Source: an uncultured Bacteroidales bacterium | GTDB lineage: Bacteria; Bacteroidota; Bacteroidia; Bacteroidales; UBA932 | Reading direction: 5' to 3' | Length of the DNA: 64,000 bases | Assembly: GCA_944326365.1 (NCBI GenBank) | Contig: CALVDR010000002.1 | Span: 99,715-163,714 of the forward strand | Shown: positions 1 through 64,000 of the stretch, piece after piece | Numbering within the stretch: position 1 is the first letter of the stretch | How the letters are laid out: each line of letters begins with the position of its first letter | Notes under the pieces: model-generated | Told to the model about the DNA's origin: nothing | Database searches by the model: none | The model's input: the letters and a program-made list of their open reading frames with translations, nothing else | Program-made: the position numbers and the translations under genes

Positions 1-296
1 ATCTCGGTGCGCGCGGCTGCACTCTGCTGGATGAATCCCTTTCAGGGGACGCTCTGGTGGATGCCATCCTGACTGAGAAGCAGAGGGAGTTCGTAGGCGA
101 GGGTGTGAGATATTTCGACCTCAAGCGTATCGGCAGTCCTCTTGACAGGTACAATGCTGCCGGAAACCGTACGTCCACCATCGCTGCCGATGACTACCGC
201 CATCTTTTCCCGATACCTCAGTCAGAGTACAGGTACAATGAAAACATCACCGCCGAACACCAGAACCCGGGCTGGTCCTACGAGGTGGCCGAATAA
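1..296 (+). CDS. SusD/RagB-like outer-membrane nutrient-binding lipoprotein, C-terminal end only
   Basis: The 5' part lies outside the window; the reading frame is open from the first base and ends at a TAA at 294-296. The visible ~97 residues carry the usual SusD C-terminal signature: an ER/KQR-EF-GEG-R-FDL-R block, then LFPIPQSE and a final QNPGW. SusD proteins sit on the cell surface as the lid of a SusC-type TonB-dependent transporter, so a SusC gene is expected just upstream of the window. The next gene follows after 44 bp on the same strand, which suggests one operon with the lipoprotein, the M16 protease and the ChaN protein. The substrate cannot be told from this fragment; peptide or metal-ligand uptake is as plausible as glycan uptake, given the neighbours. 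Confidence 0.88.
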   Translation, partial: LGARGCTLLDESLSGDALVDAILTEKQREFVGEGVRYFDLKRIGSPLDRYNAAGNRTSTIAADDYRHLFPIPQSEYRYNENITAEHQNPGWSYEVAE

Positions 297-340
297 ATTC
301 GGAATAATTTCAGAAAAATCATTTATAAACGGATAAAGAC

Positions 341-1522
341 ATGAAAAAATTTCTGACTTGGTGCTGCGTGGCCGCAGCAATGTCCGCAGGAATGACTTCC
401 TGCGAAGAGCCTGAGACAGGCTATGAGGGAACCAATTACATTTATCTGGAGTCTGCATCCAGTTCGATGTATGACAATGCCTCTCTCGAAATTTCAGTGG
501 TCCTGACAACAGCTCTGGACCAGGATCTGACACTGACTCTGAAAACGGACGATACTGAAGACATCATAACTCTCGAAGGGAATCCAGTGACGATTCCTGC
601 AGGAGAGAGGTCTGGGACTGTGACCGTAAAGAGTGCCGAACTCTCCGAGAACTCCATGAATTTCAGGATTTCCCTGGACGAGTCCACCGTGCTTCCTGAG
701 AATGTCAAGTGGGACAAAGACTTCACATTCACTGTGAATTCCTCTGCAGTGCCGGACCTGACCGATGATCAGCTGGCCATCATCGAAGCTTACAAGACCG
801 CTACTGGTATCGACCTGTCGAAGTATCTGGGTCTGGTGGAAGTCAGCACTGTCTATACGGCAGCAAGTATTGAAACCGAGATTCCTTTGGACCCTGTTAC
901 TGTCAGCGGTATCACGGCCATTACGCTTTCTGAAGAGTCCACAGCTGACCAGCCTGTGCTGAAAATGACCAATAATCCAATGGGTATTCAGGATATTCTT
1001 TATAGCAAGTTGAAATCTCTTACTCTTGAAAATCCGGACTGGACCAATGAAGACGCTTCTCCGGATTTCAAGACACTGCTTGATGCCATAGAATGGACTT
1101 CAACGTCTACAGAAACTTTCACTATGTCTCTTGACGGTATAAAACCGAAAGTAGACAAGACAGTGGAATTCTTGGACGAAGTTACATTCATAGACAGCTA
1201 TGGAGATGAAGTGACACAGACTAAAGTCCCGTTTGAATTTTATTTTTCGGCATATGAAAGAGAAAAAGAAGCTTTGGCTGCGGGAAAAATAGGTACGGCA
1301 GTCAATCCTGAGTGGTATTATACCGCCACTGTAAATCCTGCCTCAAATCTCAATACTGACGATGTTTCTGAGGATACTTGGGAAGTGGGAAATTACATAG
1401 CCCCTTCAGCGTCTATTTCCACGGACAAGATGGTATTTTCATTCTCCATATATAACAGCATGGATGCATCATACGACTATGATTATTCGAAAGTCGTAGC
1501 AACATATACACCTAACGAATGA
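341..1522 (+). CDS. Surface lipoprotein of unknown function in a SusD operon
   Basis: 393 residues. It opens with a lipoprotein signal peptide whose lipobox ends TSC (Cys21), followed by an acidic tether, so it is probably a surface-exposed lipoprotein. Residues ~30-130 look like a beta-sandwich resembling Calx-beta or DUF1735-like modules, with alternating hydrophobic strands and a stretch rich in Thr and Asp. The rest (~135-393) I do not recognise. Its place directly after susD and its 4-bp ATGA overlap with the M16 protease gene argue for a role in the same surface complex, perhaps substrate capture. The start ATG at 341 has an A-rich leader typical of the phylum. No catalytic motif is visible. 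Confidence 0.75.
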   Translation: MKKFLTWCCVAAAMSAGMTSCEEPETGYEGTNYIYLESASSSMYDNASLEISVVLTTALDQDLTLTLKTDDTEDIITLEGNPVTIPAGERSGTVTVKSAELSENSMNFRISLDESTVLPENVKWDKDFTFTVNSSAVPDLTDDQLAIIEAYKTATGIDLSKYLGLVEVSTVYTAASIETEIPLDPVTVSGITAITLSEESTADQPVLKMTNNPMGIQDILYSKLKSLTLENPDWTNEDASPDFKTLLDAIEWTSTSTETFTMSLDGIKPKVDKTVEFLDEVTFIDSYGDEVTQTKVPFEFYFSAYEREKEALAAGKIGTAVNPEWYYTATVNPASNLNTDDVSEDTWEVGNYIAPSASISTDKMVFSFSIYNSMDASYDYDYSKVVATYTPNE

Positions 1523-4380
1523 GGAAAGGACTGATATCGACAGCGGCAGCTGTCGCTGCCATTGTGAACTGTTTCGGGGTGCGAGCCTCGGAACAGTCTT
1601 CATTTGACGGCAGTACGGACGGGAAGACATGGGAAGAGCCGGTATTGCCTCCGGCAGGAATAGTGACGGACAGATTGGCCAACGGCCTGGATTATGTCAT
1701 AGTGGAGAACCAGTCTCCATCGAGGATGATAGAGTTCCGTCTGATTTTCAGGACGGGATCGATGATGGAGACGGACGGGAACAGGGGGGCGGCGCATTTT
1801 CTGGAGCACATGGCTTTCGGAGGGACACGCCATTTCCCGAAACGGAAACTGGTGGAGTATCTGGAGTCTCTGGGAGTCCAGTACGGGATAGGCATCAATG
1901 CCTTCACCGGCTACGACAGGACCATCTATATGTTTTCCATGCCTTCCGATGATCCTGAGAATCTGGATCGTGCGCTGCTGATATTGAAAGACTGGCTCAC
2001 TGACATCACTATTGCCCGGCAGAAAGTGGAGAAAGAGAAGGGCGTGATCAAGGAGGAACTGCGCGGATATGATGTCGGGGACGAGTTTTATGATCTGAAG
2101 ATAGGTACTGGACGCTATAGCGAGGGTATCCCTCTCGGTACGGAAGAGGATATAGACAGGATCACTCCGGAGATATTGAGGGATTTCCATGATACGTGGT
2201 ACACTCTCGACAGGGCTACTGTGGCCGTGGTGGGCGATGTGTACCGGGACGATTTGGAAGAACGGATAAAAAGGATTCTCGGCCCGCTGAAGCCTACGGT
2301 GTCTCCGGAATTCGACGAGTCTCCGCTGGAATACGCCGGGGGAGTGACTGTGAAAAATATCGCGGATACCATGGCACGCAGCATGAGTTTCGAACTCATC
2401 GTTCCCCATACGGCCGTGATGAGACGGACTCTTGGGGATGCCGTGTCGTTCGGAAGGAACAGGATGCTGGTCAGGGGGATTTCTTCACGCCTGTATGAGA
2501 CGGGAAGGTATGCCACCATATCGAACAACTGGTATTTCGCCGACAAGGAGCATTTCGTGGTTTCCGTTTCCGGGGACGTAAAGGAAGAGGTGTCGGAGTG
2601 TTTTGCGGATGTGATGGCGGAATTGTACCGCCTTTCCCGTGAGGGATTCCAGGACGGGGAGATGGATCAGCTCAGGGAATCCGTGGGGATTTATGTCCCG
2701 GCTTCCTCCAGTTCGTCTATGATATGCGACAACATAGCTGATGCCGTGCTTTTCGGTGACATGGATGTGACTGATCCGGAGCAGGTGGCTGCCGTGGAAG
2801 AAGAGCTCCGCGCCACTTCGTCAGAAGATTTGCGGGAAATTCTTTCCCGGTGGCTGGATGATGCCGGAAAGTGTGCTCTCGCGGCCTGCAAGTACAATCC
2901 TCTTTCCACTTCCGGTTTTTCTCCGGCGGACGTTGAGGCTCTTATGTCCGAAGCCTCGGAAACCGTGTGCGAGCCTTATGTTTTCGTGCCGGACGAGCCT
3001 GAGGACGAAACTGCACGGACGGTGATTCCGGCGTTTCTGCTTGAAGAAAGGCCTTCGGGCGAGGATATGATAGCGAACATGCTGTTTTACCGGAACATCG
3101 CAGTGACGGATGTTTTCCTGAAGAACGGCTTCCGCCTGATTCTGAGACCTACCAGGGACGAGGAGGGGAGGATACAGATGCAGACCTTCGCTCCGGGAGG
3201 ACTCTCGCGTGTGCCTGAGGATGAGTACGCGAAATATGAGGGGCTTGCCGGCTACATGGAACTGGGAGGAATCGAAGGCGTGGACGATGATGTCTACAGA
3301 TCGGTGATGGCAGAGAACGGCATAGGACTGTTGCTCGGTATCGAATCCTACTGGCATGGAATGATAGCTTCCGGCCCGTCGCGGAACATGCGCCTGCTTT
3401 TCAATCTCGTGTATGAGCGTATGATGCACCCGTCCCTGGACTATGAGGGTTTCGAGGAAATACGGCAGGAAGAACTGGAGAGTTTCGGGGAAGAGTCTTA
3501 TCTGACCCGTCTCATGAAACAGGATGTCATGCGGCAGGTCGGCATGCAGATAGACAGCCTGATGGGAAATCTCATGTATGGCAGGAGGACTGCAATGACT
3601 GAAGATGAACTCAGGTCTCTGGACCTGGATTCGCTGGCGGCATGTTACCGGGATCTTTTCTCGAATCCGGACGGCATGACGTGCGTCATCTGCGGCGATT
3701 TCGATGTGGACAGCCTGCTCAGGGAAGCAGTTCCTGTCTTCGGACGCATCCCGCGCGGTGACAGGCCTAACTGGATGGGGCCGTCCCATTTCACTCTGCC
3801 GGAAGTCACGGTCAAACGCGAATTTCCGAATGCGAACGAGTCCCAGACGATGTTCGACTACATCAGGTTCGGCAAGTACGATCCGTCTCTGCGCTCCGGA
3901 CTGAAACTCAAGCTGATGAACAACCTCATACGGAACCGTCTGCTGACTGTCCTCCGCGAGCAGGAGTCGCTGGTATATTCCCCGTATGCATCGCTTTTCT
4001 ACAATGCATCTCCGGACAGTATCTTCTATATGGACATAAATGCTTCCGTGGACAGGAACAACACCGGGCGCGTGCATGAAGTCCTCGATGAAATCATCGA
4101 GGAACTGCAGCGGAAAAAGGTGTCCGTGAAGGAACTGAATACCCTGAAGCAGATATTCATAGTGAACAGACGTTCATATCTGGAGGAAGATGCCACCGCG
4201 AACTGGAAGAGCCATCTGGTGCGCCAGCTCCGGAATGACGAGACCCTGGTGGAGATGGATATGTATGAAGCCGTGCTCGAGAGCATTACGCCTGAAGAAC
4301 TCAGGGATGAGTTCAGGCATTGCTTCGATACCGACAGGTACATGATACTGTCGATAGGTCCTTTCCAGGAAAACGATTAA
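1519..4380 (+). CDS. M16 family zinc metalloprotease (PqqL/pitrilysin type)
   Basis: 953 residues, the usual length for a two-lobed periplasmic M16 peptidase. A signal peptide covers about residues 1-23. The inverted zinc motif HxxEH is HFLEH at 93-97, followed about 75 residues later by a Glu-rich VEKEKGVIKEE segment that supplies the third ligand. The second half (~520-953) is the inactive M16 repeat that closes the chamber. These enzymes degrade peptides or small proteins held inside the clam-shell. The start overlaps the previous stop (ATGA at 1519-1522), so translation is probably coupled. A ChaN-type gene follows 13 bp later. A homologue of similar size is at 31795-34620. The related enzyme FusC/PqqL works with a TonB-dependent receptor in importing and cutting iron-containing ferredoxin, which makes an uptake role plausible here. 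Confidence 0.92.
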   Translation: MRKGLISTAAAVAAIVNCFGVRASEQSSFDGSTDGKTWEEPVLPPAGIVTDRLANGLDYVIVENQSPSRMIEFRLIFRTGSMMETDGNRGAAHFLEHMAFGGTRHFPKRKLVEYLESLGVQYGIGINAFTGYDRTIYMFSMPSDDPENLDRALLILKDWLTDITIARQKVEKEKGVIKEELRGYDVGDEFYDLKIGTGRYSEGIPLGTEEDIDRITPEILRDFHDTWYTLDRATVAVVGDVYRDDLEERIKRILGPLKPTVSPEFDESPLEYAGGVTVKNIADTMARSMSFELIVPHTAVMRRTLGDAVSFGRNRMLVRGISSRLYETGRYATISNNWYFADKEHFVVSVSGDVKEEVSECFADVMAELYRLSREGFQDGEMDQLRESVGIYVPASSSSSMICDNIADAVLFGDMDVTDPEQVAAVEEELRATSSEDLREILSRWLDDAGKCALAACKYNPLSTSGFSPADVEALMSEASETVCEPYVFVPDEPEDETARTVIPAFLLEERPSGEDMIANMLFYRNIAVTDVFLKNGFRLILRPTRDEEGRIQMQTFAPGGLSRVPEDEYAKYEGLAGYMELGGIEGVDDDVYRSVMAENGIGLLLGIESYWHGMIASGPSRNMRLLFNLVYERMMHPSLDYEGFEEIRQEELESFGEESYLTRLMKQDVMRQVGMQIDSLMGNLMYGRRTAMTEDELRSLDLDSLAACYRDLFSNPDGMTCVICGDFDVDSLLREAVPVFGRIPRGDRPNWMGPSHFTLPEVTVKREFPNANESQTMFDYIRFGKYDPSLRSGLKLKLMNNLIRNRLLTVLREQESLVYSPYASLFYNASPDSIFYMDINASVDRNNTGRVHEVLDEIIEELQRKKVSVKELNTLKQIFIVNRRSYLEEDATANWKSHLVRQLRNDETLVEMDMYEAVLESITPEELRDEFRHCFDTDRYMILSIGPFQEND

Positions 4381-4393
4381 ACGGATATTTCAG

Positions 4394-5266
4394 ATGAAAA
4401 AGATTGTATTTATGATAATATTGGCGGTCACGACCGCCAATATTGCCGTACAGGCACAGGACAAGCCGGCTTATACCGTATTTGCCGGTGACGGCAAGCC
4501 GTCGGATTACGGGCGTATGCTGGAGGCCCTTTCAGAGGCTGACGTGATTTTCATCGGGGAGACGCACAACTGTCCCATAGCGCACTGGATAGAGTTTGAA
4601 CTGACGCGGGACTTATACGGAAAGCATTCTGACGGGCTGGTCCTGGGGGCAGAGATGTTCGAGACCGATGACCAGCTTCTGGTGGACGAGTATGTGACAG
4701 GGGTCATTTCTTCAGACAAGTTCGAAAGTGAAGCCAAGTTGTGGGACAATTACTATACGGACTATTATCCTCTGCTTTCTTTCGCCAGGGAGAAAGGGCT
4801 GAAATTCGTGGCTACGAATGTGCCGCGGCGTTATGCTTCATATGTGAAGGACCATGGCCTGGAGGCTCTGGAGAATCTGTCAGACGGGGCCAAAGCGCTG
4901 ATGGCGCCGCTTCCGATAGATTTCGAGGCCTCGGAGGAGGATGAGGCGATGTTCGGCTTCATGAAGATGATCAGCGGTTCTGACGGGAAGAAGTCATATT
5001 TCGCCGAGGCCCAGGCTATCAAGGATGCCACCATGGCCTGGTCGGTAGCACGGAACATGGACCGCAGGTTCATACATTACAACGGGAACTTCCATTCGGA
5101 TTTCCATGGCGGGATCATTCCGTATTTCAATAAGTATTGCCCCGGAAAGTCAGTCATGACCGTTTGCTGTGTGCGACAGGACGATATCAGTGTTCTCGGG
5201 GAGGAGAATCTGGGCAGGGCCGATTTTATCGTCTGCGTTCCTGTGGACATGACCATGAGTTATTAG
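4394..5266 (+). CDS. ChaN family (haem-binding/Tiki-like) secreted protein
   Basis: 290 residues with an N-terminal signal peptide ending near residue 22 (VQAQ). The family signature GETHN is at 55-59, followed by the block LGAEMFE, then TNVPRRYA and QAIKDATMA, all shared with the second ChaN protein at 15246-16169. ChaN proteins (Cofac_haem_bdg family) are thought to bind haem in iron uptake; the fold is also related to Tiki/TraB-type proteases. There is no lipobox cysteine, unlike the paralogue, so it is probably periplasmic. It ends the left-hand operon; a 105-bp tandem repeat begins immediately after its stop codon. Confidence 0.88.
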   Translation: MKKIVFMIILAVTTANIAVQAQDKPAYTVFAGDGKPSDYGRMLEALSEADVIFIGETHNCPIAHWIEFELTRDLYGKHSDGLVLGAEMFETDDQLLVDEYVTGVISSDKFESEAKLWDNYYTDYYPLLSFAREKGLKFVATNVPRRYASYVKDHGLEALENLSDGAKALMAPLPIDFEASEEDEAMFGFMKMISGSDGKKSYFAEAQAIKDATMAWSVARNMDRRFIHYNGNFHSDFHGGIIPYFNKYCPGKSVMTVCCVRQDDISVLGEENLGRADFIVCVPVDMTMSY

Positions 5267-5525
5267 CTCCGGGGGTTAAGAGGATTTTAATTATCAACAA
5301 TTTTTGTCCGTAAAACTAATAAGTCCCGGCGGGACCGCGACAGAAAGGAGCGAGATCCCCCTAATAGGGGGCTCCGGGGGTTAGGAGGATTTTAATTATC
5401 AACAATTTTTGTCCGTAAAACTAATAAGTCCCGGCGGGACCGCGACAGAAAGGAGCGAGATCCCCCTAATAGGGGGCTCCGGGGGTTAGGAGGATTTTAA
5501 TTATCAACAATTTTTGTCCGTAAAA
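5267..5525 (+). repeat. 105-bp tandem repeat, two full copies plus a partial third
   Basis: Copy 1 is 5267-5371, copy 2 is 5372-5476, and the third copy runs from 5477 to about 5525 before it diverges. The full copies differ by a single base (ttaag in copy 1, ttagg in copies 2 and 3), so the expansion is recent or kept uniform. Each unit contains two small palindromes, gtcccggcgggac and ccccctaataggggg. The array starts directly after the ChaN stop codon and ends in the rpsL promoter region. It encodes no protein that I can support. Confidence 0.95.
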
Positions 5526-5542
5526 TTGTTGATAATTAAAAT
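5494..5542 (+). repeat. Perfect 21-bp inverted repeat abutting the rpsL promoter
   Basis: The left arm is 5494-5514, the loop 5515-5521 and the right arm 5522-5542; the arms are exact reverse complements and AT-rich. The left arm also occurs in each full copy of the 105-bp repeat, but only the last copy has the matching right arm. The right arm contains the TTG used as -33 element of the rpsL promoter, so a cruciform or bound protein here would touch the promoter. It lacks the GC-rich stem of a normal terminator. Confidence 0.9.
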
Positions 5543-5558
5543 ATTATCTGTATATTTG
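5529..5558 (+). promoter_or_regulatory. rpsL operon promoter
   Basis: The -7 box TATATTTG is at 5551-5558 and a TTG -33 element at 5529-5531, with 19 bases between, matching the Bacteroidota consensus TTTG-N19-20-TAnnTTTG. A 7-bp hairpin (ccccaaa/tttgggg, 5562-5576) lies at the start of the expected transcript and may be a leader element for control of this ribosomal operon. Confidence 0.8.
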
Positions 5559-5610
5559 CAGCCCCAAAGTTTGGGGAAAGGTTACATAAATTAAAGATTA
5601 ACAATCATTT

Positions 5611-5994
5611 ATGCCTACAATTCAACAATTAGTTCGCAAAGGGCGCGAGGTTATCGAGATCAAGAGTAAATCCCGCGCGTTGGATGCTTGCCCTCAGAGA
5701 AGGGGCGTATGCGTGCGTGTCTACACTACGACACCTAAGAAACCTAACTCAGCGATGCGTAAGGTTGCCCGTGTACGTCTTACCAACTCTAAAGAGGTCA
5801 ATGCCTACATCCCGGGCGAAGGTCACAACCTCCAGGAGCACTCGATCGTGCTCGTAAGGGGCGGTCGTGTAAAGGACCTTCCGGGTGTACGTTACCACAT
5901 CCTTAGAGGAGCTTTGGATACTGCAGGTGTAGAGGGAAGGACTCAGTCACGTTCTCTCTATGGTGCAAAGAGGCCGAAGAAATCTAAGAAGTAA
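5611..5994 (+). CDS. rpsL: 30S ribosomal protein S12
   Basis: 127 residues. S12 sits at the decoding centre of the small subunit. The conserved [10 protein letters not shown] block covers about 39-48, with Lys43/44, and the [12 protein letters not shown] block about 86-97; both have the wild-type residues of the streptomycin-contact region. It is the first gene of the str operon rpsL-rpsG-fusA-rpsJ, with a clear promoter ~50 bp upstream. The ATG at 5611 gives the canonical N terminus [12 protein letters not shown]. Confidence 0.99.
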
Positions 5995-6022
5995 TCATTT
6001 TTTATTTTAATTTTTCAAGACA

Positions 6023-6499
6023 ATGAGAAAAACGAAGCCTAAGAAGAGGATTCTACTTCCAGATCCTAAGTATCACGACGTGATGGTTACGCGTTTCGTG
6101 AACAATCTTATGTTGCAGGGGAAGAAGAGTATCGCGTATTCTATTTTTTACGATGCCATTGACATGGTAGGCGAGAAGATGAAAGATTCTGACAAGGCTC
6201 CTCTGGATATTTGGAGGAAAGCTCTTGAGAATGTGACGCCTCAGGTAGAGGTGAAGAGTCGCAGGATCGGCGGAGCTAACTTCCAGGTGCCTACCGAGGT
6301 GCGCCCGGAGAGGAAGATTTCACTTTCCATGAAGAATATGATCGTATTCGCCCGCAAGCGTTCCGGCCACTCGATGGCAGAAAAACTCGCCGCAGAGATC
6401 ATCGCAGCCTATAACTGTGAAGGTGCGGCATTCAAGAGAAAAGAAGATATGCACAGGATGGCAGAGGCCAACAAGGCATTTGCACATTTCCGTTTCTAA
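6023..6499 (+). CDS. rpsG: 30S ribosomal protein S7
   Basis: 158 residues, the normal length. S7 nucleates assembly of the small-subunit head and contacts the E-site tRNA. The N terminus MRKTKPKKR and the C-terminal [15 protein letters not shown] block are typical. It follows rpsL by 28 bp and precedes fusA by 22 bp, in the standard str order. In enterobacteria S7 represses this operon; no such site can be recognised here. Confidence 0.99.
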
Positions 6500-6521
6500 T
6501 CCCCAATTAAGTTAAGAACAA

Positions 6522-8636
6522 ATGGCAAGAGATCTTAAATTCACCAGGAATATCGGTATTATGGCCCACATCGATGCCGGTAAGACTACTACTTCAGAGC
6601 GTATTCTCTACTATACGGGGAAGACCCACAAGATAGGAGAGGTGCATGAGGGAGCTGCCACCATGGACTGGATGGTTCAGGAGCAGGAGCGTGGTATTAC
6701 CATCACATCGGCTGCGACTACCGCTTTCTGGCATTACAAAGGGGATACTTATCAGATTAACTTGATCGATACTCCGGGCCACGTGGACTTCACTGTCGAG
6801 GTCGAGCGTTCTCTCCGTGTGCTGGACGGTACCGTAGCCACTTTCTGCGCTGTGGGCCGTGTACAGCCTCAGTCAGAGACAGTATGGCGTCAGGCAGACA
6901 AGTACGGTGTTCCGAAGATAGCATATGTAAACAAGATGGACCGTGTGGGTGCGGATTTCCTCGCAGTAGTCGACGAGATCAAGGAAAAGCTCGGTGCAAG
7001 GGCAGTTCCTATCTGTCTCCCTATCGGTGCAGAAGACAAGTTCCAGGGTATCGTGGACCTGATCGCAAACAAGGCCCTTATCTATGACAGCGGTGAAGAG
7101 CTCGTGAACTACAAGGTCACTGATGTGCCTGAAGAGATGAAGGCTGAAGTGGCAGCATGGAGAGAGAAACTGATCGAGGCTGCCGCAGAGTATGACGAGT
7201 CCCTGATGGAGAAGTTCTTCGAGGACCCTGATTCCATTTCAGAAGATGAGATCATTTCGGCTCTGAGAAAGGCTACCATCGACATGTCCATCGTGCCTGC
7301 ATGCTGCGGTTCTTCATTCAAGAACAAGGGTGTACAGTTCCTGCTTGATGCAGTGATGCGTTATCTGCCGTCTCCGCTCGACAAGGGCGCAGTGAAGGGT
7401 ACGAACCCTAATACGGGTGAAGAGGAAGAGCGTCGTCCTGATTCCAAGGAGCCGTTCTGCGCACTCGTCTTCAAGATCGCCACTGACCCGTTCGTGGGAC
7501 GTCTTGCATTCCTGAGGGCTTATTCAGGCCGTCTCGATGCAGGTTCTTACGTCCTGAACACCAGGTCAGGCAAGAAAGAGCGTGTGGCACGTCTTTATCA
7601 GATGCACTCGAACAAGCAGAACCCTATCGAATTCGTGGAGGCAGGTGATATCTGCGCCGCAGTAGGATTCAAGGATCTGCGTACAGGCGATACTATCTGC
7701 GTGGAGAGCTCTCCTATCACTCTCGAGTCCATGGAGTTCCCTGATCCGGTGATCGGACTTGCAGTGGAGCCTAAGACCCAGAAGGATCTGGACAAGCTCG
7801 GAATCGCTCTTGCAAAACTTGCTGAAGAGGACCCTACATTCACTGTGAAGACTGACCATGAGACAGGTCAGACTGTCATCAGCGGTATGGGTGAGCTTCA
7901 CCTGGATATCATCGTGGACCGTCTCCGCCGTGAATTCGGTGTCGAGATCAACCAGGGTGCTCCTCAGGTGAACTACAAGGAAGCCATCACAGGTACAGTC
8001 CAGCATCGTGAGGTCTTCAAGAAACAGACCGGAGGCCGCGGTAAGTTCGCCGATATCATAGTCGAGATCGGACCTGCAGACGAGGGCACTACCGGACTCC
8101 AGTTCATCGACGAGGTGAAGGGCGGTAACGTTCCTAAGGAGTTCATTCCGTCTGTAGAGAAAGGCTTCAAGTCTGCCATGGCGAACGGTGTTCTCGCAGG
8201 ATACGAGGTACAGTCTCTGAAAGTGACACTGAAGGATGGTTCGTTCCACCCTGTCGATTCAGACCAGCTTTCATTCGAGATCTGCGCCCGTCAGGCATTC
8301 CGTCACGCCTGCCCTAAGGCAAAGCCGGTTCTCCTCGAACCTATCATGTCTCTCGAAGTCGTGACTCCGGAGGACTACATGGGTGATATCGTAGGTGACC
8401 TGAACCGTCGTCGCGGACAGATCAACGCGATGGATTCCACTACGGGTGGAGCAAGAATCGTGAAGGCTTTCGTTCCGCTCGCAGAGCAGTTCGGCTATGT
8501 GACTATTCTGAGAACCATTTCTTCCGGCCGTGCTACCAGCACCATGTCATTCGACCACTATGCTGAAGTTCCGGCAAATCTCGCGAAGGAGATCATCGAG
8601 AAGAGCGGTTACAAGAATGTCGATGAGGACGAATAG
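6522..8636 (+). CDS. fusA: Translation elongation factor G
   Basis: 704 residues. EF-G is the GTPase that moves tRNA and mRNA through the ribosome. The G motifs are AHIDAGKTT (15-23), RGITI (57-61), DTPGHVDF (83-90) and NKMD (137-140). Domain IV and the C-terminal domain V are complete, so this is the full translational factor rather than a resistance-type paralogue. It is in the usual str position; the elongation factor Tu gene does not follow here, as is common in Bacteroidota. Confidence 0.99.
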
Positions 8637-8668
8637 TACCGAAGTTTAATTTGTAGAAAATTATTGAT

Positions 8669-8974
8669 ATGAGCCAAAAGATAAGAATTAAACTCAAATC
8701 ATTCGATCACATGCTGGTAGACAAGTCTGCCAAGAAGATCGTTGATACAGTGGCTTCTACAGGAGCTCGTGTGAATGGTCCCATTCCACTTCCTACTGAC
8801 AAGAAGATCTTCACTGTGAACCGCTCGACTTTCGTCAACAAGAAGTCGCGCGAACAGTTCGAGCTCAACTCATTCTGCCGTCTGCTTGATATCTATGATT
8901 CAACTCAGAAGACAGTGGATGCCCTGATGAAGCTGGAGCTTCCAAGCGGTGTTGAGGTCGAGATCAAAGTCTGA
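8669..8974 (+). CDS. rpsJ: 30S ribosomal protein S10
   Basis: 101 residues, complete, with the [15 protein letters not shown] terminus and the conserved GPIPLPT segment. S10 is part of the small-subunit head and also serves transcription antitermination as NusE. It follows fusA by 32 bp. Unusually, the expected rplC, rplD and the other S10-operon genes do not follow; a promoter and a small-RNA/tRNA unit begin within three bases of its stop, and the rest of the operon resumes at rplP 38.7 kb away. Confidence 0.99.
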
Positions 8975-8976
8975 TG

Positions 8977-9006
8977 TTGCAGTTTAAAAAATAATTGCTA
9001 TATTTG
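8977..9006 (+). promoter_or_regulatory. Promoter of the structured-RNA/tRNA unit
   Basis: TTG at 8977-8979 and TATATTTG at 8999-9006, with 19 bases between, match the Bacteroidota vegetative promoter and begin just after the rpsJ stop. A strong 13-bp hairpin with one G-T pair (arms 9006-9018 and 9024-9036) covers the expected transcription start; it has no U run, so it is a poor terminator for rpsJ but could protect a 5' end. Confidence 0.75.
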
Positions 9007-9061
9007 CATTCCTGTCCGCGCGACGGGCAGGAATGCTTGAAAAAGTTCTTTATAATACGAA

Positions 9062-9170
9062 GTTTGTTTTAGGTCAGAACAAGGAAGACAAGTCCGGAAA
9101 GAGGAAGTTTACTTGTGTAAATGACCGACAGACGGTACGCAGTCTGACGCAGTTATTACCTAAAAGAAAC
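9062..9170 (+). ncRNA. Structured RNA element, copy A
   Basis: An outer stem pairs 9062-9074 with 9158-9170 (twelve pairs, one G-G mismatch). An inner hairpin pairs 9107-9112 with 9117-9122 around a ttgt loop. Conserved single-stranded blocks are acaaggaagacaag (9079-9092) and cgcagtctgacgcagt (9138-9153). Copy B 122 bp downstream keeps the blocks and the loop while changing both stems with compensation, which is strong evidence for a functional RNA fold. The element lies between a promoter and a tRNA gene. I do not recognise the family. Confidence 0.72.
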
Positions 9171-9183
9171 GAGTTAATTTGAA

Positions 9184-9291
9184 GTTTAGTTTTTGTGAGG
9201 ACAAGGAAGACAAGCGACGAGAGACGCAGCAACCTTGTGGTTGTGAGGAACGAGGATGCGCAGTCTGACGCAGTAATCGCAAAAAATGAAC
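9184..9291 (+). ncRNA. Structured RNA element, copy B
   Basis: The outer stem pairs 9184-9198 with 9277-9291 (fourteen of fifteen positions pair, two of them wobble, with one G-A mismatch). The inner hairpin pairs 9229-9234 with 9239-9244 around the same ttgt loop as copy A. Four of the six inner pairs differ from copy A and all four are compensated. The conserved blocks lie at 9201-9214 and 9259-9274. It ends eight bases before the tRNA, and no second promoter is visible in between, so it is probably part of the tRNA precursor. Confidence 0.72.
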
Positions 9292-9298
9292 GAAAAGA

Positions 9299-9373
9299 GG
9301 TCCCATAGCTCAGTTGGTTAGTAGCACCTGACTCATAATCAGGGGGTCACAGGTTCAAGCCCTGTTGGGACCA
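9299..9373 (+). tRNA. tRNA with CAU anticodon, probably elongator tRNA-Met
   Basis: The cloverleaf is clear. The acceptor arm GGTCCCA pairs with TGGGACC. The D arm starts GCTCAGTTGG, the anticodon stem CCTGA/TCAGG encloses the loop CTCATAA, and the T arm is ACAGG-TTCAAGC-CCTGT. The discriminator base is A and CCA is not encoded. The D stem has one weak C-T position. A CAU anticodon also fits tRNA-Ile2 with lysidine or an initiator; the absence of the initiator GGG/CCC anticodon stem rules out the initiator, and elongator Met is my preference. Confidence 0.9.
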
Positions 9374-9403
9374 CGGAAACGGCCACAGACGGCCTTTATG
9401 ATG

Positions 9404-9435
9404 AAGCACTTACATGAAAATGCAGGTGCTTTTTT
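9404..9435 (+). terminator. Terminator of the RNA/tRNA unit
   Basis: The stem arms 9404-9415 and 9420-9431 pair with one wobble and one mismatch around a gaaa loop and are followed by a T run to 9435. It ends the transcription unit that starts at 8977 and separates it from the AT-rich island. Between 9436 and 9606 I see only AT-rich sequence and no gene. Confidence 0.85.
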
Positions 9436-9606
9436 CGTATCTAACAGTGTCTCTTAACGCACTGACGGTCTGCTTTGACAGGTTTGAGACGGATTCATGT
9501 AAACCGAGATATAAAGAAACAGCATTCTTATTGCCATTGCAAAATATATTTCCAAGGCTAATGAACAAATTACTTGGTAATTTATCATTAATTTGAATTC
9601 TTTCCG

Positions 9607-9614
9607 TATCTTTG
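9607..9614 (+). promoter_or_regulatory. -7 box of the AbiE promoter
   Basis: TATCTTTG at 9607-9614 matches the Bacteroidota -7 consensus, about 33 bp ahead of the chosen AbiEi start. The -33 element is weak. AbiEi-type antitoxins usually repress their own promoter; a possible operator lies in the AT-rich flanks but cannot be defined here. Confidence 0.6.
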
Positions 9615-9647
9615 CATTTGAAAAATCGTCAAAATTTCAAAGGTGAT

Positions 9648-10256
9648 ATGACAAATGAATATTCTATAGATAGTACTACTCTCAAGCAACGTATAGAAAC
9701 GATGCCTGAAGATTGTATCCTGTTTCGTTCAGACTTCCCTGAATATCACACTGAATTTGTTGGTAGTATTTTGACTGAATTGACAAATGAAGGTACACTT
9801 GTTAAAATTGCACATGGAATATATACCAAGCCAAGAAAAAGTCGATTCGGTATTGTACTTCCTTCGGTCGATAAAGTTGTACAGGCAATTGCAGTCCGAG
9901 ATAACGCAAAAGTGTTACCATCAGGCATGACTGCATTGAATTTATTAGGGCTATCGACTCAAGTACCGATGAATTACACATTCCTGACTACTGGAAGTGA
10001 AAGAACAATAATTATATCAAATAGGAAAGTAGTATTAAAACGAGGTGTCCCCAAAAACTTCTGTTATAGAACTCGTCTTATTTCACTACTTGTTCAAGCG
10101 CTTAAGGCTCTGAAAAAGGAGAATATAGGAGAAGGTGAATTGAATATAATTCGACAATTGGTATCTAAGGAAACAGATAGGGAGACTTTAATCAAAGATG
10201 TAGATATGATGCCTGCATGGATGAAACGAATTATAAAACCAATGCTAACCGCATAA
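9648..10256 (+). CDS. AbiEi-type antitoxin (DUF6088-like) of a type IV toxin-antitoxin pair
   Basis: 202 residues from the ATG at 9648. A TTG 36 bases earlier keeps the frame open but lies inside the -7 box, so I reject it as start. An N-terminal winged-helix region (~20-75, with VKIAHGIYTKPRKS) is followed by the C-terminal domain of AbiEi antitoxins (PSGMTALNLLGL, then TTGSERTI). The family acts as antitoxin and autorepressor to AbiEii nucleotidyltransferases, which in other species give phage abortive infection. The toxin gene follows 14 bp later. The region is clearly AT-rich compared with its flanks, a sign of transfer. Confidence 0.88.
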   Translation: MTNEYSIDSTTLKQRIETMPEDCILFRSDFPEYHTEFVGSILTELTNEGTLVKIAHGIYTKPRKSRFGIVLPSVDKVVQAIAVRDNAKVLPSGMTALNLLGLSTQVPMNYTFLTTGSERTIIISNRKVVLKRGVPKNFCYRTRLISLLVQALKALKKENIGEGELNIIRQLVSKETDRETLIKDVDMMPAWMKRIIKPMLTA

Positions 10257-10270
10257 AAGGAACTTAAATT

Positions 10271-11296
10271 ATGGGAAAACTGTGGTTAAACAATGAGATA
10301 GTGGACCGTTTAGCAATGTTACAGCAGACGGAGGTTGGACATCCTGGCGTTAATCAGGTAGCTATAGAAAAGGACTGGTGGGTAACAGTTACGCTGAAGG
10401 TATTATTCCAAACAGATTGCCGTGATTCTTTGATATTCAAAGGCGGAACATCGTTGTCAAAAGGTTTTAATATCATAGAGCGTTTCTCTGAAGACATTGA
10501 TTTGGCAATCAATCATTCGTTCTTTGGTATTGATGGAACAAGTAAAAGTCAGCGGGAGAAATTACGCAAAAAGGCACGAGCATATATTCACGAGACCCTT
10601 TCTTCACAATTAGATGCCCGTTTGAAAGAAATGGGAGTTTCTGGTTACAGTATAGAGAATGTATCTCAAGAACAAGATAAAAATGGAGAATGGAGACTAA
10701 TAGATTCGGACAAAGATCCTAGTGTAATTCTATTGCACTACCCGTCAATTCTTGAAGATTCAATAAATTATATTCCTCCTCGTGTAAAGATAGAAATCAG
10801 TTGCCTTTCAATGGATGAGCCAACAGAGATACGACACATAAGTTCTTTGATAGGCGATAGTTTTGATGGCGAAGATGCTGATGCTGAAAGTTTTGTCAGG
10901 ACTGTAGTTCCGACTCGTACATTCCTTGAGAAGCTGTTTCTTTTGGCGGAAGAATTCCAAAAAGAAAAACCACGGAGCGTACGAATGTCACGACATCTGT
11001 ATGATTTGGAAAAGTTGATGGATACAGAATATGGAGAAGAAGCTTTGTCGAATCGAAAACTTTATGATGCCATTGTTCAACATCGTAAAACTTATAATGC
11101 TTTGAAGTATGTAAACTATGATTTACATGCCCCATCAACCATCAACTTTATGATACCGGAATCGGCTATAGAAGCATGGCGAGATGATTATGCCGATATG
11201 AGGCGTTTCTTTATTTATGGCAAATCCTTAGAGTTTGATGCGCTTATGCAGAAAATGGCAGAGCTGCATGAAAGAGTTAGAGCTATAAAAATTTAG
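10271..11296 (+). CDS. AbiEii/AbiGii-type nucleotidyltransferase toxin
   Basis: 341 residues. The nucleotidyltransferase signature is intact: FKGGTSLSKG at 56-65 and SEDIDLAI at 73-80 with the two acidic residues Asp75 and Asp77. AbiEii enzymes transfer nucleotides, in studied cases to tRNA acceptor ends, and halt growth when the antitoxin is lost. The start at 10271 has an aaaggaa stretch ~10 bases upstream. Paired with the antitoxin at 9648-10256, it looks complete and probably active. It stands beside a tRNA gene, a frequent entry point for such islands. Confidence 0.92.
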   Translation: MGKLWLNNEIVDRLAMLQQTEVGHPGVNQVAIEKDWWVTVTLKVLFQTDCRDSLIFKGGTSLSKGFNIIERFSEDIDLAINHSFFGIDGTSKSQREKLRKKARAYIHETLSSQLDARLKEMGVSGYSIENVSQEQDKNGEWRLIDSDKDPSVILLHYPSILEDSINYIPPRVKIEISCLSMDEPTEIRHISSLIGDSFDGEDADAESFVRTVVPTRTFLEKLFLLAEEFQKEKPRSVRMSRHLYDLEKLMDTEYGEEALSNRKLYDAIVQHRKTYNALKYVNYDLHAPSTINFMIPESAIEAWRDDYADMRRFFIYGKSLEFDALMQKMAELHERVRAIKI

Positions 11297-11341
11297 TTTT
11301 AAGAAACTGTTGAGAAAATAAAATTTACAATATATAAAAAT

Positions 11342-11572
11342 ATGTATATTTCTCATATAAAAATAAAAGGATTCCGCAATTTTAAAGATTCGGACATCGA
11401 ATTTAATGATGGCCTCAATGTTCTAATAGGTCATAACAATGCTGGAAAAACAAACTTACTGAAGGCATTACAATTGGTAATAGAGCCACATTATAGATAC
11501 AGGAGAGGAAGAAGATTCAAAGGGCTTTGTTGCTGTTTGAAACGGAGGACAAGATACCTCATCATTATATAA
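11342..11572 (+). pseudogene. N-terminal stump of an OLD-type AAA ATPase/nuclease
   Basis: The first ~50 residues are an SMC/OLD-like ATPase start: MYISHIKIKGFRNF, then a Walker A loop GHNNAGKTN at about 35-43 and LLKALQLVIEP. After about position 11493 the frame runs out of register through the neighbouring toxin gene and stops at 11572, so homology ends after the P-loop. Full family members have 500 residues or more (ATPase plus TOPRIM). The break coincides with the lost start of the HigB-like gene, so one deletion probably fused the two remnants. Confidence 0.8.
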
Positions 11573-11763
11573 AGTTCATTCGGGACGGGATTTATGAGTT
11601 CAGAGTAAACTATGGCAACAATGAGTTCCGGCTGTTCTTTACATACGACGGAGATACGATAGTGATTTTGTTCAACTGTTTCAAGAAAAAGACACAGAAA
11701 ACCCCGAAAAGCGAGATAGACAAGGCTGTGAAACTAAAGAATGAATATTATGAAAGCAAATGA
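11497..11763 (+). pseudogene. HigB/Gp49-like (RelE-fold) toxin lacking its N terminus
   Basis: The remaining frame gives about 88 residues after a stop at 11494-11496: KIQRALLLFETEDKIP, IRDGIYEFRV, FRLFF and KKKTQKTPKSEIDKA, the usual core and C terminus of phage-derived Gp49/HigB toxins. The family's first ~20-25 residues and start codon are missing; the only start-like codons left are TTGs at 11527 and 11530. The 3' end overlaps the antitoxin gene by ~20 bp as in normal higBA pairs. The toxin is probably inactive, although a short product from TTG cannot be excluded. Confidence 0.78.
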
Positions 11764-12043
11764 CATTTACGATGTAAGTGCAGAACTTGAACAGGAGTTC
11801 GGGGCAAAAGGTACACCACAGAGGGAAGCAGCGATAAACCATGCGTGGGAGGAGTACAATGCCCAGATTCTTTTGGATGCAAGAAAAAATGCAGGACTTA
11901 CACAGGCAGAACTTGCACAGCGCATCGGAGCGGACAAAGGCTATATTTCCAGAGTAGAACGAGGTTTGACAATCCCCACTGTTGCAACACTCTACAAGAT
12001 AGCGGCAGCAATGGGAATGACAGTGGAACTTCGCCCGATATAA
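11741..12043 (+). CDS. HigA-like XRE-family antitoxin
   Basis: 100 residues from the ATG at 11741; a second ATG at 11750 is equally usable. The helix-turn-helix covers about 45-98, with AGLTQAELAQRIGADKGYIS, a second helix region ERGLTIPTV and an MTVELRP tail. It is intact and in frame, overlapping the end of the damaged HigB-like gene. Such antitoxins bind the toxin and repress their own operon. Kept without a whole toxin, it may act as a repressor or as an antidote to toxins encoded elsewhere. It ends the AT-rich island; 12044-12116 shows no feature and no copy of the tRNA 3' end. Confidence 0.88.
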   Translation: MNIMKANDIYDVSAELEQEFGAKGTPQREAAINHAWEEYNAQILLDARKNAGLTQAELAQRIGADKGYISRVERGLTIPTVATLYKIAAAMGMTVELRPI

Positions 12044-12116
12044 TGTTTTGTAGGGCAATTAAGACAATTCAATTTATTGATTTACAATTATATTACTTTA
12101 TGTTTAACCCGACTTT

Positions 12117-14321
12117 TCAACACCTCATGCGCCTGATTACGATGATGCAGCCGGCTGCAATAAGAAGAGCCGTCAGCACCCATTTGAAAATCAGGGACAC
12201 GATTTCCGCATCGGACGGAGACAGCGCTATATTGTTGTCGACAGGAGCAGGACGCCGCACATCTACCGGATAGCGTGCATCCGACAGCCAGTTGAAGATG
12301 CCTTTGCAGAAAAACGAATTGATGGAGGAAAGATTTTTCCTCGACACTGTCATCTCCATGTTCCCGAGACAGTCGGCATCGCCGAGTACTATGATTCTCT
12401 GCTCTTTACCGTTCACATCGCGCGACAAAGCCAGGGCAAGGCTCCGGGTGCCGTCAGGAGTCAGCAAAAGCGGCACTGCCTCCCATTCCGGAGACATGAC
12501 ATAGTCCAAGGCCGTACATCCCGGCATGGTCACGGCATATCCCGGAGGGAACATGTACGACAGAGCCGGACCATAAAAAGAAACGACGGCAGGCACTAAC
12601 TCCGGAGCATAATCCGTATCCTCGCAGAGAATTTCACCGGGTATGACACTCACGTCCATATACTCTAACAAAGCGGCCACATTCTTCTCGCCTCCAGGCT
12701 CTATTGCGACAAGCATGTTGCCGCCACGGTCCAAATGACTGAAAACATAATCCATATCAGCCCCTCCGAGTTCCGACTCGGGATCAGCCACGACCAGAAT
12801 ATCGGACACGGCGAGAGAATTCTGCTGCCGTGGGTCGACGGTAAAGATGTCGAAACCATTATTCACGAGAGCATTGCGGCCGGCCTTCGAAGTGGAAAAT
12901 CCGGCATATCCTTCATCTGAAATACTGTAGACATCCCGCTCTCCATGCCCGGTCATGACCCCGAGCGTTATCGGCGGCTCAAGGAGCCGTCTGACAGCCG
13001 CGGATATCTCCTGCTCTTCCGGGATTCGCGTGAAGTCATCGAACATTCTCAGGAAAGTCTGCTTCCCGCCGCTGCTTTCCAGCAGCTTGACGACGGTATT
13101 GTTCTCCGGAACAAGATCTACCCTGGCCCTTATCTCCTCGGGCGTGAGCACCTTTCGCCATGGGATACCGAATCCCTTGGCGAACTTCTGTGCCAGTTCC
13201 AATACAGGCATTGCACCTTCGGTGCCATAATCCTCGTTCGCATACGGCTCGTCATAAAAATAGACGTATTCCATGTTTATGTCCGGCTTGAACCTCATGA
13301 ACTGCTTGTAGCGCTTGATATCGTCATTTATGGACGACGGCGCTCCCAACCACGCGCTGTAATCGCTGAGGTTTACGTATGTCGTGATATCGAGAGGGCC
13401 TTCGAGCCTTTCTATCAGCTCCCGGCTCGTATCGGTAATGGTATTGTCGTCATTGCGTGTAGCATCATAATACACGGTCAGCCAAGGATTCGACGTCAGC
13501 ACGCCTACAATCAGGACTATGACCGTGCTTCCTACGTATTTGGCCGCACACAGCCATTTATTCCTGTCTCTTCTGTACTGGAGCAGAAAAACGCTGAATG
13601 ACAGGAACAGGCCGATCACAAGGATGAAATATGCCACATCCTCGGATGATACGAGACCCTCGATCAGGGCATCCGCACGTCCGGAAATGGAAGCCCAGTA
13701 AGTCGCAGGCCTGAGGAATTCCACATTCTGTCCCAAGGAGCCGAGCTGCTCCAGGAACGAGAACGCGCCGAGTGTCAAAAGCGCGGCCACTATCTGATAC
13801 CCGGTGAGCGCCGACATGAAGAGACCTATCGCCGAATAGGCGCACAAAGTCAGATACACCCCGCACAGCCCGCTTATTATCAGACCGAAATCGATGTTGC
13901 CCACCGTAAAGGCTGCAAATATTACCCCTGGGAGGAGCACCGCAGTCAGAATCGCGGAAAATATGGCCATTGACCTGAATTTCCCGAAAATTATCTGGAA
14001 CGGCGTCACAGGAGAAGAATACAGGAGCTTGATGGAGCCGCTGCTGATTTCCTTGCTCATCAGCCCCATCGTTACTATCGGCATATAAAGATAGAGATAG
14101 TTCAGGACCGAAGGGAACAGTCCTCTTATTCCTGAAAAAAGCTCTTTCGATATGTTCGGTACCATCCCGTACATATCCTGGTCGTTCGCTATGCCCAACA
14201 GATTCGACGTGAAATTAGAATATGCCTGAAAACTGAAAAGCACAATTACGAGCCAGGCCACCGGAGAAAAAAACAGCTGGGCGGTTTCGGCCCGGGTTAT
14301 AGCTTTAATCTGTCTTATCAT
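12117..14321 (-). CDS. ABC exporter permease fused to a GldG-like domain
   Basis: 734 residues. Residues ~1-250 form an ABC-2 type permease with about six membrane helices (N terminus MIRQIKAITRAE), comparable to GldF. After a further helix near 260-280 comes a large extracytoplasmic GldG-like domain (~285-700; VYYDATRNDDNTITDTSRELI is its start) and a last membrane helix before the C terminus. In most gliding bacteria GldF and GldG are separate; here they are one polypeptide. The start overlaps the ATPase stop by 4 bp. It is the last gene of the TonB-receptor operon, so it probably serves that uptake or envelope system rather than gliding. Stop TGA at 12119-12117. Confidence 0.85.
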   Translation of the reverse strand: MIRQIKAITRAETAQLFFSPVAWLVIVLFSFQAYSNFTSNLLGIANDQDMYGMVPNISKELFSGIRGLFPSVLNYLYLYMPIVTMGLMSKEISSGSIKLLYSSPVTPFQIIFGKFRSMAIFSAILTAVLLPGVIFAAFTVGNIDFGLIISGLCGVYLTLCAYSAIGLFMSALTGYQIVAALLTLGAFSFLEQLGSLGQNVEFLRPATYWASISGRADALIEGLVSSEDVAYFILVIGLFLSFSVFLLQYRRDRNKWLCAAKYVGSTVIVLIVGVLTSNPWLTVYYDATRNDDNTITDTSRELIERLEGPLDITTYVNLSDYSAWLGAPSSINDDIKRYKQFMRFKPDINMEYVYFYDEPYANEDYGTEGAMPVLELAQKFAKGFGIPWRKVLTPEEIRARVDLVPENNTVVKLLESSGGKQTFLRMFDDFTRIPEEQEISAAVRRLLEPPITLGVMTGHGERDVYSISDEGYAGFSTSKAGRNALVNNGFDIFTVDPRQQNSLAVSDILVVADPESELGGADMDYVFSHLDRGGNMLVAIEPGGEKNVAALLEYMDVSVIPGEILCEDTDYAPELVPAVVSFYGPALSYMFPPGYAVTMPGCTALDYVMSPEWEAVPLLLTPDGTRSLALALSRDVNGKEQRIIVLGDADCLGNMEMTVSRKNLSSINSFFCKGIFNWLSDARYPVDVRRPAPVDNNIALSPSDAEIVSLIFKWVLTALLIAAGCIIVIRRMRC

Positions 14322-15256
14322 ATAGCAGGACTGTTTGAAAGATATTCGAAAATGTCATCGGCGGAAGGCGTTTCCTTCATGATTTCGTGCAGCATCCATC
14401 CTTCTTCTACCGATGCTCTGACCAGATTTTCGCAGACGGTGTCGGAATCTCCGGAAAAAGATATTCTCACGGTATCGTGCCTGTCCGGCAATATTTCCGA
14501 TCCTGTGACACCAGGAATCCGGACGAGACGCTCGTGCGACGGGAGAGCGGCCCCCGTAAGCAGCACGGACGTCGGCTTGATGATACTGTTGAACGTCTCT
14601 ATCGACCCGTCGAAAACGGTCTGCCCGTGAGCTATCATGATTATCTGCCTGCAGCACATCTGCACCTCATGCAGGATATGCGTGGAAAGAAGCACCATGC
14701 AGTTCGAGGATATCTCCTCTATCAGTTTCCTGATTTCGATGATCTGGGTAGGGTCCAGACCGTTGGTCGGCTCATCCAAAACGATGAACGACGGAGTATG
14801 GATGATGGCCTGGGCGATTCCGACCCGCTGCTGGTATCCTCCCGACAGGTTTTTTATAAGCCGTTTGCGGAAATGCGTTATCCCGCATTTCTCCATGGCT
14901 CGCTCCACGGCCCGACGTTCATCCTTCACCTCCCGCAGACGCGCAGCGTATCGCAGATATTCTTCGATGCTCAGATCCGGAAGCAGCGGCGGCTTCTGCG
15001 GCAGGAATCCCAACCTCTGCTTCGCTTCTTCCGGAGAAGAGGCTATCGTATACCCGTTTATGCTGACGGAGCCGGATGTAGGAGTAAGCACTCCGCATAT
15101 AATATTCATAAGCGTAGACTTCCCTGCACCGTTCGCGCCGAGCAGTCCTATCGTATTATGCCCGGAAAGTTCGAGGCAGACATCGTCCAAAGCCTTTTGC
15201 GTGCCGTAGCAATGCGTGATATGGTCTATCTTTATCTCGATATCCTCAGTCTGCAT
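14318..15256 (-). CDS. ABC transporter ATP-binding protein (GldA/NatA type)
   Basis: 312 residues. Walker A is LLGANGAGKST (38-48), the signature LSGGYQQRVGIAQA is near 140-153 and Walker B is FIVLDEPTNGLDP near 162-174. An extra C-terminal domain of about 90 residues is typical of ATPases that pair with ABC-2 permeases such as the next gene. It overlaps the ChaN gene by 11 bp upstream and the permease by 4 bp downstream, so the three are translationally linked. The substrate is unknown. Confidence 0.93.
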   Translation of the reverse strand: MQTEDIEIKIDHITHCYGTQKALDDVCLELSGHNTIGLLGANGAGKSTLMNIICGVLTPTSGSVSINGYTIASSPEEAKQRLGFLPQKPPLLPDLSIEEYLRYAARLREVKDERRAVERAMEKCGITHFRKRLIKNLSGGYQQRVGIAQAIIHTPSFIVLDEPTNGLDPTQIIEIRKLIEEISSNCMVLLSTHILHEVQMCCRQIIMIAHGQTVFDGSIETFNSIIKPTSVLLTGAALPSHERLVRIPGVTGSEILPDRHDTVRISFSGDSDTVCENLVRASVEEGWMLHEIMKETPSADDIFEYLSNSPAI

Positions 15257-16169
15257 AAGTCCTTGTCATTGAGAGTGGAACAACCACGACATAGTCCGCA
15301 CGCCCCTTTTCTATCTTCGCTTTCGCAGGGTCCTCCGCTTCCTCGACGGACACGGTGGAAATTTTTGTCCCCGGAGCATATTTTCTGATATAATACGCTA
15401 TTGCAGAATGATATGCAGAATGGAGTTCCCCCTGAAAATGGAAGAAAGTCTGGTCATCCTCACGGTTTTCAGTGATGAAATATGCCATGGTCGCATCTTT
15501 CAACGCCTGGGCATCCACGAGATTCCGCACATCGCTCTTTTTGGCAGGCATGCCGCCCATATTCTTAAAGAAATCGGCCACATACTCATAAAGCCGGTCT
15601 TCATAATCCACCTCTATAGGAAGCGGAGCCATATAAGAATAGGCTGCCGTATCGAGCGAATCCAGAATGCCCAACCCCATTTTCGAAACCATATTGGCAT
15701 ACTTGCGGGGTACGTTCGTGGCGATGAACGGAATCCTGTTCCCGGCGGCGAACTCCAATACCGGCTTATAATCCGTATCGAAATTCGGCCACAGTCTCGA
15801 GTTAGCCACATAGGTATCCATATCCATCAGGGAATCGAGCACGAATTCGTCCAACGTCAGCTGATTGTCGCACTCCCACATCTCGGCGCCGATTACGAGC
15901 CCGTCGCCTTTCAAATCATAAAGATCCTTCGCGATATTGAGTTCCATCCAGTGCGAAATCGGATCATTGTGCATTTCTCCGAAAAGGATGACATCCGATC
16001 TTGAAATATCCTGCATCATCTTTTCGTACGAAACCGGCGTTCCGTTACCGTTATAAATCACGAAAGCGTCAAGTCCGGTCATACCGGATGCGTTGCTGCA
16101 GGATAAAAACGCCCCTGCGGACAACAATGTAGCCAAGACGGCTGCCGCCGCCGAAAAACCTTTGCTCAT
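15246..16169 (-). CDS. ChaN family lipoprotein (haem-binding/Tiki-like)
   Basis: 307 residues with a signal peptide and a likely lipobox ending FLSC (Cys24), so it is probably a lipoprotein, unlike its paralogue at 4394-5266. The signature GEMHN lies at 64-68, followed by IGAEMWE, TNVPRKYA and QALKDATMAYF. Both copies share the MAPLPI motif in mid-protein. The gene lies 2 bp after the barrel gene and overlaps the ATPase gene by 11 bp. In the known iron-regulated ChaR/ChaN-type loci the family is tied to haem uptake; that role is inferred here. Confidence 0.88.
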   Translation of the reverse strand: MSKGFSAAAAVLATLLSAGAFLSCSNASGMTGLDAFVIYNGNGTPVSYEKMMQDISRSDVILFGEMHNDPISHWMELNIAKDLYDLKGDGLVIGAEMWECDNQLTLDEFVLDSLMDMDTYVANSRLWPNFDTDYKPVLEFAAGNRIPFIATNVPRKYANMVSKMGLGILDSLDTAAYSYMAPLPIEVDYEDRLYEYVADFFKNMGGMPAKKSDVRNLVDAQALKDATMAYFITENREDDQTFFHFQGELHSAYHSAIAYYIRKYAPGTKISTVSVEEAEDPAKAKIEKGRADYVVVVPLSMTRTYAD

Positions 16170-16171
16170 AA

Positions 16172-17701
16172 TCAGAAAAAAATACTTATGGATAATTGTG
16201 CTGTGTTGAAATTCCGTTTTGAGACGAGACTCATGTCTCTCGAATATTTGGCGCCTACGGCAATGATGTTGTTCTTCCCTGTCGGGATATCGACATCGAT
16301 GCCGGCAGAAAAGCCGGCAATGTCTTCATCATACCATTCGCTCAATGGGATGCCTATGTATTCCGTATAAATATTTCCGGTATTTGCGGCAGCCCCGGGG
16401 CTGTGGGAAACAGAAAGCCCGGTCACGTAGCTGCCGGCAGCGGATATCCCCGCATATACGCGTCCTATGCTGAAACCGGTCTGCACTTTCAGGAACGCAT
16501 CAGCCGCAGAATGTCCGAACCGGTAATTGTAGTTTTTGTCCTGTCTGTTCTCCGACAGATATCCTGCTCCGGCCATTACCGATTCGAGGACCGGCATTCC
16601 GGGCCTCCACTCAAGGGAAACATCGGCCGTCAGAGCATTGTAGTTATAATTCCGGATATACACCGAGGAAGAGTTGTTCCATGATTTTCCGGAACCTGTC
16701 GTCATACCGGCATTGCCGCGCAGATGCAGGGAGGATCTGCCGAGAAAAAGAGATTCGGAGAAAGTAACCTGATGCTTCATGTAGCGGTAATCGGTCCAGC
16801 GCTGCTGCCTCTTGGCAGACTGGATACCCTGCTGATACCATCCGTCGTTTCCGGAACAGAAATCGTACGCCACGGAAAACTCGTTCCTGTCGTTCTTCTG
16901 CAGCCACTGTGCAAACGCCCCGGGAGCATTTTCGATCCAAGCCATATTGTTCAGCAAATCGGACAGATATGTTCCGAGACCGTTTATCAGATAAATGGTA
17001 AAATCAGGGCCGCTCGAGTAAATCGTACTGAATCCGGGCTTCTCCTTGGCATGCAGCCAGCCCGCTCCGAGACTGAAGACATGGCCTGAAGGCAGGCTGC
17101 AGGAAGCCGCTATTCTCAGATCGATGTTGAGCGTAGTCTGGGCATTCCTCACATCGTTCTTGCGGAAAGACATATCCCCGGTATAGACCGCTGAAGCCCC
17201 TGCAGACCAGCGTGTGCCGAACTTTCTCGCTGCTGCGGCCGTCAGTCCGTACTTCTGGATATTCCATTTCGTCCCAGGATTCTTGCAGAAATAGAAAGAC
17301 GGGGAGCCATTGTTCCTGAGACGGTATGAAAGATTGGCGCGGACGCTGTCTGCCTGCCCGTTTTCATAGACGAAACTGCCGCTGAACACCCATTTGTTGT
17401 CCGGAAACCGGACAATGGATTCGGTATACACACGTCCCGTCAGCAGGCCGTCGCAAGTCTGCGGATGATGCAGTTTCCCGTCTTCGTAGTCGCCTTCGAG
17501 ACTGATTTCCGCATATGTCGGATACTCCCACCATGTCAGCATGGACGGGTTATCCCCGTAAACATAACGGTACTGTGTCCCGAAAAACTCCCTTTCAGCC
17601 CTGTCCGGAACAGACAAGGTATCCGTATCCCGCATCCCCGCAGCATGCAGGGATACGGAAAGCAGACTGAAAAGCAATATGATTCTATATGAATTCATCA
17701 A
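16172..17701 (-). CDS. Outer-membrane beta-barrel protein (DUF6850-like)
   Basis: 509 residues with a signal peptide (1-20, cut near LHAAG) and alternating amphipathic strands throughout, ending in an aromatic pair (SISIFF) as in outer-membrane barrels. Its position after a DUF4876-type gene and before ChaN matches the barrel at 30147-31769, which is of similar size, and I assign both to the family I recall as DUF6850. It starts 4 bp inside the lipoprotein gene (ATGA). Role unknown; it may form a pore or surface scaffold for the neighbouring receptor. Confidence 0.75.
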   Translation of the reverse strand: MMNSYRIILLFSLLSVSLHAAGMRDTDTLSVPDRAEREFFGTQYRYVYGDNPSMLTWWEYPTYAEISLEGDYEDGKLHHPQTCDGLLTGRVYTESIVRFPDNKWVFSGSFVYENGQADSVRANLSYRLRNNGSPSFYFCKNPGTKWNIQKYGLTAAAARKFGTRWSAGASAVYTGDMSFRKNDVRNAQTTLNIDLRIAASCSLPSGHVFSLGAGWLHAKEKPGFSTIYSSGPDFTIYLINGLGTYLSDLLNNMAWIENAPGAFAQWLQKNDRNEFSVAYDFCSGNDGWYQQGIQSAKRQQRWTDYRYMKHQVTFSESLFLGRSSLHLRGNAGMTTGSGKSWNNSSSVYIRNYNYNALTADVSLEWRPGMPVLESVMAGAGYLSENRQDKNYNYRFGHSAADAFLKVQTGFSIGRVYAGISAAGSYVTGLSVSHSPGAAANTGNIYTEYIGIPLSEWYDEDIAGFSAGIDVDIPTGKNNIIAVGAKYSRDMSLVSKRNFNTAQLSISIFF

Positions 17702-19029
17702 TAATTGAAACCGCCTTTCGGTGTAGGAGGGTCTATCGGCTCGAAATCGTTCGTGGTGTTGTTCGTGTCCTGGAATATGGTGCGGCCAGCCTTTGCGGAA
17801 GCCTCGGCATCCACTTTTCTGCGCTGGCTGAAATTGGTCATGGACCCGTCATCGTTAGGAATATAGCCGAAACCGATATCCACTACGTCAGGAAGCCTCT
17901 TCCAGCGGGCGGATTCCATGTTGTTCACGAAGTCGGCGCCGTCTATTATGCAGTCTACGGGGATTTTCATGAGAGCCTGTTCATTCACGTTGCCGTCGCG
18001 TGTATAAGTGTAAATCATGACATCTTCATCCGTAAGTTCTTCTTCCGGTTTGAATACTATCAGGGAGCCGCCACTCATGTCGAGCAAGAAATAATCATAC
18101 GGATCCGCTATATAGACATTGTCCATATTCGGTACGTCCGGATTGTCAAGATCGAAGTAGTCATTTCCTGTCCGTCCCTGATCCTGAAGCCACTGCACGG
18201 CATACGTCTCCATATTAGCCACGGACAGATCTATGATATGGCTGAGCTGCGTCTGATCTACAGTCGTTTCATATTCTTCGGCGGCCCTGCGGACCTCTTC
18301 CTTGAAATTAATGGCATTAGTAGCGACCAAGAAACTTTCTCCCGGCTCCAGAAGATAATCATCGCCATCTCCAGGGATCCGGATTACAAGACTCGCATAG
18401 ACATGGTTGTGATCCAGATTCGGGTCCTCTCGCATGGAAACTGCCGGAGCGGACTCGAAATCGGCAGTGGCAGGTGTCCAGGCATCGGCAATATGGACTC
18501 CATCCAGATAGATGGCCTTGTCGCCATTGTTGTACAGTTCGAAGAACTGGTCTTTCAACATTGTCGCTGTCGCAGGATCATAGTTATAGCTGTGCCCCGA
18601 ATAAAACACCTCTTTGATTATCAGACCATAATACGGGCTGTCCAAATCAACTGTAGTTGCCGTCAAACTTACCGTAGAGTATGCGGTCAGCTGTGATTCC
18701 ACCAGCACTCCGTTGTCCACACCGTTAATACTGGTACCTTCGTATGTTCCGGATACCGAAACATTATATGTTCCCGCAGTCAATTCCTCGAAAAGGGCTG
18801 TTCCCTTGTCATCGGTGGTCTGTGTGGACTGTACGCCGTCGGCAGTACTCAGGATGGATACTGTAAGTCCGGACAGCTCCATGTCAGGATATGCTTCTGG
18901 AGCTTCGACTGTTACGCTGAGAGAGCCGAGATAAGACTCGTCATCCATGTTGTCCATGCAGGACACGGACATGAATCCCGCTGCCGTCATGCAGAAAAGG
19001 ATTCCGGTTAAAGAATTAAAACGTGTCAT
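17698..19029 (-). CDS. DUF4876-type surface lipoprotein
   Basis: 443 residues. The lipobox ends SVSC (Cys24) and is followed by acidic residues, a surface-export-like start. Residues ~35-130 look like a carboxypeptidase-regulatory-like or SpaA-like beta domain (TAGTYNVSVSG); from ~145 comes a lamin-tail-like module (IIKEVFYSG, then FELYNNGDKAIYLDG). The tail QDTNNTTNDF is nearly identical to QDTNNSSNDF in the homologue at 28775-30118. It overlaps both neighbours by 4 bp. I infer that it works with the receptor encoded just upstream as a capture lipoprotein. Confidence 0.8.
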   Translation of the reverse strand: MTRFNSLTGILFCMTAAGFMSVSCMDNMDDESYLGSLSVTVEAPEAYPDMELSGLTVSILSTADGVQSTQTTDDKGTALFEELTAGTYNVSVSGTYEGTSINGVDNGVLVESQLTAYSTVSLTATTVDLDSPYYGLIIKEVFYSGHSYNYDPATATMLKDQFFELYNNGDKAIYLDGVHIADAWTPATADFESAPAVSMREDPNLDHNHVYASLVIRIPGDGDDYLLEPGESFLVATNAINFKEEVRRAAEEYETTVDQTQLSHIIDLSVANMETYAVQWLQDQGRTGNDYFDLDNPDVPNMDNVYIADPYDYFLLDMSGGSLIVFKPEEELTDEDVMIYTYTRDGNVNEQALMKIPVDCIIDGADFVNNMESARWKRLPDVVDIGFGYIPNDDGSMTNFSQRRKVDAEASAKAGRTIFQDTNNTTNDFEPIDPPTPKGGFNY

Positions 19030-21689
19030 TTGTTGTTTGTTTTAGATGTTATGGTAAATGTCATGCTGAAACCGAAATTGATGTCGCCGTTCAGGGTCCT
19101 CCTGGAGTCTTTAAAGACGTAAGTCGGATTGTACCAAAGAAAATTGTTGGCATAGAGGCTGAACGAATGTCCGTTTCTCGTCTCTTTTCTTATTTGCATG
19201 TGGAAATTGGCATAGACAGGCTTTTTGTCCGTGATCTCCAGGACGCTCGCCTCGCGTTTCAAATCGGCGTACTGTTCTGTCTCCCTTTCCTCTACAGGTA
19301 TGTCATGGTATGTCCCGTCCCCGTCATAGTAGGCTATGGGCCACAGGCTTCCTCCGACAGGCTCCACATAGTCCACGAAATTCAGTTCCGCACTGAGGGT
19401 GAAAATAAGTCTCAGTTTGGGTATCTGCTGTATGGCGGTGATGCGGCCGGAGCCGATCCTGGTGATGTACTGCGAATTCTCATATACTCCGTAACGGGCT
19501 TTCGCATCTCCCACGACATACCTCGATAGTTCCAGTTTGTAGCCGTGGTTCTGCTGCCTCGTCCTGACATAGCTTCCCTGTATGTTGAACTCGGTATGAG
19601 TGCTTTCGATTCTGGCCGGGACCAATGTGAGTTCTATTCCGTCCGTGGTCTCCTCGATATCGTTGCTCATCACCAATTTCTCCCTCAGCAGGATATCAGT
19701 GTCGCCCTCTATCGGACTTACTTTCGGCGGTTCCCCTTCGGGAGCATCCACGACCTCATAATTTTGCTTGTAGAGCATCAGCAGTTCCGGCGAGAGAGTG
19801 ATTCCGTTTTTGAGCACCTTGTGATATGCCGTCAGCCGGAGGGTCAGCCATCGTGACTCCCAGTCGATTCCGGCCTCCACGGTATTCGTATGGCTCGGCC
19901 TCAGATGCTCGTTTCTGGCTTCATACACGTAGGTACTGACGATTGCAAGCCTTTCCGCAGGGTCCGTGGCATAGTAGCTCATGTTCGTATAGTCGAAGTA
20001 TGCCGGACCCGGATAGAGCTGGACCATGGCGGGAGCCTTGTAGGCAAGTCCCCAGGCGGCCCTTACAGACAGCTGGTCGAAGAATTTCAACGTTCCGGAA
20101 AGCCGCGGAGCCAGCAGATGATAGCGTCCGTTCATAAAGTCGTATCTGAGTCCGAGACGCATGTTCGTACCGACCTTTTCCGAATCGTTCCTGACCGTAG
20201 TTTCGTGATAAGCGGAAAATGTGTTGGAAGCCGGAATTTCATAGAATGTAGCGTTTCTGGCGCCTATTCCTCCGACGGAAGACACGGCATTGCCCACGAT
20301 AGACCTTCCGCTGCCGAAATTCTTGTCCCATGTGTATTGCAGACCGGTCAGGAAATTGAAAGACCAGGATTTGCGGCTCATGGTCTTGTTCCAGTCGATA
20401 TTGGCATTCAGGTTGACCGGAAGCCCTTTCATTATCTGTTCCTGCTTGAAAAAGATGGAGGAGTAGCCTGTAATATATGTTCCTGTCTCCAACGCTTCTA
20501 TCAGAGGCAGCGGTCCGGTACCGTAATCCATATAATAGGAGTACTGGTTGTCAATACTTCCTCCGAGAGTATAGCTCAGCTTTCCGAAGCGTTTGAAATC
20601 CATGTCTCCGGTGATGCTGAGATTTATGTTCTGGTTGTTGACTTCGGTCTCGCTCGGCATTTTCTCCTCAGGCTCGAATCTCTGGCCGTTGAAGCCGAGA
20701 TAAGCCTGCATGGCGACGGTATTGGTCCAGTTCAGTTTCTTATTGACGGTAGTCATCCATCTCAGACCTACCGAGGCATTCTGATAGAAATTTTTCCGCT
20801 GTACGGGACTTTCATCCGCGTACGTGTAGGAGACGTCGGTGTTCAGGACTCCGCCTTTTTTCCCGAGGTCGAATCCTTTCGAAAGTGCGACCTGATAAGA
20901 GGTCGAGTTCATGTTGGCGGAAATGCTGAGCGGAGAAAAACCGGTCTTGTTTTTTACTATAATGGTGCCGGAGGCAAGATTGCCGTATTTGGCTGAGGCT
21001 ACGCCGGTGATGACTTCGACGCTCTGTATTCCCGAGGCGGAAATGGATCTTAGGTCAATACCCCCCCCCACGGATGATCGGCTGTCGCCTATTCCTATCG
21101 TAGGATTGGACGCTTGCATGTTCGCATCATTGCTCAGAGCCATACCGTTCACGATGACGGACGTACCGAAATTGTTCGCATCGGAAACTACTGCGGAGCG
21201 GAGGTTGGCCTGCTGCACGCTCATGAAATCGGATGCTCCCATCTTGTTTCCAGGAAGCAGGGACAGAATATCGTTCAGGTTCATAGCCTGAATCTGCTTG
21301 ATGGCCTGGTCGTCGACCCGGTAGACGCTTGTGCCCTTGTTGCTGTTGACCGCAGTGGCGGTCACTACGACTTCGTCCATGTTGAGTGCCTCCGGCTGCA
21401 ATGTGAATATCAGGGAATCCATATCGCTGTCGATATCAAGACAGCACTCTATCGTCCTGAAGCCCATGAACGATATGCCGATAGTGCTTCGGCCCTTGGG
21501 CAGCCGTATCGAGAAATTTCCGTCATGATCGGTGTATGTGGAAATAAAGAGGTCTTTCTGCACGACAGACACGAACTCCATCGGTCTGTCCCTGTCGTCG
21601 TATACGGTACCGGACACGGTAAATTCCTGAGCGGCAACCGACAGCGCCGTTAAAAACAGAATCAATACGGATGCGAAAAGTCTGTTCAT
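19026..21689 (-). CDS. TonB-dependent outer-membrane receptor with carboxypeptidase-like N-terminal domain
   Basis: 887 residues. Signal peptide 1-20; a CarboxypepD_reg-like domain ~24-105; a plug ~108-240 with VEVITGVASAKYGNLASG; then a barrel to the C terminus. The usual terminal aromatic is replaced by ...FSMTFTITSKTNNK, so the barrel may carry a short tail. It heads a six-gene operon in which the receptor, lipoprotein and barrel mirror 25774-31769. A nine-G tract (21069-21061, minus strand) encodes Gly208-210 in the plug; slippage would truncate the protein early. Ligand unknown; the linked ChaN gene suggests haem or metal. Confidence 0.9.
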   Translation of the reverse strand: MNRLFASVLILFLTALSVAAQEFTVSGTVYDDRDRPMEFVSVVQKDLFISTYTDHDGNFSIRLPKGRSTIGISFMGFRTIECCLDIDSDMDSLIFTLQPEALNMDEVVVTATAVNSNKGTSVYRVDDQAIKQIQAMNLNDILSLLPGNKMGASDFMSVQQANLRSAVVSDANNFGTSVIVNGMALSNDANMQASNPTIGIGDSRSSVGGGIDLRSISASGIQSVEVITGVASAKYGNLASGTIIVKNKTGFSPLSISANMNSTSYQVALSKGFDLGKKGGVLNTDVSYTYADESPVQRKNFYQNASVGLRWMTTVNKKLNWTNTVAMQAYLGFNGQRFEPEEKMPSETEVNNQNINLSITGDMDFKRFGKLSYTLGGSIDNQYSYYMDYGTGPLPLIEALETGTYITGYSSIFFKQEQIMKGLPVNLNANIDWNKTMSRKSWSFNFLTGLQYTWDKNFGSGRSIVGNAVSSVGGIGARNATFYEIPASNTFSAYHETTVRNDSEKVGTNMRLGLRYDFMNGRYHLLAPRLSGTLKFFDQLSVRAAWGLAYKAPAMVQLYPGPAYFDYTNMSYYATDPAERLAIVSTYVYEARNEHLRPSHTNTVEAGIDWESRWLTLRLTAYHKVLKNGITLSPELLMLYKQNYEVVDAPEGEPPKVSPIEGDTDILLREKLVMSNDIEETTDGIELTLVPARIESTHTEFNIQGSYVRTRQQNHGYKLELSRYVVGDAKARYGVYENSQYITRIGSGRITAIQQIPKLRLIFTLSAELNFVDYVEPVGGSLWPIAYYDGDGTYHDIPVEERETEQYADLKREASVLEITDKKPVYANFHMQIRKETRNGHSFSLYANNFLWYNPTYVFKDSRRTLNGDINFGFSMTFTITSKTNNK

Positions 21690-21732
21690 GCTTACAGCCT
21701 TGGGGATTAAGCTATAAAATGATTATAAGTTC

Positions 21733-21806
21733 GTCGTAAACGACTTCCGCCTTTACGGACGGTGCTGTCTGCAACCTGTGGGGAAGTCATCATATCTACA
21801 AATATA
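21733..21806 (-). promoter_or_regulatory. Promoter and structured leader of the six-gene receptor operon
   Basis: On the minus strand a TATATTTG -7 box spans 21806-21799; no good -33 element is seen. In the ~100-base leader, gacttcc (21788-21782) pairs with ggaagtc (21748-21742), while a second hairpin gtcgt-tt-acgac spans 21744-21733 and shares bases 21744-21742. The two stems cannot form together, so the leader could act as a switch. I recognise no known riboswitch class. Confidence 0.5.
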
Positions 21807-22079
21807 AACTTTTATTCATAAATTGTTCAGAATTCCACCCGTATTTTTACAGAATTTTCACGGTTCTTTCATTTAAGTTTGGCGAATGACATTCCGTTAC
21901 CTGTAAATAATCAAGACCATATGCTGAAAGGAGAGTATTAGATTTATTCAAGAAATAGTTTAACGATACGCCCTCTTGCAGAAATGTAGGAGGTTTTGTC
22001 GTATAGTTTTAAGAAATATCACTATATTTACTTAGTTTGATCAAATCGGTGTTTTGCATGAATTTTATAAAAATCGTTT
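21807..22079. other. Divergent intergenic region, no gene seen
   Basis: AT-rich sequence between the minus-strand receptor operon and the plus-strand dipeptidase. The nearest promoter-like box for the dipeptidase is TATATTTA at 22023-22030, which lacks the final G of the consensus, with TTTTG 24 bases before it. I see no coding frame and no convincing RNA structure. Confidence 0.6.
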
Positions 22080-23891
22080 ATGAAGATGTATAGAAAACCA
22101 TCATTCTTTTTAGCATTATCCAGCAGTCTTGCATCCATGCTGCTGTGCCTGGCCGCAGCACCCGAAGCGAATGCCTGCACGAATGTCCTTATCTCCAGAG
22201 GTGCCAGCGCGGATGGCTCGTGCATGGTTTCATATGCGGCTGATTCTCATACACTTTTCGGAGAACTGTATTTCCGCCCGGCGGCCAGCCATGAAAAAGG
22301 CGAGATGCTGAAAATATACGAGTGGGACACCGGAAAATTCCTCGGCGAGATCCCACAGGTGCCGTATACTTACCAGACAGTCGGAAACATGAACGAGCAC
22401 CAGCTCATCATCGGCGAATCCACGTTCGGAGGGCGTATGGAACTCTTTGACTCCACAGGGATCATGGACTACGGTTCGCTCATCTATACCACGCTCCAGA
22501 GAGCGAAGACCGCGCGTGAAGCCATAAACATCATAGTTGACCTGGCGAACACTTACGGCTACTATTCCAGCGGGGAATCATTCTCTATCGCGGACAAGGA
22601 TGAAGTCTGGGTCATGGACCTCATCGGGAAAGGCTACAGGGAGGAAAACGGACAGAATGCGAACAAAGGTATAGTCTGGGTGGCCAGAAGATTGCCGGAC
22701 GGCTATATATGCGCCCATGCGAACCAGTCCAGAATCAGCACCTTCCCCCTTGACGACCCGGAGAACTGTCTCTATGCGCCGGATGTCATCTCCTTTGCAC
22801 GAGAGATGGGCTATTTCGATGGAAAAGACGAGGACTTCAGCTTTTGTGATGCATATAATCCGCTGAATTTCGGTGCCATGCGTGGCTGCGAAGCCCGGGC
22901 CTGGTCAGCTTTCAATATCCTCTGCGACGGGCAGTTCACGTTCGAGGATGAAAACGGAAAGGAAGTGACGTGCGACTCATATGAATATCTCGATTATGCC
23001 ATGGGGTATGACGCATCGAAGCGTTTCCCTCTCTTCGTGAAACCGTCCAGGAAAATCACCATGAAAGATGTCGCTGATGTCATGCGCGACCATTTCGAAG
23101 GCACTCCGATGGACATGACCACAGATATAGGTGCCGGAGGCAATGCACTTCCGTATCGCTGGAGACCGATGGACTTCGAATATGAAGGCCATGTTTACGT
23201 GAACGAACGTGCGATAGCCACCCAGCAGACCGGATTCTGGTTCGTGGGACAGTCACGCGGCTGGCTACCTGATGTGATAGGCGGCCTGCTATGGTTCGGT
23301 ACGGACGATGCCGCCACTTCGTATCTGACTCCGATATATACCAATATAAACAAGGTGCCCGACTGCTTCGCAGAGGGCAATGGCAGTATCCTCGAATATT
23401 CCCCGACTTCGGCATTCTGGATATGCAACCGCGTGGCCAATGCCTGCTACAGAATGTACAATGTCATGGCTCCGGTAGTCATGGCGAAAGCCGATGATTT
23501 CGAGAATGCCCAGATGTCTCTCATCCCTGAAATAGACATCCAGGCCATGGCTCTGTATCAGAAGGCTCTCGACACTCCGAGAAAGCAGATAAGGCGGAAT
23601 GACGAAGTGCAGAAAGTCCCAGATCCGTTTGCCGAGGTGAAAGATTTTCTGACAGACTATTCTGTCGGTACTGCTCAGGGCATGTTTGATGAATGGGTGG
23701 ACCTGGAAACGTTCCTGCTGGTTAAATTCATGGACGGAAACGTCAAGGCACAGAATCCTGACGGTTCCTTCGTCACAAACGGATATTCTGACCGCATCCC
23801 TGACGGTATCACGAACCCCGGCTATACGGACAAGTGGAAGGAAGCCGTAGTACGTGATCACGGCGATATCCTCCGTCAGCCTGAAGAATGA
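22080..23891 (+). CDS. C69 family dipeptidase (PepD type)
   Basis: 603 residues. The signal peptide ends at NA-Cys33, and Cys33 is followed by TNVLISRGASADGS, the N-terminal nucleophile start of Ntn-hydrolase C69 dipeptidases. Cleavage before Cys33 would expose the catalytic residue in the periplasm. A conserved GESTFGG motif lies near 117-123 and the body is of normal length. Peptide breakdown in the periplasm fits the peptidase-rich neighbourhood (two M16 enzymes and S46). It is a single-gene unit ended by the terminator at 23947-23994. Confidence 0.92.
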   Translation: MKMYRKPSFFLALSSSLASMLLCLAAAPEANACTNVLISRGASADGSCMVSYAADSHTLFGELYFRPAASHEKGEMLKIYEWDTGKFLGEIPQVPYTYQTVGNMNEHQLIIGESTFGGRMELFDSTGIMDYGSLIYTTLQRAKTAREAINIIVDLANTYGYYSSGESFSIADKDEVWVMDLIGKGYREENGQNANKGIVWVARRLPDGYICAHANQSRISTFPLDDPENCLYAPDVISFAREMGYFDGKDEDFSFCDAYNPLNFGAMRGCEARAWSAFNILCDGQFTFEDENGKEVTCDSYEYLDYAMGYDASKRFPLFVKPSRKITMKDVADVMRDHFEGTPMDMTTDIGAGGNALPYRWRPMDFEYEGHVYVNERAIATQQTGFWFVGQSRGWLPDVIGGLLWFGTDDAATSYLTPIYTNINKVPDCFAEGNGSILEYSPTSAFWICNRVANACYRMYNVMAPVVMAKADDFENAQMSLIPEIDIQAMALYQKALDTPRKQIRRNDEVQKVPDPFAEVKDFLTDYSVGTAQGMFDEWVDLETFLLVKFMDGNVKAQNPDGSFVTNGYSDRIPDGITNPGYTDKWKEAVVRDHGDILRQPEE

Positions 23892-23946
23892 GAAGGACGG
23901 ACTCCTTTTGAGTCCATGCCCCTCTCTTGATCTGATGGAATAATGT

Positions 23947-23994
23947 AAAAGAAACAAGGTGGCTGTCGTTTAGGACAGCCACCTTGTTTCTTTT
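23947..23994. terminator. Bidirectional terminator
   Basis: A perfect 21-bp stem (23947-23967 with 23974-23994) around a 6-base loop, with A runs and T runs at the two ends. It lies between convergent genes and can serve both the C69 dipeptidase (+) and the fimbrillin-like gene (-). Confidence 0.93.
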
Positions 23995-24007
23995 ATTGCC
24001 GGATATT

Positions 24008-25594
24008 TTATTCCGCATCCTTGATGCAGCGGAGCTGCTGGCCGGTTTCGCAGTGTGCGAACATCATTGTAGCCCTACCTTCAGGATATAAACTCGTAAA
24101 CGTAGTCGCCAGACACATAAACTGGAAATTGTTTGTTCCTTCCTGATAGAATGTGGATGTCATGAAATAGTTTATGGAAGGTTTCCCAGCTAAATCCGGG
24201 TCTGTAGTGGATGTAACTTTAGTTTTTTGGTATGAAGGTGTTGCCGTGAAATTGCTCTTCATACGTACCCCTGACAGAACGAAATTCCAGCCGCCTTCAT
24301 TGAATTTCTTAATACTTCCTCCGCCATATGCGGAATCGTAAAACAGGGCATCAGGATTAGTTTGCGATGTATTGACTGTGGCTGTTTTGTTTGAGTATCC
24401 GCAAAGATCATAATACTCCTGCCATGTCGGTATATGCCATCCGTCAGGACAGATGCCTTGTGCTCCTTCATATTCGGCAACCTTGTCTGCGGATAATTCC
24501 GCAACGTCGAGAGCCGCATACATATCATAAAGATATCCGTTTTTGGCAATGGATGCATCATCCGTCAGGGCAGTAGTTGTGGTGCCGTCTGTGCTGTAAG
24601 GATACCAGATATGTGCATCAGCAGCTGCCGGGTCGCTTGAAACAGTCATACCTTCGGGAACATATCTCAGAGGCTCTGCCATCCATGTCTGGCCGTTGCT
24701 CAGTGTGACAGCCTTGTAGGTGACACCGCCGTACTCGATGGTGTTCTCTCCGCCAGGTGTATCTCCGCCTTCTCCAGGACCTACTTCACCTTCATCGGTC
24801 CAGTCTACTATTTCTCCGTCTACTGATATCTGGATTCCGGATGCTGCGGATACTATTGCAGTCACAGTGTATTGTCCTCCGGACACATAATTTTTGGTCT
24901 CAAGATTCTGTGTGTATTCCTTGGAATCGGCCGTGGTGACTTTTACTGTCAGAGCCGCTTCCTGAGGCACGATGATAGCGGCATAAGTCTTGTCGTTCTC
25001 GGTTTCGCATGTCGTTATATCGGCGGTCTCGGAATCGGCTGCTACTGTAACCGATGCCTCGGCTACATTCACGTCTGCAGTAGTCTTCGACCCTGACAAT
25101 ACAACTGAAGTTATGTCGGAGCCGGTATTGTTGGTCATATTGACTACGATTTTCGTGAGTTTGTGTCTGAAAGTCATGCCAACGGCAGATTCTGTAGGCT
25201 TGATTCCGGTCTCTGTGCCTATGATGAGGTCTGAAGGTGAGACTCCTTCGCTCTGGTCTGTCTGGACAGTGAATGTCTCTGGAGCGCCGGCAGGATTGTA
25301 AGGATAATATGCGATGAAGTCGGAAACCGCTTCAGTGTCGCCGTACCATGTGATGGCACCGGAAAATACATTGTCAGCAAATGTCAGTGGAGCATTCTCT
25401 ACGTAGTTTGTACCCCCCCCCATTGAAATTGTGAGACCTATTTGGTCACCTTCATCGAAGTTCAGATCAGATACGCGTGTCAGAAGTGGGGAGATGGTGA
25501 TGGTTCCGTTGACAGGTTCTGTCTCTACGGGAGTCTTGTCGCATGCCGAGATGAGCAAGGCTGCGCCCAATGCGATAAAATAAAACTTTTTCAT
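24008..25594 (-). CDS. Fimbrillin-like lipoprotein with C-terminal FISUMP domain
   Basis: 528 residues. The lipobox ends LLISAC (Cys18). Residues ~27-260 resemble Mfa-like/fimbrillin proteins (IAYYPYNP and a TADVNVAEASVTV strand region). After a Gly-Glu-Pro linker (~270-290), residues ~293-525 form a FISUMP domain with CPDGWHIPTWQEYYDL and WNFVLSGVR. These proteins are usually surface adhesins or fimbrial subunits. A nine-G tract (25421-25413, minus strand) covers codons 58-61 (MGGG), and a one-base slip would end the protein early. Transcribed alone from the TATCTTTG box at 25702-25695. Confidence 0.85.
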   Translation of the reverse strand: MKKFYFIALGAALLISACDKTPVETEPVNGTITISPLLTRVSDLNFDEGDQIGLTISMGGGTNYVENAPLTFADNVFSGAITWYGDTEAVSDFIAYYPYNPAGAPETFTVQTDQSEGVSPSDLIIGTETGIKPTESAVGMTFRHKLTKIVVNMTNNTGSDITSVVLSGSKTTADVNVAEASVTVAADSETADITTCETENDKTYAAIIVPQEAALTVKVTTADSKEYTQNLETKNYVSGGQYTVTAIVSAASGIQISVDGEIVDWTDEGEVGPGEGGDTPGGENTIEYGGVTYKAVTLSNGQTWMAEPLRYVPEGMTVSSDPAAADAHIWYPYSTDGTTTTALTDDASIAKNGYLYDMYAALDVAELSADKVAEYEGAQGICPDGWHIPTWQEYYDLCGYSNKTATVNTSQTNPDALFYDSAYGGGSIKKFNEGGWNFVLSGVRMKSNFTATPSYQKTKVTSTTDPDLAGKPSINYFMTSTFYQEGTNNFQFMCLATTFTSLYPEGRATMMFAHCETGQQLRCIKDAE

Positions 25595-25694
25595 GGCGAT
25601 TATATTTTGTTATAATTCGTTTTCGTGAGAATGGTTTGAAAGTCAATTAATTCACGAGGCATCGATTGCTCACGTCTTAGACACCTACCGATTA

Positions 25695-25702
25695 CAAAGA
25701 TA
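25695..25702 (-). promoter_or_regulatory. -7 box of the fimbrillin-like gene
   Basis: TATCTTTG reads on the minus strand at 25702-25695, with a possible TTG -33 element at 25726-25724, 21 bases further upstream. It leaves an untranslated leader of about 95 bases before the start at 25594. The plus-strand receptor at 25774 starts from the same intergenic space; its own box is weak (TAACTTCG, 25743-25750, behind a T8 run). Confidence 0.65.
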
Positions 25703-25773
25703 AAAAATATTCCCGTAAAGGAGCAACTGACATTATTTTTTTTAACTTCGTCAATAGAAAAAACGAACTCCCC

Positions 25774-28770
25774 ATGATGAAAAGGTTCTTTTTATTACTT
25801 GTTTTTATCGGCCTGTCTGTAGCTGTGTTGTCTGCCCAGGACAACAAGTCGTACACTATAAGCGGTTCTGTCCTGGATAAAAGTACAGGCAAGCCGGTGG
25901 AGTATGCCACTGTTCTGCTCATGTCGACCGAGCAGTGGGCTGTTGCCGATGCTGAAGGAAAATTCACTATCCAGAATGTCCAGCCCGGCAAGAATGTCAT
26001 AAGCATCTCCTGCCTGGGATTTGTCACGGATACAAAGGAGATAGTCGTCAGCAAGGATATCCGGAATTACACGGTTTCCCTGGCAGAGGATAATCTTACC
26101 CTTGAAAGCGTGGTGGTCACGGCCCAGGACAACAGCAACAGTGCCACAACGAGCCGTACTATAGACAGGACGGCACTTGACCATATCCAGATGGTAAACG
26201 TGGCCGATGTGTCCAGCCTTCTGCCCGGAGGTGCTACCAAAAGCCCGGACTTGCTCAGCGACCAGGTCTTCAACATCAGGGCAGGTTCCAGTACCGAAGT
26301 CGGCAATTCATCATTCGGTACTGCCGTGGAAGTGGACGGCGTCCGTCTCTCGAACAACGGTAGTTTCGCCGAGTTCAGCACTTCGGGGGTGTCAGGAGCT
26401 GCCGTGAACAATATCGCCTCCACAAATGTAGAGTCTGTCGAAGTCATTACAGGTGTGCCTTCAGTGGAATACGGTGACATGACTTCCGGTGTGGTGAAGA
26501 TAAACACACGTAAGGGACGTACACCTTATATTGTCACTTTATCCACCAACCCTAATCTGAAGCAGGTTTCTGCAAGCAAGGGATTCGGACTCGGGGAGAC
26601 GCGCAGAGGTGCATCGAAAGGCATCCTGAATGCCAGTCTGGAATATACCCTGGCTACAAAAGACCTGCGTTCCCCGTATGAATCATATGACCGTAAACAG
26701 ATACAGCTGACATACAGCAACCTGTTCGACAGGGGAATACTTAGCGAAACTCCGCTCCGCTTTTCCGTCAGTGCTTCCGGCAATCTCGGAGGGATGGACA
26801 ACAAGGCTGATCCGGATGCTTTCTCGGAGAACCGTACCACTGTCAGGGACAATTCATTCAGAGGAAATTTTTCCCTCGACTGGCTTCTCAGCAAGAAATG
26901 GATTACAAATCTTGAGTTCAGCGGCTCTGTGGTCTACAGCGACAGGCTCAGCCGGGAGCACGAGAATGTGAACTGGAGTTCCGATTCCCCTGCGGTGCAC
27001 GGTACGGAAGAAGGCTATTTCATGGCCCAATACTACGATGAAAATCCGAATGCCGCTGTCATCCTGCGTCCAAGCGGTTACTGGTACAGCACGATGTGCG
27101 TGGATGACAGGCCTATAAATTACAGTCTGAAACTGAAAGCGAACTGGGCACGGCAGTTCGGCGATATCAATAACAAGATAAAAGTCGGCATAGACTGGTC
27201 AGGTGACGGCAACTTCGGAATCGGACAGTATACCGAGAACATGAGTACTGCTCCGGATTTCTGGGAGTACCGCTATTGCGATGTCCCGTTCATGAACAAT
27301 GTGGCTGCCTATATAGAGGAAAACATCACCATCCCTATCGGCAAGACCAGGCTGAATCTCATCGCCGGTCTCAGGAATGACAACACCATTATAAAAGGTT
27401 CCGCTTACGGCACGACTTCCAGTCTTTCCCCGAGATTCAACCTCAAATACACCATTCTGTCCCCTAAAGACAGGTGGAACAAGACTGTGAAGGAACTTTC
27501 GTTTCGTGCTAGCTGGGGCGTGGCTACCAAGCTGCCGTCCTATTCCATACTGTATCCAGAGCCGTCCTATCAGACAATAAATACCTTTGCCTCCACTTCG
27601 ACGGCAAGCGGCTCGGCTTTTTATGCATATTACATACTGCCGCAGACCATAGAGCATAATGCCGGCCTGCGTTGGCAGAAAAACCAGCAGTCTGAAATAG
27701 GATTCGATATAAATGTCGGGGATAACAGGATATCCCTGTCTGCATATTACAACAGGACTCTCGATGCATACCGTCTTGACAACGGATATGACAGGTTCGT
27801 CTATACCTACACTCCGACATCTTCGATAGGGACTGATTTCCCGATTCCGGCGGAGAACAGGGTTTTCAGTGTAGACAGACAGACCGGTCAGGTTACCGTT
27901 TCCGATATTACAGGTACGGTGGCTTCGCAGGTTCTTGAATCACGTCAGAGAAGGCGTCTGACCAGAAACACATATGCTGACAACAGCGTGAATCCGATTA
28001 CGAGGTACGGTCTGGAATGGATCGTGGATTTCAAGCGCATACGTCCTATCAATACCACAATCCGGCTCGACGGTTCGTTCTACGGGTACAGGACAGAGGA
28101 CAAGAATATGGTGGCATACAGTCCTGGAGGTAATGGAGCGGATGGTGACCATTTCCAGTACATCGGTTATTATATCGGAGGTAATGATCTTTCGAATGGC
28201 AGGGAAACCCGGCAGGTGAGTACGAATCTGACCATAACGACCCATATTCCGAAGGTGAGGATGATACTGTCTCTCAGACTTGAGTCCACATTACTCCAAT
28301 ATTCCCGTTTCCTTAGCGAAAAGGACGGCGGTGCCCGTTCTCTCAGGATTTCGGACAGGAACGACATTCTGTCGATTACCGACGGTTCCATATATGACGG
28401 GAACGGATATTCCGTGATATTCCCTGAATATTATACCACTTACGGTGATCCTTACACACAGCGGAATTATTACGAGGATCTGGTCTGGGCCAAGGAAAAC
28501 AATGACAATTTATACAATGACCTGTTACGTCTTGCCGAAGCATCCACGACTTACGATTATTATTATAACAAGGACTATATCTCCCCGTATTTCTCCATGA
28601 ATTTCAGCATAACCAAAGAAATCGGTGATCTCGCTTCCATTTCTTTCTATGTCAACAATTTCTTCAATAATTTCGGGCAACTGCGTTCTACAAGAGACGG
28701 AAACTATGTGTCTGCGAGCGGATATATCCCGGATTTCTATTACGGCCTAACTCTGAGGTTCAAGTTCTGA
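25774..28770 (+). CDS. TonB-dependent outer-membrane receptor with carboxypeptidase-like N-terminal domain
   Basis: 998 residues. Signal peptide ~1-21 (VLSAQ); a CarboxypepD_reg-like domain ~26-110 (GSVLDKSTGKPVEYATV); a plug ~112-240 with VEVITGVPSVEYGDMTSG; then a long barrel ending GLTLRFKF with the typical C-terminal aromatic. It shares the VEVITGV-S-YG plug motif with the receptor at 19026-21689 and is followed by the same two companion families in the same order. It heads a plus-strand operon: lipoprotein 4 bp later, barrel, M16 protease, Fe-S protein, S46 peptidase. Ligand unknown. Confidence 0.92.
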   Translation: MMKRFFLLLVFIGLSVAVLSAQDNKSYTISGSVLDKSTGKPVEYATVLLMSTEQWAVADAEGKFTIQNVQPGKNVISISCLGFVTDTKEIVVSKDIRNYTVSLAEDNLTLESVVVTAQDNSNSATTSRTIDRTALDHIQMVNVADVSSLLPGGATKSPDLLSDQVFNIRAGSSTEVGNSSFGTAVEVDGVRLSNNGSFAEFSTSGVSGAAVNNIASTNVESVEVITGVPSVEYGDMTSGVVKINTRKGRTPYIVTLSTNPNLKQVSASKGFGLGETRRGASKGILNASLEYTLATKDLRSPYESYDRKQIQLTYSNLFDRGILSETPLRFSVSASGNLGGMDNKADPDAFSENRTTVRDNSFRGNFSLDWLLSKKWITNLEFSGSVVYSDRLSREHENVNWSSDSPAVHGTEEGYFMAQYYDENPNAAVILRPSGYWYSTMCVDDRPINYSLKLKANWARQFGDINNKIKVGIDWSGDGNFGIGQYTENMSTAPDFWEYRYCDVPFMNNVAAYIEENITIPIGKTRLNLIAGLRNDNTIIKGSAYGTTSSLSPRFNLKYTILSPKDRWNKTVKELSFRASWGVATKLPSYSILYPEPSYQTINTFASTSTASGSAFYAYYILPQTIEHNAGLRWQKNQQSEIGFDINVGDNRISLSAYYNRTLDAYRLDNGYDRFVYTYTPTSSIGTDFPIPAENRVFSVDRQTGQVTVSDITGTVASQVLESRQRRRLTRNTYADNSVNPITRYGLEWIVDFKRIRPINTTIRLDGSFYGYRTEDKNMVAYSPGGNGADGDHFQYIGYYIGGNDLSNGRETRQVSTNLTITTHIPKVRMILSLRLESTLLQYSRFLSEKDGGARSLRISDRNDILSITDGSIYDGNGYSVIFPEYYTTYGDPYTQRNYYEDLVWAKENNDNLYNDLLRLAEASTTYDYYYNKDYISPYFSMNFSITKEIGDLASISFYVNNFFNNFGQLRSTRDGNYVSASGYIPDFYYGLTLRFKF

Positions 28771-28774
28771 TATT

Positions 28775-30118
28775 ATGGAAAAGATGAAGAATATTCTATA
28801 TATAATAATGTTCGCGGCGGTCTCACTGACTGCAGCTTCCTGCGATGACCGCAATATGGCTCCGGTGTCTTTCGCTGATGTCAGAGTCAACGTGATGATA
28901 GACGGACAGCCCTTCCCTGACAATGCCACAGTCACTTTACGCGCCCAGCATCATTCCACCACATACTCCGATGTTTCACGCGGAGGGTTCGCAAGATTTT
29001 CCGTGCCTGTAGGCCAATATAACATCTCTGCCTTCTCCCGGGAATCGGCAGATGATGAAATAATCATCTACAATGGCTCTGCGTCTGTAGTCCTGACTTC
29101 TGGGCAAGAGAACTCCGTGGAGGTGGATTTAGTCGTGTCGAGGTCGAGTCAGCTCGTTATAAAGGAGCTTTATGTGGGCGGATGCCAGACAGATGATGGA
29201 AGCGGAGCTTTTTCAAACGACAAGTATGTTATTCTCTATAATAATGGAGACACGGAATTCGATGCGAGCGACATCTGCTTTGCTTTTATAGCTCCGGAGA
29301 ACAGCAACTCTACGAGTCGCTATCTCGTGAACGGAGAACTGTCGTATGCGGCGGAAGGCTGGATACCAGCCATGTACGCAATATGGTGGTTCGAAACCGA
29401 TGTTGTGATTCCTCCTTATTCACAGATAGTTGTAGCGATTTATGGTGCCGTCAATCACACCGGAACGTATTCGAATTCTGTAGATCTGAGCAAGGCGGAG
29501 TATTATGTGATGTATGATTATGAAGCCGGTTTCAATAATGCGAATGCCTATCCTGCTCCATCGGCAAATATTCCAAGTTCTCACTACCTTCAGTCTTACC
29601 TTTATGTTCCGCCAACAAGTGCAACTGCAAGATTTGCATGGCCAATTTCCAATTCGGGTCCGGGATTTTTCATTATCAATTGTCCTGACATTGAAACTGA
29701 AACACAAAACCGTTCCCGTTATGACTATATCTATGGCAGCGGTAGGCCAACTGTCATGATTCCAAATGATTGGGTAGTAGATGCTGTAGAAGTATTCAGG
29801 TCTGATTATGATAACAACAACAAACGTTTCCCGTCTACAATGGATGCCGGATTCGTCTACCACAGGAATCAGCATGGCTACACCCTCTACCGCAATGTCG
29901 ATCAGGCATCAACAGAGGCCCTCCCTGAAAATGAAGGAAAACTTGTCTACGGCTATTCGGGTGGAACTACGGATATTGAGCCGAGCTGCGGTACCACGGA
30001 TCCGTCCGGCATAGACGCGGAAGCCTCGATAGCCAACGGTGCCCATATAATATATCAGGATACGAACAATTCTTCGAACGATTTTCATCTGAGGGCAAAA
30101 GCTTCCCTGAGGTATTGA
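28775..30118 (+). CDS. DUF4876-type surface lipoprotein
   Basis: 447 residues. The lipobox ends TAASC (Cys23). An N-terminal beta domain (~30-125, with VPVGQYNISAF) precedes a lamin-tail-like part (~130 onward, VIKELYVGG and ILYNNGDTEFDA) and the tail QDTNNSSNDF. Layout and tail match the protein at 17698-19029, though the sequences are otherwise quite diverged. The start at 28775 gives MEKMKN; the internal ATG at 28784 is also possible. It lies 4 bp after the receptor stop, suggesting coupled translation. Confidence 0.8.
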   Translation: MEKMKNILYIIMFAAVSLTAASCDDRNMAPVSFADVRVNVMIDGQPFPDNATVTLRAQHHSTTYSDVSRGGFARFSVPVGQYNISAFSRESADDEIIIYNGSASVVLTSGQENSVEVDLVVSRSSQLVIKELYVGGCQTDDGSGAFSNDKYVILYNNGDTEFDASDICFAFIAPENSNSTSRYLVNGELSYAAEGWIPAMYAIWWFETDVVIPPYSQIVVAIYGAVNHTGTYSNSVDLSKAEYYVMYDYEAGFNNANAYPAPSANIPSSHYLQSYLYVPPTSATARFAWPISNSGPGFFIINCPDIETETQNRSRYDYIYGSGRPTVMIPNDWVVDAVEVFRSDYDNNNKRFPSTMDAGFVYHRNQHGYTLYRNVDQASTEALPENEGKLVYGYSGGTTDIEPSCGTTDPSGIDAEASIANGAHIIYQDTNNSSNDFHLRAKASLRY

Positions 30119-30146
30119 TATCGGAAATATAAATAAAACGGACGAT

Positions 30147-31769
30147 ATGTACAGTAAAAAGATAATACTTTCAGTATTCCTCCTTGCTGCAGCTGCATCC
30201 CTTACGGCTGCGCAGACTCCTCAGAGGAATATGCGGGACTTCGGTTTCATACAGCACGCGAATCCGTGGCTTACGAGCATCAACGCAGCAGGTCTCGGTA
30301 CGCTTTCCACAGACCGGACTTCTTATGCTGAAGCCTTCTTCGACAAGGAAAACGGAGGCATCATTCCGGTGGAAGGCTCTGATGACAGTTGGTGCGCAGG
30401 GATCGGAACGAAGTCGTATGTGAAGATTTCTGACAGGCTAGCGTTCCGCGGCGAGCTTTCGTACTCCTATTTTCATGGCAGGAATATGGGAGGACATTAT
30501 CTCATAGACCCTTCATACAATCCGGTCAATTTCCTCGAAAGCACAGAGACCACGACAGGCATCAAGGTCAAGGAAACCTACAGACTTCTCGGAGGCATGT
30601 CTTATGCGCTCAGTGACAGATGGTCTCTCGGAGCGAATATATCGTATGAAACGGCAGACTATGCAAAGCGCAAGGACCCGAGAACTAAAAGCCAATGGAT
30701 GGATCTTGACATTTCCGCCGGAGCACGGTTCGCACCTTCAGACAGATTTTCGGCAGGTCTTGACCTGCAGTATGTCAGAACTGTCGAAACACTTGACGGG
30801 GATATATTCGGTACTACTAACCGGCAGTATTTTACCTTTATCGATTTTGGAGGCTATCTTGGTTACGTGGAGGCTTTTGACGGCACTACGGGCTATATAA
30901 ATGTCGGCTCGTCGGCAGCCAGAAATGCCCGGCCGATGACGAACACGTTTTATGGAGGATCATTGCAACTTACATTCGGCAGACCTGACAATGTCCTGCT
31001 TTTCAATGAACTCACGTATCTCAGACGTTCCGGACTGTACGGGAACAGGGCTTCCATCCAGGTGGCTTATACCGAGCATTTCGGAAATATCTACAGATAT
31101 TCAGGCGCGTTGAATATCTCACGCGGAAAAAATCTTCATATAGTGGAACTTGAAGCCGGTTATGAAGACCTGATGAATTATGAGAATATCTACCGCATGA
31201 ATACAATACCCGGAGGTAATACAGTGGCAGAATATTTCGGACAGAGCGAAACTCTTAACCGGTCCGACATAACCGGAAAACTGTCCTACACCGGCTATCT
31301 CGGCGTGGAGCATTATCGCCCGGAGTGGGAATATGGCCTGGCCTTCGATGCTACGTACCGTTCTTTCAGGTCTACCTACTATCCGTACTACAGGATGCAG
31401 GAGGTGACGTCCATGCAGGCGGCCGTACATGGGAAAAAGAATTTCATATTCACTAGGAATATGTTCGAAGTGGGGCTGAATGCATCATACTACGGCGGTT
31501 TCGGAACGAAAAGCAAAGACGGAAGCTATGCAGCGACAGCTTCTGACAATCATTCCTCGGCATCTTCGTACCTTGACCGGGACTTCGAATATGACACTGC
31601 GGCGAGAGTGGCAGGTACGCTTTCTTTCCGCTATACCAGATTGTTCGGCAGCAAGATATCGGCATATATTGACGTGAGCGATACCTATAACCATACCTTG
31701 AAAAAACCTGAATTTCTGAAGAATGGCTGGAGGAACGTCTTTACGGTCACTTTAGGCTGCGCGTTCTGA
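30147..31769 (+). CDS. Outer-membrane beta-barrel protein (DUF6850-like)
   Basis: 540 residues with a signal peptide (1-22, LTAAQ) and amphipathic strands throughout, ending TVTLGCAF with a terminal Phe as barrel-assembly signal. It is the counterpart of the barrel at 16172-17701 by order and size. It starts 28 bp after the lipoprotein gene. The N-terminal region (residues ~25-60) is rich in Asn, Thr and Ala rather than plug-like, so this is a barrel without a TonB box or plug. Function unknown. Confidence 0.75.
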   Translation: MYSKKIILSVFLLAAAASLTAAQTPQRNMRDFGFIQHANPWLTSINAAGLGTLSTDRTSYAEAFFDKENGGIIPVEGSDDSWCAGIGTKSYVKISDRLAFRGELSYSYFHGRNMGGHYLIDPSYNPVNFLESTETTTGIKVKETYRLLGGMSYALSDRWSLGANISYETADYAKRKDPRTKSQWMDLDISAGARFAPSDRFSAGLDLQYVRTVETLDGDIFGTTNRQYFTFIDFGGYLGYVEAFDGTTGYINVGSSAARNARPMTNTFYGGSLQLTFGRPDNVLLFNELTYLRRSGLYGNRASIQVAYTEHFGNIYRYSGALNISRGKNLHIVELEAGYEDLMNYENIYRMNTIPGGNTVAEYFGQSETLNRSDITGKLSYTGYLGVEHYRPEWEYGLAFDATYRSFRSTYYPYYRMQEVTSMQAAVHGKKNFIFTRNMFEVGLNASYYGGFGTKSKDGSYAATASDNHSSASSYLDRDFEYDTAARVAGTLSFRYTRLFGSKISAYIDVSDTYNHTLKKPEFLKNGWRNVFTVTLGCAF

Positions 31770-31794
31770 TCAGATAACATTAAATTTCACAGGT

Positions 31795-34620
31795 ATGAAA
31801 AGAGTGGCAGAAATAATAGCGGCGATAGTTTTCCTTACGGCAGTATTGCCCGTCACGGGACGGGCACAGACAGTCATCCCCGATGACCCGGAGCTGATCA
31901 AGGGCCGTCTGGAGAACGGGCTGACCTATTATATACGGCACAATGAAAATCCTGCAGGCTGTGCGGACTTCTATATCGTCCACAATGTCGGCTCCCTCCA
32001 GGAGGAGGACAACCAGAACGGTCTCGCCCATTTTCTGGAACACATGGCTTTCAACGGTACCCGCCATTATCCGGACCAGGAAATCCTGAACTTTCTGGCG
32101 AAGGACGGAGTCCGTTTCGGATATAATGTGAACGCATATACGAACAGGACAGAGACAGTCTACAACATCTCATCAGTGCCGCTTGTACGCGAATCTTTCG
32201 TGGACTCGGTGCTGATGGTATTGCACGACTGGTCGTGCGACATATCCTGCGAGCCTGAGGCCCTTGATGCGGAAAGGGGAGTGATAAGTGAAGAGTGGCG
32301 CAGAAAAGACGAACCTCGCCTGAGGATGAGCGCGAAGCAGAACGAGCTGGTGTACAAAGGTTCGAAACATGCGCAGAGAAGTGTCATAGGTACGCTGGAG
32401 GTCATAAACGGATTCAAGCCTCACGAGATACTGGATTTCTACCACAAGTGGTACCGGCCTGACCTGCAGGCCATAGTCGTGGTCGGGGACTTCGATGCGG
32501 ACCAGATGGAGACGAAGGTCCGCGACATGTTCTCCGACATCCCTGCACGGGAAAACCCGGAGCCGAAAGGTATCTATGAAATACCGTCTCTGCAGGAGCC
32601 CCTGTTCGAAAACATGCTCGACCCGCAGGTCAGCTACCATGTGTTGAAGGTCATCCACAGACAGCCTTTCCCGCCGGAAGGGCTGCGGAATACGGATGCA
32701 TACTACAAGGATCTGTATGCCAGACAGATAGTGACGTATATTCTGGGCGACAGGATGAGGGAACACAGCCGGAAATCAGGGAGTCCGCTTTCTTCCGCAG
32801 TGCTGGTTACCAGTCCGTACAGCGATGATTTCTACATCTCGCTTTTCACTCTTTCAGTGAAAGGTTCTGAAAATCTGGAGGAAGCCCTTGAGTTCTACAC
32901 CGAAGAAACGGAACGGATGCTCAGGTACGGCTTCACCGAAGACGAATTCGAGGCAGCCAAGTCGCAGGTAATGAAGAAATACCGCCTGAATATGGAATAT
33001 TTCCCTTCGGAAGTCACTGACCGTGAGATAGTGGAGGTGTGCAAGGAGAATTTCCTCAGAGGTTTCTCCGCCGCGAATCCGTATGACATGAAGCAGGCGC
33101 AGAAGATGATACTTGCCGACATGACCATGGAAGACGTGAAAGGCTATGAACGGAAAATGTTCGGGGACAGCGAGAAAATCTATTCATGGTGTATGAACGA
33201 GAGCGAGGAAGCCTTGATTCCGACACCGGACAGGATGCGTGAAATCATCGCCCGGGCCGCGGCTTCGGATATCCGTCCCGAATATCTCGAATTCGAGAAG
33301 ATAGATTTCGGTTTTGACCCCGTACCCGGGGCAATATCGGAAATTTCGCCGGTAAAAGGCACTTCCAGTGAATTGTGGACTCTGTCCAATGGCGTCAGGG
33401 TCATCTGGACACCGTCGGAGCCTGTCAGCTCCAATGTCCATCTTGACATAAGGCTCTTTTCCGATACCGGGTACAATGCCCTGCCTCAGGACAGCATATG
33501 TTCTGCAATATTTGCCGCCGGATACATAAGCCGTTATCTCGGCTTTGACGGTCATGATGCTACCGTATTGAAGAACAGCCCGGAGTGTTCCGGTCTGAAT
33601 GTCACCTCGTCCATAGACCGGAGATTTTCGACATTGTCGGTGAATACCGACAGAAAAAGCATGGAAAAAGGGTTCGGGGTGCTTTACGGCATTCTATCTG
33701 ATCCGTATTTTTCCACTGATGCGGCTCTCGGGAAAACGAAGCAGAGTACTCTCAGGTCGCTTGGAAAGAGCACTTCCGCCGACAGGTTCAAGGAGATGGA
33801 AAAGGAGGCGAGATACGGTGCGCATCCGTGGATGGCCGGTTTCGACAGCACGGCAGTCGAGGCTGTGGATATGGATTTCGTGGAAGAGGTATTTTCACGC
33901 AGTTTCGGTGACTGCAGCCGCATGACCGTATATGTTGCCAGCGACATGGACAAGTCTGGAATCATTTCTCTCGTGGAGAAATACATCGCGTCATTGCCTT
34001 CAGGCGCAGAGGCTGCAATGTCCGACACTGAAATCCCGCAGCCGGTTTACAAGGGACGCACTGTCCTCGACCGCAGCTATGATGTGGAGACCGTGCCTAA
34101 GAGCGAGGTGACATACAGTTTCAAGGGAAAAATCCGTCTGAAGCCGGAAGATATGGCCTGTGTGGAAATCATGGATTATATCATGTCCGCCAGATATATG
34201 AAGCAGATCAGGGAAGTCCGGGGCGGTACTTATCATGTGAGTTTCAGTACGGAACTGGATTATGCCGACGGCGGAGTCTTCGAATCCACAGTGTATTTCC
34301 AGACACGTCCGGAAATGACGGATATTCTGGTCGCTGACGTGGAGGATGTGATGGCCGTCATGGCTTCGGAAGGTCCTTCGGACCGGGAACTCGACGAGGC
34401 GAAGAAGTACCTGGTGAAGCATCATGGAGAAAAGACGGCCCGCGATGCCAACTCCCTGCGTGCGAGAAATACTGAAACGAGTGATTTCGTGAGATACGGA
34501 GTCAGCTCCGGCTATGATTACGCCGGTGCAGTGAACAAGGTTTCGGCTGCCGATGTCCGGAAATTCGCTGCCAGACTGGCGGAAGGTGACAAATTCGTCG
34601 CTATATACAGGGAAGAATGA
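31795..34620 (+). CDS. M16 family zinc metalloprotease (PqqL/pitrilysin type)
   Basis: 941 residues with a signal peptide ending near residue 25 (GRAQ). The zinc motif HFLEH is at 79-83, followed by MAFNGTRHYP as in PqqL-like enzymes, and a Glu-rich segment (LDAERGVISEEW) near 155-166 gives the third ligand. The second M16 half is complete (to YREE). It resembles the enzyme at 1519-4380 (also HFLEHMAF-GTRH). Here it directly follows a receptor/lipoprotein/barrel set, 25 bp after the barrel gene, an arrangement like the protease-associated import systems built on FusC. It probably cuts imported peptide or protein substrates in the periplasm. Confidence 0.93.
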   Translation: MKRVAEIIAAIVFLTAVLPVTGRAQTVIPDDPELIKGRLENGLTYYIRHNENPAGCADFYIVHNVGSLQEEDNQNGLAHFLEHMAFNGTRHYPDQEILNFLAKDGVRFGYNVNAYTNRTETVYNISSVPLVRESFVDSVLMVLHDWSCDISCEPEALDAERGVISEEWRRKDEPRLRMSAKQNELVYKGSKHAQRSVIGTLEVINGFKPHEILDFYHKWYRPDLQAIVVVGDFDADQMETKVRDMFSDIPARENPEPKGIYEIPSLQEPLFENMLDPQVSYHVLKVIHRQPFPPEGLRNTDAYYKDLYARQIVTYILGDRMREHSRKSGSPLSSAVLVTSPYSDDFYISLFTLSVKGSENLEEALEFYTEETERMLRYGFTEDEFEAAKSQVMKKYRLNMEYFPSEVTDREIVEVCKENFLRGFSAANPYDMKQAQKMILADMTMEDVKGYERKMFGDSEKIYSWCMNESEEALIPTPDRMREIIARAAASDIRPEYLEFEKIDFGFDPVPGAISEISPVKGTSSELWTLSNGVRVIWTPSEPVSSNVHLDIRLFSDTGYNALPQDSICSAIFAAGYISRYLGFDGHDATVLKNSPECSGLNVTSSIDRRFSTLSVNTDRKSMEKGFGVLYGILSDPYFSTDAALGKTKQSTLRSLGKSTSADRFKEMEKEARYGAHPWMAGFDSTAVEAVDMDFVEEVFSRSFGDCSRMTVYVASDMDKSGIISLVEKYIASLPSGAEAAMSDTEIPQPVYKGRTVLDRSYDVETVPKSEVTYSFKGKIRLKPEDMACVEIMDYIMSARYMKQIREVRGGTYHVSFSTELDYADGGVFESTVYFQTRPEMTDILVADVEDVMAVMASEGPSDRELDEAKKYLVKHHGEKTARDANSLRARNTETSDFVRYGVSSGYDYAGAVNKVSAADVRKFAARLAEGDKFVAIYREE

Positions 34621-34701
34621 CGGAGGCGACTCAAAAGGGTATTTTGGGCCCACCCCTTATTCCGAGAGACAAGACAAACAACAATTAAAAGATATCAGAT
34701 T

Positions 34702-36711
34702 ATGGCAAAAAAATCCACCATCGTCAAGAATTGGCCGAAATACCTCCTCCAGTGGGGAGTGTTGGCGGCTCTGGTATTGTTCCTGACAGGAATCATTCCG
34801 GGCAAGGAACCGGCTGACCCTGAGGCCTACTGTCCTGTAGGCGGCCTGCAGGCCCTGACCACTTATTTCGTGAACGGCTCCCTGCCGTGCAGCATGAGTT
34901 CCCTGCAGATCATGATGGGGATAATGCTGGCTGCTGCCGTCGTCCTGTTCAGCAAACTTTTCTGCGGCTATCTCTGTCCGCTGGGAACAGTGCAGGACCT
35001 GCTGATGAAACTGCGCAAGACCCTGAACATAAAAGGCATCACTGTCAGAAACGGTTCTGTAGCCGACTCTGTCCTGAGAATCGTCAAATACGGACTGGTA
35101 TTCTGGATTTTCTACATGACGGCTACGGCCAGCGAACTTTTCTGCAAGAATCTGGACCCGTATTATGCCGTAGCTACCGGATTCCAGGGGGAAATCACTC
35201 TATGGATGTCCATAGTGACCGTCTGCCTGCTGATTCTCGGCGGTCTGTTCATAAACATGTTCTGGTGCAAATATCTCTGTCCGCTCGGGGCGGTTTCGAA
35301 TTCCCTCAAGTTCTGGATATGGATCATCGTCCTCTTCGGGCTCTGGTGGGTGCTGGACCTGCTTGGTGCGAATATCCCTTGGTGGGTGCTTCTGGCGCTT
35401 TTCTGCATAGTCGGATATCTGCTTGAAATCCTGAACAGGAAACCAAAATATCAGATACTTAATGTCATCAAGACTGCCGGATCATGTACGCATTGCGGCA
35501 TCTGCAACAAGAACTGTCCTTACGGTATCGATGTGGATGATCTGAGCGGCGGCAGACTTAATTCAGTGGATTGTACTCTCTGCGGCGAATGTGTGGCTGC
35601 ATGTCCTACCGGAGCCCTTCATATCGGAGTATGCCAGAAGAACAGATCCGGCTTCGGGAAATATCTTCCTGCTATCATCGCCGTGCTTCTGGTCATCCTG
35701 GGCATGTGGATAGGGAACAAGTTCGAACTTCCTACCATCGACGAGACCTGGGGCATCGAATCCGTGGCCGATGACGGTACAGTAACGCAGCTCATAGACC
35801 CTGAGGCCCTGACCGAACTCAGGATAGACGGACTCCGTTCGGTGAAATGCTACGGAAGCTCCATGGCGTTCAAGGCCAAACTCGAAAAGATTCCAGGCGT
35901 GCACGGAGTGAAGACATTCGTGAACCATCATTATGTGATCATCACTTATGATCCTGCGAAAATCACTGCGGAACAGATACAGGAGAACATCTACGTGCCT
36001 TCGAAGTTCCGTGTGAACACTCCTGACCCGGCGGCCGTGGACAGTGTGAAGGTCATGACCATCAGGACAGAGAAGATGTACGACAAACTTGACTTGAACT
36101 ATCTCGGCCTGCAGATGAGGCAGTCCGGGAAGAAGATCTACGGACTGACTTCGGAATTCGCCTGCCCGCTCATCGTGCATGTGTATATGGACCCTTCGGA
36201 GAATCCTGACCGCGACTGGTTCAGGAATATCGTGGAGATGAAGGTCCTGTCCATGCCTGTCCATGGCGGCGGAACGAAGGATACCGAAGTGGATTTCGAA
36301 TTCGTGGACCTGGAAGATAGCGTCAGCTATATCCCGACCGAAGACCTGATCCGGATGCTCTTCAATCCGTTCAAGGCCGAGTTCAGGGCACGTGTGGAAA
36401 AGTTTGCGGACCAGCCGCAATATATTTACGAAATCGCCGATCCTGACTATGAGAAACCGATCATCCTCAGGAATATGCCTTATCTGAGCAATCATCTGTC
36501 CCACAATGAGAACATCATCGGAATCTATCTTGTCCTGAACGATGATCTGGTGCCGGCCATCAGAATCCGCTATGCCGCCCCTATGACAGAGGACGAACTG
36601 TGGAATCTGATGAATCAGGAGACATGGACCATCACGTATGCGAAAGATGACGTGCGCGAGACCCCGGCCAAGCTCAGTTTTGACAAAAAAGGCATTGTAA
36701 AGCAGCCATGA
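34702..36711 (+). CDS. Membrane 4Fe-4S protein with heavy-metal-associated-like C-terminal region
   Basis: 669 residues. About six membrane helices lie in 1-240, including a NapH/CcoG-like pair of CxxxCP loops (FCGYLCPLG near 87-95 and WCKYLCPLG near 188-196). Two ferredoxin clusters follow: CxxCxxCxxxCP at 262-273 and 291-302. After another helix (~322-338), residues ~365-430 resemble a heavy-metal-associated fold with one Cys (VKCYGSS) instead of CxxC, and ~430-669 is a domain I do not recognise. It probably moves electrons across the inner membrane to a periplasmic metal or redox partner. Same operon as the M16 protease, 81 bp after it, with the S46 peptidase 10 bp later. Confidence 0.85.
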   Translation: MAKKSTIVKNWPKYLLQWGVLAALVLFLTGIIPGKEPADPEAYCPVGGLQALTTYFVNGSLPCSMSSLQIMMGIMLAAAVVLFSKLFCGYLCPLGTVQDLLMKLRKTLNIKGITVRNGSVADSVLRIVKYGLVFWIFYMTATASELFCKNLDPYYAVATGFQGEITLWMSIVTVCLLILGGLFINMFWCKYLCPLGAVSNSLKFWIWIIVLFGLWWVLDLLGANIPWWVLLALFCIVGYLLEILNRKPKYQILNVIKTAGSCTHCGICNKNCPYGIDVDDLSGGRLNSVDCTLCGECVAACPTGALHIGVCQKNRSGFGKYLPAIIAVLLVILGMWIGNKFELPTIDETWGIESVADDGTVTQLIDPEALTELRIDGLRSVKCYGSSMAFKAKLEKIPGVHGVKTFVNHHYVIITYDPAKITAEQIQENIYVPSKFRVNTPDPAAVDSVKVMTIRTEKMYDKLDLNYLGLQMRQSGKKIYGLTSEFACPLIVHVYMDPSENPDRDWFRNIVEMKVLSMPVHGGGTKDTEVDFEFVDLEDSVSYIPTEDLIRMLFNPFKAEFRARVEKFADQPQYIYEIADPDYEKPIILRNMPYLSNHLSHNENIIGIYLVLNDDLVPAIRIRYAAPMTEDELWNLMNQETWTITYAKDDVRETPAKLSFDKKGIVKQP

Positions 36712-36721
36712 TATTTTTATT

Positions 36722-38962
36722 ATGAAAAAATTGATATCAGTATTGGCAGTCCTCTGCCTGGGAATGACTCTCTCATGGGCCGACGAAGGGATGTGGATGA
36801 TAAACGGCATCGACAAGGCCCTGGAGAAGCAGATGAAAAAGCGCGGACTGAAACTTTCAGCAAAAGAAATCTACAATGCGGACGCAGAGGGGGCCACGAT
36901 TTCGGACGCCGTAGTCTCTCTTGACTTCGGATGCACCGGCAGCGTGATTTCGGATGCCGGTCTCGTCATCACTAACCACCACTGCGCCTACAGCGACGTG
37001 CATGCTTTGAGCACCGACGAGAAGAACTATCTTGAAGACGGCTTCTGGGCCATGTCCCGCGACGAGGAGATTCCCATACCGGGGAAGAACATGTATTTCC
37101 TGAAGAAAGTCCTGGACGTCACTGACGAGGTGAACGCCTTGCAGGAGGAATACCGCCGGCAGGGCAAGCATTTCGGAATGAGGAAAATAAGTTTCGAGAT
37201 AGAGAAGAAGTACAGGTCAGATGCCGGCGGCATGGATGTTTCCCTGGCTTCCATGTGGGGTGGGGAGAAGTATTACATGATGTTTTACGAGGTATATTCG
37301 GACATCCGTCTGGTGGCTGCTCCGCCTGTGTCCTTCGCTGCATTCGGAGGCGATATTGACAACTGGGAATGGCCCCAGCACAAGTGCGACTTCGCCATGT
37401 ACCGTATCTACACGGCTCCGGACGGCTCTCCTGCCGGGTATTCGGAGGACAACATACCTCTGGAACCTGAGATGAAGCTGACAGTTTCCACAGCAGGGTA
37501 CAAACCCGGCGATTTCACCATGGTCATAGGCTATCCCGGCCGTACTAACAGGTACAGCTCGTCCGCCGAGGTGAATTTCGAGAAAAGGGTCACTCTGCCC
37601 ATATCGAACAGACTTCGCGGAGAGCAGATGGAGATAGTGAACCGCTGGATGAATGCCGACCCTTCCATCAGGCTGAAATATTCAGACTATTACTTCAGTC
37701 TGAGCAATGTCCAGGAGATGAACTGCGGGAAAGAGAAGAATATCCGCCGTTTCGGAGTGGTGGACAGCAAGGCGGCTCAGGAACGGGACCTGCAGGCATG
37801 GATAGATGCTGATCCGGAGCGTCAGGCCAGATGGGGAGAGGTCATCCCTATGCTGGACAGGAAATATTCCGATGTCGAAGAAGCGGAGAGGGACATAAAC
37901 TACTTCCGCGAAACCCTCGTGAGAGGAACTGCCCTGTCCAGAATGTCCACCAGACTGAACCTGCTCAAGCGTGAGGTGCTCAAGAAAAACCGTATAAGGA
38001 TGCACACCGTCATCGATCAGGGCGGTCCAGATTCCACCGAACTGAATTTCTGCAGGCGTTTCAGATTCTGCGGACGGGACTATGATGCAGTGAGGAAGAA
38101 TCTGCTCGGAGAATATGACCACATCGTACCGGATGTGGAGAAAGACCTTTTCCGCTACGCTGTCAGCGAATTCTACGAGAATATCGACCGTTCCGTCATC
38201 GGACCATGGCAGAAAGAACTCTATTCCCGTTTTTCCGGCCCTGACGGGCAATGCGATTACGATGCCATGACGGAATATCTGTGGACCGGCAGTATCCTGA
38301 CGGACAAGTCCAGGCTTGAAGCCTTCATCTCCGAAGAACATACGGTAGACGAATACCTTGCCGACCCGCTTTTCCGGTTCTTTCAGGACCTGAAAATCAT
38401 CACTCTGAACAGGAGGACGGCCCGGGTGGAAGGGAAGCCGGATATTCTGACGCTTGACAAGGAATATACGCATGCCATGTATGAAAAGGCCCTGTCCGAA
38501 GGCACTCCGCAGTATCCGGATGCCAATTCCACCATGAGGATCACTTACGGTACGGTAGGCGGTATCCAGCCGTATGATGCGGTGACATGGTCCTGGAGGT
38601 CCACTACGGCAGGCGTTCTCGAGAAATATGATCCGTCTTCCTATGAGTTCGGCATGGAGGACCGCCAGCTGGAACTTCTGAAGGAAGCCGACTGGGGCCG
38701 CTGGGCTGACAAGGACGGCAGCATGCATGTGAATTTCCTTACGGACAACGATATTACAGGAGGAAATTCAGGCTCTCCGGTAATGAACTCGAAAGGCGAA
38801 CTGATAGGTCTGGCTTTCGACGGAAACAAGGAGTCTCTGGCTTCGGATGTATATTATGTGGACGGCTATACGAAATGCGTCTGCGTGGACATCCGTTATG
38901 TGCTCTGGGTCCTCGACAGCTATGCCGGCATGGACTGGATTCTTGACGAGATAGGGATATAG
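36722..38962 (+). CDS. S46 family dipeptidyl-peptidase, DPP7-like
   Basis: 746 residues; signal peptide ~1-20 and mature start DEGMWM as in the family. The catalytic triad is visible: His in TNHHC (86-87), Asp in GGDIDNWEWP, and Ser in GGNSGSP near the C terminus. Eighteen residues after the catalytic Ser comes the Gly of FDGN; DPP11 enzymes have Arg at this position and DPP7 enzymes Gly, so I predict DPP7-type preference for hydrophobic residues at P1. It releases dipeptides in the periplasm. Downstream of the Fe-S protein and just upstream of uvrC. Confidence 0.94.
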   Translation: MKKLISVLAVLCLGMTLSWADEGMWMINGIDKALEKQMKKRGLKLSAKEIYNADAEGATISDAVVSLDFGCTGSVISDAGLVITNHHCAYSDVHALSTDEKNYLEDGFWAMSRDEEIPIPGKNMYFLKKVLDVTDEVNALQEEYRRQGKHFGMRKISFEIEKKYRSDAGGMDVSLASMWGGEKYYMMFYEVYSDIRLVAAPPVSFAAFGGDIDNWEWPQHKCDFAMYRIYTAPDGSPAGYSEDNIPLEPEMKLTVSTAGYKPGDFTMVIGYPGRTNRYSSSAEVNFEKRVTLPISNRLRGEQMEIVNRWMNADPSIRLKYSDYYFSLSNVQEMNCGKEKNIRRFGVVDSKAAQERDLQAWIDADPERQARWGEVIPMLDRKYSDVEEAERDINYFRETLVRGTALSRMSTRLNLLKREVLKKNRIRMHTVIDQGGPDSTELNFCRRFRFCGRDYDAVRKNLLGEYDHIVPDVEKDLFRYAVSEFYENIDRSVIGPWQKELYSRFSGPDGQCDYDAMTEYLWTGSILTDKSRLEAFISEEHTVDEYLADPLFRFFQDLKIITLNRRTARVEGKPDILTLDKEYTHAMYEKALSEGTPQYPDANSTMRITYGTVGGIQPYDAVTWSWRSTTAGVLEKYDPSSYEFGMEDRQLELLKEADWGRWADKDGSMHVNFLTDNDITGGNSGSPVMNSKGELIGLAFDGNKESLASDVYYVDGYTKCVCVDIRYVLWVLDSYAGMDWILDEIGI

Positions 38963-38980
38963 TCTGACAGTGATGTCGGA

Positions 38981-40783
38981 ATGACCCGTACCATGACTGT
39001 AAAGGAAAAAATATCGCTCTTTCCGCATTCCCCCGGCGTCTACAGATACTATGACGCCGAGGGGAATGTCATCTATGTCGGCAAGGCGAAGGATCTGCAC
39101 AAGAGGGTAGCCCAGTATTTCGTCTCTCCCGACAGGCTGACGCGCAAGACTGCCGTCATGGTCTCCAAGATAGCCGATGCACAATACTCCGTCGTGGATT
39201 CGGAGGCTGACGCCCTTCTTCTCGAAAACAATCTGATCAAACAGTACAAGCCCAAATACAATATCCTTCTGAAGGATTCCAAGACCTATCCGTGGATCTG
39301 CGTCAGCGCTGACGAGTTTCCCAAGGTATACCTGACCAGAAGGATGGTCAGGGACGGTTCCAGGTATTTCGGTCCGTACAGTTCGGTGATGCATGCGAGG
39401 AATCTTCTGGAACTGTTCTCCGAACTCTATCCTCTGCGCTCCTGCAATCTCAGGATCACATCTGACGCTGTCATGAAAAAGAAGTTCAGACCATGTCTGA
39501 ATTTCCATATCGGCAGGTGCAGGGGGTGCTGTGTCGGCGGCATTTCGGTGAAGGACTACAATGAGAACATCGAAGATATTGTCCGTCTCCTGAAGGGAGG
39601 CGGACGGGAAATGATAAGGCATCTGAAAGAACAGATGACGGAAGCGGCGGGACGTCTGGATTTCGAGGCGGCGGAGGAGTATAGGAAAAAGATGGTTTCG
39701 CTGGAGAAACATTACAGCAAGTCACTTATCGTGAACTCCGTCATAGGGAGCGTGGATGTCTTTTCCCTGGTTTTCGATTCGAATGAGGCATACGGAAATT
39801 TCATGCGGTTGAAGGACGGAGCGGTGATACAGTCTTTGAATCTTGGATTCAGGATGAATATCGAAGAGGACCGCTCAGAGGTTCTGGGCATGTTTCTGGC
39901 AGAAATCCAGTCCAAGTTTGGGGACCTGTCGAAGGAGGTCCTGGTTCCATTCAGACCGGATGTGGAGATTCCGGGAGTGGAGTTCCGGATACCTGTGAAA
40001 GGTGACAAGCTGGCACTTCTCGAACTCAGCCTGAAAAATGCGAAGGAGATGAGGTTCAACTCCCTCAAGCAGAAGGAACATACTGATCCTGATGACTTCA
40101 GGCGGAAGGTCCTGGAAGAACTGCAGACGGCGCTCGGCATGAAGGAACTCCCTGTACACATCGAGTGTTTCGACAACTCCAACATCTCGGGAACCAATCC
40201 GGTGGCTTCTTGCGTGGTATTCCGCGACGGCGTGCCATCGAAAAAGGATTACAGACATTTCAATATCAAGACTGTCGTGGGCCCGGACGATTTCGCCTCC
40301 ATGAAGGAGATAGTGAACAGACGCTATTCCAGAATGCTGCGCGAGGATCCGGATGACCTGCCGCAGCTCATAGTGATAGACGGGGGAAAAGGGCAGCTCG
40401 GATGCGCGTATGAAGCGCTGTACGAACTCGGGATCACTGACAGGCTGACCGTAGTAGGACTGGCGAAGCGTTTTGAGGAGATCATCAGGGTGGGAGATCC
40501 GCATCCTCTCTTCCTCGACAGGAACTCTCAGGCTCTGAAAGTCATGCAGCATATCAGGGATGAAGCCCACAGATTCGGAATCACACATCACAGGAATCTC
40601 AGAAGCAAGGCGCAGATCCGCTCGGCCCTCAGGGAGATAAAGGGCGTAGGGGAAAAGACCGAACAGAGGCTTATCCTGCACTACGGAAGCGTGCCGAGGA
40701 TAGCTGCCGCATCGGTGGAGGATTTGTCCTCACTTGTGGGCAAGGACCTCGCCAGGAGAATACATGATGCGTTAAATTCCTGA
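38981..40783 (+). CDS. uvrC: Excinuclease ABC subunit C
   Basis: 600 residues. UvrC makes both cuts around DNA lesions in nucleotide excision repair. The GIY-YIG domain covers ~12-95 (GVYRYYDAEGNVIYVGKAKD), the UVR motif ~205-240, the RNase H-like endonuclease half ~250-530, and a helix-hairpin-helix region the C terminus (IKGVGEKTEQRLILHYGS). The ATG at 38981 gives a short MTRT extension; the ATG at 38993 (MTVKEK) fits the family N terminus equally well. It follows the S46 gene by 18 bp and could be read from that operon. Confidence 0.97.
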   Translation: MTRTMTVKEKISLFPHSPGVYRYYDAEGNVIYVGKAKDLHKRVAQYFVSPDRLTRKTAVMVSKIADAQYSVVDSEADALLLENNLIKQYKPKYNILLKDSKTYPWICVSADEFPKVYLTRRMVRDGSRYFGPYSSVMHARNLLELFSELYPLRSCNLRITSDAVMKKKFRPCLNFHIGRCRGCCVGGISVKDYNENIEDIVRLLKGGGREMIRHLKEQMTEAAGRLDFEAAEEYRKKMVSLEKHYSKSLIVNSVIGSVDVFSLVFDSNEAYGNFMRLKDGAVIQSLNLGFRMNIEEDRSEVLGMFLAEIQSKFGDLSKEVLVPFRPDVEIPGVEFRIPVKGDKLALLELSLKNAKEMRFNSLKQKEHTDPDDFRRKVLEELQTALGMKELPVHIECFDNSNISGTNPVASCVVFRDGVPSKKDYRHFNIKTVVGPDDFASMKEIVNRRYSRMLREDPDDLPQLIVIDGGKGQLGCAYEALYELGITDRLTVVGLAKRFEEIIRVGDPHPLFLDRNSQALKVMQHIRDEAHRFGITHHRNLRSKAQIRSALREIKGVGEKTEQRLILHYGSVPRIAAASVEDLSSLVGKDLARRIHDALNS

Positions 40784-40810
40784 TTTGTTCGTTTTTTCGT
40801 AAAATTTTTT

Positions 40811-40818
40811 TATCTTTG
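40811..40818 (+). promoter_or_regulatory. -7 box of the acpP promoter
   Basis: TATCTTTG at 40811-40818, preceded by T-rich sequence and a TTTG at 40784-40787, 23 bases upstream (slightly long spacing). It leaves a leader of about 60 bases before acpP. Confidence 0.7.
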
Positions 40819-40884
40819 CGCCGGATTGTGACTATTATAAGTGTATTTAAACATAAACTTTTTATTAATTAAATTCTTAACATT

Positions 40885-41127
40885 ATGTCAGAAGTTGCAA
40901 ATAAAGTAAAGGCAATTATCGTTGACAAACTCGGCGTTGACGAATCTGAAGTTACAGAGACTGCAAGCTTTACAAATGATCTTGGTGCAGATTCTCTGGA
41001 TACAGTAGAACTTATCATGGAGTTTGAAAAAGCTTTCAACATCACTATCCCTGACGAGGATGCAGGTGAGAAGATTTCTACTGTGAAAGACGCTATCGAT
41101 TATATCGAGAAGAAGCTCAACGCTTAA
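40885..41127 (+). CDS. acpP: Acyl carrier protein
   Basis: 80 residues, acidic, with the phosphopantetheine attachment site DSLD (Ser37) in the [11 protein letters not shown] motif. It carries growing chains in fatty-acid synthesis. In many bacteria fabF follows directly; here the gene stands alone between its own promoter and the terminator at 41155-41187, and a convergent gene lies beyond. Confidence 0.98.
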
Positions 41128-41154
41128 TTCGCAGTAGTCAGAATTGCAAATAAA

Positions 41155-41187
41155 AACGGTCCGGATTTGATCCGGTCCGTTTTTTTT
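41155..41187 (+). terminator. Terminator after acpP
   Basis: The arms acggtccggat and atccggtccgt pair with one mismatch around a 3-base loop and are followed by a run of eight T. It separates acpP from the convergent DUF4270-type gene, whose stop lies at 41284. Confidence 0.9.
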
Positions 41188-41283
41188 ATGTTTATCCGCA
41201 AGACTGTCCCTTTCATGTCCGGTCTGGATGACCTTGCCCGTGATGATAAAGTGGGGAGGGTACTTTTATGGATAAGCGATTTT

Positions 41284-42987
41284 TTATTTCCCCGATGTCT
41301 TCGATACCGAATACGTGACGATGAGCCGTGGCAGGTTCTTGTTTCCGTCTGACAGGCCGCCGTCGGCACCAGGTCCGCGGAGGATTCCGCGATAGTATCT
41401 GTCTTTGTCCAGCTGCATGCTTACCGATACCGATGTCGAGGACTGGCTGGCATACTGGGCCGCGAGCATATAGTTGTAGTAGTTGCTCATTCCATAGTAG
41501 CTGTTGTAGCCGTATCCGTAGTAGCCCCCGTAGTACCCGCCATAGTTGTACATGCTGTTGTAGTAGTCGTAGTAGGCCAGATTCTGGTAGTATTCGCTCA
41601 GCGCGCTGTTCCCGCCGCTTTCTGTTTCGACAGTCTCTTCGGCCATGGTCAGGAACCAGATGTCATAGTCGCTGTAGTTCGAGTCTTCCGCACGGCGGAG
41701 GATTTCCTGCACATGATGGCTTATGTCCGGAGCATAGCAGTTCAGCGAACGGTTTATGTCTCCCTGGTTCTCTGTAGATACGCTTGCATCCGTGAGCCCG
41801 GCATATGTGACCTGTTCGTCTTCCGAATCTTCGTCTTCGAGTGTGATCCGGCATGTAGGGCTCAGTCGGTCCGGATAGAGATACATCCTGTCATAGTCTT
41901 CGGTCCTGAAATCATACGGCAGGATGACTGAAGCCTTGTGGATGATCACGTCTTCCGGGTTAGTCCCGTCCAGGGCGAAAATCCTGTTCAGGCTGTCCTT
42001 GATTTCTTTAGATGATATGACAGGCTTCACACCGTCGCCGCCTTCCACGTATATGACGTCGGCTGCCGCCTGGTCAGGGTTGATCGTGCTGTTTTCGGTG
42101 TGTGACAGGTTCAGTGCGTATTGAGGTGTCCTGTCAGGTGTCACATATTCGCTTTCTGCATCTTCATATACCTGCATGTCCTGCGCTCCGAAAAAGAAAA
42201 GGAAAGAAGTGTCCACTTTTTCCCTGTGTCCGTATTTCGATCTGAATTTCAGTTCCGCATAGTTCCCGGACACGTAATAGCTGTCCGAAATCTCCATTTT
42301 CAGGTCGAACATGTTTATCCTGCCGCCTTCTCCTGACGGGATGTCGGCGGTGATGTATATTCCCGGCAGTTTTTTCACATAGTTGCTCACCGAGTCCAGA
42401 CCTTCTTTTTTCGGGTCTTTCTGCATGGCCTGAATGGCTTCTATATATTCGTCACCGAAGTCCGGGTTGAAATTGAAGGACAGGGAGTCCTGTCCGAAAT
42501 ATGTCACCGTCGGGGCGACACGGGTCAGGGTGCTCTCGTCTATCACGCTGGAGATATAGCTGTCATCCTCGTCGAGGGCTTCGGCGAGCTTGAATACATT
42601 TATGTTCTGGATGATATGGGCCTGATTCTCGTCAGGCCATGAAAGCGTGTCCCTGACTGCCGTGAAATGGAACTGGGTGCACTTCGGCTCTTCTCCGAAG
42701 TCCATATCCGTCCCTGTCGGTATCAGCGTGAATGCCGAGCTTCTGGAGGTGGTGCCGGACGCATCCCTGACTGCTCCGACAGTGATTCTGGAAGAACTGT
42801 AGCCGGACAGTCTGTCTATCTGTTTCATCCGTATGTCCTGAAGATATATGGTATCCGTGTGGACATCGTACTGATGCCTCGTCGGAATGTATTCCTTGCC
42901 CAGCTCTTCGTTTATCTCCACACAGGACAGAATGCCCGTGAGCCCTGTCAGAATACCTGCCGCGAGGTAGATGAATCTCATATGCAT
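41284..42987 (-). CDS. DUF4270-type lipoprotein
   Basis: 567 residues with a lipobox ending ILSC (Cys22) and a start typical of the family (EINEELGKEYIP and YLQDIRM). It is a surface or periplasmic lipoprotein of unknown role, widespread in Bacteroidota and usually next to a short glycogen-synthase-like gene, as here (3 bp away). A striking stretch near residues ~465-515 is made almost only of Tyr, Gly, Asn and Ser with short repeats such as YGGYYGGYYGYGYN; this looks like a species-specific low-complexity insertion. Confidence 0.87.
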   Translation of the reverse strand: MHMRFIYLAAGILTGLTGILSCVEINEELGKEYIPTRHQYDVHTDTIYLQDIRMKQIDRLSGYSSSRITVGAVRDASGTTSRSSAFTLIPTGTDMDFGEEPKCTQFHFTAVRDTLSWPDENQAHIIQNINVFKLAEALDEDDSYISSVIDESTLTRVAPTVTYFGQDSLSFNFNPDFGDEYIEAIQAMQKDPKKEGLDSVSNYVKKLPGIYITADIPSGEGGRINMFDLKMEISDSYYVSGNYAELKFRSKYGHREKVDTSFLFFFGAQDMQVYEDAESEYVTPDRTPQYALNLSHTENSTINPDQAAADVIYVEGGDGVKPVISSKEIKDSLNRIFALDGTNPEDVIIHKASVILPYDFRTEDYDRMYLYPDRLSPTCRITLEDEDSEDEQVTYAGLTDASVSTENQGDINRSLNCYAPDISHHVQEILRRAEDSNYSDYDIWFLTMAEETVETESGGNSALSEYYQNLAYYDYYNSMYNYGGYYGGYYGYGYNSYYGMSNYYNYMLAAQYASQSSTSVSVSMQLDKDRYYRGILRGPGADGGLSDGNKNLPRLIVTYSVSKTSGK

Positions 42988-42990
42988 TTT

Positions 42991-43812
42991 CTAAAACTTG
43001 TCGTAAAAACTGTTGTAAATATCGATGTATTCCCCGGATTCGAGTGCCGCCGCGTCGAACGGCAGTATCGGAAGGCCGGACTTGCTGCAGCATTCGGCCA
43101 GCTCGGGAGCTATGTCTCCGGAGCCCATGATGATTCCGTCCGAATAGCGGACGGCGAGTTTCGCAAGATTCATGCCGTCAGGAGATTCCATGGCGTCCAT
43201 ATCTTCCATGGTTATGTCCCCGAATCTGATTTTCTCCTTGAAGTCATCGGAGAACCTTTCATCCGGTGAAATATCGTTGTATAGAGACAGGATGACCTTG
43301 CTGTCTGAGAATATGGGGTCATCGCTGTAGACCTTTTTCAGGTATAGCGGGAGTATCTGCGATATCCAGCCCTGGCAGTGGACTATGTCGGGGGCCCATC
43401 TGAGCTTTTTCACGGTTTCGAGCACTCCGCGTGCGAAGAATACGGCACGTTCGCCGTTGTCTTCGAAAAACCGGCCTTCCGCATCATGATATATCTGCTT
43501 GCGGTGGAAGTAGTCTTCGTTGTCGATGAAATAGACCTGCATCCTGGCGGCTGAAATGGATGCCACCTTGATGACGAGCGGCCTGTCCACATCATTTATG
43601 ATGATGTTCATTCCCGACAGGCGGATCACTTCATGGAGCTGGTTTTTCCTTTCATTGATGCAGCCGTAGCGTGGCATGAAGGAACGGATTTCCTTTTTCC
43701 TTTCCTGGATTCCCTGTGGAAGAAAACGCCCTATCTTGGATATGTCGCTCTCGGGGAGATACGGGAAAATCTCCGAGTTGACAAACAGAATTCTTTTAGC
43801 ACCATCTTCCAT
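42991..43812 (-). CDS. Glycogen/starch synthase catalytic-domain-like protein (short GT5-like)
   Basis: 273 residues from the ATG at 43812; a TTG two codons earlier is less likely. The N terminus RILFVNSEIFPY followed by the PDIVHCQGW segment belongs to the GT5 N-terminal domain. Only this domain is present; the C-terminal half with the sugar-nucleotide site is absent, which is the normal size for the form that Bacteroidota keep beside DUF4270 and pantothenate genes. Its activity is therefore uncertain. Transcribed with the DUF4270-type gene and divergent from ftsX. Confidence 0.85.
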   Translation of the reverse strand: MEDGAKRILFVNSEIFPYLPESDISKIGRFLPQGIQERKKEIRSFMPRYGCINERKNQLHEVIRLSGMNIIINDVDRPLVIKVASISAARMQVYFIDNEDYFHRKQIYHDAEGRFFEDNGERAVFFARGVLETVKKLRWAPDIVHCQGWISQILPLYLKKVYSDDPIFSDSKVILSLYNDISPDERFSDDFKEKIRFGDITMEDMDAMESPDGMNLAKLAVRYSDGIIMGSGDIAPELAECCSKSGLPILPFDAAALESGEYIDIYNSFYDKF

Positions 43813-43870
43813 ATTCAAGGTTTTAAAGACAAAAACTCAACAAATGTAATAATTATTTTTGATATTTCAT

Positions 43871-43878
43871 TATCTTTG
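43871..43878 (+). promoter_or_regulatory. -7 box of the ftsX operon
   Basis: TATCTTTG at 43871-43878, 27 bases before the ftsX start. A clear -33 TTTG at the usual spacing is not seen; the upstream sequence is T-rich. Confidence 0.65.
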
Positions 43879-43904
43879 ACCCCTAATATGGTCTGACGGG
43901 ACTT

Positions 43905-44783
43905 ATGGGAAGAGAAGAAAAAGGCATAATCAACAGGCGTCTCAGAAGCGCCTACATGTCGACTGTCATTAGTATCAGTCTGGTACTGCTGCTGGTCGGT
44001 ATGGCCAGTCTCCTGCTGGTCAATGCCAGGACTGTCTCGGATTATTTCAAGGAAAACATGCAGATTTCCGTGATGATGAAACAGGATGTGACCGAAAAGA
44101 AAGCGAAGGATTTCCTGCTGGACCTCGGAACGGAAAGGTATATCAAGTCTGCTGAATTCATTTCCGTGGAGCAGGGCGAGAAAGAGATGGCAGCCATGCT
44201 TGGCGAAGACTTTCTGGACGTATTCGAGTCCAGCCCCATTCCAGTGTCCATCGATGTGACCCTGAAGGCGGATTATGTGTCTGCCGACAGTCTGGAGATG
44301 GTGCAGCGCGAGATCTCCGCTTCCCCGCTGGTGGATGAAGTGGTGTACCAGCCGTCGCTCGTGGAGGCGCTGAATGCGAACCTGAGCCGTATTTCACTGG
44401 TGCTCGGCGTTTTCATCGCCCTTCTGCTTTTCGTCTCCTTCGTGCTGATAAACAATACGATAAGACTGAATGTCTATGCCCGCAGGTTTACGATTCATAC
44501 CATGAAGCTCGTGGGGGCTACCAGGGCTTTCATCAGGGCGCCGTTCCTGGTGCAGTCAGTTTTCCAGGGCGTGTTCGCCGCCATGATAGCGGTCCTCGGG
44601 CTGATAGCCATGCTTTATTTTATAAGAAGCGAAGTGTCGCAGCTTTTCGAGATTTTCAGTCTGGAGCTCCTGCTGGCGGTCATAGGCATTGTCCTGGCGG
44701 CCGGCGTGCTTATCTGCATGCTGAGCACTTATTTTGTGGTCAACAAGCTGGTCTCCCTGAACAAGGATGACCTCTACTATTGA
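43905..44783 (+). CDS. ftsX: Cell-division permease FtsX
   Basis: 292 residues. FtsX with the ATPase FtsE controls septal peptidoglycan hydrolases. Helix 1 is at ~20-42, an extracytoplasmic domain at ~45-165, and three helices at ~168-285, with the FtsX signature LVGATRAFIRAPFLVQ. ftsE is not adjacent, as is usual in Bacteroidota. It heads an operon with a DUF3098-type gene and uppP. Between ftsX and the next gene lies a small ttggcc/ggccaa hairpin without a T run. Confidence 0.95.
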   Translation: MGREEKGIINRRLRSAYMSTVISISLVLLLVGMASLLLVNARTVSDYFKENMQISVMMKQDVTEKKAKDFLLDLGTERYIKSAEFISVEQGEKEMAAMLGEDFLDVFESSPIPVSIDVTLKADYVSADSLEMVQREISASPLVDEVVYQPSLVEALNANLSRISLVLGVFIALLLFVSFVLINNTIRLNVYARRFTIHTMKLVGATRAFIRAPFLVQSVFQGVFAAMIAVLGLIAMLYFIRSEVSQLFEIFSLELLLAVIGIVLAAGVLICMLSTYFVVNKLVSLNKDDLYY

Positions 44784-44848
44784 GATTCTGTTGGCCGTGA
44801 CCGGCCAATGGCATTGGCCTGCAAGGCCTGAAAGTTATTTATAGGATT

Positions 44849-45091
44849 ATGGATAAATTTGCAATTACCCCGAAAGGTCTCAGGTTCGTTCTGGCCGGAT
44901 TCATAGTGATGGTGGCGGGTTTTGTCCTGCTTTCCGGCGGAGGCGTGAAGGATCCCGAGGTGTTCAATTATGCGATGTTCGATTTCCGGCGTCTGGTGGC
45001 GGCCCCGGTGGTGATACTGTGCGGAATGATAGTCATCATCGCAGGTATCATGAACAGAAACGGTGACAGTGAAAATGCGAAACAAGAATAG
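44849..45091 (+). CDS. Small two-helix membrane protein (DUF3098-like)
   Basis: 80 residues with two membrane helices (~13-31 and ~50-67) joined by a short loop containing EVFNYAMFDFRR. It matches the family I recall as DUF3098, which in Bacteroidota regularly lies between ftsX and uppP, as here. Function unknown; the context suggests the cell envelope. The uppP gene follows 2 bp later. Confidence 0.88.
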   Translation: MDKFAITPKGLRFVLAGFIVMVAGFVLLSGGGVKDPEVFNYAMFDFRRLVAAPVVILCGMIVIIAGIMNRNGDSENAKQE

Positions 45092-45093
45092 TT

Positions 45094-45903
45094 ATGGAAT
45101 GGTTTGAAGCGATTATTCTCGGGCTTGTCCAGGGCCTGACGGAATTCCTGCCGGTGAGCAGCAGCGGACATCTGGTGATAGGCCGTGAAATCCTCGGGGT
45201 GGAGGAGTCCGGTGATCTGGTTTTCGAAGTGGCGGTACATGCGGCCACAGTACTCAGTACCATCGTGGTGTTCAGACATCAGATATGGAGTCTGCTGAAA
45301 GGACTGTTCAGATTCAAATACAATGACGAGACGGATTATATCCTGAAGATATGCGTGTCGATGATACCTGTATTCATCATCGGAGTCTTTTTCAAGTCGT
45401 TCGTGGAGGGCCTTTTCGGGTCTATCCTCGTGGTAGGTATCGCCCTGATGATGACCGCGCTGCTTCTTTTCCTGTCAGACATGGCGTCGAATCCGCGCAG
45501 ACAGCTGCAGAATCAGGTGAATACCTACAGGAACGGCATTTCCTACTGGCAGGCGCTGGCCGTAGGTATAGGCCAGGCTTTCGCCGTGGTGCCGGGTCTC
45601 TCGCGCTCCGGGACTACGATTTCGGTAGGACTTATCTGCGGTGTCAGGCGTGATGTCATGGCGCAGTTCTCTTTCCTCATGGTCCTCGTGCCGATTCTGG
45701 GAGAAGCTTTCCTGCAGGTCGTGGGCGGCGAGATGACGGGCTCCAGCATAGGTGTGCTGCCTGTCGTTCTCGGTTTCGTTTCCGCTTTCCTTTCGGGACT
45801 TTTCGCCTGCAAGGTGATGATAGCTCTCGTGAAGAAAGCCAAGCTGACGTGGTTCGCCCTTTACTGTGCGATAGTCGCCCTGTGCATATTCCTGTTCAGT
45901 TAG
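45094..45903 (+). CDS. uppP: Undecaprenyl-diphosphatase
   Basis: 269 residues, all-helical membrane protein. The two BacA/UppP motifs are present: GLTEFLPVSSSGHL near 12-25 and PGLSRSGTTISVGL near 167-180. It recycles undecaprenyl diphosphate to the carrier used for peptidoglycan and O-antigen precursors and can give bacitracin tolerance. Third gene of the ftsX unit. Confidence 0.97.
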   Translation: MEWFEAIILGLVQGLTEFLPVSSSGHLVIGREILGVEESGDLVFEVAVHAATVLSTIVVFRHQIWSLLKGLFRFKYNDETDYILKICVSMIPVFIIGVFFKSFVEGLFGSILVVGIALMMTALLLFLSDMASNPRRQLQNQVNTYRNGISYWQALAVGIGQAFAVVPGLSRSGTTISVGLICGVRRDVMAQFSFLMVLVPILGEAFLQVVGGEMTGSSIGVLPVVLGFVSAFLSGLFACKVMIALVKKAKLTWFALYCAIVALCIFLFS

Positions 45904-45948
45904 GCTTCCGGTCCCGCTTTTCAGCCTGTTCGCGAGTGTCTGCCATAT

Positions 45949-46701
45949 ATGGAAAACAGCAGGAATCTGACATATTTCGTTGCGGATGTCCATCTGGGTC
46001 TGAACGTGAATGACCCGGACGGACGAGAGGCGCGTTTCACGGCCTTCCTGCGTTCGCTTCCTGCGGAAAAGACCCGGGCTCTGTATCTTCTGGGGGATAT
46101 CTGGGACTTCTGGTATGAGTACCGTGATGTAGTGCCGAAAGGGTATGTGCGGGTCTTTTCGGCCTTGCTGGACCTGATGGATGCCGGAGTGAAGGTGTAT
46201 TTCTTCACTGGGAACCACGATGTGTGGGCTTACCGTTATTTCGAGGAACTGGGCATGATACGGCTGGAACAGCCGGCATACGTGGATATCGAAGGGACGC
46301 ATTTCTGCCTCGGGCACGGTGACGGTCTGGGACCGGTGCCTTTCGGATACCGGATTCTGCGCGGGATTTTCCACAGCCGTGTGCTTCAGATACTTTTCAG
46401 CATGCTTCATCCGTGGCTGGCTTTCCGTTTCGGAAACGGCTGGTCGAAGCACAATCGTCTGGCGCGCCATACGGAATATTTCTTCAGAGGGAAGGACGAG
46501 CCTCTTTACAAGTTCGCTGCAGAATATGAGAAGACACGTCCTGTGGACTATTTCATTTTCGGGCACTATCATGCAGATGTGAAGATCCGCACCCCGGAGG
46601 GGGCTGACCTCTATGTCCTGAAAGACTGGATAAACGGCTCTCCCTACCTGTATTTCGACGGTATTTCCATTTCCGGCGGATATTTCCAGAAAAGCGAATA
46701 A
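45949..46701 (+). CDS. lpxH: UDP-2,3-diacylglucosamine diphosphatase (LpxH-like metallophosphoesterase)
   Basis: 250 residues. The calcineurin-like motifs are complete: FVADVHLG, LLGDIWDFW, TGNHDVW, LGHGDG and a final GHYHAD. The WDFWYEY segment after the second motif is typical of LpxH. It makes lipid X in lipid A synthesis. It follows uppP by 45 bp, and its 3' end overlaps the convergent DUF4294-type gene by 58 bp. Confidence 0.9.
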   Translation: MENSRNLTYFVADVHLGLNVNDPDGREARFTAFLRSLPAEKTRALYLLGDIWDFWYEYRDVVPKGYVRVFSALLDLMDAGVKVYFFTGNHDVWAYRYFEELGMIRLEQPAYVDIEGTHFCLGHGDGLGPVPFGYRILRGIFHSRVLQILFSMLHPWLAFRFGNGWSKHNRLARHTEYFFRGKDEPLYKFAAEYEKTRPVDYFIFGHYHADVKIRTPEGADLYVLKDWINGSPYLYFDGISISGGYFQKSE

Positions 46702-47333
46702 TAGAGGCCTTCGAACTGCCCGGTCTCCCACAGCTGTACCAGTTCCTCTATCGGCCTGTCTTCCCCTTCCGGGTCGTACGGTTTCTTGAGGTCCGTGCCG
46801 AAAATCTTCGCTATGCCCTGCCAGAAACCTGCCGCCATGCCGTTCTTGTAATCCTTTATGATCATGTAGGAAGATTTCCCGACCTCGCGGTCAATGAGTT
46901 TCATCAGCAGCGCCCCCTGTGACACCGTCAGTCCGCGCATGGAGGATTCGAAGTCTTCGAACAGCTGCTTCTGCATGCTGTTTATATACCTGTCGCGTTT
47001 TGCCCGTTTCAGATTGTCGGCTTCGATGGTGCTGTCTACTTCATGTACGAGATGTCTGGCGGCCAGCGCATAAGGATAGGCCTTGCTGAAATTGTGCACC
47101 AGACGGTAATACCTTCTCCATTCGCGGCCCTTCTGTCGCGGCATTCTCGAATACACCCGTGCCGGCGGCAGTTCGTCCGTGAATACCGTGTCCCGGCCCT
47201 CCACCATGAAATGCATGTACATTCCTTCCGGCGATTCAGGTGTCTGGGCTTTCACCTCCGTGCCTCCGGCAATTATATTGGCTGCCGCGGCAGCCAATAA
47301 TATGATTATAGTATGTCTTATTCTGTCAGCCAT
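46644..47333 (-). CDS. DUF4294-type exported protein
   Basis: 229 residues from the ATG at 47333 (MADRIRH), with a signal peptide ending near VKAQ. A TTG nine codons upstream lies inside the -7 box and is unlikely to be used. The body (WRRYYRLVHNFSKAYPYAL and GRYINS-like KRDRYINSMQKQLFEDFE) fits the family I recall as DUF4294, of unknown role in Bacteroidota. The gene overlaps the 3' end of lpxH tail to tail. Confidence 0.87.
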   Translation of the reverse strand: MADRIRHTIIILLAAAAANIIAGGTEVKAQTPESPEGMYMHFMVEGRDTVFTDELPPARVYSRMPRQKGREWRRYYRLVHNFSKAYPYALAARHLVHEVDSTIEADNLKRAKRDRYINSMQKQLFEDFESSMRGLTVSQGALLMKLIDREVGKSSYMIIKDYKNGMAAGFWQGIAKIFGTDLKKPYDPEGEDRPIEELVQLWETGQFEGLYYSLFWKYPPEMEIPSKYR

Positions 47334-47357
47334 CCTGTCTTGCGCTGTTCCGGACCG

Positions 47358-47365
47358 CAAATATA
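47358..47365 (-). promoter_or_regulatory. -7 box of the DUF4294-type gene
   Basis: TATATTTG reads on the minus strand at 47365-47358, 25 bases before the chosen ATG. The only TTTG upstream is 15 bases away, shorter than usual. Confidence 0.6.
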
Positions 47366-47563
47366 CGCAGAAGCCAAGTGCAAAAGAAATTTATTTATTT
47401 TGCCGAGGCGTGAACAGGTATTCGACATCCTTCCGGAGGACATCGGCGTGCCGGTCGAAAATGGTTCGGAAAAATTTTGAACAGTGTTCGTAACAGAGTG
47501 ATTTTCCCTTATTTAACTTGCAGATATTTCGGTCGAAAATATCTGCATTTTTCTTAAAAAATA
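47366..47563. other. Intergenic region before rplP
   Basis: No supported gene. It holds a 10-bp perfect hairpin (47520-47529 with 47537-47546) followed by a short T run, which could end transcripts that come from the left, and a 25-codon tail-like frame ending at 47480 that I could not connect to any family. Confidence 0.5.
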
Positions 47564-47593
47564 TTTGCAATTCAGAAAAAATAACTATCTTTG
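47564..47593 (+). promoter_or_regulatory. Promoter of the rplP-rplQ ribosomal operon
   Basis: TTTG at 47564-47567 and TATCTTTG at 47586-47593 with 18 bases between are a nearly ideal Bacteroidota promoter. A leader hairpin (taattgag with ctcaatta, ~47603-47642) follows. A dedicated promoter here shows that rplP is the first gene of its operon in this genome. Confidence 0.88.
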
Positions 47594-47680
47594 CAGTCCC
47601 TTAATTGAGGAGAAGTCCGCCCAACCAGCTGATACTCAATTATTTAAGGAAGTGAAAGTAAATTTTAAAAGTAATAGACA

Positions 47681-48100
47681 ATGTTACAACCGAAGAAAAC
47701 AAAATTCAGAAGGCAGCAAAAAGGCCGCATGAAAGGCCTTGCCCAGAGAGGCAATCAGCTTGTGTTCGGTTCTTTCGGCATCAAGACACTGGAAAACTGC
47801 TGGCTTACAGGCCGTCAGATCGAGGCTGCGCGTCAGGCCGTTGTGCGTTATATGAAGCGTGAGGGTAAGATCTGGATCAGGATATTCCCTGACAAGCCTT
47901 ATACCAGAAAGCCTGCCGAGGTGCGTATGGGTAAAGGTAAGGGTAATCCGGAGGGGTTCGTTTGTCCTGTGACTCCGGGCCGTATCCTTATCGAGGCAGA
48001 AGGGGTTCCTATGGAGATCGCCAAGGAGGCACTTCGTCTCGGCGCACAGAAACTCCCTGTCACTACCAAGTTTGTGGTACGTAGAGACTATGTTGAATAA
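47681..48100 (+). CDS. rplP: 50S ribosomal protein L16
   Basis: 139 residues, complete, starting [12 protein letters not shown]16 lies near the peptidyl-transferase centre and helps bind A-site tRNA. In relatives it follows rpsC; here it is the first gene after a promoter. The next gene, rpmC, begins 16 bp later. Confidence 0.98.
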
Positions 48101-48116
48101 TTATCAAGGAGAAAAA

Positions 48117-48311
48117 ATGAAAGCATCTGAAGTACGCGAAATGTCAATCAGCGATCTGCGCGAGCGCATCGAGGCAGAGAAGGCGGCTCTTGACACCATG
48201 AAGATAAATCACACTATTTCTCCTTTGGAGGATACGTCAAAGATAGCCAAGTCCAGGAAGGATATAGCCAGAATGATGACTATCCTGGCAGAAAAGGAAA
48301 AACAGAACTAA
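48117..48311 (+). CDS. rpmC: 50S ribosomal protein L29
   Basis: 64 residues from the ATG at 48117 (MKASEVREMS). An earlier in-frame ATG at 48072 lies within rplP and is rejected, because an aaggag Shine-Dalgarno-like stretch sits seven bases before 48117. L29 lies at the peptide exit tunnel rim. Confidence 0.96.
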   Translation: MKASEVREMSISDLRERIEAEKAALDTMKINHTISPLEDTSKIAKSRKDIARMMTILAEKEKQN

Positions 48312-48323
48312 AATTTCAGTGTG

Positions 48324-48578
48324 ATGGAAAGAAATCTTCGTAAGGAAAGGATAGGAATCGTGGTCAGCAACAAGATGGACAAGTCTATCGTTGTTGCCGT
48401 AGCAACTAAAGAAAAGCATCCTATTTACGGTAAGTTCGTAAAGAAGACCACCAAGTTCGTTGCCCATGACGAGAAGAACGAGTGCAGCGAGGGCGATACG
48501 GTCCGCATCATGGAGACTCGTCCGTTGAGCAAGACAAAGAACTGGAGATTAGTAGAAATAGTAGAAAAAGTTAAATAA
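48324..48578 (+). CDS. rpsQ: 30S ribosomal protein S17
   Basis: 84 residues from the ATG at 48324; the GTG just before it is not needed. The conserved [12 protein letters not shown] and [11 protein letters not shown] blocks are present. It is a primary 16S rRNA-binding protein. The rplN gene follows after 2 bp. Confidence 0.97.
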
Positions 48579-48580
48579 CA

Positions 48581-48946
48581 ATGATACAGCAGGAAACACG
48601 TTTACAGGTGGCAGACAACAGTGGAGCAAAGGAAGTTCTCTGCATCCGTGTACTGGGTGGTACGCGCCGCCGTTATGCTAAGGTCGGCGACAAGATCGTC
48701 GTGGCCGTGAAGAGTGCAATCCCTGGCGGGGATGCCAAGAAAGGTTCAGTATCCAAGGCTGTAGTAGTCCGTACCAAGAAGGAGATACGCAGACCTGACG
48801 GTTCGTATATCCGCTTCGATGACAACGCCTGTGTTCTTTTGAACAATCAGGGTGAAGTCCGCGGTACACGTATTTTCGGCCCTGTGGCAAGGGAACTCCG
48901 TGAGAATTTCATGAAAATCGTTTCACTGGCACCTGAGGTCCTTTAA
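48581..48946 (+). CDS. rplN: 50S ribosomal protein L14
   Basis: 121 residues, starting [18 protein letters not shown], the hallmark N terminus, with the [11 protein letters not shown] block. L14 forms part of the subunit interface. Complete and in the standard spc order. Confidence 0.98.
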
Positions 48947-48957
48947 TCGAGATCGTT

Positions 48958-49275
48958 ATGAAGAAAGTATATATCAAGAAAGGCGATACAGTCTATGTCA
49001 ATGCCGGCAATGACAAGGGTAAGACCGGCAAGGTGCTTGAGGTAATTCGTTCCAAGGACCGTGCTATCGTGGAAGGTATCAACATGGTAAGCAAGCATAC
49101 AAAACCGAATCCGAAGAATCCTCAAGGCGGTATTGTTAAACAAGAGGCAGGAATCCATATTTCCAATCTGCAGCTCATCGACCCGTCAAAGGGCGGTCCT
49201 ACCAGAATAGGATACAAGTTTGTCGATGGAAAGAAAATCCGCTATGCTAAAAAATCTGGAGAGGAGATCAAATAA
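48958..49275 (+). CDS. rplX: 50S ribosomal protein L24
   Basis: 105 residues with the KOW motif at the N terminus ([19 protein letters not shown]) and the [17 protein letters not shown] block. It starts large-subunit assembly. Its stop shares one base with the rplE start. Confidence 0.98.
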
Positions 49276-49880
49276 TGGCAAAGACTAAGAAGACAACAGA
49301 GGCTGCGACTGTCGCTGCAGTGCCTGCAGGATATGTTCCGACACTGAAGAAATTATACAGGGACGAGATCGTTCAGAAGCTTATGAAGGAGTTTTCATAC
49401 ACTACGGTGATGCAGGTTCCGAGGCTTGTGAAGATCACTATCAACCAGGGTGTGGGAGATGCTACCGGCGACAAGAAGCTCGTGGAAAACGCACAGCAGG
49501 AACTGACTGCCATTGCAGGTCAGAAAGCTGTAGCCACACTTTCCAGAAAGGATATTTCAAACTTCAAGCTCCGTAAGGGCAATGCCATCGGAGTGAAAGT
49601 CACTCTCCGCGGCACCAGGATGTACGAATTCCTCGAGAGGCTTATCCGTATCTCCCTTCCGCGTATCAGGGACTTCAACGGTATTTCCGAGAAGATGGAC
49701 GGCAGAGGAAACTATACCCTCGGTATCAAGGAGCAGATTATCTTCCCTGAGATCGACATCGACAAGATTTCCAAGATCCTCGGAATGGAAATCACATTCG
49801 TGACTACGGCAAAGACGGATGAGGAAGCACACGCTCTTCTGCGTGAGTTCGGTCTGCCTTTCAAGAAACATAACAACTAA
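49275..49880 (+). CDS. rplE: 50S ribosomal protein L5
   Basis: 201 residues, about 20 longer than usual through an N-terminal Ala/Thr/Lys-rich extension ([19 protein letters not shown]) before the conserved [13 protein letters not shown]. It binds 5S rRNA and the P-site tRNA. The start overlaps the rplX stop by one base; no later ATG before the conserved part fits, so the extension is probably real. Confidence 0.97.
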
Positions 49881-49891
49881 AGGAGAACGGT

Positions 49892-50161
49892 ATGGCAAAA
49901 GAATCAATGAAAGCCCGCGAAGTAAAACGCGCGAAGTTAGTTGCCAAATACGCTGAAAAGAGGAAGGCCCTCAAGGAGGCCGGTGACTGGGCAGCTCTTG
50001 ACAAGCTCCCTAAGAACTCCAGCCCTTGCAGGATGCACAACCGCTGCTCTCTCACAGGAAGACCAAAAGGCTACATGCGTCTGTTCGGCATCAGCCGTAT
50101 CCAGTTCCGTGAGATGGCAAGCAACGGCCTCATCCCTGGCGTGAAGAAGGCAAGCTGGTAA
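49892..50161 (+). CDS. rpsN: 30S ribosomal protein S14
   Basis: 89 residues, the longer zinc-independent form, with the [17 protein letters not shown] and [11 protein letters not shown] blocks. An aaggag stretch lies nine bases before the start. A gap of 80 bp to rpsH holds no gene. Confidence 0.97.
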
Positions 50162-50241
50162 TATCGGAATTCAACGAACCAATATATTAACAATGGATAT
50201 CGGGCACAGCATCATGTGCCGGTTCTTAAAACAAAAAAGAA

Positions 50242-50637
50242 ATGACTGATCCAATAGCAGATTATCTTACAAGGGTCCGCAATGCGTACATGGCCGGAAA
50301 GAAGATCGTGGAGATTCCTTCTTCAAAGATGAAACTGGCTATCACCAAGATCCTTTGTGAAAAAGGCTACATCCTCAGCTACAAGGTAGTGGAGGGACAG
50401 CCTGCAAACACCATCAAGATCGCCCTCAAGTATCATCCTCAGACCAAGACTGCCGCCATCAAGAAGATCGAGCGCGTGTCCAAGCCGGGTCTCAGGAAAT
50501 ATACAAACGTGGAGGAGATGCCGAGAGTTCTCAACGGTCTCGGAATAGCCATCCTTTCCACTTCAAAGGGTATCATCACGGACAAGGAGGCAAAAGAGCT
50601 GAATGTCGGTGGCGAGGTATTATGTTTCGTATATTAA
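50242..50637 (+). CDS. rpsH: 30S ribosomal protein S8
   Basis: 131 residues, MTDPIADYLTRVRNA start and the C-terminal GGEVLCFVY signature. S8 binds the central domain of 16S rRNA; in E. coli it also represses the spc operon. Any such mRNA site cannot be identified here. Confidence 0.98.
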   Translation: MTDPIADYLTRVRNAYMAGKKIVEIPSSKMKLAITKILCEKGYILSYKVVEGQPANTIKIALKYHPQTKTAAIKKIERVSKPGLRKYTNVEEMPRVLNGLGIAILSTSKGIITDKEAKELNVGGEVLCFVY

Positions 50638-50654
50638 TCTAAAAGAATCGAATA

Positions 50655-51215
50655 ATGTCAAGAATTGGTAAATTGCCTGTACACCTTCCTGCCAAAGTCA
50701 CCGTCGAGGTGCTCCCTGGCAACGTTGTCAAGGTTAAAGGACCTCTCGGCGAGCTCAGCCAGAAAGTGGATGCTGACATCACTGTGACCGTAGAGGGAAA
50801 TGAAGTTAAGTTGACTCGTCCTACCGATCTTCCAAGACACCGCTCGCTTCACGGACTTTACCGTGCGCTGATCCACAATATGGTAGTCGGAGTTTCAGAA
50901 GGATATACTATCAAGCAGGAACTTATCGGTGTCGGTTATCGTGTGGATGTCAAAGGCCAGATCCTTGAATTCTCACTCGGTTTCTCCCACGATGTTCATT
51001 TCATGCTTCCTGCAGAGGTGAAAGCTGAGGCTGAACCTGTAAAGAAGGGAGCGAACCCTATACTTGTTCTCAAGAGTATCGACAAGCAGCTGGTCGGACA
51101 GGTCGCTGCCAAGATACGCTCTCTGCGTAAGCCTGAACCATACAAGGGCAAGGGTATCAGATTTGTCGGCGAACAGATCCGTCGTAAGGCTGGTAAGTCA
51201 GCAGGTGCTAAATAA
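50655..51215 (+). CDS. rplF: 50S ribosomal protein L6
   Basis: 186 residues, two repeated L6 domains, MSRIGKLPVHLP start and the C-terminal RKPEPYKGKGIRF block. It lies near the factor-binding site of the large subunit. Confidence 0.98.
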   Translation: MSRIGKLPVHLPAKVTVEVLPGNVVKVKGPLGELSQKVDADITVTVEGNEVKLTRPTDLPRHRSLHGLYRALIHNMVVGVSEGYTIKQELIGVGYRVDVKGQILEFSLGFSHDVHFMLPAEVKAEAEPVKKGANPILVLKSIDKQLVGQVAAKIRSLRKPEPYKGKGIRFVGEQIRRKAGKSAGAK

Positions 51216-51229
51216 TAGGAGATTGAGTT

Positions 51230-51592
51230 ATGGCATTGAATAAGATACAAAGAAGGAAAAGAATTCATTACCGTATACGTAAAGTTGTCAATGGTACTGC
51301 TGAGAGACCTCGTATGGTTGTGTTCAGAAGCAACAAGCAGATATACGTACAGGTCGTTGACGATACGAAGGGTGTGACTCTCGCGTCTGCCGCTTCGAAC
51401 GACAAGGCGCTTGCAGCAGAGTGCAAGGGCAAATCAGGTAAGGAAGCTGCCGCTCTGGTAGGCAAGGCCATCGCCGAGCGCAGCATAGCAAAGGGTATTA
51501 CCACCATCTCTTTTGACCGTGGAGGTTACCTTTATCATGGTAGAGTAAAAAGTTTGGCTGACGCTGCCCGCGAAGGTGGCCTAATTTTCTAA
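51230..51592 (+). CDS. rplR: 50S ribosomal protein L18
   Basis: 120 residues, binds 5S rRNA; conserved [16 protein letters not shown] and [23 protein letters not shown] regions. An aggag stretch lies eight bases upstream of the start. Confidence 0.98.
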
Positions 51593-51596
51593 GACT

Positions 51597-52115
51597 ATGG
51601 CAAATACGAATGTTAAAAGAGTAAAGACTACTGATCTGGAGCTTAAAGACAGGCTCGTAGCAGTCAAGAGGGTGACGAAAGTTACCAAGGGCGGCCGTCA
51701 CTTCAGCTTTGCTGCCATCGTAGTGGTAGGAGATGAGAACGGCGTTGTAGGTTATGGTCTTGGAAAGGCAAATGAGGTCACTACTGCGATTTCCAAGGGC
51801 ATCGAGGATGCAAAGAAGAACCTCGTGAAGGTTCCTGTCCTCAACAAGACCATTCCTCACGAGCAGGAAGCCAAATTCGGCGGTGCAAGGGTATTCATGA
51901 AACCTGCAGCTCCCGGTACCGGAGTGAAGGCCGGTGGTGCAATGCGTGCGGTATTCGAGTCTGTGGGTATACAGAACGTGCTCGCAAAGTCAAAGGGTTC
52001 TTCAAACCCTCACAACCTGGTAAAGGCTACCGTAGCTGCGCTGGCTGAGATGAGGGACGCTTATACTATTGCCGGACTTCGCGGTATTCCTATGAGCAGA
52101 GTATTTAAAGGTTAA
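51597..52115 (+). CDS. rpsE: 30S ribosomal protein S5
   Basis: 172 residues with the double-stranded RNA-binding-like N-terminal domain ([20 protein letters not shown]) and the ALAEMRD C-terminal region. S5 contributes to decoding accuracy. It starts 4 bp after rplR. Confidence 0.98.
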
Positions 52116-52129
52116 GGAGGAAGGACGAA

Positions 52130-52309
52130 ATGGCAAAAATCAAGATAACTCAGATCAAGAGCAAGAACGGAGCGACCAAGAGGCAGATCGCGAATCTCCA
52201 GTGCCTCGGAATCCACAGGTTGCATCAGACTGTCGAGGTAGAGCTTACCCCAGTGACCAAAGGTATGGTAGAGAAGGTTCTCCACCTTGTCAAGGTTGAG
52301 GAAATTTAA
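52130..52309 (+). CDS. rpmD: 50S ribosomal protein L30
   Basis: 59 residues, MAKIKITQIKSKNG start and the LHQTVEVE and GMVEKVLHLVKVEE blocks; normal length for this small protein. A strong ggagg Shine-Dalgarno-like sequence lies ten bases upstream, unusual for the phylum. It lies between rpsE and rplO as expected. Confidence 0.96.
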   Translation: MAKIKITQIKSKNGATKRQIANLQCLGIHRLHQTVEVELTPVTKGMVEKVLHLVKVEEI

Positions 52310-52326
52310 ATTCGGAGGAACGAGAA

Positions 52327-52779
52327 ATGAAATTGCATGAATTAAAACCTGCAGAAGGTTCCAGAGGCAGAAAGAAGAGAATCGGCCGCGGTGAGGGCTC
52401 AGGCCATGGCGGAACATCTACCCGTGGTCACAAGGGTGCCCAGGCACGTTCAGGCTATTCCCGCAAGATAGGATTCGAAGGTGGTCAGATGCCTATCCAG
52501 AGGCGTCTTCCTAAGTTCGGCTTCACAAATCCGAACAGAGTGGAATATGTCGCTGTAAATGTGGCTGACCTCCAGAAAATCTCGGAAAAGCTCGGTGTTA
52601 CAGCCATCGATGTAGACCTTCTCAAGGCAAACGGCATCGTAGCCAAGACTGCGCTGGTGAAGATTCTCGGAAACGGGGAGTTGACTGCCAAGCTCGAAGT
52701 GTCGGCTGATGCTTTCTCAAAGAGCGCTATCGCCAAGATAGAGGCTCAGGGTGGAACGGCAACTACAATTGGGAAATAA
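52327..52779 (+). CDS. rplO: 50S ribosomal protein L15
   Basis: 150 residues, MKLHELKPAEGSRGRKKRIGRG start with the glycine-rich GRGEGSGHGGTSTRGHKG segment and the GFEGGQMPIQRRLPK block. Its stop overlaps the secY start by one base. A cggagga stretch precedes the start. Confidence 0.98.
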   Translation: MKLHELKPAEGSRGRKKRIGRGEGSGHGGTSTRGHKGAQARSGYSRKIGFEGGQMPIQRRLPKFGFTNPNRVEYVAVNVADLQKISEKLGVTAIDVDLLKANGIVAKTALVKILGNGELTAKLEVSADAFSKSAIAKIEAQGGTATTIGK

Positions 52780-54116
52780 TGAAGAAGTTTATCCAGACTA
52801 TCAGAAACATCTTCAAGATTGAGGAACTGCGCAAGAGAATCGTGTATACGATTCTTTTGCTGCTGGTTTATCGTCTGGGCTCGTTCATCGTGCTCCCAGG
52901 CATAGACTCGGCCCAGCTGGCCAATCTTCAGGACAATACTCAGGAAGGTCTCGTCGGCCTGCTGAACATGTTCTCCGGAGGAGCCTTCGGCAATGCTTCA
53001 ATCTTTGCGCTGGGTGTGATGCCATATATCTCGGCATCCATCGTCATCCAGCTTCTCGGCGTGTTCGTACCTTATTTCAGGAAACTCCAGATGGAAGGTG
53101 AGAGCGGAAGGAGGAAGATGAACCAGATGACAAGATATCTGACCATCCTCATTCTCTGCATCCAGGGTCCTGCATATATGGCTGCCCTGCACAACCAGAT
53201 TCCGGAAAGTGCTTTCCTGGCCGTACACAATCTCGGATGGAGCAACTTCATGTTCAACTTCGTTTCCACCATCATCCTGATCGGCGGTACGATGTTCGTG
53301 ATGTGGCTCGGTGAAAGGATTACAGACAGGGGTATCGGAAACGGTATTTCCCTCATCATCATGGTCGGTATCATCGCCCGTCTCCCTTATGCCCTTACTG
53401 CGGAAATCGGAGAGAAGGTGAACAATACCGCCGGCGGTGTCCTCCTGCTCATCGTTGAACTCGTGATCCTGTTCTTCGTATTCGTGGCTGCCATCGCTCT
53501 GGTACAGGGCGTGAGGAAAGTTCCGGTACAGTATGCGAAGAGGATTGTGGGCAACAAGCAGTATGGCGGAGTGCGCCAGTATATTCCAATGAAAATCAAC
53601 GCTGCCGGTGTCATGCCGATCATCTTCGCGCAGGCACTTATGCTTTTCCCGCTGATTTTCTCCCAGTTCGATGCCACAAGAGGCCTCGCTGCGACTTTGA
53701 GCAACTATACCGGTTTCTGGTATAACCTCATATTCGGACTTCTCGTTGTGATTTTCACATATTTCTACACTGCTGTCACTGTGAATCCTACCATGATGGC
53801 CGAGCAGCTGAAGCAGAACGGAGGGTTTATTCCGGGCGTCAAGCCGGGAAAGAAGACCGTAGAGTATCTTGACTCCATCATGTCGAGAGTGACTCTTCCG
53901 GGTTCCATCTTCCTCGCGCTTATCGCCATACTCCCTGCATTTGCCATGCTTCTGGGAGTGAACAACCAGTTTGCAAGTTTCTACGGCGGTACTTCGCTGC
54001 TGATCCTTGTGGGTGTGGTTTTGGATACTCTCCAGCAGATCGAGAGTCATTTGCTTATGCGTCACTATGACGGTCTGATGAAGACAGGTCGTCTGAAAGG
54101 ACGCTCAGGAATGTAA
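52779..54116 (+). CDS. secY: Protein translocase subunit SecY
   Basis: 445 residues with ten predicted membrane helices. The conserved plug/pore region (GGAFGNASIFALGVMPYISASI) and the GIGNGISLIIMVGI loop are present. SecY is the channel through which exported proteins, including the many lipoproteins and receptors in this window, pass the inner membrane. Coupled to rplO by a TAATG overlap. Confidence 0.98.
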   Translation: MKKFIQTIRNIFKIEELRKRIVYTILLLLVYRLGSFIVLPGIDSAQLANLQDNTQEGLVGLLNMFSGGAFGNASIFALGVMPYISASIVIQLLGVFVPYFRKLQMEGESGRRKMNQMTRYLTILILCIQGPAYMAALHNQIPESAFLAVHNLGWSNFMFNFVSTIILIGGTMFVMWLGERITDRGIGNGISLIIMVGIIARLPYALTAEIGEKVNNTAGGVLLLIVELVILFFVFVAAIALVQGVRKVPVQYAKRIVGNKQYGGVRQYIPMKINAAGVMPIIFAQALMLFPLIFSQFDATRGLAATLSNYTGFWYNLIFGLLVVIFTYFYTAVTVNPTMMAEQLKQNGGFIPGVKPGKKTVEYLDSIMSRVTLPGSIFLALIAILPAFAMLLGVNNQFASFYGGTSLLILVGVVLDTLQQIESHLLMRHYDGLMKTGRLKGRSGM

Positions 54117-54136
54117 TTTCAGTAGTTCATTGGTAT

Positions 54137-54913
54137 ATGGTAAGGCCCAAGACAGAAGAAGAAATAGCGCTGATGCGCGAGAATGCGATTCTCGTATCCA
54201 AGACATTGGCTGTGGTCGGTAAGGCTGTCGCCCCTGGTGTGACAACTCTTGAGTTGAATAGGCTGGCAGAGACCTACATCCGTGATCACGGAGCTATCCC
54301 CAGCTTCTTAGGTTATGAGGGCTTTCCTGCCGCTCTCTGTATTTCGGTAAATGATACTGTGGTCCACGGTTTTCCTTCAGACTATGTGCTGAAGGAAGGT
54401 GACATAGTCTCTGTGGACTGCGGTACATTGTACAAGGGGTACAACGGTGACTCGGCATACACTTTCCCGGTAGGTGAGGTGGATGAAGAGACCCGGAGAC
54501 TCCTCGATGTCACCAAGGCATCACTGTACAAGGGAATAGAGATGGCGGTGGACGGAAACAGGATCGGCGATATCGGACACGCGGTGCAGTCGTATGCAGA
54601 ATCGGCCGGTTTCTCTGTGGTTCGTGAGCTTGAAGGTCATGGTATCGGCAGGCACATGCATGAGAATCCGGGAGTCCCGAACTACGGCAGAAAGGGCAGC
54701 GGCCCCAAGCTGACAGACGGGATGACGATTTGTATCGAACCGATGATCAATGCCGGGTCACGCGGTGTGTATCTTGCAAAAAATGGTTGGGAAGTACGCA
54801 CGGCTGACCACAGGAATTCAGCGCACTTCGAGCTTACGGTTGTTGTCAGGAAAGGCGTTCCTGAAGTTCTGTCGACCTTTGATTATATTGAAAAGTCTGA
54901 TGTTGGATTTTAA
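54137..54913 (+). CDS. map: Methionine aminopeptidase type I
   Basis: 258 residues. Metal-binding motifs: DCGTLYKGYNGDSAYTF with two Asp, EGHGIGRHMHENP with His, and the Glu of MTICIEPM. It removes the first Met of new proteins. Between secY and infA as in most bacteria. Confidence 0.98.
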   Translation: MVRPKTEEEIALMRENAILVSKTLAVVGKAVAPGVTTLELNRLAETYIRDHGAIPSFLGYEGFPAALCISVNDTVVHGFPSDYVLKEGDIVSVDCGTLYKGYNGDSAYTFPVGEVDEETRRLLDVTKASLYKGIEMAVDGNRIGDIGHAVQSYAESAGFSVVRELEGHGIGRHMHENPGVPNYGRKGSGPKLTDGMTICIEPMINAGSRGVYLAKNGWEVRTADHRNSAHFELTVVVRKGVPEVLSTFDYIEKSDVGF

Positions 54914-54924
54914 AGTGATATTTA

Positions 54925-55143
54925 ATGCCGAAACAGTCAGCAATAGAACAGGAAGGTGTCATAGTTGAGACACTGCCGAACGCAATGTTTAAGGTCGAGC
55001 TGGAAAACGGCCATGTGATTCTGGCTCATATCTCAGGAAAGATGAGAATGCACTACATCAAGATTCTGCCGGGAGACAGGGTCAGAGTCGAAATGTCACC
55101 TTACGATTTGACTAAGGGAAGAATTTCATTCAGGTACAAATAA
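54925..55143 (+). CDS. infA: Translation initiation factor IF-1
   Basis: 72 residues, the standard length, an OB-fold with [20 protein letters not shown] and [18 protein letters not shown]. It binds the A site during initiation. It follows map by 11 bp. Confidence 0.98.
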
Positions 55144-55172
55144 AATAAACGCAAGTTTAAAAAATTACGAAA

Positions 55173-55289
55173 ATGAAAGTCAAAGCATCCATAAAGAAAC
55201 GCAGCGAGGACTGCAAGATCGTAAAGCGTAAAGGCCGCCTTTACGTGATCTGCAAGAAGAACCCTAAATTCAAGATGCGTCAGGGATAA
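55173..55289 (+). CDS. rpmJ: 50S ribosomal protein L36
   Basis: 38 residues, [20 protein letters not shown] start and a [10 protein letters not shown] end. Cys14 and Cys27 remain, while the other family zinc ligands (a third Cys and a His) are replaced, so it looks like a zinc-independent or partly changed form. It lies between infA and rpsM as expected. Confidence 0.95.
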
Positions 55290-55327
55290 TTTTTATTTAG
55301 TTGTATAATAAATAAAATAAGATAATT

Positions 55328-55705
55328 ATGGCAAGAATAGCCGGAGTTGATTTACCAAACAACAAAAGGGGAGAGATAGGTCTGACCTATATCTTCGGGA
55401 TTGGCCGCAGCTCAGCAAGAAAGATCCTGTCAGGTCTCGGAATAGATTTCGATACCAAGGTCGGCGAGTGGAATGACGAGCAGATCGCAGGAATCCGTAA
55501 CGTGATTGCGACCGAATACAAAATCGAAGGTGAGCTTCGTTCCACTATCCAGATGAACATCAAGCGTCTGATGGATATCGGTTGCTACAGGGGTATCCGC
55601 CACCGTATCGGTCTGCCGGTGCGTGGCCAGAGCACCAAGAACAACGCCCGTACAAGAAAGGGTAAGAAGAAAACAGTTGCAAACAAGAAGAAGGCAACCA
55701 AATAA
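55328..55705 (+). CDS. rpsM: 30S ribosomal protein S13
   Basis: 125 residues, [20 protein letters not shown] start, helix-hairpin-helix part and the [22 protein letters not shown] tail. It bridges the subunits at the head. Starts the alpha-operon part rpsM-rpsK-rpsD-rpoA-rplQ. Confidence 0.98.
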
Positions 55706-55715
55706 CGGATGAATT

Positions 55716-56108
55716 ATGGCAAAGAAAACGACATCAACAAACAAGAAGAGAGTTGTCAAGGTTGACGCTTATGGCGAGGCTCATATTTCATCGACCTTCA
55801 ACAACGTCATCGTCACTCTCACCAACAGCGTGGGCCAGGTCATCAGCTGGTCTTCAGCAGGTAAGAGCGGCTTCAGAGGATCAAAGAAGAATACTCCGTA
55901 TGCTGCCCAGGTGGCTGCAGCAGATGCAGCGAAAACAGCTTACGACCTCGGTCTCCGCAAGGTAAAAGCCTATGTGAAAGGTCCTGGTGCCGGACGTGAG
56001 TCTGCTATCAGAACCATCCACGGTGCAGGCATCGAGATCACAGAGATCATCGACGTGACTCCTATGCCACACAACGGATGCAGACCAAAAGGCCGTCGTA
56101 AAGTTTAA
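55716..56108 (+). CDS. rpsK: 30S ribosomal protein S11
   Basis: 130 residues with a short Lys/Thr-rich N terminus, the [19 protein letters not shown] block and the [12 protein letters not shown] end. It forms the platform near the E site. Ten bp after rpsM. Confidence 0.98.
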
Positions 56109-56133
56109 TTTTTAGAGATAAAGGAAAATTACC

Positions 56134-56736
56134 ATGGCAAGATATACTGGACCAACTACTAAAATTGCGCGTAGATTCGGCGAGCCGATTTTCGGGACTG
56201 ACAAGGATTTCGAGAAGAGAAATTTCCCTCCGGGGCAGCACGGTCTGGCCAGAAAGCGCAAGAAAACTTCCGAGTACGGTACTCAGCTCAGGGAGAAACA
56301 GAAAGTGAAATATACATACGGTCTGCTTGAAAGACAGTTCCGCAATACTTACGAGAAAGCCTCACGCATGAAAGGCCAGAAAGGCGAGAACCTTCTCGTC
56401 CTCCTCGAGTCCCGTCTCGACAATCTGGTTTACCGTATGGGTATCGCCCCTACCAGGGCTGCAGCACGTCAGCTCGTATCACACTGCCACATCACTCTGA
56501 ACGGAATCGTCTGCAACATTCCTTCCGCCCAGGTAAAGCCGGGAGATGTGATAGCTGTAAGGGAAAGATCCAAGAGCCTCGAAGTCATCCAGAACAGCGT
56601 AGCGTCAGCTCCCAAGTATTCATGGATAGAATTCGACACGAAGACACTCACAGGCAAATATCTCAACGTTCCTGTAAGGGAGGAAATCCCTGAGAACATC
56701 AACGAGCAGCTGATCGTCGAGTTGTACTCTAAGTAA
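56134..56736 (+). CDS. rpsD: 30S ribosomal protein S4
   Basis: 200 residues, [19 protein letters not shown] start, zinc-free N-terminal domain, and an S4 RNA-binding domain ([20 protein letters not shown]). It starts 16S assembly and in E. coli represses this operon. Confidence 0.98.
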
Positions 56737-56766
56737 TAATAGTTAACACCAAAAGGAAATTTCAAT

Positions 56767-57774
56767 ATGGCAATCTTAGCATTTCAGAAACCGGATAAGG
56801 TGATAATGCTCGAAGGGACTGATACCGTCGGCCGGTTCGAGTTCAGGCCTCTGGAGCCTGGATACGGTCAGACCATCGGTAACGCTCTCCGTCGGATATT
56901 GTTGTCTTCTCTGGAAGGGTTTGCTATCAATTCGGTCAAGATTTCGGGCGTGGACCAGGAGTTCGCGACTATCCCGGGAGTGATCGAGGGGATGCAGGAC
57001 ATTATTCTTAACCTCAAACAGGTGAGGTTCAAGAGAATGGTAGAGACTGTAGATTCCGAGGTGGCAAACATCGTCATCAGCGGCAAACAGGAGTTTACCG
57101 CAGAGGATATCTCCAAGGGATTGTCTTCTTTCAAGGTGTTGAATCCTGAACTGCACATCTGTTCGCTCGAACCGTCTGTCAAGCTGGAGATTTCACTCAA
57201 TATCAGCAAGGGCCGCGGTTTCGTTCCTGCTGATGACAATATTGATTCAGATACTCCTATCGGGACTATTCCTGTGGATGCTATCTACACTCCTATCAAG
57301 AATGTCAACTGGATCGTGGACAACTGGCGTGTGGAACAGAAGACCGATTATGAAAAGCTGACTCTGGAAATCATCACTGACGGCTCGATAACTCCAAAGC
57401 TCGCCCTTCAGGAGGCGGCCAACATCCTTATCTATCACTTCAAGCTGTTCACCGACGAGAAGAAGCTTTCTCTCGAGAGCGCTGTGGAGTCTGATTCCAA
57501 GGAGCTGGACGAAGAGTCACTCAGAATGAGGCATCTGCTTCTCACCAAGCTCTCCGACATGGGGCTTTCAGTGAGGGCATACAATTGCCTTAAGGCAGCT
57601 GATATCGATACATTTGCCGATCTGGTATCTTATTCGAGGTCAGAGCTGATGAAATTCAGGAATTTCGGCCGGAAGTCCCTCAACGAGATCGACCTTCTGG
57701 TAGAAAAGATGAAGCTGTCATTCGGTATGGATGTATCCAAGTATAATATTGAACCCAAGAAAAAGACTGTTTAA
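56767..57774 (+). CDS. rpoA: RNA polymerase subunit alpha
   Basis: 335 residues. The N-terminal dimerisation domain (~1-235, with [17 protein letters not shown]) and the C-terminal domain (~250-325, with helix-hairpin-helix [11 protein letters not shown]) are complete. The alpha subunit nucleates polymerase assembly and contacts regulators. rplQ starts 2 bp later. Confidence 0.99.
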
Positions 57775-57776
57775 AA

Positions 57777-58331
57777 ATGAGGCATAATAAATCAATCAAT
57801 CACCTTAGCCGCAAGAGCGGGCACCGCAAGGCCCTCCTTGCAAACATGGCGGTATCTCTTATCGAGCATAAGAGGATCACTACTACTCTTGCCAAGGCCA
57901 AGGCTCTCAAGATGTATGTTGAACCTCTGGTGACCAAGTCCAAGGAGGACACTACACATTCCCGCCGTATGGTGTTCAGCTATCTGAAGAACAAGGAGGC
58001 CGTAAAAGAGCTTTTCGGCACTATTTCGCCTAAGATAGCTTCACGTCCGGGCGGTTATACCAGGATTCTCAAGGTCGGTTTCCGTCATGGCGACGCTGCC
58101 GAGATGGCTCTCATCGAGTTCGTTGACTTCAACGAGGCTGCTCTTGCTTCTTCACCTAAGAAGGAGACCAGGAAGACTTCTACCCGCCGCAGCCGTTCAA
58201 AGAAGGCTGCAGCAGAGACAGCTGCACCTGCGGTAGAGGAACCGAAGACTGAGGCTCCTGCAGAGGAGGCTGCTCCTGCAGCAGAGACTCCTGCCGTAGA
58301 GACACCTGCAGAGGAGAAGAAGGCAGAATAA
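57777..58331 (+). CDS. rplQ: 50S ribosomal protein L17 with long C-terminal extension
   Basis: 184 residues. The core L17 fold ends near residue 122; the remaining ~60 residues first carry a basic patch ([16 protein letters not shown]) and then a low-complexity Ala/Glu/Pro tail. Extensions of this type are seen in Bacteroidota, but function is unknown. Last gene of the operon, ended by the terminator at 58354-58387. Confidence 0.97.
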
Positions 58332-58353
58332 TTCTGTCAGCACATACAAGAAC

Positions 58354-58387
58354 AAGACGGACGACCGGAAAACCGGCCGTCCGTCTT
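58354..58387. terminator. Terminator after rplQ, probably bidirectional
   Basis: A stem of about 15 bp with one mismatch around a short A loop, flanked by aag and ctt ends and then a T-rich stretch. It lies between convergent rplQ and the GH2 gene. Confidence 0.85.
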
Positions 58388-58420
58388 GATTTTAATTCGT
58401 ATCCGTTTGACGTGGTTTGA

Positions 58421-60331
58421 TCATTTCTGCGGCATCATTTCAGTCATGGACCGTATCAGGGCGGCGTTGGCTGCCGAGATTTTCGGAATGTCCACTTTGA
58501 TGACTTTTCTGTCATATGTCATCAGTCCGTTTACCTCTCCCTCCACATCGGTAGTTTGGGTATAGACTGCTGCCGCACAGCCTGTCCTGATGATGGCTTT
58601 CAGGTCATCGAGGTATTTTATGTATTGGTCCAGAAGTTCTTCCGGAGACTCTTTCACTCCCTCATATCCCCATTTTTCCGCGATATTCCAGGTATGTCCA
58701 GGCACGACATAGCCTATGCCGCCGTACTCTCCCAGTACATTCACGAATTTCCTTTCGAAGAACTTCACCACAGGTGCCGGGTAGTTGTGCACATCGATGA
58801 CATCGCCGCACAGGCTGTAGTTCCCTCCTGAGGCTTCGTTTACGAGTCTCGTGGAATCTTTCGCTCTGGTGAATGCCACTGCTTCAGGGGTGTCGAACTG
58901 TCCCCAGGCCTCGTTGAACGGCACCCACATCACGATACAAGGGAATACCTTGAGCGCGTCCATGATGGCTCCCCACTCATGGTAGAAGTTCTCTTTCCAT
59001 ATCTGGGGAATCCGGCAGTCCGTACCTCCGAGAAGACTGCCGGAAGACCATGTGTTCCTGTTCGCAGCCACCACTTCCTCACTGCGGGCAGGGGCCTGGG
59101 CTTCCATGTAGTCTCCGATGCAAGGCATGTCCTGCCATACCATCATACCCATGACATCGCACCACCAGTACCAGCGCGCAGGTTCCACCTTGATATGTTT
59201 GCGGATCATGTTGAATCCCATTTCCCTGGTCTTTTCTATGTCGAATTTCAGTGCCTCGTCAGTAGGTGCGGTGTACAGCCCGTCAGGCCACCATCCCTGG
59301 TCAAGCGGGCCGAAATGGAACAGAGGTTCGCCGTTCAGGGCCATCCTGCGGTATTCATAAAGCCCGTTTTCGCGTATTACGGATATCTCCCTCATCGCGG
59401 TGTAGCCGTCCACGCTGTCGACTGTACGGCCGTCACGGGATATTTCTATACGCAGTCCGTAGAGATACGGGGATGCAGGAGACCATGTCTTCATGTCCTT
59501 GACCCGAAGGACGGCCTTTCCGTCCACGGCGATGGCTTCGCAGAGTACGGTATTGCCCGGTTTTTCTGCAGAATAGCCTTCTCCGCCTTCTATAAGCGAG
59601 ACTTTCACTTCATCCCTGTCTGACGTGCGTGCATCCACATATACTGTCAGGGTGCTGTTTTCAATGTCACTTTCCGTATAGTAGCTTCCGATGCTGCAGA
59701 GGGGTACCGGCTCCATCCATACGGTCTGCCAGATGCCGGACACCGGAGTGTACCAGATGCCCCCGTTTATATGGCACTGTTTCCCGCGCGGCTGGAAGCT
59801 GTCATCCGTGGCATCCAGAACCTTGACACGGAGTGTCTGTGTTCCGGACGCTTTCAGATACGGGGTGATGTCGAATGAGAACGGGTCATATCCGCCCCTG
59901 TGGGTGCCGGCCTCGAAACCGTTCACATATACGGTGGTTTCCCAGTCCACAGCCCCGAAATGCAGGAGAATCCTCTCTTCTGCCCAGTCTTTCGGGACAG
60001 TGAATGTCCTCTCGTACCACAGAGCATCTTCCCTGTCCATACGTTTGCCTACACCGGACAATGCGGATTCCACTGCGAACGGGACCAGAATCTTTCCTTC
60101 GCTGCGGAACCTTTCCGCACCGGCATCCGTGATGCCGTAATCCCACAGACCGTTCAGATTCATCCATTGCCCGCGGACCATCTGGGGACGCGGGTACTCA
60201 GGCAGCGGACATTCGGGATTTACGTCTTCTGCCCATGGGGACATGATATTGTCTCCGACAGGAGACCAGTTTCCTGCGATGGCAGGTGCGGCTATCATTA
60301 CAGACAGCATTGTTGTCAACAGATTATTCAT
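58421..60331 (-). CDS. Glycoside hydrolase family 2 protein (beta-glycosidase)
   Basis: 636 residues with a signal peptide (1-19). Order: sugar-binding jelly-roll (~40-210, with NLNGLWDYGI and HFGAVDWETTVYVNG), an Ig-like domain (~215-320), and a TIM barrel (~325-630). The acid/base Glu lies in WVPFNEAWGQ and the nucleophile Glu in VLGEYGG. It is shorter than LacZ-type enzymes but normal for the compact beta-galactosidase/beta-glucuronidase group. Last gene of the minus-strand operon, 16 bp after the sialate esterase. Exact sugar unknown. Confidence 0.9.
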   Translation of the reverse strand: MNNLLTTMLSVMIAAPAIAGNWSPVGDNIMSPWAEDVNPECPLPEYPRPQMVRGQWMNLNGLWDYGITDAGAERFRSEGKILVPFAVESALSGVGKRMDREDALWYERTFTVPKDWAEERILLHFGAVDWETTVYVNGFEAGTHRGGYDPFSFDITPYLKASGTQTLRVKVLDATDDSFQPRGKQCHINGGIWYTPVSGIWQTVWMEPVPLCSIGSYYTESDIENSTLTVYVDARTSDRDEVKVSLIEGGEGYSAEKPGNTVLCEAIAVDGKAVLRVKDMKTWSPASPYLYGLRIEISRDGRTVDSVDGYTAMREISVIRENGLYEYRRMALNGEPLFHFGPLDQGWWPDGLYTAPTDEALKFDIEKTREMGFNMIRKHIKVEPARWYWWCDVMGMMVWQDMPCIGDYMEAQAPARSEEVVAANRNTWSSGSLLGGTDCRIPQIWKENFYHEWGAIMDALKVFPCIVMWVPFNEAWGQFDTPEAVAFTRAKDSTRLVNEASGGNYSLCGDVIDVHNYPAPVVKFFERKFVNVLGEYGGIGYVVPGHTWNIAEKWGYEGVKESPEELLDQYIKYLDDLKAIIRTGCAAAVYTQTTDVEGEVNGLMTYDRKVIKVDIPKISAANAALIRSMTEMMPQK

Positions 60332-60347
60332 TATTCCAGGATTTCGG

Positions 60348-61778
60348 TTATTTCCAGTTGTCGGATCTGAACGGACTGACAGGGATGCCGTAGCAGTTGA
60401 ACATTGTGGCTTCGGACCAGTTCCTCATGCCGTAGCGGACAGCCGCAGGAGCCGTGACTTCCGGACATGAAACCTCTATCATGCTCTTGTCGTGGCATAT
60501 TCTGGCTGTGGCAGGGTAGAATACCTGGTCTTCTCCGGCCAGTTCGAAGCCCGGCAGGTCGAGATTTATAGGACTCAGTCCCATGCCGTCCACCTTGAAT
60601 TTCACATAAGCCTTTCCGTCCTTGAATTCGGCGCTCTGGTAGATCGGAGGGTTCGGATCGAATCCCCTGATGCCATAGTCGTTGCACAGGGCGAGGAATG
60701 CGAGCCTGTCTCCCACGGCTTTCTTGTTTGCCGGATGTATGCATTCCTGTTCTCCGGCATCATGTGTGGCCGCCATTCCCGAGTGTGGTATCAGAGCCAG
60801 AGTCTGCGCCTGGGCCCACATCATGTAGCCTGCTGCCCTGTCCTGCGGTCTGCCGTAAGAATACGGTGCTATCTGTGTGAAGTAGAACGGCATATCTTCA
60901 TTTCCCCACTGTTCGCGGAGCATCTTCACGAAGGCAGGCTGGAGTCTCTTGTACTGTTCGAAACGGTCTTTGTTGTCGCATCCCTGATACCAGATGAAGC
61001 CTTTCGCAGTGAACGGGATGACAGTGTGGAGCATTCCGTTGTACAGGCAGGCTGCTGTCCTGTAGGGCCGGTCTTTGCGGAATTCGCCTGTTTCGTAGCT
61101 GCTCAGGTCGAATTCCCCGGCAAATTCCTTCTCAAGGAGTTCCCTGTCCATCCATGCTTCGATAGGCGTGCCGCCCCATGATACGTTTATGATACCGACT
61201 GGTATTTCCAGAGTTTCATACAGTCTGAGCGCGAAAAAGTATGCTGTCGCACTGGCTTCGGATACTCCTTCCGAATCATGGACATACCATGTGGCAGGGC
61301 AGTCCTCTTCCACTTTCAGGGACTTTATTCTCCGAAGGTTGCATGACCGGATCGGTATCTCCGGACGTGCTCCGCTGATATAGTACGCCGCATCCTTTAC
61401 CGGCTGGCCCTGGAATCCTTTCATCTGCATCTCCATATTCGACTGTCCGGCGCAGATCCAGACTTCTCCGAGGAGTATGTTTTTCAGGACGGTTTTCCCG
61501 TCTTTGCCGGACACGGTGACTTCATACGGGCCTCCGGCAGATATTGTAGGGACAGTCACGGACCATTTCCCGTCTTTCCCGGCAGTGGTGACCGCCTTTT
61601 CCGAAGACCAGGTCTGGGATACGGTGACTTTTTCCCCGGGGTCGGCAGTGCCCCAGAATGCTACGTCCGTGTTCTGCTGGAGCACCATGTTGTCCGCGAA
61701 TACCGACGGCATGGTGACTTTCGCATTGGCTGTCATCAGACAGCCGGCAAGTAAAATCAGTGACAGAATCTTTTTCAT
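60348..61778 (-). CDS. Sialate O-acetylesterase-like SGNH esterase
   Basis: 476 residues from the ATG at 61778, chosen because MKKILSLILLAGCLMTANA is a clear signal peptide; the frame is open further upstream without coding character. The catalytic GQSNMEMQ block (near 108) and the C-terminal CIHPANKKAVGDRLA with its His are intact. The family removes O-acetyl groups from sialic acid or from plant glycans. An Ig-like region precedes the catalytic part. In an operon with GH31 and GH2 it probably deacetylates a glycan substrate. Confidence 0.9.
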   Translation of the reverse strand: MKKILSLILLAGCLMTANAKVTMPSVFADNMVLQQNTDVAFWGTADPGEKVTVSQTWSSEKAVTTAGKDGKWSVTVPTISAGGPYEVTVSGKDGKTVLKNILLGEVWICAGQSNMEMQMKGFQGQPVKDAAYYISGARPEIPIRSCNLRRIKSLKVEEDCPATWYVHDSEGVSEASATAYFFALRLYETLEIPVGIINVSWGGTPIEAWMDRELLEKEFAGEFDLSSYETGEFRKDRPYRTAACLYNGMLHTVIPFTAKGFIWYQGCDNKDRFEQYKRLQPAFVKMLREQWGNEDMPFYFTQIAPYSYGRPQDRAAGYMMWAQAQTLALIPHSGMAATHDAGEQECIHPANKKAVGDRLAFLALCNDYGIRGFDPNPPIYQSAEFKDGKAYVKFKVDGMGLSPINLDLPGFELAGEDQVFYPATARICHDKSMIEVSCPEVTAPAAVRYGMRNWSEATMFNCYGIPVSPFRSDNWK

Positions 61779-61789
61779 GTGATTTTGTG

Positions 61790-62794
61790 TTAGTAAATTA
61801 TGTATTTGTTTCCTTCTTTCCTGTATTCGAGTCCGGCGGAGAAGCATATCGACTGCAGCACCGATTCCAGCGATTTGTTGTCGTGCGTTCCCGAGAGCTT
61901 CACTTTCGAGGTCGTGTCGCGCAGTTCGATGATGCAGGAGTAGTATCTGCGCAGCGTCTTCAGTATTTCCGGCAGGGTCTGCTGTCTGAATGTCAGTGTC
62001 CCGCGCATCCATGAAAGCACCTCCCCGGTCTTTGCATTCCCTCTGAATATGCTCTGGTTCTCCGTGTCGATGACGAGCTGTTCATCCGGATGAAGGTTCA
62101 TCCTGACATCGTCATCTCCGTAGGATACCGCGACTTTCCCTGACTTTACCGTCACCGAGGCCTGCCTGTCTTCCGGGTAGGCGTTTACGTTGAATGACGT
62201 GCCGGTGACGCGGACATCCAGATCTCCGGCATGTATGAGAAACGGACATTCGGGATCGCTCTCCACATCGAAGAACGCTTCTCCCGAAAGCCAGACATCA
62301 CGCGTGTCCTTTCCGTAGCGTGCGTTGTACCTGATGGAACTGGCCACGTTCAGTGTCACCCGGGTCCCGTCAGGCAGTTCCACCATCCTTCTTTGCCCGG
62401 GCTGGGTCTCCATGGTGCTGTACGATGCCAGCTGCATGGCCGTCCGCCTTTCCGTCACATCCGATACGATGAAATACCCTGCACCTGCGACCAGCGCTAT
62501 GGAAGCCGCTACTGCCGCTATCCGCCGCGAAACCTTCCATCTTCCTTTCAGCCTTCTTCCGAAAGAATGTTTCCGGATGAGTCTGAGCGCGTCCTGCCGA
62601 TACCGGCCGTAGATTTCGTCGGTCAGTGCTTCCTCCGGTTCCTTTTCCCAGTATTCTCTGGCGGCGGCGTCCAGTTCCGGTACGGATGCCGTGCTGTCTT
62701 TCATCATCTCGAGGAATTCCTTCAGCTCCTCTTCAGTGCAGGAATGATTCAGATATTTCACTATCAGTTCCCGTGTCGATTCTGCATCAGTCAT
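61790..62794 (-). CDS. FecR-type anti-sigma factor
   Basis: 334 residues from the ATG at 62794, just 2 bp after the sigma-factor stop. A cytoplasmic N-terminal part (~1-85), one membrane helix (~92-112), a periplasmic FecR domain (~130-235, with LPDGTRVTLN and GEAFFDVESDPECPF) and a C-terminal DUF4974-type domain (~265-334). It holds the ECF sigma factor inactive until an outer-membrane receptor signals. No receptor gene follows; CAZyme genes do. Confidence 0.94.
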   Translation of the reverse strand: MTDAESTRELIVKYLNHSCTEEELKEFLEMMKDSTASVPELDAAAREYWEKEPEEALTDEIYGRYRQDALRLIRKHSFGRRLKGRWKVSRRIAAVAASIALVAGAGYFIVSDVTERRTAMQLASYSTMETQPGQRRMVELPDGTRVTLNVASSIRYNARYGKDTRDVWLSGEAFFDVESDPECPFLIHAGDLDVRVTGTSFNVNAYPEDRQASVTVKSGKVAVSYGDDDVRMNLHPDEQLVIDTENQSIFRGNAKTGEVLSWMRGTLTFRQQTLPEILKTLRRYYSCIIELRDTTSKVKLSGTHDNKSLESVLQSICFSAGLEYRKEGNKYIIY

Positions 62795-62796
62795 GG

Positions 62797-63396
62797 TTAA
62801 AAAATATTCATTATAATAAACAGCATCGGGAATACTATGTCGGAATGCTTCGAAAGATAGTCCTTTATGGATTTCAGCGAATCCGACATATATTCCTGTA
62901 CGGTATAGACGGACAGCCCCAGCTTTTCCGCTATTTCGTTGTGGGAAAGGTTCCTGTCCCTGCTCATCATGAACACCTGGCGCTGCCTCGGAGACAGCCT
63001 GAGCAGCGCATTCTGCAGGAGTCCTAGGTAGTCTTTCTCCTGCAGTTTCACACTGCACTCGGGTTCGTAGCCCTGTTTCCCGAAATAGCCCTGCATGAAT
63101 TCCCTCTGCAAGGATTCCGACCGGCTTACATGCCTGAGATAGTTCAGCGCCTTGTTCTTTGCGATGGTGTACAGAAATGACGAGAACGACTTGTCGGGAT
63201 CCAGAAGTTCCCGGCTTTCCCATATTTTCAGAAAGATGTCCTGAGCGTAGTTTTCAGCCAGGTCATATGACCCGATGAAACGGCAGCAGAAATTGCAGAG
63301 TTTTTTCCAGTACCGTGCATACAGGGTGCAGAAAGCCTCTTCGTCTCCCGTAGAGAGGCGCTGTACCAAAATGGAATCCGGGATTCTGTCTGCCAT
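62797..63396 (-). CDS. ECF-type RNA polymerase sigma factor
   Basis: 199 residues. Region 2 (~10-85, DLAENYAQDIFLKIWE) and region 4 (~125-180, LSPRQRQVFMMSRDRNLSHNEIAEKLGLS) are complete; a short hydrophobic tail follows. It pairs with the FecR-type protein and normally drives expression of a nearby uptake locus. It lies 28 bp after the GH31 gene, so it is part of a hydrolase operon. Confidence 0.95.
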   Translation of the reverse strand: MADRIPDSILVQRLSTGDEEAFCTLYARYWKKLCNFCCRFIGSYDLAENYAQDIFLKIWESRELLDPDKSFSSFLYTIAKNKALNYLRHVSRSESLQREFMQGYFGKQGYEPECSVKLQEKDYLGLLQNALLRLSPRQRQVFMMSRDRNLSHNEIAEKLGLSVYTVQEYMSDSLKSIKDYLSKHSDIVFPMLFIIMNIF

Positions 63397-63424
63397 CTGT
63401 CCAGTAGATTAATGTCTTTCCTGA

Positions 63425-64000
63425 TTATTTCCAGAATGCCGTCTGTGCGGCTGTTTTCTGTCTGAATGTTTCCGGAAGCCTTTCCTGGCTGTCGAACCAT
63501 CCGGTCATGGCAGGAATGTCGATGCTCTCCAGGAGCCGGACTGCATTCTCCGGAGCCTCAGTGATGTAACTTCCGCACTGTGCTATGTCCAGGAATTCTG
63601 ACGGGAGCTGCATTCCTGACATCACATGGTGTTCGACCATCAGCTTGGCCTCCGGAGTCAGAGCCATCATTCTTCTGATCAGGCCCTTCTTTCCAGAACG
63701 GAACAGCTGCCCGTCATCGCCGAATACACATTCCACGACCAGGCCGGAGTCTGCCGGACCCTCTTCGGTATAGACCTGGACGGTCAATGAGTTTCCGTCG
63801 TATCCCCATACTGCCTGTCCGTCTTTCGCTTCGGATTCCGCAAACCTTGAATATGGAATCTCCTTTCCATTCACCTTCACTTTCTCAGGTACTGCAAACC
63901 CGTCCAGCATCAGGGTCACTTTTCGCGACGGCAGCATTCCTTTGTAAGAGCCTTCCCTCGGGAGGACCTCCACCGTCAGGGAATCGGCATCACCGTGACG
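63425..64000 (-). CDS. C-terminal end of a probable family 31 glycoside hydrolase
   Basis: The frame is open to the window edge, so the start lies beyond it. About 190 residues are visible. GDADSLTVEVLPREGSY and the later VKVNGKEI region resemble the C-terminal beta domains (DUF5110-like) of GH31 alpha-glycosidases. The last ~100 residues (from about LIRRMMALTPEAKLMVEHH) are an extra part I do not recognise. The catalytic barrel is not in the window, so the family call is moderate. Confidence 0.6.
   Translation of the reverse strand, partial: RHGDADSLTVEVLPREGSYKGMLPSRKVTLMLDGFAVPEKVKVNGKEIPYSRFAESEAKDGQAVWGYDGNSLTVQVYTEEGPADSGLVVECVFGDDGQLFRSGKKGLIRRMMALTPEAKLMVEHHVMSGMQLPSEFLDIAQCGSYITEAPENAVRLLESIDIPAMTGWFDSQERLPETFRQKTAAQTAFWK

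Follow-up and report, generated by a model that had tools for sequence, protein, structure and literature searches.

ERIC sequences are best known as targets for PCR fingerprinting. These elements (also termed IRU or RU-1), first described in 1990–91, occur as dispersed intergenic copies in enterobacteria (PMC2229807). Section 10 of the same source states that copies in Yersinia are co-transcribed with adjacent genes and alter the stability of the transcripts, the effect depending on their orientation. Transcription, with possible processing by RNases, is also reported for bacterial MITEs (PMC10969869, PMC2229807). Two kinds of these elements can be likened by their description to the repeat analysed here: (i) Correia/NEMIS and other bacterial MITEs, which are likewise small non-coding hairpin insertions beside genes, and (ii) BrickBuilt, a MITE of Porphyromonas (a genus of the same order), which is reported to be strictly intergenic (PMC10969869). 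Neither the word tRNA nor the word rRNA appears in the body of this 2024 MITE review (PMC10969869). Among the matches listed in the literature searches, no title referred to ERIC-like repeats in Bacteroidota or ahead of tRNAs. A study of human microbiomes reports 3161 candidate structured RNAs, 250 of them palindromic (PMC8040213), which may include the present element.

The window (the whole stretch of 64,000 nt that was analysed) originates from an uncultured Bacteroidales bacterium belonging to the genus of Candidatus Cryptobacteroides. The locus examined (positions 8977–9435; all features on the + strand) follows a gene read as rpsJ, which ends at position 8974. It begins with a promoter-like pair, TTG ... 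TATATTTG (8977–9006), composed of TTG at 8977–8979 and a TAnnTTTG box at 8999–9006, which resembles the Bacteroidota promoter consensus. The upstream promoter of the original prediction is backed by this box, but not by a sigma-70 scan of the window, which found no promoter and does not cover boxes of this type. A 13-bp hairpin (9006–9036; −23.7 kcal/mol) is predicted close to the expected transcript start, and is followed by the sequence GTTCTTT (9045–9051), which resembles boxA of rRNA antitermination. By reading, CCCG...CGGG inverted repeats similar to this hairpin were also noted 3′ of promoter boxes at a contig end and in two 16S leaders. GTTCTTT recurs, in the window and in four other loci, within leaders and spacers of tRNA and rRNA genes, with or without the elements described below.

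Two tandem copies of the element, at 9059–9174 and 9181–9295, separate these signals from the gene for tRNA-Met (CAU; 9299–9374), the second copy ending 3 nt before the tRNA. This arrangement is as originally predicted, whereas the copy length of about 108 nt was corrected by the covariance model to 116 and 115 nt. The terminator proposed behind the tRNA corresponds to a terminator-like predicted stem with one mismatch (9403–9432) running into six T residues (up to 9435), but the terminator scan, at its settings, reported nothing for this segment. Both copies and tRNA-Met very likely form one predicted transcription unit. Further 3′ of the tRNA (9612–11296), two ORFs encode an AbiE-type toxin-antitoxin pair, i.e. 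a protein with DUF6088 and a weak match to AbiEi-type antitoxins, and a protein with an AbiEii toxin domain.

The two blocks shared by the copies and the UUGU loop are present in the letters, as are the compensatory changes in four pairs of the inner hairpin (GUUUAC/GUAAAU versus GCAACC/GGUUGU) and the predicted outer stems (9062–9074/9158–9170 and 9184–9198/9277–9291). The proposed selection for the fold was supported by covariation across copies and by folding energy compared with shuffled sequences. None of 200 shuffles folded as well as copy 1 (z −4.30) and two of 200 as well as copy 2 (z −3.22); folded by itself, copy 2 favours a different inner hairpin and tip, the common one being derived from the consensus. 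In an alignment of 25 copies, fitted to the model and hence favoured in its pairing figures, 26 of the 35 pairs showed changes on both sides and 92.2% of the cells were paired, values reached in none of 500 shuffles. Pairing in this alignment fell to 32–41% once the partners were slid.

The fold was also found to be strand-specific. G-U pairs outnumbered A-C combinations in three sets of copies (62/15, 84/7 and 125/27), with none of 1000 shuffles equally skewed, and continued to do so when pairs that are mostly G-U were removed (39/15, 56/7 and 53/27). The size of this skew is uncertain, because the sets partly overlap (the first and third share their origin) and the fitting model permits G-U on the chosen strand, which may have inflated it. 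The skew says that the maintained fold is that of the strand transcribed towards the tRNA, and is compatible with either RNA or single-stranded DNA.

The window copies are members of a dispersed repeat family. A first search of the same genome with one of the shared blocks identified three further tandem copies directly 5′ of tRNA-Ala (TGC). A covariance model built from these and the two window copies gave 36 genomic matches at E up to 10. A 25-copy model, which included two copies from elsewhere in the genus, yielded 40 matches at E up to 0.001. The element is located directly 5′ of nine of at least 44 tRNA genes (43 Rfam matches and one tRNA-Pro outside those), with copies preceding tRNA-Met, Ala, Trp, Tyr, Gly, Val, Glu, Pro and Phe. 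Further copies lie 5′ of 16S and of start codons in genes whose products have TrkA, UvrB and POR domains. The tandem pair that had been singled out is real, but it belongs to a dispersed family and is not a lone pair. A special tie to tRNA-Met or rpsJ was rejected, since other tRNAs have elements too.

The placement of the element was tabulated for the genus from 131 of the 172 listed matches. The remaining 41 comprised copies truncated at a contig end, DNA already counted through an overlapping locus, incomplete upstream copies, and 18 loci without a tRNA in which the copies were divergent or otherwise placed. A tRNA followed 67 of the 114 distinct copies, which is not an unbiased share because of the matches left out, including those 18 loci. 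The gap to the tRNA was 0–9 nt and measured 3 nt in 37 cases and 4 nt in 16 (53 at 3 or 4 nt). Another copy followed in 26 cases, a 16S gene at 45–139 nt in five, and other features in 16 (the start of a protein gene, a 23S gene, the end of the contig or, once, a tRNA-Tyr truncated by the contig end). The tRNAs used most were Val (19 distinct copies), Ala (12), Met (12) and Pro (8), and elements were also detected between tRNAs within an operon. Copies before 23S were placed at 6 nt and about 210 nt, and others ended 2–10 nt before the ATG of genes with the Pfam assignments UvrB, TrkA, POR, exonuclease III-like, HlyD, ATP synthase D and LptF/LptG. Another repeat, of the CGTCGAACTGACGTTA type, was observed just 5′ of the element preceding uvrB in locus L054, where it adjoins the element, and at about 580–690 of locus L008.

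Genome contigs were also scanned with a sequence pattern derived from the 5′ arm and the core, which contains no tRNA letters but was drawn from similar copies; at least eight of 27 genus loci recur among its matches. It detected 34 stretches, all assigned to Bacteroidales (once to Bacteroidia) and, where a genus was given, to Candidatus Cryptobacteroides. In all 31 stretches with downstream DNA, the last element was followed by a tRNA.

A covariance-model search of Bacteroidota genomes, as suggested with the original prediction, revealed many relatives in the genus, the order and the phylum. Of the 61 genomes of the genus that were searched (completeness at least 85%; own genome included), 14 contained matches and six of these had 20 or more; the filters were strict, so weak copies may have been missed. 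At E up to 1e-4, matches were present in 62 of 247 genomes and 52 of 165 genera of the order, amounting to at least 331, since scoring was limited to 15 candidates in each genome. In the phylum, at E up to 1e-5, they were present in 30 of 345 genomes, 27 of which belong to one further family (mostly 40–52 bits).

Outside the genus, no tRNA was within reach of the elements in any of the 28 loci read from the order, nor in three loci of the further family; one element of the order is separated by 10 nt from the 3′ terminus of a tmRNA gene encoded on the opposite strand. Divergent copies are located between protein genes. By a simple ORF rule, the 3′ end of the element was no more than 12 nt from the stop of an oppositely oriented ORF in 15 of 34 such copies (six of them from the own genome), and within the genus no more than 6 nt from it in nine of 14. 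Three genomes of the genus have a copy that is 5–6 nt away from an oppositely oriented small SRP RNA gene, at the 3′ end of this gene. No shared neighbour gene for the order-wide relatives was apparent, by reading, among the neighbours of 27 loci. Carriage by plasmids or phages was likewise rejected, as blastn of window positions 9040–9300 against plasmid and phage collections gave no match, and the exact core pattern was absent from the viral contigs searched. In one locus (L177, 1460–1650), a direct duplication of about 33 bp flanks a divergent element near a gene end.

Comparison with Rfam, also suggested with the original prediction, matched only the tRNA in this region of the window at gathering score. 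Riboswitch or T-box identity was rejected, there being no Rfam match. Across the loci no family was assigned to the elements at this score, with the single exception of an overlap in another genome of the genus. In this locus (L283), a 64-bit element match (303–419) overlaps the 5′ end of a match to RNase P RNA (372–706), the first helix of which aligns poorly; an insertion or fusion is possible. When matches to the window up to E 5 were considered, a weak PrrF match (8977–9070; 16.9 bits, gathering 90) touched the start of copy 1, and sX9 was absent. The absence of a named family, as originally predicted, therefore holds for Rfam at gathering score, but the element does resemble the ERIC of enterobacteria, which itself had no match in the Rfam library used.

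This likeness was recognized from sub-threshold matches to sX9 (RF02228, a Xanthomonas sRNA) together with blastn searches, which, with two elements of another Bacteroidota family as queries, revealed similar stretches in Proteobacteria. The sX9 matches (L323, 1504–1564, and L322, 1551–1591; 34.1 and 29.3 bits, gathering 44) are on the opposite strand of the element core and cover the tip and one arm. Three element profiles scored 12.3, 17.7 and 10.4 bits on an ERIC sequence (the 127-bp sequence printed in PMC2759123, reverse-complemented), compared with maxima of 6.9, 4.6 and 6.3 bits in 500 shuffles. Furthermore, a covariance model (116 nt) built from Cryptobacteroides copies only matched an E. 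coli ERIC (601–727 of L327) at 606–721 with 28.0 bits, the next-best match in that stretch having 11.6 bits; a single ERIC copy was searched and the E-values are rough. The same model gave 36.6 bits for a Comamonas element and 31.0 bits for a Proteus element (background in those stretches no higher than 13.9 bits), and only 17.1 bits for a second E. coli stretch found by blastn.

ERIC and the element have in common the core CAAGG ... AGGAG-[stem]-loop-[stem]-TGA ... (C)AACGCAG and a similar order of short stems and internal loops, and both are predicted to form a long RNA hairpin. They differ in several respects. ERIC is bounded by TATACCC...GGGTATA terminal inverted repeats, whereas the element forms tandem arrays, has other outer arms and belongs to a different phylum. 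Its placement 3–4 nt 5′ of tRNAs and before rRNAs may be a further difference. The model, which leaves out the U-rich and A-rich flanks, gives the element a length of 115–116 nt, next to about 127 bp for ERIC. The window copies are classified as ERIC-like and not as ERIC, because both lack the TATACCC ends. Judged by these sequence features, the family is an ERIC-like dispersed repeat, an element type already described but here in a lineage new for it and with strikingly regular placement.

Comparison of related genomes provided information on how the copies arose. Spacers between tRNA-Tyr and tRNA-Gly without an element are 3–40 nt long in 20 loci and 90 nt in one, compared with about 130–190 nt when an element is present; one 48-nt spacer carries a remnant. 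The 5′ junction of ntpD has a few nt in element-free genomes, while one genome (G042) has there an inverted divergent copy and two tRNA-type copies. The xthA junction measures 3–8 nt in two genomes, whereas in other genomes it is occupied by elements or their remnants. The interval between tRNA-Thr and tRNA-Tyr has from 0 to 3 copies, depending on the genome, and one tRNA junction has 0, 1 or 3 copies across sister species. Since their presence is patchy and the element-free junctions are tight, the copies look like insertions rather than a conserved regulator of tRNA-Met alone.

Like MITEs, the elements are small, non-coding and dispersed in many intergenic copies. At tRNA-linked copies no target-site duplication was seen (the element-free comparison sites are too diverged to reveal one), nor was a clear terminal repeat, the arms being imperfect; no parent element or mobilising enzyme was found for this type. 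An order-wide type with the ends CTAATTAGTGTC shares these ends with a 1.65-kb insertion sequence containing a 443-aa ORF with a DDE transposase domain. Because of these matching ends, this type at least is, by its sequence, MITE-like. The insertion sequence (L251, about 281–1936; PF01609 DDE) has ends common to many small repeats with the ERIC-like core in other Bacteroidales. At E up to 1e-5, PF01797 (Y1) was detected in one of seven element-bearing (27.6 bits) and four of 11 element-free genomes of the genus, and elsewhere in the order in 13 of 14 element-bearing and 13 of 19 element-free genomes. REP/RAYT-like mobilisation by Y1 was rejected for the genus as unsupported, no Y1 (IS200/RAYT) transposase being found in six of the seven element-bearing genomes. 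Truncation at the 5′ end, as in retrotransposition, was also rejected, as partial copies lack either end with no clear bias.

These observations probably mean that the hairpins 5′ of tRNA-Met belong to an ERIC-like family of tolerated MITE-like insertions, transcribed as a precursor leader and then cut off by RNase P. The copies would have spread as non-autonomous, MITE-like DNA insertions. A transcript starting at the predicted promoter would contain a 5′ leader with the elements, followed by the tRNA, and RNase P would remove the element like any other leader; insertions would be tolerated at tRNA 5′ ends for this reason, making these ends a safe harbour. The base of the stem leaves about 7 nucleotides, mostly A, before the tRNA. 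In 57 element-preceded tRNAs, A occupies leader position −2 in 89% and −4 in 91%, compared with 58% and 49% in 159 other leaders, which were chosen by a simple rule and still include a few with elements. RnpA is reported to bind leader nucleotides N(−4) to N(−7) (PMC4919922). The A-rich 3′ tail of the element may supply RNase P with an ordinary leader, unpaired and about 7 nt long, so that the insertion would be tolerated; the same tail, perhaps also a fair translation start region, could explain the copies before start codons. The hairpin may in addition have some effect on the stability or processing of the precursor RNA, as reported for ERIC in mRNAs.

The near-constant gap of 3–4 nt is tighter than tolerated random insertion predicts, and counts against it. 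This distance would suit a domesticated leader module, kept by selection for an action in cis on stable-RNA operons (e.g. processing, antitermination or insulation), as would the repeated use of the element before tRNA, 16S and 23S and between the tRNAs of an operon, its strand-specific fold and the preference for Val, Ala, Met and Pro tRNAs. We nevertheless regard such domestication as unlikely, given that no more than 14 of the 61 genus genomes gave matches, that relatives carry the same Tyr-Gly tRNAs lacking the element, that copies also precede unrelated protein genes and that the copy number at tRNA-Thr/tRNA-Tyr is variable. A similarly doubtful but more far-reaching proposal is that ERIC-type hairpins are an ancient cross-phylum RNA module. 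In the Cryptobacteroides branch this module would have become a standard 5′ part of stable-RNA precursors, at a fixed distance from tRNAs and a looser one from rRNAs, controlling precursor synthesis or maturation.

It is more improbable still that the element is a DNA palindrome without an RNA role, the pairing of which is kept by template switching or by a transposase that binds DNA hairpins. Relatives in the order do have nearly perfect, variable outer inverted repeats, and one type carries the ends of the DDE insertion sequence. However, the excess of G-U over A-C on one strand, the G-U pair kept at the tip (in 45 of 45, 28 of 29 and 23 of 24 copies) and the conservation of non-complementary internal loops among copies argue against such a palindrome, as do the Y1 results in the genus (no transposase found in six element-bearing genomes and a weak match in the seventh). 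Finally, the tandem, strongly folded units just 5′ of expected RNase P sites could be genes for small RNAs of roughly 115 nt that are transcribed from the promoters of tRNAs and released by RNase P, but copies also stand before start codons and this reading appears very improbable.

A covariance model of the family could close a gap in Rfam, where sX9 may correspond to a single arm of such a repeat, read from the opposite strand; some sX9 calls may be ERIC-like repeats, and sX9 is listed among the top 20 most prevalent bacterial sRNAs (PMC9029176). The occurrence of ERIC-like elements in Bacteroidota, and their docking 5′ of tRNAs with a nearly constant gap, are surprising and unreported in the literature searched. 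With their common core, loops, strand bias and docking at 3–4 nt, the Bacteroidota relatives would form a natural series for testing an RNA role of such repeats, one tRNA junction being available with 0, 1 or 3 copies in sister species.
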